Origin: Candidatus Brocadia sapporoensis
Lineage (GTDB): Bacteria; Planctomycetota; Brocadiia; Brocadiales; Brocadiaceae
DNA length: 44,395 nucleotides
Direction: 5' to 3'
NCBI RefSeq assembly: GCF_001753675.2
Contig: NZ_MJUW02000074.1
Location: forward strand, 1-44,395
Shown here: positions 1 through 44,395 of the stretch, in pieces
Position numbering within the stretch: position 1 is the first letter of the stretch
Layout of the letters: each line of letters starts with the position of its first letter
Notes under the pieces: model-generated
The model's database searches: none
What the model was told of the DNA's origin: nothing
Seen by the model: the letters and a program-made list of their open reading frames with translations, nothing else
Made by a program: the position numbers and the translations under genes

Positions 1-25
1 AATAGGGCTGAATTTAGGATGATTG

Positions 26-52
26 GCGAGGTTTTTTAAACCTCGCTTGTTT
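26..52 (+). terminator. Probable intrinsic terminator hairpin
   Basis: A perfect 9-bp stem (gcgaggttt / aaacctcgc) with a 3-base loop is followed by a T-rich run (ttgtttt). It probably ends transcription of a plus-strand gene lying left of the window. The stem is symmetric, so some activity toward the minus-strand pyrK transcript is also possible. Confidence 0.5.
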
Positions 53-160
53 TAGGTCTAGAAAAAGGTTCTTTCTGATAAATTATCTGTTTCCAAAAAG
101 AATTTGGGTGTTATTTATGATCCGGAGGCTGCAAATAAGGGGCAGAGTAACTGACCCGTG

Positions 161-253
161 ATTCCTGAATTTCCTGGATTCATGCTAAAAATATGCGGGA
201 ATGACGCTTCGAGGGCTAGGAAACAAGGTATGTAAACAGTTAACCGGACAACG
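161..253. repeat. Dispersed repeat, copy A
   Basis: This stretch, just downstream of pyrK, resembles positions 28115-28217. The best block is 22 nt (184-205 against 28146-28167) with a single mismatch. It is followed by a shared 'tcgaggg', then an 'aaacaag' block and an 'aacc.gac.acg' block. It looks like a short non-coding interspersed element, and no reading frame is conserved between the copies. The rest of positions 53-273 shows no gene I can support. Confidence 0.5.
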
Positions 254-273
254 ATGGATTACATTATCAACTA

Positions 274-1038
274 TCAAATTGTTATCCTTTCCCCGGTTTT
301 TAATATATGTATTCTTCCGAAATCTTCCATCCGGCTTAGTTCTGTTGCTGTAAAAACAGGGCCTTCAATACATACCCGTTGACCACTGCAATCACATTGT
401 CCGCAGACGCCAAAACCGCATTTCATATAGCGATCCAAAGACGCTTCGCAATCAATCCCACGATTTTTGCATAATTCAACCACCTGATACATCATCTTCT
501 CAGGGCCGCAGGTATAGACCTTATGAAAGGTTCGTGTATTTAACAATTCCCTTAAGAAATCAACGGTGGTCCCCTTAAAACCAAAACTGCCATCATCGGT
601 ACACAATTTCATTTCTGGAAAACGAGTTTTATAAATGATTTCGGATGAAGTTCTTGCACCCTGGATAATGGTTATATCTGATAATGCGTCTACAAGAGTT
701 GCCAGAGACGCCATCCCGATTCCACCTCCTACAACACATGCATTTAACTTTGTTTGGGTATGAAATCCTTTGCCGTAAGGGCCACGTATTCCGATACTAT
801 CTCCTATTTTTTTAGCGTGAAGCGCTTGAGTAAAGATCCCTCTCTTTAAGACAGAGATGCCTGCGATATCCTTTTGCATATATGATATGGTGAAGGGTTT
901 TTCATCGAGAAGAGGTATCCAGACCATCACAAACTGCCCCGGCATAAAATCCAGAATACGTTTAAAAAAAAGAGTCCTCACGTTTGCGGATTCTTCCAGG
1001 ATGTCACAAATTTTTACTATACGGGGTTGTTCAATCAT
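274..1038 (-). CDS. pyrK: Dihydroorotate dehydrogenase B, electron transfer subunit
   Basis: PyrK carries electrons from the PyrD FMN through FAD and a [2Fe-2S] cluster to NAD+, in the pyrimidine step that makes orotate. The 254-residue protein has a ferredoxin-reductase-like FAD/NAD fold, with GxGIGMASL near residues 107-114 as the nucleotide-binding turn. A C-terminal cysteine set, CGFGVCGQC then C (about residues 207, 212, 215 and 223), fits the PyrK iron-sulfur site. Its start overlaps the end of pyrD by 8 bases, so the two subunits are translationally coupled. Length and motifs are complete. Confidence 0.95.
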   Translation of the reverse strand: MIEQPRIVKICDILEESANVRTLFFKRILDFMPGQFVMVWIPLLDEKPFTISYMQKDIAGISVLKRGIFTQALHAKKIGDSIGIRGPYGKGFHTQTKLNACVVGGGIGMASLATLVDALSDITIIQGARTSSEIIYKTRFPEMKLCTDDGSFGFKGTTVDFLRELLNTRTFHKVYTCGPEKMMYQVVELCKNRGIDCEASLDRYMKCGFGVCGQCDCSGQRVCIEGPVFTATELSRMEDFGRIHILKTGERITI

Positions 1039-1951
1039 GTGCTATGCCTATAATGCTATTAATGTTGTCAAAATTATTCTCTTCCATCCATTGAACCATT
1101 TCTTCGCACACCTTTTTAAAAACATCGATACCTCGATAATAGACTCCTGTCCCGATACCCACCGCAGATGCTCCTGCCATCATCATCTCAATCGAATGCC
1201 GTCCGGTCGAGACACCGCCCACACCAATGATGGGAATATTTACAGCCTTGTAAAGGTCATACACGCATCGTATGGCAATGGGCCTTAGAGCGTCACCGGT
1301 GACGCCGCCCACCTTGAAGTGCAAAATAGGTTTTTGTGCCTCGATATTGATAATCATCCCTGGCCCCATAGAATTCACTGCTGTAATGGCATCGGCGCCG
1401 GCATCCTCAGCGGCCTTAGCAACTGTACAGATTTCTGGAATATTGGGGGATAGTTTAACAAATATGGGCAATTTGGTTATTTTTCGTATTTCGGAGGTTA
1501 TGGCAAATGTTGCTTCTGGGGTGCCCTGACCTGCGAGAAGGCCAAACCCGGGCGTATGTGGACAAGAAAGCGGTATCTCGATCGCTGAAAAATTTGTGTC
1601 AGAGAGACCATCGACCACTCGTGCAAAATCTTCTTTCTGTGTACCGATAACGCTAGCAATTACCGGTACGTTTATGACCTGAAGATTTGAAAATTCCCTG
1701 GCGGCCGCATCTACGCCAGGATTTGAATAACCCACTGCGTTCAGCATGCCGCCATCGAAAGTAATGACCGTGGGATTCTTATGGCCTTCCCGGGGTTCAT
1801 TACTAATAGATTTAGTCGTTACAGCGCCCGCACCACTCTCAGCTACTCTCTTTAGTAATGCCCTTGTCGTACCTAAAATACCTGATGCAAGGATCGTGGG
1901 ATTGCTTAATCGTATGTTACACAAATGAACAGACAAATCTATGCTTGACAT
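1031..1951 (-). CDS. pyrD: Dihydroorotate dehydrogenase B (NAD+), catalytic subunit
   Basis: Class 1B dihydroorotate dehydrogenase is an FMN TIM barrel oxidising dihydroorotate to orotate in the cytoplasm. The 306-residue protein has the N-terminal LSNPTILASGILG segment, the catalytic cysteine in LSCPHTPG (about residue 130; Cys is typical of class 1), the KLSPN strand, the TAVNSM segment and the C-terminal GVGGVSTG phosphate-binding loop. Class 1B needs PyrK, which follows directly with an 8-base overlap. The gap to the divergent gene on the right (1952-2164) is AT-rich and probably holds both promoters. Confidence 0.96.
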   Translation of the reverse strand: MSSIDLSVHLCNIRLSNPTILASGILGTTRALLKRVAESGAGAVTTKSISNEPREGHKNPTVITFDGGMLNAVGYSNPGVDAAAREFSNLQVINVPVIASVIGTQKEDFARVVDGLSDTNFSAIEIPLSCPHTPGFGLLAGQGTPEATFAITSEIRKITKLPIFVKLSPNIPEICTVAKAAEDAGADAITAVNSMGPGMIINIEAQKPILHFKVGGVTGDALRPIAIRCVYDLYKAVNIPIIGVGGVSTGRHSIEMMMAGASAVGIGTGVYYRGIDVFKKVCEEMVQWMEENNFDNINSIIGIAHD

Positions 1952-2164
1952 GGGAATTGTTGAGAATATAGATATAATTTGTGAGCATTAAAAGTCTAAG
2001 GATTTATTATATAGATAAAAAATAAAAATCAAAGGGCAAAAATTATATAAAGATTTTCTATAGTATTGCCGCGAAAAAAGAAAGATCTTGTACAGTAATA
2101 TTATAATAAGGTGTTGCGTTATTATTTTTGCAAAAGTATACTAAGAAAACCGGAGGATAAAGCA

Positions 2165-3790
2165 ATGTACGATATAACAAAATTTACCTTTGAGGATATG
2201 ATCCGTTGTGGGGAGGCTTTGCAAAACCTTGAGTTGAAGGCAAAAAATGTTGAAGATCTGGCCAACCTGATAGTCCATTATTTTTACGATAATCTTGTTG
2301 ATAAAAACACAGGGGAAAAATCCTGCGCACTGGTTCGTTTTTTTATGACGTATCCTTATTCAAGTCTTGATGAAGAATTACACCAATTAACTGACAGGAC
2401 TTTACATGGACAGTCTGCACCGCAAGAGATGAAATGTTTGATTCTCTTGGCAACTGCAGGTTCGCAACCGGCGTGGAATTCACCGAAGCTTTCGCAGGGA
2501 CACCGCGTTCTTCCTCTATTGGATGAAAATATGCTGAAGCAAAATCTGATGGTATACGAATTTATTTATCAGATGGGGATAGATGTCTCTCAAGTGCTAA
2601 ATCCTAATCCAAATCTGGCGCTCGAACTGGAAAACAGGATTTTTAACGTGTATCACGTTCCTGATGCCCAGGGAAGCCCTTACATTCCGGCTCAGGACAA
2701 GTTTGTGATTCCTTTCGGAATCAGATCTGCATTGGGATTTGGTGGTATGTTACCTACGGGCAATTTATTTGCGGTGATTATATTTTCTAAAATGAAAATT
2801 CCCCACAATACCGCTGATTTATTTAAAAATATAGCTTTGAATGCAAAAATGGCGGTATTACCCTTTGTATCAGAGAAGATCTTTGTTATTGACAAAAGCG
2901 ACATTACTGAAGAAGAAAGGTTGAGATCTCTGATAACGACACAAACAAGCCTCCTGGAGATGTACAAGAAGGCCGCTATTGAGCGATCCAGGCATCGGGA
3001 AAGTGCTTCACTAAATATTGCGATATTTTTAAAGACCGTTACCAAAAAATCATGGTTATATCTTTCTCTGGTATCTGTTTCAGCGCTCTTTTTATTTGTT
3101 TTTTATCAGACTCATTTTGAGTTTGCATTGCATCTGGCCGCCATACCCCTTGAAATTATGCTTGGCGCTTTATTGATTGAAAAATTATTGGAAAAGAAGG
3201 AAAAGGCAGAGAAGTTGAGGAGGATAATGTATGTGAAGAGTTATTTGTATCGTTCGAAACTGCGCAACCTTTTTCTTACCTACTTTAATGCACTTAAATT
3301 CCCCGTGATAACGATATCGAAGATCAAAAATGCAAGTACAGAAGAATTAAGGCAAATGCGTAATGACGCCAACCATCTTGAGTATCAGTCATTGGAAGAA
3401 ATGGAACATGTCATTATGGAGTACATCCAGGCCTATCAGGTATTCTATGACTTTATGGAGCGGGCAATTATTCACGACGTCGATTCAGGTTTTGATGACA
3501 TGGTTTATGTTTTGCATTTCATCGAGGATGTCAAATTATTTAAACAAACCAACCCGGATAAACCCTTTATTTATGAAGCACAAAAACAACGTTTATTAAT
3601 GAAAAAGGTGAAAAAGATTTTTAGTGATGGTATCATAAAATTTATGGATTATATGATTGAATTAAAAGAAAAAAATCCACACATATTTTATGATCTTTTA
3701 ACGGACTATGAGTTGTCATCGCAGAGAAACACAATTGTCAGTGAACAGAAAGAGTCCGGAAATGTTCCCGACAGAATGTCGGAAGGATAA
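2165..3790 (+). CDS. Membrane-linked protein with an N-terminal sensor-type input domain
   Basis: I chose the ATG at 2165 because a good ribosome site (ccggagg) lies 8 bases upstream; an in-frame ATG at 2111 has none. This gives 541 residues. The first ~240 residues (from MYDITKFTF through CALVRFF, PAWNSP, GSPYIPAQ and PFGIRSALGFGG) resemble, from memory, an input module found in front of PAS/histidine-kinase proteins. After a short coiled stretch come two hydrophobic segments (about residues 300-350), then a long charged helical tail. No kinase, GGDEF or response-regulator domain follows, so output would have to be through protein contacts. Function unknown; the domain recognition is moderate and needs a profile search. 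Confidence 0.75.
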   Translation: MYDITKFTFEDMIRCGEALQNLELKAKNVEDLANLIVHYFYDNLVDKNTGEKSCALVRFFMTYPYSSLDEELHQLTDRTLHGQSAPQEMKCLILLATAGSQPAWNSPKLSQGHRVLPLLDENMLKQNLMVYEFIYQMGIDVSQVLNPNPNLALELENRIFNVYHVPDAQGSPYIPAQDKFVIPFGIRSALGFGGMLPTGNLFAVIIFSKMKIPHNTADLFKNIALNAKMAVLPFVSEKIFVIDKSDITEEERLRSLITTQTSLLEMYKKAAIERSRHRESASLNIAIFLKTVTKKSWLYLSLVSVSALFLFVFYQTHFEFALHLAAIPLEIMLGALLIEKLLEKKEKAEKLRRIMYVKSYLYRSKLRNLFLTYFNALKFPVITISKIKNASTEELRQMRNDANHLEYQSLEEMEHVIMEYIQAYQVFYDFMERAIIHDVDSGFDDMVYVLHFIEDVKLFKQTNPDKPFIYEAQKQRLLMKKVKKIFSDGIIKFMDYMIELKEKNPHIFYDLLTDYELSSQRNTIVSEQKESGNVPDRMSEG

Positions 3791-3890
3791 AAAGGTAAGT
3801 GCCAGAATTATCTGAGGTTTGGGTGCAACAAAATTACGGTTCATCTTCCCGTTAGTGTAACGTTTTACAAAAATGTTTCCATATGTTATT

Positions 3891-3970
3891 GTCATTGCGA
3901 GCGACAGCGAAGCAACCTTTCGGCTTTTGTAAACAACAGATTGTTTCGTCGCGCCACTCTGCGCAATGAC
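3891..3970. repeat. REP/MITE-like palindromic element
   Basis: The element starts gtcattgcgagcgacagcga and ends gcgcaatgac. Its arms pair imperfectly around a ~30-base centre. It is flanked by a second inverted pair, cgttttacaaaaa (from 3861) against ttttttgtgaaacgg (from about 3987). The short frames read across it are by-products of the palindrome. Similar 'cattgcgag...cgcaatgac' elements are common between genes in many bacteria. The rest of the 3791-4167 gap is AT-rich with nothing further recognisable. Confidence 0.6.
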
Positions 3971-4167
3971 ATTTGCTTGCGCATAGGTTTTTTGTGAAAC
4001 GGTATGCTATCCAAAGAGAGAGAAATAAATGCATTTTTCATATTTGTCTTGCCGAATTCTATACGTATTGATGGTATTTTTAGAGTCATTTTACTACAGT
4101 TTTTGATGGATGCAAATATAAGAGAAAAACAATATCCCGATATAAAAAATTTTCATTTTGCCTGTAC

Positions 4168-4596
4168 ATGATGAAAAATATGTTTACCTATACTCAAATT
4201 TTGTTGGTTGTATGCATGACGTTATGCAACGGTGGTATTGCAGTATGCTTTCCGGGGAAGTCCGAAGAATTCCCTTGTAAAGGGCACCAATGTGGCTGTA
4301 GATCGGAATCCGATTGCAGGGCGCATTGCTGTTGTAAACTCAACAAAGACCTGGTTAAGTTCCAGGATAATGTTCATGGCCGGAAAAATGGCCTTCATGT
4401 AGTCATAAGCGGTGTAAATTGCAAATATGGAGATAGTCCACTGAAAGGTATAATCTTCACCGTGAAATATATATTAGAGGTCAAGGTTCAGTCAGAAAAA
4501 GAATTTTTCCTGTGTTTCTTTTCCCATGACACTTCAATCCGCATTCCTGAAATGAGCGTATCTCCCCCAGAAAAACCGCCCAGAGACTTCACATAA
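4168..4596 (+). CDS. Secreted cysteine-rich protein, probable metal binder
   Basis: A 142-residue protein with an N-terminal hydrophobic signal segment (about residues 5-27). Next comes a dense cysteine/histidine block: PCKGHQCGC, then SESDC, then HCCC (about residues 36-57). The pattern CxGHxCGC-x5-C-x3-CCC is one I associate with small exported proteins of planctomycetes and other environmental bacteria near metal-resistance genes; this is recollection, not a search. The remainder is beta-rich with no known fold. Two genes with export signals follow on the same strand, supporting a periplasmic metal-handling role. Metal identity cannot be read from sequence. The start codon is uncertain (ATG at 4168, 4171 or 4180). 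Confidence 0.7.
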   Translation: MMKNMFTYTQILLVVCMTLCNGGIAVCFPGKSEEFPCKGHQCGCRSESDCRAHCCCKLNKDLVKFQDNVHGRKNGLHVVISGVNCKYGDSPLKGIIFTVKYILEVKVQSEKEFFLCFFSHDTSIRIPEMSVSPPEKPPRDFT

Positions 4597-4835
4597 AAAG
4601 CACTTCCTATTCACATAAATAAGGCATTCAGCGACTTCCCCGCTGTTTCCTCTTAGTTTACGGGGGGATTGTGTGAGGCATTGTAATTCCTGTACGAAAA
4701 TTTGGTATCAGCACAAAATATGGAGGCGTTTTTACCCGAATCCTGTATAAAAAAGTATTACAGGTTTTGTTACGAATAATGAAAGGGTTTGAATGACGCC
4801 AGGCTGTACTAGAACCATTTAATCGGGATAAAAAC

Positions 4836-5807
4836 ATGCGAACAAGGTATCTTCGTTCTAAGTATCTATTTTCATTATTAATCCTCTTTCTGCTAGTTTT
4901 CATAAAGTGTAGCGAGGCGAATCATGGTGCCGGAACCAGTGGGACAGCTATTACAATACCTGCCATCACTTTAAAAAGCGGCGTCTTTTCATTGGGTTTA
5001 CGAACAGAATTTACCGAGTTCGAAGGAATCTCTGATTCAAAATTACTTGAAAAAGCAGTAAAAGGCGGCTCCTTTGACGCCGTTGACAGGACGCTCTTAT
5101 CTACCATGGATGTTGGGTATGGAGTCACTGATGACCTGACCGTTGGACTTACCACAGGCTGGTTTGAATCGGCCAACTTCCGTGAATCCGAACTGGAAGA
5201 CGACGAAGTTAATATTTTTCATGCTAATCCCGATGGGCTTACTGATCTCTGGCTTTCGTGCAAGTACCGTTTCATGCGGGGGCCTCAGGGGCATTATGCT
5301 GTTTTGGCCGGCGTTAAATTTCCCACTGGCGTCGATGACAAAAAGAATAATGCAGGTGAAAAACTGGAGGCCGTAGAACAGCCGGGAAGTGGTTCTTATG
5401 ATTTTACAACTGCTTTTGCATATTCACGTTGGTTTACAAGAGATTGGACTATGGATACAAGTATCCAATACATTTATCGCACAGAAGGATCAGGAGATTT
5501 CAAAGTGGGCGATCGTATAGACTGGAGCCTTGCAACGACATATCAGGTCATCCCAAAAAATAAATATCCGAACTTTGCGCCTGTTGGAGAAATCAATACG
5601 AGATATCTTTTCCGGGACAAGCAAAACGGAAAAGACGAGCATAATAGTGGAGGCACCATCGTCTTCCTTTCGCCCGGAGTGCGTGCAGGGATTACCCCTC
5701 ATTTGGGGTTCGGTGCTTCGATTTTATTCCCCGTATTTCAAAACCTGCTTGGGGAACAGCAAGAGACAGATTTTAAGGTGGTTGCAGGTGTCAGTTATAG
5801 TTTTTAG
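4836..5807 (+). CDS. Outer-membrane transporter-like beta-barrel protein (MetA-pathway-of-phenol-degradation type)
   Basis: A 323-residue protein with a signal peptide (hydrophobic core about residues 11-24, cleavage probably near SEA-NHGAG). Alternating beta strands follow, ending in a C-terminal aromatic (VAGVSYSF), the usual outer-membrane barrel terminus. HGAGTSG, then TLKSGVFSLGLRTE, and YGVTDDLTVGL with LAGVKFPTG, fit the barrel family often labelled 'putative MetA-pathway of phenol degradation / transporter', frequently found beside metal-efflux genes. It sits between a cysteine-rich exported protein and a YHS lipoprotein, 14 bases before the latter. Substrate unknown; a porin-like role is the main alternative. 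Confidence 0.75.
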   Translation: MRTRYLRSKYLFSLLILFLLVFIKCSEANHGAGTSGTAITIPAITLKSGVFSLGLRTEFTEFEGISDSKLLEKAVKGGSFDAVDRTLLSTMDVGYGVTDDLTVGLTTGWFESANFRESELEDDEVNIFHANPDGLTDLWLSCKYRFMRGPQGHYAVLAGVKFPTGVDDKKNNAGEKLEAVEQPGSGSYDFTTAFAYSRWFTRDWTMDTSIQYIYRTEGSGDFKVGDRIDWSLATTYQVIPKNKYPNFAPVGEINTRYLFRDKQNGKDEHNSGGTIVFLSPGVRAGITPHLGFGASILFPVFQNLLGEQQETDFKVVAGVSYSF

Positions 5808-5821
5808 CCAAGGAGTAAAAC

Positions 5822-6244
5822 ATGGTAAATAGATACTTTCTGGTAGCGGTTATCTTTTTGTTTGTGATTACCGGATGTGCAGGTCCTGTTACTTCATCCA
5901 AAAAAGGAAAGCCACGGGTTGTCGACCCCGTTTGTGCATATTTTTCTGACATGGGGTGTGTAAATATTGAGGTTTGCGAGAATACGCCTAAATCAATGTA
6001 TGAGGGAGTAACGTATTATTTTTGCAGTAGTGAATGTAAAACGGACTTTGATAAAAATCCGTTAAAATATCTTAAGATGGCTTCTTCTCCTAAGGGAGCA
6101 AGAGATCCTGTATGTCACATAGGGATCGATGAACTGGAAAGATTTGTCCCCAGTGTGTATCTGAACAAAGTCTATTACTTTTGCTCTGATTATTGTATGG
6201 CCAAGTTTTTGACAAATCCGGATTATTACATGGAAAAAGAATAA
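5822..6244 (+). CDS. Lipoprotein with two YHS-type domains
   Basis: A 140-residue protein. A lipobox (VITGC, Cys 19) predicts membrane anchoring after signal peptidase II cleavage. Two tandem YHS-like modules follow. The first runs from VDPVC through YYFCSSEC to FDKNPLKYL; the second from RDPVC through YYFCSDYC to FLTNPDYYM. YHS modules are short treble-clef-like metal-binding units seen with copper ATPases and other metal proteins; here each keeps the DPVC cysteine and the later CxxxC pair. It starts 14 bases after the barrel protein, with an aaggag ribosome site at 5810-5815, so the two are probably co-transcribed. Metal is not determinable. Confidence 0.85.
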   Translation: MVNRYFLVAVIFLFVITGCAGPVTSSKKGKPRVVDPVCAYFSDMGCVNIEVCENTPKSMYEGVTYYFCSSECKTDFDKNPLKYLKMASSPKGARDPVCHIGIDELERFVPSVYLNKVYYFCSDYCMAKFLTNPDYYMEKE

Positions 6245-6324
6245 AGAATTATTTCCTGCTTTTCATGTCTTACGCGCTAACCTTTAAAAGCATAACCAGT
6301 ACCATACAGATTAAATAAAGACCA

Positions 6325-7038
6325 TTAGCCGTAAGAATCGCCTTCATTGTCGATAACTGGTTTTGGTTTATCATAGGGAATCGGGTCTTTGACCCCAGCC
6401 TCCTGAAAGGCTTTTAGACGCAAGAAACAACTGTGGCATAGACCGCACGCCTTTTCAGTGTTTTGGTAACATGACCAGCTCAGGTTGAGTGGCGCTTCCA
6501 AAGAAATACCTATTTTGATAATCTCCGATTTCTTCATGTGTATTAGGGGCGTTTCCACCTCTAGAGAGGTGGTTGGCTTTGTACCCACCTTGATAAGATT
6601 ATTAATTGCCTCGTAATAGGCTGGTTTGCAATCGGGATAGCCCGGGCTGTCCTGTTCCACGGCGCCAATAAATATTTTCCTCGCACCGATAACTTCACCC
6701 CAGGAAACAGCAATGGCCAGGAGGTGTGTGTTTCGGAAGGGAACATAGGACGTGGGAATTTCTTCGGTATTTGCCTGCGCATCCGGTACGCTCATACTAC
6801 GATCTGTCAGGCTTGATCCCCCGATCTTACTCAGGTAATCGATGTTTGATATAAGAATTTTCTCCTTCGGTACGTTGTAAAACGATGCTATGTCATGAAA
6901 GGCCTTTAGCTCCCTCGACTCCGTACGCTGTCCGTAGTTCACGTGCAAGAGTGCAAGTTCATACTGCGTATGCGCAATAGCTGCCGTCACGCAGCTATCC
7001 ATACCGCCGCTGACTAGCACGATCGCTAAATCTTTCAT
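6325..7038 (-). CDS. queC: 7-cyano-7-deazaguanine (preQ0) synthase
   Basis: QueC converts 7-carboxy-7-deazaguanine, ATP and ammonia to preQ0 in the queuosine route. The 237-residue protein has the PP-loop SGGMDS at residues 10-15, the SLTDRSM and TSYVPFRN segments, and a C-terminal zinc set (SCYQNTEKACGLCHSC, four cysteines). It begins 6 bases after queE, and its ribosome site (gaggag) lies in the last queE codons. Length is normal for the family (about 225-240). No other queuosine gene lies nearby. Confidence 0.96.
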   Translation of the reverse strand: MKDLAIVLVSGGMDSCVTAAIAHTQYELALLHVNYGQRTESRELKAFHDIASFYNVPKEKILISNIDYLSKIGGSSLTDRSMSVPDAQANTEEIPTSYVPFRNTHLLAIAVSWGEVIGARKIFIGAVEQDSPGYPDCKPAYYEAINNLIKVGTKPTTSLEVETPLIHMKKSEIIKIGISLEAPLNLSWSCYQNTEKACGLCHSCFLRLKAFQEAGVKDPIPYDKPKPVIDNEGDSYG

Positions 7039-7044
7039 GTAATG

Positions 7045-7680
7045 TTAAACTCCTCGTGTTTGAGGGTCCCAGATATATTTATGAAGTTGCAGTTGAAATC
7101 GCACGGGAAGATTGTCTTCTAAAATCCACTGGACAACAGTTCTTGGTGGTAAAGCGTTAAAAACGGTTCCTATCAACACCTGTGCAACTTCTGATAAACG
7201 ATACTCCGCTATCACGTTTTTTGCCCATTCGTAATCATTACGTGAATGCAAGACGAATTTTACTTCGTCTCTTTTCGTTAAATACCGGACATTCTGCCAG
7301 TGCATTAAATGACTCGTCCCACTGTCCGGGCACTTAATATCCATAATTTTTATGGCCTTTTGCGGAATCATACGGATATCATAGCTGCCATTGGTTTCAA
7401 CGAGAATCGTATAATTTATGCTGAGCAACTCTTCAATCAAGGATGGTGTATCCTTATCCGACAGAGGTTCGCCTCCGGTTATGCAGGCTAATTTCGTTTT
7501 GAATTCGGCAACATGCTCAAGGATGGAGCCGATGGGCATCTCCGTTCCTTCTTCATAGGCGTAGGTAGTATCGCAGTAACTGCACCGTATATTGCATCCC
7601 GTGATGCGTATGAAGGTACACGGCAGGCCGGCATACGATGTCTCACCCTGAATGCTTTTAAAGATCTCATTTATTTTCAT
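7045..7680 (-). CDS. queE: 7-carboxy-7-deazaguanine synthase (radical SAM)
   Basis: QueE is the radical SAM enzyme that contracts 6-carboxytetrahydropterin to the 7-deazaguanine ring. The 211-residue protein opens with MKINEIFKSIQGE and carries CNIRCSYC (Cys 29, 33, 36; the CxxxCxxC cluster site), then TGGEPL and VETNGS. It is the first gene of a queE-queC pair. I looked for a preQ1 riboswitch in the 60 bases upstream and saw none. Confidence 0.95.
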   Translation of the reverse strand: MKINEIFKSIQGETSYAGLPCTFIRITGCNIRCSYCDTTYAYEEGTEMPIGSILEHVAEFKTKLACITGGEPLSDKDTPSLIEELLSINYTILVETNGSYDIRMIPQKAIKIMDIKCPDSGTSHLMHWQNVRYLTKRDEVKFVLHSRNDYEWAKNVIAEYRLSEVAQVLIGTVFNALPPRTVVQWILEDNLPVRFQLQLHKYIWDPQTRGV

Positions 7681-8195
7681 ATGCAGTTAATTCTATTAGA
7701 TTTTTCATGCTTCTCAAGTGCTATGTCATTTTTTAACTTTTGTATGGCGACACAGTTATTCAAAATTATCGATGATGTGTCAGAAACAGCAATACCTATG
7801 CGCTTGAACCTAACGCGGCACAGATGCAAACAAGTCTCCTTAACAAAAGGGGTGCTGGGGGGTTGTAAAAGAACTTATAAATTTGTATTAAAAGGATTAA
7901 TAAAATATTTTAATCCTTTGTGATAATTGCATAATAAGGAGAAATTATGAAGCGATTCAGAGACGTTATCATTCTTTTACGTTGCGGCAGGCACGATGAA
8001 TATTTTTAAACCCTTCAGCCATTTCAAATATCTATTTTGTTCATTATTTTAATGTGTCAAGTGATATTGGAATGTTTGACACCATTCATCCCGTATATTT
8101 ATCCGCTGTATAGTTGCCTTTTTGGTGGTGTATCAGGAGCAACAATTACCATGTGTTAGAACCTAATGAATGCCAAACTGCTGTGAAGGAGAAAA
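7681..8195. other. Gene-poor spacer with a perfect inverted repeat and a doubtful small ORF
   Basis: This 515-base gap lies between queE and the decayed integron. It holds a perfect 10-bp inverted repeat (7891-7900 with 7910-7919, 9-base loop). Just after it comes a well-spaced aaggag site and a 20-codon frame at 7947-8009, which matches nothing I recognise and may be a gene-start remnant. The rest (8010-8195) shows no support for genes. It may include the lost end of the DUF4062 cassette. Confidence 0.4.
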
Positions 8196-8375
8196 CTACG
8201 TGCTATGATAATAACTTTGAAGAGGCGATAACTTATGATTTGAGATGCGACCCTGTTTCCCCTCCATACCGGCCGGGATGCAATCGACACGAAGCAGTGT
8301 GCGCATTGCAGCTTGGCGCTCCTCGGTTAAATCTTCGTAAGTTGAGCTGACAAAAACCTGATAGCGTTTCTTCAT
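8196..8375 (-). pseudogene. Truncated DUF4062-domain gene (second cassette of the integron remnant)
   Basis: Reading the minus strand from ATG at 8375, the first ~38 codons give [15 protein letters not shown], then EERQ, then DCIPAGME. This is the hallmark start of DUF4062 proteins, usually fused to defence or STAND-type effector parts. After PAGME the frame leaves the family and stops at 8196 (59 residues in all), so the body of the gene is missing. The start lies 28 bases beyond the attC site, as expected for the next cassette in an integron array. The plus-strand frame over the same bases is antisense noise. Confidence 0.7.
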
Positions 8376-8403
8376 TGTTCCGGTTATGTAAATTCGTTTA
8401 GCC

Positions 8404-8477
8404 TTCTAACACCCGGCATCGGCGGTTCGGTACGATGTGTAAGCGAGTACCGAATCCGCTGCATGCGATTGTTAGGC
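8404..8477 (-). other. attC-like integron recombination site
   Basis: Read on the minus strand, the site opens with the R'' box GCCTAAC (8477-8471) and closes with the R' box GTTAGAA (8410-8404); the last base departs from the GTTRRRY consensus. Between them two arms pair imperfectly (GCGGATTCGGTAC with GTACCGAACCGC), with one unpaired base on one side, around a ~13-base loop. Length is 74 bases. The site lies 6 bases downstream of the DUF5615 stop and just before the DUF4062 start, which is how attC sites sit between cassettes. Confidence 0.8.
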
Positions 8478-8483
8478 AGGCCT

Positions 8484-8837
8484 CTATGAATGAAAAACTA
8501 CACTCATTTGATTAATTTCAATAAAATTAAAGACCTTAAAGCCTTCTGCAATTTTATCAATGTTAGCCACAAACAACGCTATTAGCTCGGTGTTACGAAT
8601 ATTGCCGGTTGAAATCAATAACAATTTCCACGGCTGTTGCTTGACTACATACGAGTCAACAAAATCGGAATCTTTCGTTATCACTACTCGCTGTTCCTTG
8701 ATCGAAAGTTCATTGATAACCCTGTCTGGAGTACGATTACCCAGCGCAAGATCAAGCGTATGGATAGCATCAAATCCTGCCTTCCGCAATAAAACCACCA
8801 ATCGCCGTGGAAGTTGAGCATCAACAAGAAATTTCAT
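8484..8837 (-). CDS. DUF5615 PIN-like toxin of a type II toxin-antitoxin pair
   Basis: A 117-residue protein with the DUF5615 (Mut7-C-like, PIN-fold) pattern: MKFLVDAQLPRRLV at the start, then DAIHTLDL, NRTPDRVI, VVITKDSDFVD and LLISTGNIRN. The acidic residues at D6, in the TLDL segment and in TKDSDF would make the nuclease site by analogy to PIN domains. Its start overlaps the DUF433 stop by 4 bases (ATGA). With the attC-like site just beyond its stop, the pair forms one integron cassette. RNase activity is inferred from the family only. Confidence 0.88.
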   Translation of the reverse strand: MKFLVDAQLPRRLVVLLRKAGFDAIHTLDLALGNRTPDRVINELSIKEQRVVITKDSDFVDSYVVKQQPWKLLLISTGNIRNTELIALFVANIDKIAEGFKVFNFIEINQMSVVFHS

Positions 8838-9064
8838 ACCAATACAGGCTCTATACGTTTTATTTGGCTGAGTCGGGCAGCAAACCCCAGCACGGCTAAA
8901 ATGTCTTCACGCTCAAGGTCTTGGTAGTCGGCAAGAATCTCATCAATGGTCATTCCAGAACTAAGCAGTTCCAGAATTGTTTCTACAGGATAACGTAATC
9001 CACGAATGCTTGGTTTTCCATGACAAATTTCGGGGTCAATGGTGATACGTTCTGCTAAATTCAT
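8834..9064 (-). CDS. DUF433 antitoxin
   Basis: A 76-residue DUF433 protein, the usual partner of DUF5615 toxins. ITIDPEICHGKPSIRG at residues 7-22 is the family signature, followed by a winged-helix-like segment with TIDEILADY and DILAVLGFAA. A ggagaa ribosome site sits 7 bases before the ATG. It is transcribed first, then the toxin through an ATGA overlap. It is the first cassette gene next to the presumed attI region and faces away from the intI remnant. Confidence 0.9.
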   Translation of the reverse strand: MNLAERITIDPEICHGKPSIRGLRYPVETILELLSSGMTIDEILADYQDLEREDILAVLGFAARLSQIKRIEPVLV

Positions 9065-9257
9065 TATTTTTCTCCAGTGACAGAATCATATTATATTTCC
9101 CATATCAACCATCTTGCAGTATTCATAAGTGACTAAAAGTCCCCTTGTTTTACGGCTATTTGGGCATATAATAAGGTTTATGAACATTTTTCCGGTAATA
9201 TACTTAAAGTACCAAACCATTGCAATAAAATTGTTTCCATAACAAAAAGGAACTCTT
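9065..9257. promoter_or_regulatory. Presumed attI / promoter region of the decayed integron
   Basis: This 193-base spacer separates the divergent cassette genes and intI remnant, where attI and the two promoters sit in a working integron. On the plus strand, TTGTTT (9145-9150) and a perfect TATAAT (9167-9172) with a 16-base spacer could be the old intI promoter. On the minus strand a TATAAT (9095-9090) lies 26 bases before the DUF433 start, without a good -35. I could not find a convincing attI core. Confidence 0.35.
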
Positions 9258-9420
9258 ATGCCAAAAACAAAATTACTTGATCAGGCACGTGATGCAATTT
9301 GAGTAAAGCACGATAGCAGGAGAACAGAAGAATCGTATATTTATTGGATTAAAGAAACACTCTTACAAAAAGCGGTAAAAGCTGCGATCCGTGCTGCAGG
9401 AATTAATAAACCCGCACGTC
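9258..9420 (+). pseudogene. intI: Integron integrase (IntI) remnant: in-frame stop, large internal deletion and 3' loss
   Basis: The ATG at 9258 (aagga site upstream) opens MPKTKLLDQARDAI, then a TGA at 9300-9302, then VKHDSRRTEESYIYWIK. This is the N-terminal DNA-binding start typical of integron integrases (LLDQVR..IR.KHYS.RTE..Y..WI). In the same frame from 9354 the text jumps to LLQKAVKAAIRAAGINKPA, which normally lies ~200 residues further on, just before the catalytic H-x-x-R box. That box and the tyrosine are gone, and the fragment runs into the end of the ABC transporter gene. The divergent orientation relative to the cassettes is the standard integron plan. Confidence 0.8.
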
Positions 9421-11430
9421 TTATGACCACTTCGGGGGTTGCGGTGCCTCATTCAAATCGATAGCAGGTTCTTGTATTATCGCCGCGGCCTCAGCTTTTT
9501 CTCTTTCTGCTTCTGTCTCTTCTTGCTTCAGCTTTTCCTGGGTATTAAACTGCATCTCAAAGAGTTTTTTGTAGAGTCCTCCATGCGAAATTAGTTCATG
9601 ATGGAGTCCCGTTTCCATGATCCGTCCCTTCTCCAGCACCACGATTAGATCGGCATGGAGTATGGTTGACAGTCGGTGTGCAATGACGAAGGTGGTCCGG
9701 TTTTTTACCAGACGGTAGATGGCATTCTGAATGAGTTGTTCGGTCTCTGTATCAACCGACGCTGTAGCCTCATCCAGGATGAGGATCCTGGGATTGGCAA
9801 GGATAGCGCGGGCGATGGCGATGCGCTGTTTCTGTCCGCCGGAAAGTTTTACCCCGCGTTCGCCAATCAGAGAATCATATTGCTTTGGCAGCCCGCAGAT
9901 AAAGTCGTGTGCATTGGCGGCACGAGCGGCCTCTTCTATTTCTTTGTCCGCTGCACCAGGCCGGGCATAGGCGATGTTTGCCTTTACGGTGTTGTTAAAC
10001 AAAAAAGGCTCCTGGAGCACCATGGCCATTTGTCGACGCAGGGAATGGAGTTTGACGTCCTTTATGTTATGTCCATCAATGAAAATTCCTCCTTTCGTGG
10101 GATCATAAAATCGGGGGATAAGTTTTGTCAGAGTGGTCTTGCCGCTGCCACTGGGACCCACAAAGGCAATCATCTGGCCCGGATGTGCAATGAGGTTGAT
10201 GTCCGTCAGGACTTCGATGTCCTGGCTATACGCGAAGTGAATGTGCCTGAATTCTACCATACCCTGCACGGGCGGCAGATCTACCGCATGGGGGGCGTCT
10301 TTCAAATCACACGGTGTATCCAGGACATCGAAGATACGTTCAGTGGATGCGATGGCGCGCTGCACCTGGTTGTAAAAACGGGTCAGGCTGGTAATCGGAC
10401 TGTACATCATCTGGAGATAGGGAAAGAATATGACGAAGGTACCTGCGGACAGTTGCCCCTGGAGCACCTTATATCCTCCCAGGCAGATGACGACGACCGC
10501 TCCCGTTTCAGTTATCAGGTCAACAATGGGCCTTAACGCAGAAACGAGTTTCAATATTTGTACATAGAGGCTATAGTTATCGTAGTTTTTACTTTTGAAT
10601 CGTTCCATCTCCTCCGCTTCTTTCGCAAATCCAGCAATGACCCGTATTCCTGAGATGTTGTCCTGAATGAGGGAGTTGAGTTCTGCCGTTTTATCCCTGA
10701 GGGAACGAAAGACCTTTCTGATCCTTTTGCCAAAATTATAGGTGCAGAGGGAGATAAAGGGACAAACACCCAGGGCAATGCTGGTGAGCTGCCAGTCAAG
10801 TTTTAGGCAAAAATAGAGTATCCAGCCAAATTTGAATATGTCAGTAATAAAACTGATCACCGGCCCTACAATTGCCTGCTCCAGGGAATTCACGTCATTC
10901 ATGAGACGGCTCATAATATCGCCGGTCTTGGTATTCTCAAAATATTGTAAGGGAAATCGCTGGATATGGTCATAAAGCTGATTCCGCATATCGTAGATTA
11001 GCCTTTGGCCGAGCTCTGAAGTAAGGAATCCATGGGCCAGCGAAATACCGCTGTGAAAGATATGCATAACGATGAAACTTACGGCGAGAAAGGCGAGAGT
11101 AATAATGGTGGCATTATAACTTTCAAACCAATCCTTATGAACATAGTGAGATGCCCGTAGCAGGGGCTTTGAAAGCGGAATAGGATTCTTTTGCCCGTGA
11201 AGGATATTTTTATCGTGTGAGTTCTCTTCAGATGAGTTGTTCGGTGTTTTTATTAAGGTATCGGCTATCCGGATTTCATCCACCGCAATGCCCAATATCT
11301 GGGTTGGCAAAACAGCAATGTACGCGCTTACTGCTGAAAGGGTGAGAATGATTGCCGATTTGTACCAATACGGTTTCAGATAACCGAGGAGTCTGATATA
11401 GGTGTTTCCTGAAGCGGCGTCTTTTTTCAT
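9421..11430 (-). CDS. MsbA-like ABC exporter (fused membrane and ATPase domains)
   Basis: A 669-residue half-transporter. The N-terminal ~385 residues form the six-helix type IV exporter domain, with an unusually long loop of about 70 residues after the first helix. The ATPase domain follows: GPSGSGKTT (Walker A), LQEPFLF (Q-loop), KLSGGQKQR (signature), ILILDEATAS (Walker B) and IAHRLST (H-loop), all intact. A charged Glu/Ala-rich tail of ~40 residues ends the protein. The family includes lipid A flippases and drug exporters; the substrate cannot be told. Both flanks carry broken mobile DNA, so the gene may have been caught between rearrangements. A long plus-strand frame inside it is antisense noise. 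Confidence 0.9.
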   Translation of the reverse strand: MKKDAASGNTYIRLLGYLKPYWYKSAIILTLSAVSAYIAVLPTQILGIAVDEIRIADTLIKTPNNSSEENSHDKNILHGQKNPIPLSKPLLRASHYVHKDWFESYNATIITLAFLAVSFIVMHIFHSGISLAHGFLTSELGQRLIYDMRNQLYDHIQRFPLQYFENTKTGDIMSRLMNDVNSLEQAIVGPVISFITDIFKFGWILYFCLKLDWQLTSIALGVCPFISLCTYNFGKRIRKVFRSLRDKTAELNSLIQDNISGIRVIAGFAKEAEEMERFKSKNYDNYSLYVQILKLVSALRPIVDLITETGAVVVICLGGYKVLQGQLSAGTFVIFFPYLQMMYSPITSLTRFYNQVQRAIASTERIFDVLDTPCDLKDAPHAVDLPPVQGMVEFRHIHFAYSQDIEVLTDINLIAHPGQMIAFVGPSGSGKTTLTKLIPRFYDPTKGGIFIDGHNIKDVKLHSLRRQMAMVLQEPFLFNNTVKANIAYARPGAADKEIEEAARAANAHDFICGLPKQYDSLIGERGVKLSGGQKQRIAIARAILANPRILILDEATASVDTETEQLIQNAIYRLVKNRTTFVIAHRLSTILHADLIVVLEKGRIMETGLHHELISHGGLYKKLFEMQFNTQEKLKQEETEAEREKAEAAAIIQEPAIDLNEAPQPPKWS

Positions 11431-11481
11431 GAATGCCTATTATAAATGAAAAGAATATCTTTTCAAAAAATTAAATTATTA

Positions 11482-11690
11482 GTGTGTCAGGCCAAGCATG
11501 CAACAACCAGTTGGGCGAAAAGCCAGCCTGGCAAAGTTAGCTAACCGCCAGTACCGAGTCTTGCGCTCATTCGGTATAGACACGGGTGAAACGTAGGCAG
11601 GGAAACGGCATACCGTAACAGCAAGGGTGAAGGTGTTGTGCTCTGAAAATAGTTATGCCATGGAGAAAGCCGGCGTGGTTAATAAATAAC
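11482..11690 (+). mobile_element. Probable 5' fragment of a group II intron
   Basis: The stretch begins with GTGTG (11482), matching the GUGYG 5' end of group II introns. It continues with paired G/A-rich segments (gggcgaaaagcc, gctaaccgccagtaccgagt, gggtgaa, gtaacagcaagggtgaagg) of the kind found in intron domain I. No reverse-transcriptase/maturase frame, domain V or 3' end follows; the sequence passes into a broken GGDEF gene near 11690. The call rests on the 5' motif and remembered domain I wording, so it is tentative. The right boundary is approximate. Confidence 0.4.
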
Positions 11691-12037
11691 ACGGAAGGTG
11701 GCGACGAAGCGCTGGAGGTGGTTTCGGTAGTCCTGAATGCCAATATGCGCGGAGCTGACAGATTATACCAGTATGGCGGCGAAGGATTTCGGGCCATTCT
11801 GCCCCAGACCGGTATTGACGGGGCAAGAATAGTAGCTACAAAGATGGTTGAAAGGATCAGGGATGCGGATTTTCAGCGCAGCAAGAGCCCTTGTCAGGTA
11901 ATTACCCTGAGCGCCGGTGCCTGCAGTTTCTGCCACAGCGATGACGTCACCTCCGGAAAGATATGATAAAAATGGCTGATATCAGACTTTGTAGGGCAAA
12001 AGAAGCCATGAGAAAATGTGTCGTGTTTGAAGACTGA
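11691..12037 (+). pseudogene. Truncated, frameshifted GGDEF (diguanylate cyclase) gene
   Basis: The frame reads GDEALEVV, then ADRLYQYGGEGFRAILPQTG and VITLSAGACSF, clearly the second half of a GGDEF domain. The active-site GGEEF has become GGEGF and the N-terminal half is missing. Near 11958 the frame is lost; one base over, the family continues as MIKMADIRLCRAKEAMRKC to the stop at 12035-12037. The gene is therefore truncated, frameshifted and mutated in its catalytic motif. It abuts the intron-like fragment, suggesting a deletion joined the two. Positions 12038-12213 hold only the leader of the next gene. Confidence 0.75.
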
Positions 12038-12213
12038 AGAATGAATCTGTAAATACCTGCCTATAGAGAATGTCGTTGACACCCCTTTGCATGTCTGATA
12101 TATTGCTTATTTAACAATTGTTACATTTTATTACGACATCCTGCGTAGAATACAAAATCTTCTGTTTGATATAAGCGTACAATACTTCATAAGAAATAAA
12201 AGGAACCTCGTCT

Positions 12214-13998
12214 ATGAAAAGGATACGGCAAGAAAACACTGTTAAAGAAATTATAGAAAACTTTCCTGTAACCCGACGTATCTTTGAGACCTATGGAATC
12301 ATGTGTGGCGGCAATATCCTTCCTGACAAACCTCTGTCATTTTTCGCCAAAATGCACAATATTAGCCCTGACAAATTGATCGACGACATTCAAAAAATTA
12401 TCGATGGGGCGATTGATTCAAACAGTGACATGGCAATTACAAAACCGCAGACCGAGCATGTTTACGAGATCTTTGTAAAGACCGCAATACTCATTGTGCT
12501 TTCCACAGGGTGTCTGTACGGGGCTTCATTATTAGCCTATATGGCATTCCGGAATTCCATGACCTCTGTCTCCTGGATACTGCTCGAAACACATGGCGAT
12601 ACCCAGGTATACGGATGGGTTGGCTTATTCATCATGGGGATATCATATTTTGCCTTACCTAAATTTTGGAACACCATGCTCTACAGCACGCCGCTGGCTT
12701 ATAAATCTTTTTTCCTGATAATCGCCGGCATGTTACTTTCCTTTGTCTTTAAAACGCTTTCATATTATTTTGGATTCTTCTTCTTTAAGGTGCTTGTCTT
12801 GTTTGGCTGTACCCTTCAGGCTACATCGATAACGCTTTTTATCTATAATATTTGCAGGACGTATATCTCAGCAGAAAAGCAGAAATATGAACCGTACGAA
12901 TGGTTTTTTCTATCCAGCTATCTTTGGTTTATCTTTCAGACTATCGCTTTTATCATTTTGTACTTTCATTTTACTGTTGTGCAAAATACTGATATCCCTG
13001 ATGCTTTTAAAAACCCCATCCGGCACATCCAGATTATGGGATTTGCCTGCATGGTTATCATCGGAATATTCACCAAGACCCTGCCAATTTTTCTGGGGAT
13101 ACAGGAGCCAAACCAGAAAGTCAGCGGCTATGTTTTGCATATTCTGAATATCTCAATTGCGTTACGAACGTTCTCTGGGTTTTATAAAGAATATACCAGC
13201 AACCTTCATGGTTTTTTTACTGCGATATTTTGCATTGCGGGCATCCTCGAGACCGTTGGGATATTTTTATTTATTTATAATCTGAATTTATTTAACAGAA
13301 GAAAAACGGTCAAAAACCCAACCAACTTACCTACCGGATTCAGAAAATATATCAGAGTTGCCCTCGTTTGGCTGTTTATTTCAGAAAGCGCTTTCTTAAT
13401 TTTTACGATCTATGAAAGTCTTTCAGGAGAACAGGTTTCCCATGCCTTATTTGGTGCGTATCGACACGCAATTTTTGTTGGCTTTATCAGTATGATGATC
13501 CTTGGCTGTGCATCCAAGATGATTCCTTTAAGCAAGGGTGTAAAATTATGCAGTACGAGACTTCTTACTATGACTTTTATATTTATCAACGTCGGATGTG
13601 TATGCAGGGTTGTGGCGCAACCACTCGCTTCGCACTTTTATCCTTCGTTATATCCGATCATGGGAATCAGCGGTTTTCTTGAATACGCAGCCATGTTTTT
13701 CTTTGGAATAAACACCTGGAAGACCATGCGGCTGAATGTGGAAGAAGAGACCACAGAACACATTGAAGTTGCAACTGCCAATACCAATGTTTATCAACTT
13801 ATCAAGCAATATCCGCAGACCCTGGATATTTTATTAGACTTTGGATTCAAACAATTGAAAAATCCTCTCCTCAGAAATACCCTTGCCAGGACGATCAGCT
13901 TGGGACAAGCGGTGCAGATCAACCCCGTTAACCTTGAAGAATTACTAAAAGCATTGAATAATGCGATAAAGACATGTATTAAGGTTAAGGTAGCTTAA
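12214..13998 (+). CDS. NnrS-like polytopic protein flanked by two DUF1858 domains
   Basis: A 594-residue protein in three parts. Residues 1-62 (NTVKEIIENFPVTRRIFETYGIMCGG) are a DUF1858-type helical domain. Residues ~85-510 are about twelve membrane helices with NnrS-type marks: an early HGDTQVYGWVGLFIMG followed by LPKFW, and a late YRHAIFVGFISMMILGCASKMIP. Residues ~525-594 (NVYQLIKQYPQTLDILLDFGFKQL) are a second DUF1858 domain. NnrS proteins are heme/copper-linked membrane proteins tied to nitric oxide stress or denitrification. A role in NO handling is inferred. It appears monocistronic, with an aaagga site 8 bases before the ATG. Confidence 0.85.
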   Translation: MKRIRQENTVKEIIENFPVTRRIFETYGIMCGGNILPDKPLSFFAKMHNISPDKLIDDIQKIIDGAIDSNSDMAITKPQTEHVYEIFVKTAILIVLSTGCLYGASLLAYMAFRNSMTSVSWILLETHGDTQVYGWVGLFIMGISYFALPKFWNTMLYSTPLAYKSFFLIIAGMLLSFVFKTLSYYFGFFFFKVLVLFGCTLQATSITLFIYNICRTYISAEKQKYEPYEWFFLSSYLWFIFQTIAFIILYFHFTVVQNTDIPDAFKNPIRHIQIMGFACMVIIGIFTKTLPIFLGIQEPNQKVSGYVLHILNISIALRTFSGFYKEYTSNLHGFFTAIFCIAGILETVGIFLFIYNLNLFNRRKTVKNPTNLPTGFRKYIRVALVWLFISESAFLIFTIYESLSGEQVSHALFGAYRHAIFVGFISMMILGCASKMIPLSKGVKLCSTRLLTMTFIFINVGCVCRVVAQPLASHFYPSLYPIMGISGFLEYAAMFFFGINTWKTMRLNVEEETTEHIEVATANTNVYQLIKQYPQTLDILLDFGFKQLKNPLLRNTLARTISLGQAVQINPVNLEELLKALNNAIKTCIKVKVA

Positions 13999-14198
13999 AG
14001 GAACAATCATGGGGCTTTGCAGAGCACACACGCTTATTACCATATATTCCTATAGGAAATTCACCCAAAAGAACCATCGTTCTGATAATTACAGTCAGGA
14101 GACATTTGGATCTCGATCCTGTAATCTGAATATATTGAGCTTCGCGAGCCAAACCAGCTTCCTAACTTGATTGTATAGGATACTCATCTTGTTTAAGC

Positions 14199-14310
14199 CG
14201 GTTACAGAGAGGCGCTGACAAACTTTGTTTGTCTGTGTGATATATTCCAAATCCGTGTATATATTCAAACAACATGGACAAACAAGGTTGTCCATGCCAC
14301 CCGGTAACCG
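14199..14310. repeat. Long imperfect inverted repeat
   Basis: Left arm 14199-14237 and right arm 14272-14310 are imperfect reverse complements of about 39 bases; cggttac pairs with gtaaccg and gacaaac with the opposite arm. They are separated by ~34 AT-rich bases. A one-arm relative (taagctggtt ... caaacttcgtttgtctgtgt) lies at 30163-30208. The element occupies the otherwise gene-free 13999-14372 gap; no small gene there is convincing. Confidence 0.5.
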
Positions 14311-14372
14311 AAGACATCACCTGATCAATAAAATTCTCGACACAGACCTGCTTAAAATACGTTAGATATTGA

Positions 14373-15572
14373 TTATTTATTACGTTCCTTTTTTACATAG
14401 GGATATACCCTTGCAAAGACGGCTTTGAGATACCGGCCTTCAGGAAAGATCGCTGAAAAGGGGTGATCCGGCGAGGCGCCGGTAATCTGGAAGATTTGTA
14501 GCACAACTCCAGCCTCAGCAGATGAACGGGTCAGGATGGAAAGAAAATCCCTTTCCGATACGAGACCTGAACAAGAGCAGGTAAGCAGGATACCGCCTGG
14601 CTTAATGATTTGCATGCCAAGCCTGTTGACGTCTCCGTATGTCCGATGTGCCCGTTTGATCTCTTCGGTGCATCCGGCAAGTTTGGCTGGATCGAGAATG
14701 ACGACATCCGTTTGCACACCTTTACTGATCATGTCGCGCAAATGGTCGAATACGTTTATGTGTTGAAATCGTACCTCTACAGAATTAAGCCGTGCATTTT
14801 CCTGCGCTGTATCCAGCGCTTTTTCGTCCAGGTCTATTCCCGTAGCCGACTTTGCACCTGCCAGCATTGCAGAAATAGCAAAACCACCCGTATAACAAAA
14901 GCAATCGAGCACGTCTCTACCCCGGCAATACTGTGACAGGACGAAGCGATTCTCGCGCTGATCAAGAAAAAAGCCTGTCTTGTGACCTGTTTTCAGGTTT
15001 ACCATCATTCTTAAATTATGTTCCTTAATTTCTACAGTTTCTGTACCGGCGTAAGCGCTGGCAATCTTTGAAAAATTCATCCCTTCCTTAACGGCAATTC
15101 GTTCGTCCGGGCGCACGACAATCCGGCTGCCGGGATAGAGGTGTTGCAAGGAGGATACGATCCATTCCATAATGCTGATATAGCCGGCGGAGTATGGTTC
15201 CACGACGAATATATCGGCAAATTTGTCGATAATCAAGCCCGAAAGGCCATCGGCCTCTCCGTGGACCAACCGATAGCAGTTAGATGTCCTGTGGATCCCC
15301 AGAATTTCTTCACGAAGTATCTTTGCCTGTTCAAGTTTTCTTAAGAAGAACCCACGGTCAAGCATTTCAGTGGTATCCTCAGTTAACAAACGAATGCCGA
15401 TATTACTTTTGTTATTATAGATACCTCTGCCAATGAAGCGTCCTTCTTTGGAAAGCACCTCTACCAGACTGCCTGGCTGCAAACGTTGCTGAGGATGACG
15501 GATCATCCGGCTGAATATCCAGGGATGGAGCGAGTTTCTTTTGGCTTTTAACGAGATTACCGGCAATTCCAT
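14373..15572 (-). CDS. rlmI: RlmI-family 23S rRNA (cytosine-C5) methyltransferase
   Basis: A 399-residue class I SAM methyltransferase with an N-terminal PUA domain (LKAKRNSLHPWIFSRMI to IGIRLL, about residues 6-62), a central EEHD-like RNA-binding part (RLVHGEADGLSGLIID) and the SAM domain (KTGFFLDQRENR, VLDCFCYTGGFA near 215-227, DVVILDPAKLA, LLTCSCSG). In E. coli, RlmI methylates C1962 of 23S rRNA. The DPAK motif and the cysteine in TCSCSG are the catalytic region. The gene stands alone on the minus strand. Exact target is inferred from family. Confidence 0.88.
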   Translation of the reverse strand: MELPVISLKAKRNSLHPWIFSRMIRHPQQRLQPGSLVEVLSKEGRFIGRGIYNNKSNIGIRLLTEDTTEMLDRGFFLRKLEQAKILREEILGIHRTSNCYRLVHGEADGLSGLIIDKFADIFVVEPYSAGYISIMEWIVSSLQHLYPGSRIVVRPDERIAVKEGMNFSKIASAYAGTETVEIKEHNLRMMVNLKTGHKTGFFLDQRENRFVLSQYCRGRDVLDCFCYTGGFAISAMLAGAKSATGIDLDEKALDTAQENARLNSVEVRFQHINVFDHLRDMISKGVQTDVVILDPAKLAGCTEEIKRAHRTYGDVNRLGMQIIKPGGILLTCSCSGLVSERDFLSILTRSSAEAGVVLQIFQITGASPDHPFSAIFPEGRYLKAVFARVYPYVKKERNK

Positions 15573-15731
15573 TGTATAAAAGAGATGAATTGTTTGATTG
15601 GATGTTTCCTCACGGATTGTGAGTGCTGCAATAAATTTGTCTCATCAACTTGGATATGAAGCAAGTGTTTATTGTAAGACGCCCCTCCAGGAGCATTTTA
15701 GTTGATCGTCGGAAAGATAATATTTATATTT

Positions 15732-16754
15732 TTATTCTTCCGGAATAGTCTTTTCTTTCAATTCGCCAAAAATAACCCTCAGGATATCCTTAATCTCAAG
15801 CAAACCGATAACGTTGCCCTGAGCATTTCTGACAATAGCAATATGCAACCCCTGTTGCTGGAATTCTGTAAATATAGTACTGATCTTTTTACTTTCAGAG
15901 ACAAAATAAGGTTCCATGATAAGGTCTTCCAGAATAAAAAGCGGATTATTTGCGATCATATTAATAATTGCTTTTACATGGACAATTCCAATAATCGTAT
16001 CCAAACTACGCCGGTACACCGGATATCGTGTATGCCCCTCTTCTGTGATAATCCTCAGAATATCTTCGCGTGTCATATCTGTATGAATAGCAATAATCCG
16101 GTGTCTGGGCACCATTACCTCTTTAGCGAGTTTATCACTAAATTCGAATATTTTATGCAATAACTTGTGCTCACCGTCGACGAGAGTACCTGTTTCTCCG
16201 CTTTCCTTGATGATATGCTTTACCTCTTCACGACTAAATATGGTTTTTTTGTATTCAATTTTTAAACCAAACAGGTTAAAAAAAAGATACGTAATATAAG
16301 TAATTAAGGTAACAGAGGGTGATAATATCCATCGTACCCATTCGTAGGGCTTGACTATTAATAAGGATAGGCGTTCTGGAAATTGGGTTGCCAGTACTTT
16401 TGGAAAAGTTTCTGCAAATAAAAGGAGAATGAATGCAACGATAAACGGCGCCAGGATTACTCCCCATTCCTGCAAAAAGTATATCGCAACGGTTGTCCCT
16501 ATGGTTGATACCGTCGTGTTGACAATATTATTTCCGGTAAGAAGGGTGCTGAGAAGTTTGTCTGGTTCATTGATAATGTTAAAAATCGAGACGGCTCTTT
16601 TGTTCTTTTGTTTGATAAGGTAATCCAGTCGTACCTTGTTTAGAGAGAAAAGGGACGTTTCAGTGAGAGAGAAAAAAGCAGATACAAAGAGGAGCAGAAA
16701 AAAGAGTATGAGCATAATAATTATCGTTAGAGACGAAAAATGTATTGGATTCAT
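15732..16754 (-). CDS. CNNM/CorC-type membrane protein with CBS domains
   Basis: A 340-residue protein with an N-terminal DUF21 (CNNM) transmembrane domain of about four helices, including ALFSLTETS-like SAFFSLTETSLFSL near residue 27. Two CBS domains follow (from MVPRHRIIAIHTDM to VHVKAIINM, and from EPYFVSESKKI to GLLEIKDIL). The usual C-terminal CorC/HlyC domain is missing, as in shorter family members. Such proteins are implicated in magnesium/cobalt export; older labels say 'hemolysin'. A strong aaggag site precedes the start, and ptsN lies 41 bases upstream on the same strand, so the two may be co-transcribed. Confidence 0.88.
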   Translation of the reverse strand: MNPIHFSSLTIIIMLILFFLLLFVSAFFSLTETSLFSLNKVRLDYLIKQKNKRAVSIFNIINEPDKLLSTLLTGNNIVNTTVSTIGTTVAIYFLQEWGVILAPFIVAFILLLFAETFPKVLATQFPERLSLLIVKPYEWVRWILSPSVTLITYITYLFFNLFGLKIEYKKTIFSREEVKHIIKESGETGTLVDGEHKLLHKIFEFSDKLAKEVMVPRHRIIAIHTDMTREDILRIITEEGHTRYPVYRRSLDTIIGIVHVKAIINMIANNPLFILEDLIMEPYFVSESKKISTIFTEFQQQGLHIAIVRNAQGNVIGLLEIKDILRVIFGELKEKTIPEE

Positions 16755-16795
16755 ATCGACAACTCCTTTTTTCCTGCTTCTTTCATGATGGAACG

Positions 16796-17254
16796 TTATC
16801 TCTTTTCATTTTCCATGATAAGATTCATGATCTCTTCCGGAGACGTGGAAGTAATTACTTTTTGTTTAAAGGATTCATCGATGAAAAGACGTGCTACCCG
16901 GCTTAAAAGGCCAAGATATCTGTTATCGAATCGCTCTTTTGCCGCAATTAAAAAAATTATGTGAACAGGTTTCATGTCGATGGCATTGAATTCAATTCCC
17001 TGTTGTGAAATTGCCAGACACCCCACAATGTCTGTTATACCGGAAGTCTGCGCGTGGGGGATTCCAATCCCACCCCCAATACCCGTGCTCCTTATTTTTT
17101 CCCGATCAATTACCCTCTTTAGAATATCAGCTTCGTTTACAACCTTTTCCGAAGTTCCAGCCACATGTACCATTTTTTTCAGAATATCGTCTCTCCCCTC
17201 TCCGGTGATGTTAATAATGATCCGTTCTTTGGTAAGAATATCTGATGGATTCAT
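16796..17254 (-). CDS. ptsN: PTS IIA-type (PtsN-like) regulatory protein
   Basis: A fructose/mannitol-type EIIA domain of 152 residues from the ATG at 17254, chosen because the usual family start is MNPSDIL and a ggtga site lies upstream; starts at 17281 and 17290 are also open. The phosphorylatable histidine is in GIGIPHAQT. DILKRVIDREKIRSTGIGGG and HIIFLIAAKER are typical. No sugar-transport IIB or IIC is nearby, so a regulatory PtsN-like role is likely, with phosphate from HPr/NPr encoded elsewhere. It precedes a CNNM-family membrane protein by 41 bases. Confidence 0.85.
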   Translation of the reverse strand: MNPSDILTKERIIINITGEGRDDILKKMVHVAGTSEKVVNEADILKRVIDREKIRSTGIGGGIGIPHAQTSGITDIVGCLAISQQGIEFNAIDMKPVHIIFLIAAKERFDNRYLGLLSRVARLFIDESFKQKVITSTSPEEIMNLIMENEKR

Positions 17255-17474
17255 ATTTGCTCTTTCACCAAAGTATTTCATGTACTTCAAAGTTTATAGC
17301 ACTACAACGAAATTCAGGCACGATCATGTGACACATAAACGATCCATGATAATTACGAAACGGCGCTTTCGAGAAAAAATATTTCTTTTTGATACATTGT
17401 AATTTATCGTTGTAAAAAATCAATGTATTAAATCCTCCCGTCTTCGCTGAATCATGATGGGCCGGGGAGAGACT

Positions 17475-18260
17475 CATTTTTAAACAGTTCCCTGTAAAAG
17501 CTCTGACCACACCGTAATTTTCGAAGGCCTAATTTTTTCGTTATTGTCGCCGCCGTATCAGGGAAGGATTGGCGAGTACTCAGGGATTTAGGATGACGTA
17601 ACTCCTTTGTGTTCTTACCAAGGTCGGTTATGTAGAATCCGTTTTGATGTGCGCAAGTTACACCGTATGTGATGGTGGTGGCAGTGAACAATCTTTAAAC
17701 CGTTTTATACCACAAAAGGGCGCGCAACGACTCTCTTTGCAGCATGCTTCCGGTCAGGATCACCACCCTGTTTCGCACATCTTATATAATTCTGTAACCG
17801 GTATTACATCTTCGCATGCGGCAATCTGAAAGATACTATCTGCTGAGGTGTAAACGATAGGGAATCCCATCTGCATATGCTTTGTTCCCAAATCCTGAAT
17901 GATTTCTGTTTCTGAAGCAAGTTTAAAGCCTAAAATGGGGTTGTCAATTTTTTTTCATGAGGATGTCGATGGCTTCTTTTGAGAAGTTATCCGGATAGAC
18001 GTCAAATGGTTGCGGCGTCATAATTCTCATAATCTCCCAGTGGCCACACGCTGTATCGCTTCCTTTTAAAGCTTCTCATATTTTATCATAAAAACCCGAG
18101 GGAACAACCGAAGTGGATACGCCCTGAAAGGGTGCGATTTTCTCCGGGCCTAAATTTTCCAGATGAGACAATTCCAGTCTTTCTGCCGCCTTCGTCACCG
18201 AATAAATTAGCGTCAGGCATTGTGCTAATATCTGTACTGTTAAACACCATGATAACTACC
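17475..18260 (-). pseudogene. deoB: Degraded phosphopentomutase gene
   Basis: Minus-strand fragments of phosphopentomutase appear in order but in different frames: MPDANLFGDEGG; LELSHLENLGPEKIAP; SDTACGHWEIM; then, past a run of eight T at 17948-17955, [19 protein letters not shown] and [12 protein letters not shown]; later VARPFV; finally STRQSFPDTAATITKKLGL. An in-frame TGA lies at 18076-18078, at least two frameshifts occur, and much of the second half is deleted. The N-terminal metal-binding DGVG segment is also lost. Multiple independent lesions argue against sequencing error alone. Limits are approximate. Positions 18261-18336 hold nothing recognisable. Confidence 0.8.
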
Positions 18261-18336
18261 CGTCTTATTCGATGATATGATCTTTTCTTGTTTGAAAACG
18301 ATTACATATTCCTTTTTACGTTACATAACTGCGAAT

Positions 18337-21066
18337 TCACACAATCTTTTTGAGAAGCCCTTCCTCGTTTCTTACAGCAGTATGCTGGTTCCATTCTCTT
18401 TTTTTTCCGGTTAATAACATTGACATTTTTCTATGCCAGCTATCGACGCATATTTTATCATACCACAGCATTTTCTCAATTACCTCTGCTGATAAAGGTT
18501 GAGAAAACAAATTTCCCTGAAATTCGTCGCATTCAAGTTGTTTCAGAATTGCAATCTGATCCTTATTCTCAACTCCTTCTGCAATAACTTTAAAATGTAA
18601 GCCTTGCGCCAGGGCAACAATGGAAGATACAATAATTTTGTCCTTTTGATTGTTTACAATATCGCTGATAAAATGAGGACTGATTTTGAGTTTATCAACA
18701 GGAAACATTTTGAGATAACTTAGCGAAGAAAAACCGGTGCCGAAATCATCGATAGCAATTTGGATGTTCAAATTGCTCATTTCCTTTAACTTGTTAATGG
18801 TGGTTTCTATATCTTGCATAGCAATCCCTTCGGTAATTTCCAGCCCCAAAAACTGTGGATCCAACGTTGTTTCTTTTAGGATCGAGGTAATAATATCCGT
18901 AATATTCCGTTGATGAAACGTGTGCGCAGAAAGATTTACTGCTATACACCCGGGCTGAAATCCTGCATCCTGCCAGGCCTTGTTTTGTGTGCATACCGTT
19001 CGCAATACCCATTCGTCTATAGAGACAATCAGTCTGATATCTTCTGCCAGGGAAAGAAATTCTTCAGGTAAAATTAACCCGCGTTGCTGGTGTTGCCAAC
19101 GCACCAACGCCTCCATGCCAGTAATCTGACCTGTGATAACATTCACAAAGGGTTGGTAGTGAACAACAAATTCGTTACGATCCAGGGCACGACGGATATC
19201 CCTTTCCAGGATCATCTTTTTCAGCGATTCGGCATGCATGGTTGATGTATAGAACTGATAATTATTTTTCCCCTGTTCCTTGGCGTAATACATGGCAGCA
19301 TCAGCGTTTTTCAGCAAAACCTCCGCATCTTTCCCGTCTTTGGGATAGAGGACTATTCCGAGACTGGCAGTAATATAGAGTTCATGCTCGTCGATCGTCC
19401 AGGGTTTTTTGAGGACTTCAATGATTTTATATGCGATGGTATTCACATCCTCCTCATTGGTAATTCCTGGCAGTAACAAAGCGAACTCGTCGCCGCCAAG
19501 GCGTGCAATCGTATCGTCCTCACGCATACAATTTACTAATCTGTCAGCAACGCCACGGAGCAACTGATCGCCAACGGTATGCCCCAGGGTATCGTTAATG
19601 ATCTTGAATCTGTCCAAATCCATGAACACGATGGCAAGCATCTCCTTTGTCCGATGGGCATGCGCTAAAGCCAGATTAAGACGATCGGTGAATAACATCC
19701 GGTTTGGCAGATTGGTAAGTGCATCGTGAAAAGCCAAATATCTGATTTTTTCTTCTGTCTGCTTCCGATCGGTGACATCCCGAAAAATTCCCATAAGATA
19801 GATTTTTTCAGAAAAAGCTATGAGCGACGTGCTGATGTCAGCGTAAAAAACACTGCCGTCCTTTCTTTTCACAGGTATATCAGTAGCTTCTATACTCTCT
19901 CTCTTCACATGCCTCTCAAAATGTTCCAGAATGTATGGCAAATCTTTCCTGGGATGGATATCCTTAACGGAGATTTCTTTGAGCTCTTTCTGGGTATATC
20001 CTAACATCCGGCAAATCTTTTTATTGCCCGTGTAGAATTTTTTGGTTTCAGTATCAATGATGAGTATCCCATCGTTTGCATTGTCGAAAATAGTCCGGAA
20101 TCTTTTCTCAGATTTCCGTAACTCTTCCTCATCCTGTTTGTGAACTATTCCCAGGGCGATTAAATCCGCTACGGAAGACAACGCCCTGAGAACATAATCA
20201 GTAAGAGGTTTGCGTGAAAACATCGCTACAACTCCGATCAGGCGATTTTCCAAAAGCAGGGGATATCCGGCAAAGGCAACCATTCCCTCCCGCCTTGCCC
20301 AATCCCGATCACTGAGATGTGGATCATCGACAACAGAGTTTATCAGATGGGGTTTGCGTTCCCGGGCAATAAGACCAATCTTAAATTTGCCAACGGGTAT
20401 TCGGCCATGTTGACCATCAGTATGGGTGTACATACCTGCGCTGGCTTGCAATTCGAGCATGTCTTCTTCTTCGTTAAGCGTCCAGATACGGGCGAATGCC
20501 GCATCGAGATTATTGACTATGGCCTTTGAACAATGGTGGAGAGTCCCATGTAAGGTTTTGCCATGGGTAAGGGCGATACCCACGTCTTTGACAAAGACGG
20601 TAAGACGCATTCGTTCTTCGAATATCTTTGCCTGGTGGAGTGCATCATCTTTCTTTTTGAGTTCTGTGATATCGTGCCAGATACTGACAATAACACCGTT
20701 ATCTCCGTCGGCAACTTGTTCCAGAAAAGATGCATTAACACTAAAATACTTTATCCCCTGTGTTTGAGTTATGTATTTGAACTCAAAATCGCGACAGGCC
20801 CCTTCGCGATGAACCGTATTCATCAGTTTCGTCCAATATCCAGACCAATCGGCATTAATTTGCTCTAACCAGTAAAATAAATTCGTATCGAGAACTTTAC
20901 GATGTTGTAGCCCAAAATGGCTACAAAATGTTTCATTGACTTTAATAATATTATGCATTGCATCAGTGATCATAATACCGTCAGTCGATGCATGCAGCAG
21001 ATTCTCAAAAAAACTTATCGTTTGCCGGGTAACTTCATCTTTGCCTTTTTTGTGTCCTGCATTCAT
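18337..21066 (-). CDS. PAS-GAF-PAS-GGDEF-EAL c-di-GMP signalling protein
   Basis: A 909-residue soluble protein: PAS (about 18-140), GAF (about 160-310), second PAS/PAC (about 318-440), GGDEF (about 445-605) and EAL (about 625-875). GGDEF is intact (RLGGDEF), with an RxxD inhibitory site (REDD) five residues before it. EAL keeps MEALVRW, NLSAHTF, LEITEG, IDDFGTGFSS, KVIAEGVE and the QG motif, so both c-di-GMP synthesis and hydrolysis are possible. No membrane helices are seen, so the signal is cytoplasmic or gaseous/redox. It begins 7 bases after the murA stop and may be read through from the rpmE-prfA-prmC-murA unit. Confidence 0.93.
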   Translation of the reverse strand: MNAGHKKGKDEVTRQTISFFENLLHASTDGIMITDAMHNIIKVNETFCSHFGLQHRKVLDTNLFYWLEQINADWSGYWTKLMNTVHREGACRDFEFKYITQTQGIKYFSVNASFLEQVADGDNGVIVSIWHDITELKKKDDALHQAKIFEERMRLTVFVKDVGIALTHGKTLHGTLHHCSKAIVNNLDAAFARIWTLNEEEDMLELQASAGMYTHTDGQHGRIPVGKFKIGLIARERKPHLINSVVDDPHLSDRDWARREGMVAFAGYPLLLENRLIGVVAMFSRKPLTDYVLRALSSVADLIALGIVHKQDEEELRKSEKRFRTIFDNANDGILIIDTETKKFYTGNKKICRMLGYTQKELKEISVKDIHPRKDLPYILEHFERHVKRESIEATDIPVKRKDGSVFYADISTSLIAFSEKIYLMGIFRDVTDRKQTEEKIRYLAFHDALTNLPNRMLFTDRLNLALAHAHRTKEMLAIVFMDLDRFKIINDTLGHTVGDQLLRGVADRLVNCMREDDTIARLGGDEFALLLPGITNEEDVNTIAYKIIEVLKKPWTIDEHELYITASLGIVLYPKDGKDAEVLLKNADAAMYYAKEQGKNNYQFYTSTMHAESLKKMILERDIRRALDRNEFVVHYQPFVNVITGQITGMEALVRWQHQQRGLILPEEFLSLAEDIRLIVSIDEWVLRTVCTQNKAWQDAGFQPGCIAVNLSAHTFHQRNITDIITSILKETTLDPQFLGLEITEGIAMQDIETTINKLKEMSNLNIQIAIDDFGTGFSSLSYLKMFPVDKLKISPHFISDIVNNQKDKIIVSSIVALAQGLHFKVIAEGVENKDQIAILKQLECDEFQGNLFSQPLSAEVIEKMLWYDKICVDSWHRKMSMLLTGKKREWNQHTAVRNEEGLLKKIV

Positions 21067-21073
21067 ACAAAGT

Positions 21074-22339
21074 CTATTCTTTAATACGTTTTATAGCTGC
21101 ACCCAGGGTTAATAGCCTTTCTGTGAGCTGTTCGTATCCCCGGTCTAGATGGTAGATACGGTGAATTTGAGTGGTTCCTTTTGCCACCAGACCCGCAAGC
21201 ACAAGTCCGGCGCCAGCCCTCAGATCGGAAACCATAACTTCGGTTCCGGACAAAAAAGGTATTCCCCTGATAATTGCACTTGGCCCGTCTACCCTGATAT
21301 CGGCACCCATCCTTCTCAATTCAGATGCGTGAATAAATCTGTCGGGAAATATCTTTTCCGTAATAATGCTTTTCCCTTCTGCAATACACAACAAGGCCAT
21401 AAACTGAGCTTGCATGTCGGTAGGCATTCCCGGATAGGGCAAGGTCATCAAGTCAACCGCACGGTAGGTATTATTTCCTTTCACCCGGAGAGCATTGCCG
21501 GAAGGGGTTATTTCCACGCCAATTTCCCGCAATTTATCGGTTACCACACCGAGATGATCCTGCCTTATATTTTCCAGGGTAATATCACCGCCGGTAATTG
21601 CACCGGCAATCATAAAGGTTCCCGCTTCAATACGATCGGGAATAATCTCATAATCGACCCCATATAACTTCTGGACACCTTCTACTGTCAGTTTATTTTC
21701 TCCGATTCCGGTAATTTTTGCACCGGCCTTGTTTAAAAAATTTGCAAGGTCTTGCACTTCCGGTTCGCAAGCTGCATACTCAATCGTTGTTGTACCTTCT
21801 GCCAACACCGCAGCTGTCAGAATATTACACGTGCCCAGCACGGTTTTCCCGGCAAAAGAAATATGCGTTCCTCTGAGCTTGTCTGCAGAAGCGTTTATGT
21901 AACCTTCCGTCGTTTCTATCTGGGCGCCTAATGCGGTAAGTCCTTTGATATGTAAATCAACAGGCCGTTGACCAATAACACACCCACCGGGATAAGAGAC
22001 TTTTGCCCTGCGTCTTTTGCTTAATAATGGCCCCAGGACGCATATGGAAGCCCTCATTTTTCTGACAAGTTCATAGGGTGCTGTAAATTTGTCATCATTT
22101 TCTCCGTCTCTGAAAATTATCTCGAGAGATCCATCCTCAATTTTTTTTACTTCTCCACCAAGATTTCTCAAAATTTCCGATTGTGTCTGGATATCAATAA
22201 TGTCCGGTATTCCATGTATCCGGGAGGGGCCGTCTAGCAATAAAGAAGCTGCCATAATCGGTAAGGCAGCATTCTTTGCCCCATGGATTCTTACCCCACC
22301 TTCTAAACGATTTCCACCTTCAATGACAATTTTGTCCAC
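21074..22339 (-). CDS. murA: UDP-N-acetylglucosamine 1-carboxyvinyltransferase
   Basis: MurA adds enolpyruvate to UDP-GlcNAc, the first committed step of peptidoglycan synthesis. I prefer the GTG at 22339, because ggagg lies 6 bases upstream; ATGs at 22345 and 22363 have poor spacing. The protein (422 residues) opens with MDKIVIEGGNRLEGGVRIHGAKNAALP, and the active-site cysteine is present in PGGCVIGQRPVDLH, so fosfomycin sensitivity would be expected from family knowledge. The start lies inside the last 20 bases of prmC. Its presence indicates normal peptidoglycan precursor synthesis. Confidence 0.95.
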   Translation of the reverse strand: MDKIVIEGGNRLEGGVRIHGAKNAALPIMAASLLLDGPSRIHGIPDIIDIQTQSEILRNLGGEVKKIEDGSLEIIFRDGENDDKFTAPYELVRKMRASICVLGPLLSKRRRAKVSYPGGCVIGQRPVDLHIKGLTALGAQIETTEGYINASADKLRGTHISFAGKTVLGTCNILTAAVLAEGTTTIEYAACEPEVQDLANFLNKAGAKITGIGENKLTVEGVQKLYGVDYEIIPDRIEAGTFMIAGAITGGDITLENIRQDHLGVVTDKLREIGVEITPSGNALRVKGNNTYRAVDLMTLPYPGMPTDMQAQFMALLCIAEGKSIITEKIFPDRFIHASELRRMGADIRVDGPSAIIRGIPFLSGTEVMVSDLRAGAGLVLAGLVAKGTTQIHRIYHLDRGYEQLTERLLTLGAAIKRIKE

Positions 22340-23345
22340 ATTCATCCTCCATTTGTGCAACAATAATACGATCTATGTTTTGATAATCTTTTATGGAAGA
22401 CGGTCTTTTAAAACATCCTCTATCCTCTAATAACTGTATGACCGGTTGTGCCTGCCTTTCGCCAACCTCAAACAGAAGAAATCCTGATGGTAGTAACCAT
22501 TGTTTCACCTGTGCAATGATACGCCTGAATATGAGTAAACCATCACATCCACTCACGAGAGCAATGTATGGTTCGTAATCCCTTACCTCCTTTGGTAAAT
22601 ACCGGAATTCATCGCTCGATACATATGGTGGGTTGGTTACAATAAAATGTACTTTTGATTCAAGCCCGTATTCCTTTAGCGGTCCAAAGGTATCGCCACA
22701 TAAAAATGTTATCTTGTGAAGAACCTCATGTCTGCGGGCATTCATCCTGGCAACATCCAGGGCGCCGGCAGATATGTCAACAGCAAACACCCGGGCTTTT
22801 TCCATTTTCTTCGCCAGGGTTATTGCAATAGCACCACTTCCTGTTCCAATATCCACCAGGATTATTTCGTCTGCAGCAGACATGATTTTTGATTTTTCAA
22901 TTACGGTCTCTACAAGTAACTCCGTTTCCGGGCGTGGTATCAATACTCGTTCATCTACGTAGAAATCGAGAGACATGAATTCTGTTTGATGGGTAATGTA
23001 TTGCAAGGGCACTTTTTGCCCTCGTTTTTGGATGGCGTCTTGGTATATTGCAACAACCGAGTTTTCGACGGGCTTGTCAGGGTGTACGTAAAGGTCTAAT
23101 CGTCTGCAACAGAGAAGGTGAGACAAAATGACTTCGGCATCCAATCGTGCATTGTCGATCTCGTGTGCCTTTAACTCCCTGCTTCCATAGCGGATGAGGC
23201 TGGATACCGTGTATTCATGGGGAGATTGGGTTTTCAGGCTTCCAACGGAGGTGTTATCATGGGAAATAGAAATCGCGGCACGATGATTTCCATGCTGTTT
23301 TATGTCTCTTTGGGACGTGTTTGATCCAAACACTTCGGATGGCAT
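22320..23345 (-). CDS. prmC: Release factor glutamine N5-methyltransferase
   Basis: PrmC methylates the glutamine of the GGQ motif of release factors. The SAM domain has VDIGTGSGAIAI, VFAVDIS and the catalytic VTNPPYVSS. The N-terminal helical domain (YTVSSLIRYGSRELKAHEIDNARLDAEVIL) starts only near residue 45, so the protein has a ~44-residue polar N-terminal extension compared with usual family members (341 against about 280-290). I see no better internal start. It follows prfA, its substrate gene, by 46 bases and overlaps murA. Confidence 0.94.
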   Translation of the reverse strand: MPSEVFGSNTSQRDIKQHGNHRAAISISHDNTSVGSLKTQSPHEYTVSSLIRYGSRELKAHEIDNARLDAEVILSHLLCCRRLDLYVHPDKPVENSVVAIYQDAIQKRGQKVPLQYITHQTEFMSLDFYVDERVLIPRPETELLVETVIEKSKIMSAADEIILVDIGTGSGAIAITLAKKMEKARVFAVDISAGALDVARMNARRHEVLHKITFLCGDTFGPLKEYGLESKVHFIVTNPPYVSSDEFRYLPKEVRDYEPYIALVSGCDGLLIFRRIIAQVKQWLLPSGFLLFEVGERQAQPVIQLLEDRGCFKRPSSIKDYQNIDRIIVAQMEDECGQNCH

Positions 23346-23391
23346 TCTTCTTAAGCAGGCAAAAATTTTATTTTCCTAGGGTACCGTCTTT

Positions 23392-24483
23392 TTACAAGCT
23401 TGCTGCCAACTGCTTAAACTGCTCTTCTTTATAGTAAGTCATGATGGCTTCAACAATTTCATCAAGGTATCCCAGCATAACCTGCTCTAAATTATGTACG
23501 GAGAAATTTATTCGATGATCAGTTACCCGATTCTGCGGATAGTTATAGGTGCGAATCTTTTCACTGCGATCGCCAGTTCCTATCTGATCGCGGCGAATCT
23601 GGTCACGTTCGTTTCGTTTCTGTCCTTCATATAATTCGTACAGGCGGCTTCGTAATATGCGCATGGCCTTTGCGCGGTTCTTGTGCTGAGATTTTTCATC
23701 CAGGCATTTGACTACCAGTCCGCTGGGAACGTGAGTAATCCTGACCGCTGAACTCGTTTTGTTGACTTTTTGTCCACCAGGACCGGAAGCGCGGAATGTA
23801 TCCACAAGAATATCATTTGGGTTAATATCGATCTCTACCTCTTCAATTTCCGGAAGAATGGCAACCGTGGCTGTCGAGGTGTGTACTCTGCCACTGGCTT
23901 CTGTCCGTGGCACTCTTTGAACACGATGGGTTCCGCTTTCGAAGCGCAATTTCTGATATACGTTATTTCCTTCGATTGAAAAGGTTACTTCCCTGAACCC
24001 TCCTAAGTCCGTCTCGCTGCTGTCAAAAAGCTCTACTCTCCAGCCCTGATTTTCTGCATATTTGGTATACATTCGAAATAAGTCGGCCGCAAAAATAGCC
24101 GCTTCTTCGCCGCCGGTACCGGCCCGTATTTCGGCAATTACATTCTTACCGGATATCTTGTCATCAGTAACAAACAGGCCCTTAATCTCTTCAAAGAGAG
24201 ATTCTTCCTGCTTTTCTAAGACCCCCAACTCATCCAGAGCCATTTTTGCTAATTCTTTGTCTTCTCCTTCCTGAGCTAAGAATCCCTCTGTTTCCTTCTT
24301 TCTTGTGAGGGTCTCACTCAGTTGTAAGTATTTGCTTACCATTTTGGAAAGGCTGCCATGTTCCTTTATGTAGGCCGTATAGCGACTTGCATCGGCAATT
24401 ACCTCAGGATCGGACAATAGTTTTTCCAATTCATGGTATCTTTCATAGGTTCTTTCTAGTTTTTTTAACAACTTATCATTCAT
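23392..24483 (-). CDS. prfA: Peptide chain release factor 1
   Basis: RF1 reads UAA and UAG and triggers peptidyl-tRNA hydrolysis. The 363-residue protein shows the stop-codon-reading P-x-T motif in RVPRTEASGR and the catalytic GGQ in GPGGQKVNKT. The N-terminal helical region and the C-terminal DHRINFSVHNLEQVM are standard. It follows rpmE by 2 bases and precedes prmC, a classic bacterial arrangement. No frameshift site is needed, as RF1, unlike RF2, is not autoregulated that way. Confidence 0.97.
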   Translation of the reverse strand: MNDKLLKKLERTYERYHELEKLLSDPEVIADASRYTAYIKEHGSLSKMVSKYLQLSETLTRKKETEGFLAQEGEDKELAKMALDELGVLEKQEESLFEEIKGLFVTDDKISGKNVIAEIRAGTGGEEAAIFAADLFRMYTKYAENQGWRVELFDSSETDLGGFREVTFSIEGNNVYQKLRFESGTHRVQRVPRTEASGRVHTSTATVAILPEIEEVEIDINPNDILVDTFRASGPGGQKVNKTSSAVRITHVPSGLVVKCLDEKSQHKNRAKAMRILRSRLYELYEGQKRNERDQIRRDQIGTGDRSEKIRTYNYPQNRVTDHRINFSVHNLEQVMLGYLDEIVEAIMTYYKEEQFKQLAASL

Positions 24484-24485
24484 TT

Positions 24486-24710
24486 TTACTTCACAGACTC
24501 TTCAGCCTTTTGACTCTTTTCCAATCTCTTTTTAAACTTTTCTATTTGCCCTGCACTATCCACAAACCGTAGTTTACCGGTATAAAACGGATGGCATTTG
24601 GAACAGATTTCCACAGTGATTTTGGGTTTTGTCGAACGAGTCTTAAATGACTCACCACACCCACAGGTGACGACGGTTTCCATATATGCCGGATGAATTC
24701 CCTCTTTCAT
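24486..24710 (-). CDS. rpmE: 50S ribosomal protein L31 (zinc-binding type)
   Basis: A 74-residue L31. [22 protein letters not shown] is the family start; the CxC pair there and CSKCHPF further on provide cysteines for zinc, so this is the zinc-dependent form. A ggag ribosome site precedes the ATG. It is first in the rpmE-prfA-prmC-murA unit. The 24711-24932 gap to the divergent ffh is AT-rich and should hold both promoters. Confidence 0.96.
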
Positions 24711-24932
24711 TGCTTCTCCTTTAAATAAATAATGCGTTCAAAGAACGCATGCTAAAATATAACAAGCATTTACTATGATTATGATAGGAGCGAATTTTAA
24801 CAAACCAACTGGCATTCTGCAATAAAATTTTTTACGAACACTTTTGTAAAATTCATTTGAAAATTTATTTTAATTAAATATAATTTAGGTTTTAAATTCC
24901 TGCTTAAAGTTTTGGGATAGACTTTAAAATTT

Positions 24933-26285
24933 ATGTTTGAATCAATTGCAAATAGCCTGGAAGGCGTTCTTGGGAAATTCCGCGGAAAGGGTCGTCTCAC
25001 AGAATCCAACATCAAGGATGGATTGCACGAAGTGCGGTTGGCGCTTCTTGAGGCGGATGTGAATTACAAAGTCGTTAAGGATTTTATTCAGCATGTTACT
25101 GAACGTGCTGTTGGAGAAGAGGTAATAAAGAGCATCGCACCCGGGCAGCAGATCGTCAAGATTGTGCACGATGAGTTGATTAAGCTCATGGGAGAGTCGG
25201 ACACTGCGATTCCTTTTCAGGATGGTGAGCCGACTATGATTATGCTTGTCGGATTACAAGGTAGCGGAAAAACCACCACCGCAGGAAAACTTGCCAAAAC
25301 CATTTTGTCAAAGGGGCGAAAGCCATTACTTGTGGCAGCGGATATTCAGCGTCCTGCCGCAATTGAACAACTGAAGATACTCGGCCAGCAACTCAATGTG
25401 CCGGTTTACTTTGAACCAGCCTCTCAGCCCGTGAAGATATGCAAAGATGCCGTTACGTATGCCAGAACGAACATCCATGACGTTGTTATCTTTGATACGG
25501 CAGGCAGGTTGCATATTGACGACGACCTTATGCTTGAATTGAGAGAAATCAAACAAAAGCTGGAGCCACATCAGATCTATTTCGTATGCGACTCGATGAC
25601 GGGGCAGGATGCCGTAAACAGTGCAAAGGAATTTAATACCCGGCTCGGATTTGATGGCGTGATCTTAACCAAACTCGATGGTGATACAAGAGGCGGGGCT
25701 GCGCTTTCCATACGGTCGGTGGTCGGAAAGCCAATTAAATTTGTTGGTATTGGTGAGAAGTTAGACCGGCTGGAGGAATTCCATCCTGATCGGATGGCGT
25801 CGAGGATACTTGGCATGGGAGATGTCGTATCACTTGTCGAACGGGCACAGCAGGCCTTCGACATGGAAGAAGCTCAAAAACTTAGCAGAAAGATACAGAA
25901 TGACACGCTTGGCTTGGATGATTTTCTCCTGCAACTTCAGCAGATTAAAAAGATGGGGCCGTTAAAAGAGGTGCTTGGCATGATTCCGGGGTTAGGAAAT
26001 AAGATGGATGGGCTGAATGTGGATGAAAAACAGCTCCAACGCGTAGAGGCGATTATACGGTCTATGACGATTGAAGAGCGTACAAGCCCGGACATGGTGA
26101 ATGGAAGTAGAAGGCAGCGGGTGGCAAATGGAAGCGGAACAACCATTCAGGATGTCAATCAGTTGCTCAAGCAGTTTAGGGCAATGAAAAAAATGATGAG
26201 GCATTTTAAGGGAAATGAGAGGGGGCTGAAGAAGGGCGGGCTTTTATCAAAGGGTTTGCCGTTCGGTAAGGGTATGATACGATAA
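24933..26285 (+). CDS. ffh: Signal recognition particle protein (SRP54)
   Basis: Ffh is the SRP GTPase that binds 4.5S RNA and signal peptides. The 450-residue protein has the N domain (residues 1-90), the G domain with GLQGSGKTTTAGKLA (about 105-119), DTAGR and TKLDGDTRGGAA, and a methionine-rich M domain (IKKMGPLKEVLGMIPGLGNKM, FRAMKKMMRHF). The gene starts a plus-strand block and is followed 182 bases later by rpsP. No strong ribosome site is visible before the ATG. Confidence 0.97.
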   Translation: MFESIANSLEGVLGKFRGKGRLTESNIKDGLHEVRLALLEADVNYKVVKDFIQHVTERAVGEEVIKSIAPGQQIVKIVHDELIKLMGESDTAIPFQDGEPTMIMLVGLQGSGKTTTAGKLAKTILSKGRKPLLVAADIQRPAAIEQLKILGQQLNVPVYFEPASQPVKICKDAVTYARTNIHDVVIFDTAGRLHIDDDLMLELREIKQKLEPHQIYFVCDSMTGQDAVNSAKEFNTRLGFDGVILTKLDGDTRGGAALSIRSVVGKPIKFVGIGEKLDRLEEFHPDRMASRILGMGDVVSLVERAQQAFDMEEAQKLSRKIQNDTLGLDDFLLQLQQIKKMGPLKEVLGMIPGLGNKMDGLNVDEKQLQRVEAIIRSMTIEERTSPDMVNGSRRQRVANGSGTTIQDVNQLLKQFRAMKKMMRHFKGNERGLKKGGLLSKGLPFGKGMIR

Positions 26286-26467
26286 TGCAACGCTCAGGAA
26301 CTTGAAATGGCTGACGTGAGGTATTGGAATTTCAAAGGTTTTTAATTCCCCTGTAAAAAGAGAGGATAAAAGAGTGTGTAAGTTTTTTATAGTACGACAT
26401 CTCTTTTTAGAGGGAAGCTTAAAGTTGCTGCAGTAGGCAGCCTAATTAAATTTGTAAGGAGAAACAG

Positions 26468-26725
26468 ATGGCAGTAAGGCTAAGAATGAAGAGAATGGGG
26501 CGTAAAAATAGACCCTATTACAGAATCGGCGCATTTGATGCCCACGAGGAACGGGATGGAAAGGTGATTGAGAATCTTGGTACCTACGACCCTCTCGAAT
26601 CGAAGAATGAAAAACAGGTCACGTTAAAAAAAGAGCGGGTGGAATACTGGTTGAGTGTTGGTGCAAAACCAACGGAATCAGTTGCTGCAGTATTGAAAAA
26701 GTTTGGTATTGCTTTTAAAAAATAG
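26468..26725 (+). CDS. rpsP: 30S ribosomal protein S16
   Basis: An 85-residue S16: MAVRLRMKRMGRKNRPYYRIGAFD at the start, and then ENLGTYDPL, are diagnostic. A strong aaggag site precedes the ATG. trmD begins 3 bases after its stop; the rimM gene that commonly sits between the two is absent. A small ctgcagtaggcag hairpin lies ~30 bases upstream in the leader, of unknown meaning. Confidence 0.97.
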   Translation: MAVRLRMKRMGRKNRPYYRIGAFDAHEERDGKVIENLGTYDPLESKNEKQVTLKKERVEYWLSVGAKPTESVAAVLKKFGIAFKK

Positions 26726-26728
26726 GCC

Positions 26729-27412
26729 GTGCGTATCGATATTATAACGTTATTTCCCGAGATGTTTGAAAATGTCCTGGGACACAGCATATTAAAGATT
26801 GCAAAAGAAAAGAATATTGTCCAATACCTCCTCTTTAATATCAGGGAACATGCCGATAACAAGCGATGCGTAGATGACCGTCCTTACGGTGGGGGACCAG
26901 GAATGGTGATAAAGCCGGAGCCGGTCTTTAATACCATAGAGGCTATCGAACAGCAAACTGATATCCGGTCAAAAAAGATTTTGTTAACACCGCAGGGATG
27001 CCGTTTTACTCAAGCGATTGCGAAGGAACTGGCAAAAGAACCTTATCTTATGTTAATTTGCGGACATTATGAGGGGTTTGATGAAAGAATTCGAATGGGT
27101 CTTGATGTACAAGAAATTTCTGTTGGCGACTTTGTCCTTTCGGGTGGCGAGTTACCAGCAATGGTGATAATTGATGCGGTAGTCAGATTGATACCAGGGG
27201 TGTTGGGTGATCTGAGTTCCGTGATTAATGAATCGTTTACCGATGATTTGCTGGAGCATCCTCAGTATACCCGGCCTGCTGAATATCGAGGTATGAAAGT
27301 GCCTGAAGTGCTGGTATCCGGACATCACCAAAAAATAAAGGAATGGCAAAGAGATCATGCGATACAAAGAACCCGGGAAAGGAGACCGGATCTCTTTGAA
27401 AAAAAACCCTAG
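26729..27412 (+). CDS. trmD: tRNA (guanine-37-N1) methyltransferase
   Basis: TrmD makes m1G37, which prevents +1 frameshifting. The 227-residue SPOUT protein starts at GTG (26729), 3 bases after rpsP. It has MRIDIITLFPEMFE, YGGGPGMV, LICGHYEGFDERI and SVGDFVLSGGELPAM, which forms the knotted SAM site. It is coupled to rpsP; rplS follows after 142 bases that probably contain the L19 leader. Confidence 0.96.
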   Translation: MRIDIITLFPEMFENVLGHSILKIAKEKNIVQYLLFNIREHADNKRCVDDRPYGGGPGMVIKPEPVFNTIEAIEQQTDIRSKKILLTPQGCRFTQAIAKELAKEPYLMLICGHYEGFDERIRMGLDVQEISVGDFVLSGGELPAMVIIDAVVRLIPGVLGDLSSVINESFTDDLLEHPQYTRPAEYRGMKVPEVLVSGHHQKIKEWQRDHAIQRTRERRPDLFEKKP

Positions 27413-27554
27413 CAGTATAACCACAAATCGCGCCTTTTTTTCAAGAAGGAGAGTGAAGGAGGGTGTGTAAATAACTTGCTAGATACTAGCAGTATTACAA
27501 TCTTATTTTCCTTTCATAGTTGAATTTATTAAGCCAAAACAGGAGACAGGACGA

Positions 27555-27971
27555 ATGAATATTGTTGATGCAATTGAAAAAGAACAAATGAAAAAAAATG
27601 TACCACTATTCTCTGTAGGTGACCAGGTGGATGTGTCAGTAAAGATTATTGAAGGTGAGAAAGAACGCATCCAGGTCTTTAGTGGTGTGGTGATTGCGAA
27701 AAATGGTGGTGGATTTAAAGAAACTTTTACCGTACGGCGTATCGTCCAGGGTGAAGGGGTGGAACGCGTCTTTCCTATTCATTCTCCGAAGATTGTTGAA
27801 ATTAAGGTCTTGAAATCAGGAAAAATAAGACGTGCGAAACTCTATTATATGCGCAAAAGGACCAGCAAAGGAACAAGGCTGCAGGAGAAATTTGAATCAC
27901 CGTCATCAAAAACGATTTCAGCACAAAAGACACATGTCCAGCGCGTTCAGACTCAAGGTGACAGTAAATAG
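27555..27971 (+). CDS. rplS: 50S ribosomal protein L19
   Basis: A 138-residue L19: FSVGDQVDVSVKIIEGEKERIQVFSGVVIA, FTVRRI, GEGVERVFPIHSPKI and the RRAKLYYMR end are family marks. The C-terminal ~20 residues (Ser/Gln/Lys-rich) extend a little beyond typical L19. A caggag site lies 9 bases upstream. The 28000-28060 stretch after the gene has a widely spaced ccttccc/gggaagg pair, too loose to call a terminator. Confidence 0.96.
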   Translation: MNIVDAIEKEQMKKNVPLFSVGDQVDVSVKIIEGEKERIQVFSGVVIAKNGGGFKETFTVRRIVQGEGVERVFPIHSPKIVEIKVLKSGKIRRAKLYYMRKRTSKGTRLQEKFESPSSKTISAQKTHVQRVQTQGDSK

Positions 27972-28114
27972 TACTATTCTAAACAAACAGAACTGCAAAC
28001 AAAAGACCTTCCCGCGGTGTCTTACTTTTAAAATGGAGAAACAGGGAAGGTAGTGTTGTCCGGTTAGAAATATGCATGCAGAGTTTTTGTCCTATCCAAA
28101 TGCTTTTGTCGGAG

Positions 28115-28217
28115 ATTCTGTGAATTCTAAGCTTCCCGGTTTTCCGCTAAAAATATGTGGGAATGACACTCGAGGGCGATAAAACAAGACACATAATTTT
28201 TAACCTGACTACGTTGG
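28115..28217. repeat. Dispersed repeat, copy B
   Basis: Second copy of the element at 161-253, in the same orientation; the 22-nt core is at 28146-28167. The spacer between rplS and the yraN-like gene (27972-28298) contains only this repeat and AT-rich sequence. Confidence 0.5.
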
Positions 28218-28298
28218 GGAAATCTAGAAATATGAAAAAAATAACAATCCGGTTTCTCGAAAAGTTGAGATGAAGTATTTTGCGAGGATAAAAAAATA

Positions 28299-28754
28299 TT
28301 GCAATTATTTTGTGCGAAATATGTATCTTTATTCATCAATTTATTTAAACAGAGAATTGTGGTAACTCCTCATACCAGGAGTAAAGGTACTAAAGGGGAG
28401 CAGCTTGCCATAAAATTCTTAAAAAAAAATGGTTACAAAATACTTCAACGAAATTATCGGCGCCGGAATGGAGAGATAGATATCATTTGTTATGATCACG
28501 GAAGTATTGTATTTGTTGAAGTCAAGACGCGTTATTCTGACATCTTTGGCCCTCCGGAGCTCTCCGTAACAGAAGCAAAACGGAGGCAGATTGTAAAGGT
28601 TGCCTCGCAATATATTGCAAACAAAAAATTAGAAGGAGTAGATCTGCGCTTTGATGTTGTTTCCATTTTTTACCCTCCCGATAAAAAACATGCGATGATA
28701 AAACTTTTTAAAAACGCCTTTACCAAAAATGACACTGCTCTTTCCCGGAAATAA
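28299..28754 (+). CDS. yraN: YraN/UPF0102 family endonuclease-like protein
   Basis: The conserved core runs from GTKGEQLAIKFLKKNGYKIL through NYRRRNGEIDIICYDHGSIVFVEVKTR, with the E-(x)-D...ExK arrangement of the restriction-endonuclease-like fold, to DLRFDVVSI. Function in vivo is unclear. The first ~24 residues are not conserved; a GTG at 28359 would give a more usual 131-residue protein, although neither start has a strong ribosome site. rnhB, often between rplS and yraN, is absent. Confidence 0.85.
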   Translation: MQLFCAKYVSLFINLFKQRIVVTPHTRSKGTKGEQLAIKFLKKNGYKILQRNYRRRNGEIDIICYDHGSIVFVEVKTRYSDIFGPPELSVTEAKRRQIVKVASQYIANKKLEGVDLRFDVVSIFYPPDKKHAMIKLFKNAFTKNDTALSRK

Positions 28755-28764
28755 AATATAAATC

Positions 28765-30135
28765 ATGATCATTGACACTCACGCCCATCTCGATTTTCCT
28801 GACTACAAATCAGATCTGGAATCTGTTCTGTCACGTGCAAAGGAGGCCGGTGTTGATTATATTATTAATGTGGGTACCAGCCTCGCATCGAGCGAGAAAA
28901 GCGTTGCCTTGGCCAATCGGTTCCACGATATTTATGCCAGCATTGGCATCCACCCCCATGATGCATCAAAGGTCTCTGAGCAAGACTGGCAAACATTAGA
29001 ATCCATGATAAATGAGCCGAAGGTGATAGCCATAGGGGAAACGGGACTTGACTATTACCGGAATCGCAGTCCGCATGAAGATCAGCAGCGCATCTTTCAC
29101 AAGCATCTAACCCTGGCGAAAACCCACAACCTGCCGGTAATCATTCATTGCCGGGATGCCAGTGACGACTGCTTAAAAATATTGGATGAACACAAGAATG
29201 GAGCGCTCGCGGGAGTTGTGCATTGTTTTAGCGGAACAAGAGAAATAGCAGAAAAATGTATAGATTTGGGGCTATATCTCTCTTTTGCGGGGCCGATTAC
29301 CTTTTCTACTGCAGATAATCTGAGAGAAGTTGCTAAATCAGTTCCCGTTGAAAGACTTCTTTTAGAAACCGATTGTCCTTTCCTTTCACCGCAGCCGAAA
29401 AGGGGAGAACGCAACGAGCCTGCCTATCTATCTTTCATAATTCCTGTGTTAGCTGATATCTACGGCCTGTCCATCCAGGATATCAAACGAATCACCACCT
29501 TTAACGCTTATAAACTCTTTGGAATCGGTGAGCCAGAACACGAGGGAAAGATTGCTTACGCCATCAGAAATTCATTATATATAAACCTCACCAATCGGTG
29601 TTCGAATGTGTGTGTCTTTTGCATGAGGGAAACCTATCCTATCGTTAAGGGACATCACCTGGGCTTGAATAAGGAACCAACAGCAGAAGAAGTAATAGAT
29701 GCCATTGGAGACCCTGCGGGCTATGACGAAGTCGTCTTTTGTGGCTATGGCGAGCCTACGGAACGGTTAGATGTGTTGATAGCTGTTGCGCAGTTTTTGA
29801 AGTCGAAGGGAAAACGTATTCGGTTAGACACTAACGGTCATGGAGACCTGATTAATGGTAGGTCAATTATCCCTGAACTAAAGGGGCTGATTGATACCAT
29901 ATGTATCAGTTTAAATGCCGAAACGGCTGAAAAGTATGAAGATATTTGTAAACCCGTTTTTGGGAAAAGGACATATATCGCTCTTATTCAATTTATTAAG
30001 GATGCAAAGCAGGTAATACCTCATGTGCAGGTTTCTCTTGTCGATATACCAGGGGTTGATGTGGAAAAATGTGAACGAATCGCTAGAGAATTAGGTGTTG
30101 ATTTTAGGGTGCGAAAATACAACGTACTTGGATAA
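28765..30135 (+). CDS. TatD-family metal hydrolase fused to a TatD-associated radical SAM domain
   Basis: A 456-residue fusion. Residues 1-255 form a TatD-type TIM-barrel nuclease: DTHAHLD metal motif, IGIHPHDA, GETGLDYYR, HCRDASDD, VHCFSG, LETDCPFLSP. Residues ~265-456 are a radical SAM domain with CSNVCVFC (CxxxCxxC) and FCGYGEPTERLD and DTNGHGD segments. A family of small radical SAM proteins linked to TatD is known; here the two are one chain with all key residues intact. It starts 10 bases after yraN. The fused activity and substrate are unknown; repair or RNA modification are possible. Confidence 0.88.
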   Translation: MIIDTHAHLDFPDYKSDLESVLSRAKEAGVDYIINVGTSLASSEKSVALANRFHDIYASIGIHPHDASKVSEQDWQTLESMINEPKVIAIGETGLDYYRNRSPHEDQQRIFHKHLTLAKTHNLPVIIHCRDASDDCLKILDEHKNGALAGVVHCFSGTREIAEKCIDLGLYLSFAGPITFSTADNLREVAKSVPVERLLLETDCPFLSPQPKRGERNEPAYLSFIIPVLADIYGLSIQDIKRITTFNAYKLFGIGEPEHEGKIAYAIRNSLYINLTNRCSNVCVFCMRETYPIVKGHHLGLNKEPTAEEVIDAIGDPAGYDEVVFCGYGEPTERLDVLIAVAQFLKSKGKRIRLDTNGHGDLINGRSIIPELKGLIDTICISLNAETAEKYEDICKPVFGKRTYIALIQFIKDAKQVIPHVQVSLVDIPGVDVEKCERIARELGVDFRVRKYNVLG

Positions 30136-30164
30136 TGTAATTGACAGGAAATTACATTTTATTT
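30136..30164 (+). terminator. Possible terminator after the TatD-rSAM gene
   Basis: A perfect 7-bp stem (tgtaatt / aattaca, 7-base loop) begins at the base after the stop codon and is followed by ttttattt. The stem is AT-rich and short, so termination may be weak. Confidence 0.4.
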
Positions 30165-30208
30165 AAGCTGGTTTCCGTGTGGTATGGGCAAACTTCGTTT
30201 GTCTGTGT
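30163..30208. repeat. One-arm relative of the 14199-14310 inverted repeat
   Basis: The blocks taagctggtt and caaacttcgtttgtctgtgt match taagccggtt and caaactttgtttgtctgtgt near 14193-14238 with one mismatch each. There is no opposite arm here, so this is a partial copy. Confidence 0.45.
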
Positions 30209-30264
30209 TTGTGCTTAACCTGAGAGTGATGATTTACCGCTGAGTGCACAAGGGATGCAGAGTA

Positions 30265-30338
30265 ACAACCCCCTCCATCCCCCTTTTCTAAGGGGGACTT
30301 GAAGAACTCCCCCTTAATAAAGGGGGCAAGGGGGTTGT
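30265..30338. repeat. Small palindromic element (MITE-like)
   Basis: The ends acaaccccct and agggggttgt are perfect inverted repeats. Inside them cccccttttctaaggggga and tcccccttaataaaggggg form further internal hairpins. The 74-base element has no coding capacity. It occupies the gap between the TatD-rSAM and acetyltransferase genes; similar 'cccccttt...aaaggggg' elements occur in many environmental genomes. Confidence 0.6.
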
Positions 30339-30414
30339 CATACGGATCTTTCTCTTTTCATTTGTTTTCTCTGTGACCTCTATGATAAACAGAGGTTTTA
30401 CGGACTTTTAAGAT

Positions 30415-30900
30415 ATGTTACGAAAAGCAACAATAGCTGATGTAGAAAAGATTTACAAACTCATAAACGATTTCGCTGCAAAAAACGTGATGCTGCCTCG
30501 TTCATTGAGTGAGTTGTACGAAAATATCAGGGATTTCTTTGTATTTATAGATCATGATAACCTGGTTGGTTGTGCAGCCCTACATATTTTCTGGAAAGAC
30601 CTTGCGGAGATAAAATCGGTTGCTGTGCTGGAATCCCAGCAGCGCAAAGGTGTTGGTAAAAAACTTGCAATGGCTTGTATACGGGAAGCAAAGAAATTGC
30701 AAATTGCAAAGATGTTTGTGCTCACGTATGTACCTGAATTTTTCGAGAAATGCGGATTTCATCGGGTCGAGAAGGAAACCCTCCCTCACAAGATATGGTC
30801 AGAATGCGTCAAATGCCACAAATTTCCTGATTGTGGAGAAATTCCGCTGATTTATGAATTGAATAAAAATACAGAAGAAAAGAAAGAGGATATAAAATAA
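30415..30900 (+). CDS. GNAT acetyltransferase, N-acetylglutamate synthase-like
   Basis: A 161-residue GNAT protein: MLRKATIADVEKIYKLINDFA, then ALHIFWKDLAEIKSVAV, the acetyl-CoA loop QQRKGVGKKL, and FFEKCGFHRV. The end, LPHKIWSECVKCHKFPDCGEI, with three cysteines, is typical of short stand-alone N-acetylglutamate synthases (ArgA-like) of the arginine pathway. No arg gene is adjacent, so the assignment rests on family pattern only. The ribosome site is weak. Confidence 0.8.
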   Translation: MLRKATIADVEKIYKLINDFAAKNVMLPRSLSELYENIRDFFVFIDHDNLVGCAALHIFWKDLAEIKSVAVLESQQRKGVGKKLAMACIREAKKLQIAKMFVLTYVPEFFEKCGFHRVEKETLPHKIWSECVKCHKFPDCGEIPLIYELNKNTEEKKEDIK

Positions 30901-30968
30901 AAACGTGTATGGTTTTTATTGTTCGTCGATTGCTGCTGAAGTTGTAATTGAATTTTGTCAGCGTCTTC

Positions 30969-31715
30969 TCAATTGATAATCTGCGGCTTTTGTAAAGAAT
31001 GTCTGTAAATCAATTCCTTCATCTCAGAAACAGCCTTTTGGATTCCGGTAAAGACCGCTCGCGACACAATGCTGTGTCCAATGTGCAATTCTTCAATATC
31101 GAGGGATTCCACGAGCAAACCGACGTTTTGATAAGTCAACCCGTGTCCTGCATTTGCCCGCACTCCCAATTTATTAGCAATCTTTACACCGTTCTGTAGT
31201 TTCTCAATCATGGTATTTCTGTCGGTCACATCTTTTGCATTTGCATAATTTCCCGTATGCAATTCGATGAACTGGGCACCAACATCCCTTGCCGCCTCTA
31301 TCTGATCCTCTTCCGCGTCGATGAAAAGACTGACCAGGATGCCAGCGTCCTGAAATCTTTTTACGACATGCATGATTGTCTTTTTTTGCGTTACAATGTC
31401 CAGACCACCCTCTGTCGTAATCTCCTGCCTTTTTTCTGGCACAAGAGTTATCTGCTCTGGTTTTGTTTTTAAGGCAATATCAACTATCTCTGGCGCAGTT
31501 GACATCTCGAGATTTAACTTGGTACATACGGTTTCCCTCAGCAATCTCACATCCCGATCCTGAATATGTCTCCGGTCTTCTCTCAGATGAACGGTAATGA
31601 TATCGGCACCGCCAAGGACAGCAAGGGAGGCAGCCGTTATTGGATCGGGTTCAAATGTCTTTCTCGCCTGGCGCAGGGTTGCAACATGATCGATATTTAC
31701 CCCTAACTTTATCAT
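30969..31715 (-). CDS. pdxJ: Pyridoxine 5'-phosphate synthase
   Basis: PdxJ condenses 1-deoxyxylulose 5-phosphate with 3-amino-2-oxopropyl phosphate in vitamin B6 synthesis. The 248-residue TIM barrel has LGVNIDHVATLRQARKT, DIITVHLREDRRHIQDRD, NLEMS, ELHTGNYA and the GHGLTYQNV loop. It is the last gene of the long minus-strand cluster, overlapping ybbR by 4 bases. Confidence 0.96.
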   Translation of the reverse strand: MIKLGVNIDHVATLRQARKTFEPDPITAASLAVLGGADIITVHLREDRRHIQDRDVRLLRETVCTKLNLEMSTAPEIVDIALKTKPEQITLVPEKRQEITTEGGLDIVTQKKTIMHVVKRFQDAGILVSLFIDAEEDQIEAARDVGAQFIELHTGNYANAKDVTDRNTMIEKLQNGVKIANKLGVRANAGHGLTYQNVGLLVESLDIEELHIGHSIVSRAVFTGIQKAVSEMKELIYRHSLQKPQIIN

Positions 31716-32713
31716 CGCGCCTCCACAGAATGAAGGGTTTCCCGAATGTCCAGATGGACTTCAGGCAATTTATCCACAAGTTCAATATTTTTCGGCAAAA
31801 TACATTTTATCGGTTGTTTATATGGCCCAGGTGGTTTTAAGGAAGAAACATCGATGTATAAAATAACATCCTCGGTATTTAACTTATCCAGCAAGAGCTT
31901 CGGGCCTTTCACCTTTACATCTGCAAACTCATCCTGCAGTTTAATCACATAAGGGTACTCTGCAGGACCTATGACTTTTACCCTCATTTTCACGAATAGT
32001 CTTGTATCCTGTTGCTCCATGATTTGTAACCAGATCCGTACATCCTCTTTGCATACAACCGGCACCGAAATAGTTTTGTCTCCACGATTGATCGTCACCT
32101 TCTGGTCTATTTCGATTCTCCATGGAAACGTACGGTTTTGCTCTCCGGAAATTCCACCGATATCTACGGAAACCGTATTGATGGAAGAGGCTTCTTTTAA
32201 TGCGCTGAGAGGTCCTGTAACCTCCACTTCACCTGGAAATATGAATTCATTTACTATGTTGTATCCAACAGCGGGTTCCCCCTTTTTTTGCAAGACGACT
32301 TTTAACTTTTTCTTTTGCAATTTACCCAACACAACGTCGATTTTATCGGGATAAACAGAAATCAGTTTAACAGCAGGTGGCAAATCCAGGTGTTCTTTCT
32401 TAATAAAAATACTCTGTTTCAACTGATCTTCTATTCCATCAGGAGATTCCTTTATGACATATCTTGCAGAAATTTTTCGATCTTTTATCATATTGTCAAC
32501 CGTATCAATCACATTTTGCGGGCCTTGTAAATGTATGGTAATCTTACTTGTGCTTTGCTCAACGACGGTAATACCCTCGGGAACGGAAACCGTCAGGCTT
32601 ACGGTTGTGGTTAAATCTCCCGTATGTCGATTAATGGCATACAACCAAAGGGCAACAGCCATAACCAGCGCCATAAGTTTCGTAGGAATGTTCTCTGTAA
32701 ATATTTTCTTCAT
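31712..32713 (-). CDS. ybbR: YbbR/CdaR-domain regulator of diadenylate cyclase
   Basis: A 333-residue protein with one N-terminal membrane helix (KLMALVMAVALWLYAI, about residues 12-27) and a series of YbbR beta domains outside the membrane (repeats around VPEGITVVEQ, ISARYVI, VYPDKIDVVLGKLQKKKL, VEVTGP, VKVKGPKLLLDKL). YbbR proteins bind and control CdaA in Firmicutes; the 4-base overlap with cdaA supports the same here. It is also coupled by overlap to pdxJ. Confidence 0.9.
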   Translation of the reverse strand: MKKIFTENIPTKLMALVMAVALWLYAINRHTGDLTTTVSLTVSVPEGITVVEQSTSKITIHLQGPQNVIDTVDNMIKDRKISARYVIKESPDGIEDQLKQSIFIKKEHLDLPPAVKLISVYPDKIDVVLGKLQKKKLKVVLQKKGEPAVGYNIVNEFIFPGEVEVTGPLSALKEASSINTVSVDIGGISGEQNRTFPWRIEIDQKVTINRGDKTISVPVVCKEDVRIWLQIMEQQDTRLFVKMRVKVIGPAEYPYVIKLQDEFADVKVKGPKLLLDKLNTEDVILYIDVSSLKPPGPYKQPIKCILPKNIELVDKLPEVHLDIRETLHSVEAR

Positions 32714-33534
32714 CGTGCACGGGCACTCTTCGCAACGCTAAATCTTTCAGTAAACAGTTCATCGAGAATTTTTTTCAGTCCTTTTTCGTCAATTCCCTGA
32801 TTTAATATCCCCTTAAAACCAGTCGATATTGTACCTGTCTCTTCGGATACAATAATAACGATGGCATCAGTTTCCTCGGTAAGGCCAATACCAGCCCTGT
32901 GGCGGGTACCAAGATTTCTTGACAATTCTGTTTTGTCTGTAAGTGGGAGTAAACACCCGGCTGCACTGATCTTTTGTTCCTGAATAATGACAGCACCGTC
33001 ATGCAGGGGAGAACCAGGCCAGAAAATGGTATTAATTAGATCATGTGATACGTCTGCATGCAATTTTGTTCCTGTTTCTACAAAATTACCGAGTCCAACA
33101 TCTCTCTCAATGGCAATTAATGCACCGATTTTATTTTTGGATAAATATTCTACTGCCTGAATAATTTCATAGGTCATTTCCTGTTGGTCAGACTTTAAAA
33201 ACATGCTGAAAACGGGGTTTTGCCCGAGTCGTAACAAGGCACGCCGGAATTCTGGCTGAAAGAGAATAATGATCGGGATGATGAAAACCGGGACAAACTC
33301 GGTTATCAGCCAATCGATGGTAAAGAGCTGCAGTTTTCGTACAAAGAACAGTACGCCAATGGTTATCAAAACAATGATAAATGCCAAACCCCGTAAAATG
33401 CTGGTCCCACTGGTACCCTGCATAATTCTGAGTACGACATAGACTACCATGTAGATAAGAAATATCTCACCCAGAGACCTTCCTATCATCCAGCCATTGA
33501 TATTTTCGAATATTCCAAATATGCTTTCAAGCAT
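32710..33534 (-). CDS. cdaA: Membrane diadenylate cyclase (c-di-AMP synthase)
   Basis: CdaA makes c-di-AMP from two ATP. The 274-residue protein has three N-terminal helices (about residues 15-85) and a DAC domain with the two signature motifs: DGA in SPLHDGAVII and RHR in GTRHRAGIGLTEETDA. It shares one base with the folP stop (TAATG) and overlaps ybbR by 4 bases. No c-di-AMP phosphodiesterase lies in the window. Confidence 0.95.
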   Translation of the reverse strand: MLESIFGIFENINGWMIGRSLGEIFLIYMVVYVVLRIMQGTSGTSILRGLAFIIVLITIGVLFFVRKLQLFTIDWLITEFVPVFIIPIIILFQPEFRRALLRLGQNPVFSMFLKSDQQEMTYEIIQAVEYLSKNKIGALIAIERDVGLGNFVETGTKLHADVSHDLINTIFWPGSPLHDGAVIIQEQKISAAGCLLPLTDKTELSRNLGTRHRAGIGLTEETDAIVIIVSEETGTISTGFKGILNQGIDEKGLKKILDELFTERFSVAKSARAR

Positions 33535-34442
33535 TAACTATTCCTGATTGCATCACACAGAGTCACTACCTGAGCCGCTTCGCGCACATCGTGAACCCGC
33601 ACTATATGTGCGCCGTTCATGACGGCAACGGCAAGCGTTGCAAGCGTTCCATACAAACGTTCCTGAACGGGGAGATCTAAAATGGTGCCAATAAATTTTT
33701 TCCGGGAGGTGCCAACCATCAAAGGAAAATCCAGGCTTTTGAACTCTCCTAACCTTCTCAGGATTTCCAGATTCTGTTGCACCGTCTTTCCAAACCCAAT
33801 GCCGGGATCCAAAATAATTCTTTTTCCCTCTATTCCTGCGCCGGTTGCTATAGCAATTGATTTTTTTAAATAAGCCATTATTTCCGCACATGCATTTTTC
33901 CGGAGTGGATATTTCTGCATTGTCCTTGAAGTGCCTTTTTTATGCATAAGGATAACTGGTACGTTCGCCTCTGCGGCAACCTGTGCCATTTTTTCATCCC
34001 TACGCAATCCACTGACGTCATTTATTATCGATGCCCCGGCATCAATTGCCCTTTCAGCAACCTTTGCCTTATAGGTATCAATGGAAATAGGAGTCTTTAA
34101 CTGTTTTGATAAAAATTTTATAACAGGAATTACTCTCTTTATTTCTTCTGTTTCCATTATCGGAAAAGCGCCAGGCCTAGTGGATTCACCGCCAATATCA
34201 ATTATCTCTGCTCCGTCTTTCACCATTTTTATTGCATGCTCTACGGCATTTTCATGAATATCGTATCGCTTACCGTCATAAAAAGAATCCGGGGTTACAT
34301 TCAGAATCCCCATGACACAGGTTTTTATACCAAGATGCAAAGTGCCATGCGGATACGGCACCTCATAACACGATCTTTTAAAATTATCTCCAGCACATTC
34401 AATCGTTTTGGAATATTCGTGAAAAGGAGAGTTCATTATCAT
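33534..34442 (-). CDS. folP: Dihydropteroate synthase
   Basis: FolP joins p-aminobenzoate to dihydropterin pyrophosphate in folate synthesis and is the sulfonamide target. The 302-residue protein has VMGILNVTPDSFYDG, IGGESTRPGA, IINDVSGL, ILDPGIGFGKT and GTSRKKFIG. The first ~30 residues precede the usual start of the barrel. It overlaps cdaA by one base, a pairing that places folate and c-di-AMP genes together. Confidence 0.95.
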   Translation of the reverse strand: MIMNSPFHEYSKTIECAGDNFKRSCYEVPYPHGTLHLGIKTCVMGILNVTPDSFYDGKRYDIHENAVEHAIKMVKDGAEIIDIGGESTRPGAFPIMETEEIKRVIPVIKFLSKQLKTPISIDTYKAKVAERAIDAGASIINDVSGLRRDEKMAQVAAEANVPVILMHKKGTSRTMQKYPLRKNACAEIMAYLKKSIAIATGAGIEGKRIILDPGIGFGKTVQQNLEILRRLGEFKSLDFPLMVGTSRKKFIGTILDLPVQERLYGTLATLAVAVMNGAHIVRVHDVREAAQVVTLCDAIRNS

Positions 34443-34460
34443 AATTTTCCATCCACGTGA

Positions 34461-35051
34461 TTACCAGTCCTCTTCCATGGTATCCACGATGCTCCGGGCA
34501 ACGTTTACGAGAGCTTCATTTTTGGAAGAAGTAAGCGTTTCGTTCCTTAGTGTTATAAACTCTGCAGGTTTCGCGATGTTTTTTCGTTCAACGATGACCC
34601 TTCCCGTTCTTTTGTCTACCCAACGGATTTCTATTCTAACTGATGTCCGGCTCTCAACGATATTATCATGTGAGTTTACAATCAAAACATTCTCATCAAA
34701 ACTAGCAATCTTCCCGAACAGAATGGAATCCGCCTCGTCTTTATCCACAAGGTGAAGACGTGTTCTCATTAAGATTTGATCACGAACGGCCTTGGTCAGA
34801 TCAAACTCATACCCTCTGCGAAAGGTATTATTGTCAAAAATCGGGATGTAGATACTCCGCACGTTGGAACGAATTAATGATTTTGAAGAGTAACCACAAC
34901 TCGCAGTCATCATAACCAAGAACACCATCACCGTGAAGTAGACAAAATATGTAATGGTATCTCCTTGCAAAAACAACTTTTTTCGAAAAGTGTTTTTTTC
35001 CCCTCCTGTTTTTTCGCATTGCAGAGAAGGGGTAAGAGCAAGGGTATTCAT
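34461..35051 (-). CDS. LptE-like outer-membrane lipoprotein
   Basis: A lipobox (MMTASC) after a hydrophobic stretch, then a short alpha/beta domain: SIYIPIFDNNTFRRGYEFDLTKAV, ILFGKIASFDE, VRIEIRWVDKRTG, NIVESRTS. This layout matches LptE-type proteins that plug the LPS transporter LptD. The start is uncertain: I use the ATG at 35051 (gatggga upstream), but frames open back to 35138. An aaggag site also sits just ahead of an ATT codon near the signal segment. It follows the TPR protein by ~150 bases. Confidence 0.7.
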   Translation of the reverse strand: MNTLALTPSLQCEKTGGEKNTFRKKLFLQGDTITYFVYFTVMVFLVMMTASCGYSSKSLIRSNVRSIYIPIFDNNTFRRGYEFDLTKAVRDQILMRTRLHLVDKDEADSILFGKIASFDENVLIVNSHDNIVESRTSVRIEIRWVDKRTGRVIVERKNIAKPAEFITLRNETLTSSKNEALVNVARSIVDTMEEDW

Positions 35052-35203
35052 AATTCCCATCTCTTTTTTTGCAGAGTGGGTTTGGGATGGGATCATTGGA
35101 TTGCGGCTATGCTGCATAAAATATCGATATTTCAACATAACGTCTTATATTCCAGGAATTCGGAGTAAGGGTTCAGTAGTGGTATGAGTCTTATTGGCCA
35201 CGT

Positions 35204-36136
35204 TTATTTTATTGCTTCAATCATCCTCAGGAATTCAATTTTTTCATTAGCTCTCTCCGCCCATATCGTGTCCGGAAAATCAGTTTTAACATACTCAAAG
35301 TACATGGCCGCCGACACGGGTTTCTTTTTTCTTAGATAAAACTCTCCGATATTATACTCTCTTTCTGCCTCTATAATCCTTATTTCCTGAATCATTTTCT
35401 TTGCATCCTCTATATGCATACCACGGGGATTTGAGACTAAATATTCTTCAAACCCCTCACGGGCAGAGACCAGAAGACCATAATTGCGTTCTTGCTGCTT
35501 TTCGTGATAGACTTTTGAAAGTGGTATCTGATACTGTACATAAGAGACCCACTCACTCTTCGGATAATTTTCCAAAAACTTCTCATACGCGTCAAGCGCT
35601 TCTTCATATTGACCAAGTTTAAAGTAACAATCAGCTATTTTTACCTGTGCATCAGAAGCAACAGGTCCTAATGGATGCTTTTCTATAATCTTTTCGAAGG
35701 CGCTGATAGCCCCTTCCTCATTGGTCTCCATTTGAGCAATCCCCACTTGATATTCTCGTTCCAGTATCTCTTCAGTCCTTTTTGTACCGGGATATTTTTC
35801 CAAGACCTTTTCATACGTTTTTAGTGCCTGCTTAAAATCATTATTGAGATAATATGCCCGGCCAATATTTATTTGAGAAACTTCTGCATATTCAGATTGG
35901 GCTGCATCACGGATGATCGATTCAAATTCCTTTATTGCAACCGTATATTTTTGTTCCACAAGGAGAGAAAGTGCATATTTGTAACGTTGCTCCAGTGACG
36001 TGATTGCAGTAGAGGGAGACTCCATCCAACCCGTTTCCCTGCTCCATATCCATTTCCCGTATGCGGGGGTAACTGCCAGACAAAACAGACCACACATCAA
36101 AAGAAGTACATATTTTAATGGTATCATAAGAGACAC
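35204..36136 (-). CDS. Exported TPR protein, BamD/YfiO-like
   Basis: A 310-residue protein with a signal segment (PLKYVLLLMCGLFCLAVTPAYG, about residues 6-27, cut probably after YG). At least six TPR-like repeats follow, of the outer-membrane assembly type (YKYALSLLVEQKYTVAIKEF, NNDFKQALKTYEKVLEKYPG, GQYEEALDAYEKFLENYPKS, KKPVSAAMYFEYVKTDFPDT). Unlike typical BamD, no clean lipobox cysteine ends the signal, so it may be periplasmic. It is followed by an LptE-like gene, suggesting envelope assembly. A general TPR scaffold is the alternative. Confidence 0.75.
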   Translation of the reverse strand: MSLMIPLKYVLLLMCGLFCLAVTPAYGKWIWSRETGWMESPSTAITSLEQRYKYALSLLVEQKYTVAIKEFESIIRDAAQSEYAEVSQINIGRAYYLNNDFKQALKTYEKVLEKYPGTKRTEEILEREYQVGIAQMETNEEGAISAFEKIIEKHPLGPVASDAQVKIADCYFKLGQYEEALDAYEKFLENYPKSEWVSYVQYQIPLSKVYHEKQQERNYGLLVSAREGFEEYLVSNPRGMHIEDAKKMIQEIRIIEAEREYNIGEFYLRKKKPVSAAMYFEYVKTDFPDTIWAERANEKIEFLRMIEAIK

Positions 36137-36295
36137 TCGTAAAAATTATTTTAGCAATTTGACAAAAACAGCAACGCTAACTGTTCGTCTGAGTTCACGA
36201 CGAAGTCTCTTGTAATCAGCAATTGCAGGGAACAAACTATCTGGACTGTACATTTCGTTGTATTTTGGTTTGGTAAATTTTCAGGAAATATTTGG

Positions 36296-37045
36296 TTAAA
36301 CCTTAATATATTTCCAGGAATTAAGCTCCTTGTTTAATAAGGATGCAATATAATATCTCAGCATCTTTTCTATTTCAACATAAATAGACAGATGCAGCCG
36401 GATACGATCTAGTCGTTGAAAGTTGTTCTCTGCTAATTTCCCGGCAATGAGCACAGCACCGGGAGTAACGAGCATTCCGTGGGGAAATTTCATTTGGCAT
36501 TCTTTACACAGCGCTCCCCCTTCTTTTACGCTGAAACGCACCATGGTTGTCTGCCGGATACGGTTTTTACATTGTACGCAACATTTCCATTCGGGCAAAT
36601 ACCCCAAAATCTTTAATAGCTTTATTTCAAAAACCAAGGAACGAACGGTAGCATCCTGATCCATTGATATCCCAAATAAAGTTTCGGTCGTGATATCAAA
36701 TAGTTCTTCGCTGGGGTCATTTTCCATAGTAAATTCATTAATTAGTTCCGCCACACAGGATGCCCTGTAATATTTATCCAAATCGTTTCGAAGCGGTGGA
36801 TAATGATTCTGCAGCACAGCTTCGGTAAGAGTGTGAAGTGACGTATGTTCTTTCTTAATAAAGAATATTTGATAATGTGATAAAAAGTCTATTGCCTTGG
36901 AACTGTGCCTCCCCGACGAACGCTTAAATCCTTTTGCGAGGACACGGACTTTCCCGTAATCACGGGTGTAAAAAGTAATGATTTGACTTGAATCACTGTA
37001 ATCTGTCCTTCCTAGTGCAATTGCTGCTGTTTTGAAGACAGGCAT
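36296..37045 (-). CDS. recO: DNA repair protein RecO
   Basis: RecO helps load RecA at gaps in the RecFOR pathway. The 249-residue protein has the N-terminal OB fold (FKTAAIALGRTDYSDSSQIITFYT, GKVRVLAKGFKRS) and a helical domain with a zinc set of four cysteines (CCVQC and LCKEC, about residues 150-180). It starts 21 bases after ybeY. Confidence 0.94.
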   Translation of the reverse strand: MPVFKTAAIALGRTDYSDSSQIITFYTRDYGKVRVLAKGFKRSSGRHSSKAIDFLSHYQIFFIKKEHTSLHTLTEAVLQNHYPPLRNDLDKYYRASCVAELINEFTMENDPSEELFDITTETLFGISMDQDATVRSLVFEIKLLKILGYLPEWKCCVQCKNRIRQTTMVRFSVKEGGALCKECQMKFPHGMLVTPGAVLIAGKLAENNFQRLDRIRLHLSIYVEIEKMLRYYIASLLNKELNSWKYIKV

Positions 37046-37066
37046 ATTAATATAAATACATGTTCA

Positions 37067-37507
37067 TTACGTAGGAATAGGAACACAATAGCCAAACTTT
37101 GCCAGCACGTCGTCTTCCCTTTGGTGCATTTTTTTTGCATCATCTTTTTTTCTGTCGTCATATCCCAACAAATGAAGTAATCCGTGTACCAGATAAAGGG
37201 CAATTTCTCCTTCGACCGTACACCCATATTGGTGAGCTTGCAGAACCGCCATTTCTACAGAAATGAGGATTTCTCCGGTGACGGTATTTTTGCGGGGATG
37301 TTCATGATATGCAAAACTCAGCACATCGGTGGCATAATTATGCCTCAGAAACGTTTTGTTGATTTCTTTTATGTATTTATTGTCGACAAAAACAAGATTA
37401 AGTTCGGCATCCGTCTTCTCAAGTTTTAATACCTTACGAACCAGTGTTTTTATCTTATTTTTTTCGATGGGATAATGTTTTTGGAGATTGATAATTTCTA
37501 ATTTCAC
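37067..37507 (-). CDS. ybeY: Endoribonuclease YbeY (rRNA maturation factor)
   Basis: YbeY is a metal-dependent RNase for 16S rRNA 3' maturation and ribosome quality control. The 146-residue protein has the conserved NYATDVLSFAY and GEILIS segments. The metal motif reads HGLLHLLGYDD, so His108 and His112 are kept but the third ligand of the usual H-x3-H-x5-H is Asp118. The gene follows phoH after a 122-base gap and precedes recO, as in many bacteria. Confidence 0.92.
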   Translation of the reverse strand: MKLEIINLQKHYPIEKNKIKTLVRKVLKLEKTDAELNLVFVDNKYIKEINKTFLRHNYATDVLSFAYHEHPRKNTVTGEILISVEMAVLQAHQYGCTVEGEIALYLVHGLLHLLGYDDRKKDDAKKMHQREDDVLAKFGYCVPIPT

Positions 37508-37629
37508 AAGAATCTTTTAAAGACAGCCAGAAAATTACGAGGGTTGCAGAAAAATTCAGGGTGTTAAATCCTCTGGGGTTTCATCTGCAAACGAGAAGCA
37601 AACCGGGAATATTTTAAGATTTATATACA

Positions 37630-38622
37630 TTATAACTCGTAGGCATCGACTATATCCTGAACCAGTTTGTGTCTGATAATGTCTGCCTTCGTCAGGTATA
37701 TAAAAGAAACATTCTTAACATTCATGAGCCTTTCCTGTACGTCAATTAAACCCGACAACTCTCCACCCGGCAAATCAACCTGAGTGATGTCTCCTGTTAC
37801 CACCACTTTTGATTTGACACCCAGTCTCGTTAAGAAGGTTTTCATCTGCTTTACGGTACAATTTTGCGCCTCATCCAGAATGATGAACGCATCGTTGAGC
37901 GTTCTTCCCCGCATATAGGCAAGCGGTAAGATCTCTATGAGGTCACTTTCCAGATACTTTTTTACATGCCCGACATCCATCATATCCGCTATGGCATCGT
38001 AGAGAGGGCGCAGGTACGGATTCACCTTGGCTTTAATATCACCGGGCAAATATCCGAGCTTTTCTCCTGCTTCAACAGCCGGCCTGGCAAGTACGATCCT
38101 CCGTATGCGTCCACTTTTCAGGTAAGAGAGCGCCATTGCCACAGCCAGATAGGTTTTCCCCGTTCCGGCTGGTCCGATACAAAAGACGAGATCGTTTTTT
38201 TTAATTGCCTCGATGTATTTTGCCTGTCCATCCGTCTTCGGTTTAATAAAAAGGCCTCTTTGAAATACATCAATCATTTGGCCCGTTTCGTCACCGGTTT
38301 CACCCTTTGCATCGACAATGGCCTGTTCTACATCGTCTAAATTCAATCTCCCCGTAGTGCGCACAATTGCCAGCAACCTGTTCAAAACTTCTCTGCTGGT
38401 GTTTACCCGTTCTTTTTCTCCTTCAAGTTTTAATACTCCCTGACGGGCAACGAGTTGTACCTCGAAGGCATCTCTCACGAGACGGAGATGCCGGTCGTGA
38501 CTGCCATATAAGATGGACGCTTCGGTGTCGTTCTCAAGGATCAGGGTGTTTTGATGATGAAAGGGGACTGGAAAATATTCTTCGCTCTCAGAATGTTTTT
38601 GGACGTTAACTCTTTGACTCAT
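37630..38622 (-). CDS. phoH: PhoH-family ATPase
   Basis: A 330-residue PhoH/PhoL-type P-loop ATPase: an N-terminal KH-like part, FIKPKTDGQAKYIEAI, Walker A GPAGTGKTYLAVAMAL (near residue 155), LARPAVEAGEKLGYLPGD, the Walker B region (AFIILDEAQNCT) and VVTGDITQVDLP. PhoH proteins are often next to ybeY and linked to RNA metabolism. It overlaps cdsA by 4 bases. Confidence 0.95.
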   Translation of the reverse strand: MSQRVNVQKHSESEEYFPVPFHHQNTLILENDTEASILYGSHDRHLRLVRDAFEVQLVARQGVLKLEGEKERVNTSREVLNRLLAIVRTTGRLNLDDVEQAIVDAKGETGDETGQMIDVFQRGLFIKPKTDGQAKYIEAIKKNDLVFCIGPAGTGKTYLAVAMALSYLKSGRIRRIVLARPAVEAGEKLGYLPGDIKAKVNPYLRPLYDAIADMMDVGHVKKYLESDLIEILPLAYMRGRTLNDAFIILDEAQNCTVKQMKTFLTRLGVKSKVVVTGDITQVDLPGGELSGLIDVQERLMNVKNVSFIYLTKADIIRHKLVQDIVDAYEL

Positions 38623-39466
38623 CGTTCAACCAACTTACTCCATACAAAAAAATAATAGGAAACCGGCATGCTAACTAACAGACAATCAATCACATCCAGT
38701 ACGCCACCAAAAGCAGGTACCAGTCGGCCAGAATCCTTTACGTTAGCGTCTCTCTTGAGAAGCGATTCTGCCAAATCGCCTAGCATGGCAGAAAAGCCAA
38801 CCAACGCCCCGAATACCACTGCCCGAGGCATGCTCATTACCCCGATGTGCGGAATAAGATTAAATATTACAGAAATCAGGATGCTTGATATCAATGAAAA
38901 AATGGCACCCTCGATCGTTTTGTTCGGACTAATGGCCTTTGCCAGTTTGTGTTTGCCATACTTTCTGCCTAATAAATAACCGCCAATATCGCCAAACTTG
39001 GATACAAGCAAAACCAGAATCACGATAGAAAGTCCGTGGGGAAGGTTACGCAAGGCGATGGCAAAACTCAGGAGAAAAGCCACATAGAAAATACCGAATA
39101 TGGTTACCGCAATATTCCTTATGGCATCTTGTGTACCGCGGGTAAAAGCCTGAATGAGTAGAAGCCAGCAGACGAGGATAACCATCGATTCCTGTCTGAA
39201 AAAATGATTTTCAACAATAGCATGATTGCGCAAAGGCAACCAATAAGTCGCCAATAACGCAATTCCTGCAATAATACCTGATATACGAAACGGAGAGAAA
39301 CCGTTTTTACCCGCAATATGATAAAATTCGTATAAACCAATTCCTCCTGTTAAAATGACCAGGCCCGCAAATCCGATATCCGTGCAAAACAGGGAATCGA
39401 GCCACGTAATACTAAAGAACACCGAGAACATGACAACGCCAAACGTGATTCTTGTCTGAAGCGTAT

Positions 39467-39470
<4 letters not shown>
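38619..39470 (-). CDS. cdsA: Phosphatidate cytidylyltransferase
   Basis: CdsA makes CDP-diacylglycerol for phospholipids. The 283-residue protein has about eight membrane helices, KLAKAISPNKTIEGA and the C-terminal signature region LGDLAESLLKRDANVKDSG. After this, the usual PGHGGxLDRxDS is VPAFGGVLDVIDC: both acidic residues of the final helix are kept, but PGH and the Arg are changed. Between uppS and phoH, with 4-base overlaps on both sides. Confidence 0.93.
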
Positions 39471-41565
<2,095 letters not shown>

Positions 41566-41737
41566 TCACGGCCCTGTTCAAGGATTTTATGTAAACGTAT
41601 TAAAATATGAGAATATGAAACTTGCATATATGAGGTTTTATGGTAAACTTTCACCATAGAATTTATTGATTAGTTCGGAACTACGAATCAGGTGTTCCGA
41701 AACAGTTGAGAAATCATGAAACCAGGAGAAAAAGAAA

Positions 41738-42100
41738 ATGATGAAAACATATATCACGGTTTTATTTATTTTTATTTTATGCCTCTTGTCATTCTATGGG
41801 TGTGATTCCAAACAAACAGCTTTGACGGAAAAAGGCGGTATCTGGGTAGTCTATGACAGAGAGTGTCGGAAGTGTCACAAAGCCAGCGGAAAGGGGAGCC
41901 TTGTAGGACGATTTGTGTTCAAAATTCCTAATTTTACTAATCCCAAGTGGCAGGATAACGTTTCTGATTCACGGTTAATTATTTCTGTGGCAAATGGTAA
42001 AAGGAAAATGCCTGGCTTTAAGGGCAAACTGCCGGACGAAGAGATTGTTGACCTGGTCAAGGTGTGCGTCAGGAGTTTTTACCCGCCACAGGCACAATAA
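41738..42100 (+). CDS. Monoheme cytochrome c lipoprotein
   Basis: A 120-residue protein with a lipobox (SFYGC, Cys 22), a heme-binding CRKCH (residues 43-47) and a likely distal Met in RKMPGF. The fold length fits a class I cytochrome c: GKGSLVGR after the heme and LPDEEIVDLVKVC at the end. It would sit on the periplasmic (or other p-side) membrane face as an electron carrier. A caggag site precedes the ATG, and it stands alone. The partner is unknown; nothing redox-related is adjacent. Confidence 0.88.
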   Translation: MMKTYITVLFIFILCLLSFYGCDSKQTALTEKGGIWVVYDRECRKCHKASGKGSLVGRFVFKIPNFTNPKWQDNVSDSRLIISVANGKRKMPGFKGKLPDEEIVDLVKVCVRSFYPPQAQ

Positions 42101-42276
42101 ATGATGCTCATGGACGAAAAGTAGGATAATCAGTCTCCAAAAAATTCTTTTCCTTGATGGGAAAAAAAAGTAAAGGTGTTTTAACACGAATTTCTGCGTG
42201 CATATTGATTTTGCGATGCTTTACGGTAAAATATGTGATTGAATAGTTAATAACATCAGGTTTACGGAGAAAAACC

Positions 42277-42639
42277 ATGCTACGTGAGATGTGCAAAGCT
42301 AAGATACACGCCGCAACGGTAACAGAAACTGATCTGAATTATCAGGGCAGCATTAGCATAGATAAGACGCTTCTTGATGCCGTAGATATTTTACACTATG
42401 AACGGGTGCAGGTACTCAATATCAATAACGGAACACGGGTGGAGACCTATGTGATTGAAGGTGAGCGCGACTCCGGTGTCATTTGTTTGAACGGTGCCGC
42501 AGCACGATGGGCACAGCCTGGTGATAAGGTGATCATCATTTCTTACTGCCTCGTGGACGATAAAGAAGCAAAAGACTGGAAACCGAAGATTATTCTGGTA
42601 GATGCGAATAACAGACTCATCAAAGCGCTTTCATTATGA
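42277..42639 (+). CDS. panD: Aspartate 1-decarboxylase
   Basis: PanD makes beta-alanine for pantothenate and CoA. The 120-residue proenzyme has the self-cleavage site in NYQGSISID (between Gly and Ser, giving the pyruvoyl group), plus [10 protein letters not shown] and [17 protein letters not shown]. It overlaps lgt by 4 bases. The 42101-42276 gap shows no gene. Confidence 0.96.
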
Positions 42640-43496
42640 GAAAAATACTCCTCCAAATTCCCCTGCCTTTCCTCCAGAAAAGTATTCCTATTTATTCTTA
42701 TGGATTCATGCTGATGGTTGCCTTTCTCGTTGCTATCACGATTGCGCGCTGGAGGGCAAAAAAAGAGGGTATTGATCAAAATAAGATCGCCGATCTCGGA
42801 ATCTATCTCGTATGTGCGGGGATTTTGGGAGCACGGCTTTTCTTTATTATCCAGTACTACAAGGAATATAAATACAATTTTTTCGGTATCTTTAAAATCT
42901 ATGAGGGAGGCTTGGTTTATTATGGCGGTCTTTTTGCCGCCATCGTTACCCTGTTTGTATACACGAGAAAGCAGCACCTGCCTTTCCTTAAGGTCACGGA
43001 TATTCTTATACCATCAGCGGCACTGGGACTCGGTTTCGGTCGTATCGGATGTTTTCTGAATGGATGCTGCTTCGGAAAGGTGGCGGCTCATATCCCTTGG
43101 GCGGTTCAATTTCCAAAAACAGTGGATAAAACAGGTATGGTGGATGGCAGCCCTGCTTTCGTTCATCAGTATGAACTCGGATTGGTTTCCCTTTCTGATA
43201 GCCGTAGCCTCCCGGTTCATCCCACTCAGTTGTACTCATTTCTCGCAGATATGGCGCTTTTCTTCATCCTAAGTGTGTTTTTGAGGTACCGAAGAAAAGA
43301 TGGTGAAGTATTGCTTCTTTTCGGCATATTATATCCCGTTATAAGATTCTCTGTAGAATTGCTCCGGGATGATACGCCACTTTTTTTCGGGCTTTTTACC
43401 ATTGCACAAATTGTAAGTATCGGTGTGTTTGTTGTATCAGGAAGCCTTTTCGCAATCGGCAGATTGCAAAGCGCACGCAAGACAGTCAGAGAATAG
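42636..43496 (+). CDS. lgt: Prolipoprotein diacylglyceryl transferase
   Basis: Lgt adds diacylglycerol to the lipobox cysteine of prolipoproteins. The 286-residue protein has about seven membrane helices, YGGLFAA, the signature [14 protein letters not shown] (in place of the enterobacterial GRxGNFxN) and [12 protein letters not shown] near the C-terminus. Its presence fits the several lipoproteins in the window. It overlaps panD by 4 bases. Confidence 0.95.
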
Positions 43497-43558
43497 TCAG
43501 AAGACCAGGTTTTTTGGCAAGAGATTGTGGCTTTAACAAGGCATTTAATATCCGGCAG

Positions 43559-44115
43559 TTATAATAATATGTACGTCCTTTCTTGTGTTTTCTGTAAGGC
43601 ACCCTTAAAGTCAAGGTGTTCGATTGCGTGTAACGCTATAGAGTTTTCTGGCAACTTTTTTACGACAGTCTCATAACTGAGCCACCCCATCCCATAACCT
43701 TCTTGGTATACCAGTTCAATAACCTTACGAGGAATATCCATTCCAATGGTGGTGCCATAAACTTAGCCACGTCTGCACCTCAGTATTGTCGTGGATTTCT
43801 GTCACGGGCTTATTCCTCTGCGGTGTCCTTTTAATCTTACAAGCTGTTTAAGTTACCATCAGGTCATGAACCTTTAAACCTTTTTATGATTTACCGAGAG
43901 CTTCTCACGTCACACAAAAATGCTGTTATTCTTCGATATCATTAAAGAGGATGCGCAAGTTTCATTTCCTGGCTCTTCTTTAAAACCTCTGCGTCATTAA
44001 TCGTTTCCAGTACCATTGACAATTTCTCATCAGTAGCCCAGTTCCCTGCCAGGCATCACAAATGGTATTCCATAGTGAATCGTCCGGTTTTGCCCGTTCG
44101 TAGCGGCAACAATTA
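43559..44115 (-). pseudogene. Degenerate coding stretch, family not recognised
   Basis: Minus-strand fragments look coding but are broken. A piece reads DDSLWNTICDAW, and in a shifted frame DEKLSMVLETIND and KKSQEMKLAHPL, ending at a stop near 43951. Further down GADVAKFMAPPLEW appears near 43750-43790. Then an open 60-codon frame from 43741 contains QEGYGMGWLSYETVVKKLP and ALHAIEHLDFKGAL. Frameshifts and stops separate the parts. I do not know the family. The open 60-codon part might alternatively be a small gene. Confidence 0.3.
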
Positions 44116-44144
44116 AAAATACACTCAGCAGTTACGAAGGCATG

Positions 44145-44198
44145 TATATGTAAACGTATATTTACTTATTGACATATATGTAAACGTATGTATACTTA
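44145..44198 (+). promoter_or_regulatory. Strong sigma-70-type promoter embedded in two 30-bp-spaced direct repeats
   Basis: The block tatatgtaaacgtat occurs at 44145 and again at 44175, exactly 30 bases apart; each copy is followed by a reverse-related tttac/cttac, giving a partial dyad. A TTGACA (44169-44174) and TATACT (44191-44196) with a 16-base spacer overlap the second copy. The layout suggests a repressor or activator site overlapping the promoter of the gene starting at 44271. Confidence 0.6.
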
Positions 44199-44270
44199 CA
44201 AATAATTTTGCTTGGTCATTTAAGGAAATATCAAATATAACAATACAAAATTATTATAGGAGGGCGGAGA

Positions 44271-44395
44271 ATGAAGAAGGGGCACAGGCAGATAATGAGG
44301 TATGCAATAGTTCTTTTCAATGGTGTATTTCTGAGTGCTGCATTGTATGCAGCAGGGGAGACGGAGCCTGGTGTCAAGGGTGTGTCCGAGGAGGA
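44271..44395 (+). CDS. Exported protein, incomplete at the window edge
   Basis: The ATG at 44271 follows an excellent ribosome site (aggagggcggaga). The visible 41 residues start MKKGHRQIMRYAIVLFNG and contain a basic n-region, a hydrophobic core and a likely signal peptidase I site at ALYAAG, then an acidic/Gly stretch. The rest lies beyond the window, so the product cannot be named. It has a strong promoter with repeat operators upstream. Confidence 0.7.
   Translation, partial: MKKGHRQIMRYAIVLFNGVFLSAALYAAGETEPGVKGVSEE

Follow-up and report, generated by a model that had tools for sequence, protein, structure and literature searches.

Position 44,395 is both the last letter of the DNA analysed here and the end of a contig. 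Just before it stands a promoter-like sequence accompanied by two copies of a short repeat, and behind this a gene that is cut off. Which gene does the promoter serve, and is it controlled by a regulator that binds the repeat? The window, by which we mean the whole stretch of 44,395 nucleotides, comes from the Candidatus Brocadia sapporoensis assembly (G000; 2.93 Mb, 123 contigs), where it forms the end of contig C45.

Promoter and repeat at the end of the window

A repeat search found two 24-nt copies at 44145-44168 and 44175-44198, identical at 22 of 24 positions (92%) and 30 bp apart from start to start. In a promoter scan the hexamers TTGACA (44169-44174) and TATACT (44191-44196) were separated by a 16-nt spacer and agreed with the consensus at 11 of 12 positions. 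The features of the region, with conservation in the eleven promoters compared below, are as follows.

44145..44168, + strand: upstream repeat copy, putative auxiliary operator O2, with core GTAAACGTATATTTAC at 44150-44165 (repeat family D1; 11/12 to GTAWAC-N4-GTWTAC)
44169..44174, + strand: -35 hexamer TTGACA from the promoter scan (TTGACA in 10/11 second-nxr promoters, TTGAAA in 1/11)
44175..44198, + strand: second repeat copy, putative main operator O1, with core GTAAACGTATGTATAC at 44180-44195, in the spacer and overlapping the -10 hexamer (12/12; sole exact GTAWACNNNNGTWTACT match in G000)
44191..44196, + strand: -10 hexamer TATACT from the promoter scan (in 11/11 second-nxr promoters, O1 having been selected by TATACT)
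44203, + strand: expected transcription start, placed from the -10 position by the usual -10 to +1 distance
44258..44264, + strand: ribosome-binding site AGGAGGG, read by eye, with 6 nt between it and the ATG
44271..44395, + strand: first 41 codons of nxrC2, the gene for the gamma subunit of nitrite oxidoreductase (NXR), with a putative Sec-type signal peptide; the contig end truncates the gene (encoded residues 59% identical to the G007 protein; last 55 nt the same as the end of contig C87)

Promoter-like sites matching at least 9 of 12 positions numbered three in 43400-44395 against 2.2 expected, so that only the TTGACA-N16-TATACT promoter stands out. When 44080-44260 and 43500-44270 were each subjected to 2000 dinucleotide shuffles, no pair of 24-mers at most 60 bp apart reached 22/24 in shuffles of either stretch (maxima 19 and 20), and a plus-strand promoter of at least 11/12 was found in 1.0% and 1.15% of shuffles, respectively. 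The first-pass annotation, which had described a near-ideal promoter here, was therefore borne out, an 11/12 match being equalled in about 1% of shuffles.

The core of the repeat is a 16-bp palindrome, GTAWAC-N4-GTWTAC, to which 44150-44165 scores 11/12 and 44180-44195 scores 12/12, and the repeat unit is better described as this palindrome than as a 24-nt copy. The promoter had also been described as wrapped in two copies of the motif. Two copies are indeed present, but one lies within the promoter and does not flank it, and this position points to repression. A little further upstream, 44048-44135 has counterparts of 74-76% identity in G001, G008 and G010, of which that in G001 is without clear coding content.

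Identity of the cut-off gene and evidence for a second nxr copy

The gene had been taken to encode an exported protein cut off by the end of the window, and this proved right: the reading frame from the ATG at 44271 runs off the end, its N-terminus resembles a Sec signal peptide when read by eye, and it matches NxrC. The 41 residues in the window are 59% identical to a full-length relative of the same genus (G007, 324 aa), which matches PDB 7b04_C (nitrite oxidoreductase subunit C) at 7.4e-143 and carries an EB_dh domain (PF09459, 112.8 bits). The cut-off gene is thus nxrC.

A copy of the same gene was found at the end of contig C87 (L003:1-55), which is identical to 44341-44395 of the window over 55 nt; there it comes after the cytochrome/USP cluster that belongs to the canonical nxr locus, and its promoter is unrelated to that of the window. 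The genome also holds two nxrA genes, one complete on C101 and one on C62 from residue 254 onwards, with 84% DNA identity over 2693 bp, and the 5' end of C62 shares a second 55-nt identical run with C101. The equal length of these overlaps suggests k-mer breaks at a collapsed repeat. Consistent with such a repeat, ortholog-grade nxrB, which directly follows nxrC in the canonical copies of relatives, was not found in the G000 assembly (best match 46%). The contig would then end at the window's end because the two nxr operons share sequence, and the G007 and G010 contigs likewise break inside or just past nxrC. Where near-identical repeats collapse at contig ends, second nxr operons may drop out of metagenome-assembled genomes (MAGs), and they are probably under-reported there.

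Canonical loci of relatives have the order nxrC-nxrB-TorD-like-unknown-nxrA, where TorD is the label we presume for the gene after nxrB. In 12 relatives nxrA is followed, as on C101, by what we take to be a cupredoxin-like gene, and in four of these also by a gene we take to be ispG. Second nxr loci have a small protein, X146, in place of the cupredoxin-like gene, and X146 is also found on C62. By this gene order (synteny only) C87-C101 would be the canonical locus and C45-C62 the second, and we infer that nxrC2 on C45 continues into nxrA2 on C62 rather than into nxrA on C101. This pairing is contradicted by G010, where on C6 the canonical upstream genes are linked to an nxrA accompanied by X146, and the nxrA with the cupredoxin gene is on C3; the opposite joining may be an assembly chimera or a genuine recombination.

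In six relatives (G002, G003, G005, G008, G023 and G025) the second-locus stretch examined contained nxrA2 with no nxrC or nxrB match, and an nxrC remnant is present at the second locus of G002. Second loci L186, L187, L188, L191 and L192 hold nxrA2 and X146 with no nxrC, nxrB or TorD-like match in the stretch examined, distant repeats aside, and the nxrA2 genes there are apparently orphan catalytic subunits under a putative TetR-type operator. The G025 nxrA2 (L192, 12671-16119) is interrupted by stops. The loci with nxrA2 lacking nxrC and nxrB, together with this interrupted copy, indicate that the second operon decays in places.

Conservation of the site in second-nxr promoters

Eleven second-nxr promoters were compared (G000, G002, G003, G005, G007, G008, G010, G023, G024, G025 and G029); the G024 contig ends after the promoter and its gene was read across from G023 and G025. 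The O1 palindrome was present in the -35/-10 spacer of all eleven, at 12/12 in nine and at 11/12 in G003 and G005, and in every case it overlaps the core promoter elements (spacer and -10). Six of the promoters have a spacer of 16 and five a spacer of 17, and 10 of the 16 O1 core columns are invariant. In the 400 bp upstream of canonical nxrC in 11 same-genus genomes the palindrome scored at most 9/12. The earlier prediction of a promoter with two regulator sites is supported by this comparison, the spacer site being found in 11/11 second-nxr promoters and in 0/11 canonical nxrC upstream regions; an exception, in a genome other than those 11, is the canonical-type nxrC of G011 (with cupredoxin), which has an 11/12 site 235 bp upstream. 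A lack of conservation in relatives had been set beforehand as grounds for giving up the claim; the motif is conserved and the claim stands. Judged by sequence comparison, the promoter is real, conserved and operator-bearing.

G002 (L107, C1:3092000-3106000) has a second promoter of this type at 5734-5765 on the - strand, preceded by a GTATAC element. It lies downstream of nxrA2 and X146, and a Na/H exchanger gene follows after about 450 bp.

The O2 site of the window (11/12) lies upstream of the -35 hexamer at a pitch of 30 and is centred near -45. Upstream candidates at the other second-nxr promoters scored 11/12 at 34 bp in G029, 10/12 at 34 bp in G023, G024 and G025, 9/12 at 33 bp in G003, 8/12 at 33 bp in G005, 9/12 at 30 bp in G010 and 9/12 at 31 bp in G007; G010 has an additional 10/12 site 21 bp downstream. 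The second-nxr promoters of G002 and G008 had no other site above 8/12. At other genes, pairs were found at 33-34 bp (G001, G011, G025, G028 and G035) and at 57-59 bp (G005, G007, G008, G009, G010, G023, G024 and G025). The 30-bp pitch to which the first-pass annotation had drawn attention is therefore exact in the window but not conserved, clear pairs elsewhere being 33-34 or 57-59 bp apart; two operators about three turns apart recur, and exactly 30 bp is not a rule.

Genomic distribution of the site

Exact matches to GTAWACNNNNGTWTACT were sought in 33 genomes of the family with the reversed pattern as control, and palindromic double matches were merged. The scan gave 45 matches against 34 control matches, and 34 distinct sites after merging. 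The search of G000 for further copies of the motif, which had been proposed as a check, found the exact site only at 44180, against one forward and one reverse control match, so that the motif is not enriched there by count; similarly, the 20-nt repeat pattern, allowed 3 mismatches at most, gave 6 matches against 11 control matches. An earlier pattern with a 17-bp promoter spacer gave 0 matches in G000, which it missed because the spacer there is 16, and was replaced by the scan without hexamers.

Counting alone was uninformative, and it was the placement of the sites that was informative. For 23 of the 34 exact sites a TetR ortholog or nxr gene is no more than 12.5 kb away, and the 72 loci used amount to at most 1.6% of the DNA (binomial P ~1e-33, or 2e-32 at 1.8% of the DNA when nine initially omitted nxrA loci are added; these P values overstate independence because the genomes are related). 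The other 11 are away from the listed tetR and nxr genes, three of them in G030 and G032, which lack the TetR ortholog. They include a site on C102 of G024, which is the nxr2 promoter at a contig end, one before an antiporter-type gene in G028 and one before a histidine kinase in G005. The G005 palindrome (L244, 2777) is part of a 17-mer found also in G010:C4 and G003:C496, and the kinase is a possible further target.

In various genomes sites precede genes for a NarK-like transporter (best model TIGR00886, below its cut-off at 225.9 of 311.7), P-II, a CPA2-type antiporter, X146, tetR and nxrA2/nxrC2, several of these target genes being matched by their first residues only. In a further candidate target the encoded protein contains a Cache-like stretch (43.7 of 45), and genes for a PAS-like protein (24.6 of 27) and NarK come next; in G023, G024 and G025 an FNT gene has an 11/12 site some 400-470 bp upstream. 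Neither narK locus of G000 had a site of at least 10/12, and at the narK locus of B. pituitae (G002) no site was found near narK. The distribution of the motif, next to genes for nitrate and nitrite transport and to a single family of repressor gene, suggests a putative dedicated control circuit.

A TetR-family gene as candidate regulator

On C62 of G000 a TetR-family gene follows nxrA2. Its product has a TetR_N helix-turn-helix (PF00440, 49.2 bits against a cut-off of 24) and a C-terminal domain of the TetR_C_4 type (PF08359, 29.3 bits against 21), with PF17932 just below its cut-off (26.2 of 26.4). AcrR was the best PDB match, followed by SlmA, a fatty acid metabolism regulator and TtgR. The protein falls in no named subfamily, all 20 NCBIfam models listed being below cut-off (best SlmA, 70.7 of 120).

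An ortholog at E <= 1e-12 was found in 26 of 33 family genomes, in G038 only by a 24%-identical match, which leaves seven TetR-less genomes, among them G026, G030 and G032. A tree of 34 rows split into two clades; the C62 protein belongs to a clade of 20, in 11 of which a narK-like gene lies within the fetched stretch. TetR genes lie within about 12 kb of the second-nxr loci of G003, G005, G010, G023, G025 and G029, and no TetR gene was found in the second-nxr stretch examined in G002, G007 and G008.

Exact sites stand about 60-100 bp upstream of tetR in G027, G029 (C54), G031, G037 and G040, and 11/12 sites at most 160 bp upstream in G035 and G039. When the 300 bp upstream of 20 TetR loci were scored, a site of 10/12 or better was present at 4 and absent from 16; the tetR gene of G000 has at most 8/12 in that interval. 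G027 and G037, which belong to different genera (L195, L196), have identical TetR proteins and the same operator sequence, likely through contamination of one bin, and since the proteins are identical they are best counted once.

Neither of the two complete nxr operons of TetR-less G032 has a site of 11/12 or better in its stretch, though this genome has two exact sites elsewhere, one of them 17 kb from nxrA. In TetR-less G026, with two nxrA genes, no exact site was found; the contigs with nxrA start after nxrB and do not include the promoters.

Proposed control of the second nxr operon and alternatives

We consider it probable that the window carries the operator-controlled promoter of the second NXR operon, from nxrC2 onwards, under a TetR-type repressor that answers to a nitrate or nitrite signal. 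A TetR/AcrR-family dimer would most likely bind GTAAAC-N4-GTATAC between the -35 and -10 hexamers (O1) and so block RNA polymerase, and a second dimer on O2, about three helical turns away and centred near -45, would strengthen repression. The repressor would come off in response to some signal tied to the supply of nitrate or nitrite. Binding by TetR, repression, the role of O2 and the signal are deduced here from sequence. The best reading of the data places the second NXR operon under such a repressor within a nitrate/nitrite regulon. A wider proposal, which we put forward tentatively and hold to be possible rather than probable, is that the Brocadiaceae TetR regulator senses nitrate or nitrite and switches on the alternative NXR (or NxrA2) together with NarK-like, FNT, P-II, sensor-like and antiporter genes as one regulon, with canonical NXR1 left without the operator.

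The palindrome could also be the real operator of a regulon but be bound by a different protein, the TetR gene being a mere neighbour or itself a target. We regard this as unlikely, although it deserves more weight than the other alternatives. It would account for the missing site before tetR in G000 and at the 16 of 20 scored TetR loci, and for the exact sites in TetR-less G030 and G032; sites before the Cache-like, PAS-like and P-II proteins also mean that other regulators are around. Against it, TetR genes are the common neighbour of the sites in several genera, sites of 11-12/12 stand directly upstream of seven TetR genes (six if G027 and G037 count once), and both nxr operons of TetR-less G032 are without sites. 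A 16-bp palindrome with two 6-bp half-sites, moreover, fits TetR-family operators. A LacI- or MerR-type site was considered and dropped, given half-sites 4 bp apart and a promoter spacer of 16-17; MerR promoters have spacers of 19-20.

It seems to us improbable that the near-consensus promoter is simply strong and constitutive, no regulator being involved and the repeat having been left behind when promoter DNA was duplicated locally. The -10 hexamer and part of the spacer do lie inside the repeat unit, the motif count in G000 is no higher than the control and the pitch of 30 is not strictly conserved in relatives, all of which speaks for this reading. Yet five spacer positions of O1 (columns 1-3, 6 and 11) never vary across the 11/11 promoters, although a plain promoter could do without them, and other genes carry the palindrome too, in pairs spaced 33-34 and 57-59 bp. 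We give least credence of all to an activator acting from O2, with O1 secondary. Near -45 is a usual activator position, and the upstream copy reaches 10-11/12 in G000, G023, G024, G025 and G029, but it is O1 that is universal (11/11) and covers the spacer and -10, the upstream site falls to 8-9/12 in G003, G005, G007 and G010 with none above 8/12 in G002 and G008, and near-consensus hexamers need no activator.

Significance and comparison with known systems

Much of the dinitrogen that water and sediment lose is made by anammox bacteria, whose reducing power is believed to come from NXR. The site supplies a concrete putative binding sequence, a candidate regulator and a list of targets, all open to test in vitro and in metatranscriptomes already available. 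If the regulon reading is true, NXR of anammox bacteria would gain a first assigned regulator, and this would point to a conditional role of NXR2, for example in nitrate reduction instead of nitrite oxidation.

Among the open-licence papers searched, we found none describing a transcription regulator of NXR in anammox bacteria. PMC7438415 reports Kuenenia nxrB and nxrC to be up under nitrite limitation, and CRP/FNR regulators are treated in PMC8510549.

The window gene is an NxrC relative, and the closest known locus is the nxr cluster of Kuenenia stuttgartiensis (kustd1699-1713, PDB 7b04). Unlike that cluster, the second copy lies outside the cytochrome cluster, has its own promoter and is linked to X146 and tetR. 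In its proposed control it resembles the TetR/AcrR repressor-operator systems (AcrR, TtgR and Bacillus-type FadR), having a linked regulator with PF00440 and TetR_C_4 domains and a palindromic site over the promoter; SlmA is a TetR-family relative with another role. It differs from AcrR, TtgR and FadR in that binding is predicted and the candidate targets are nitrate/nitrite handling genes and an energy-metabolism oxidoreductase, not efflux or lipid genes. A TetR-type operator is a known kind of system; the regulon and the control of a second NXR look new.
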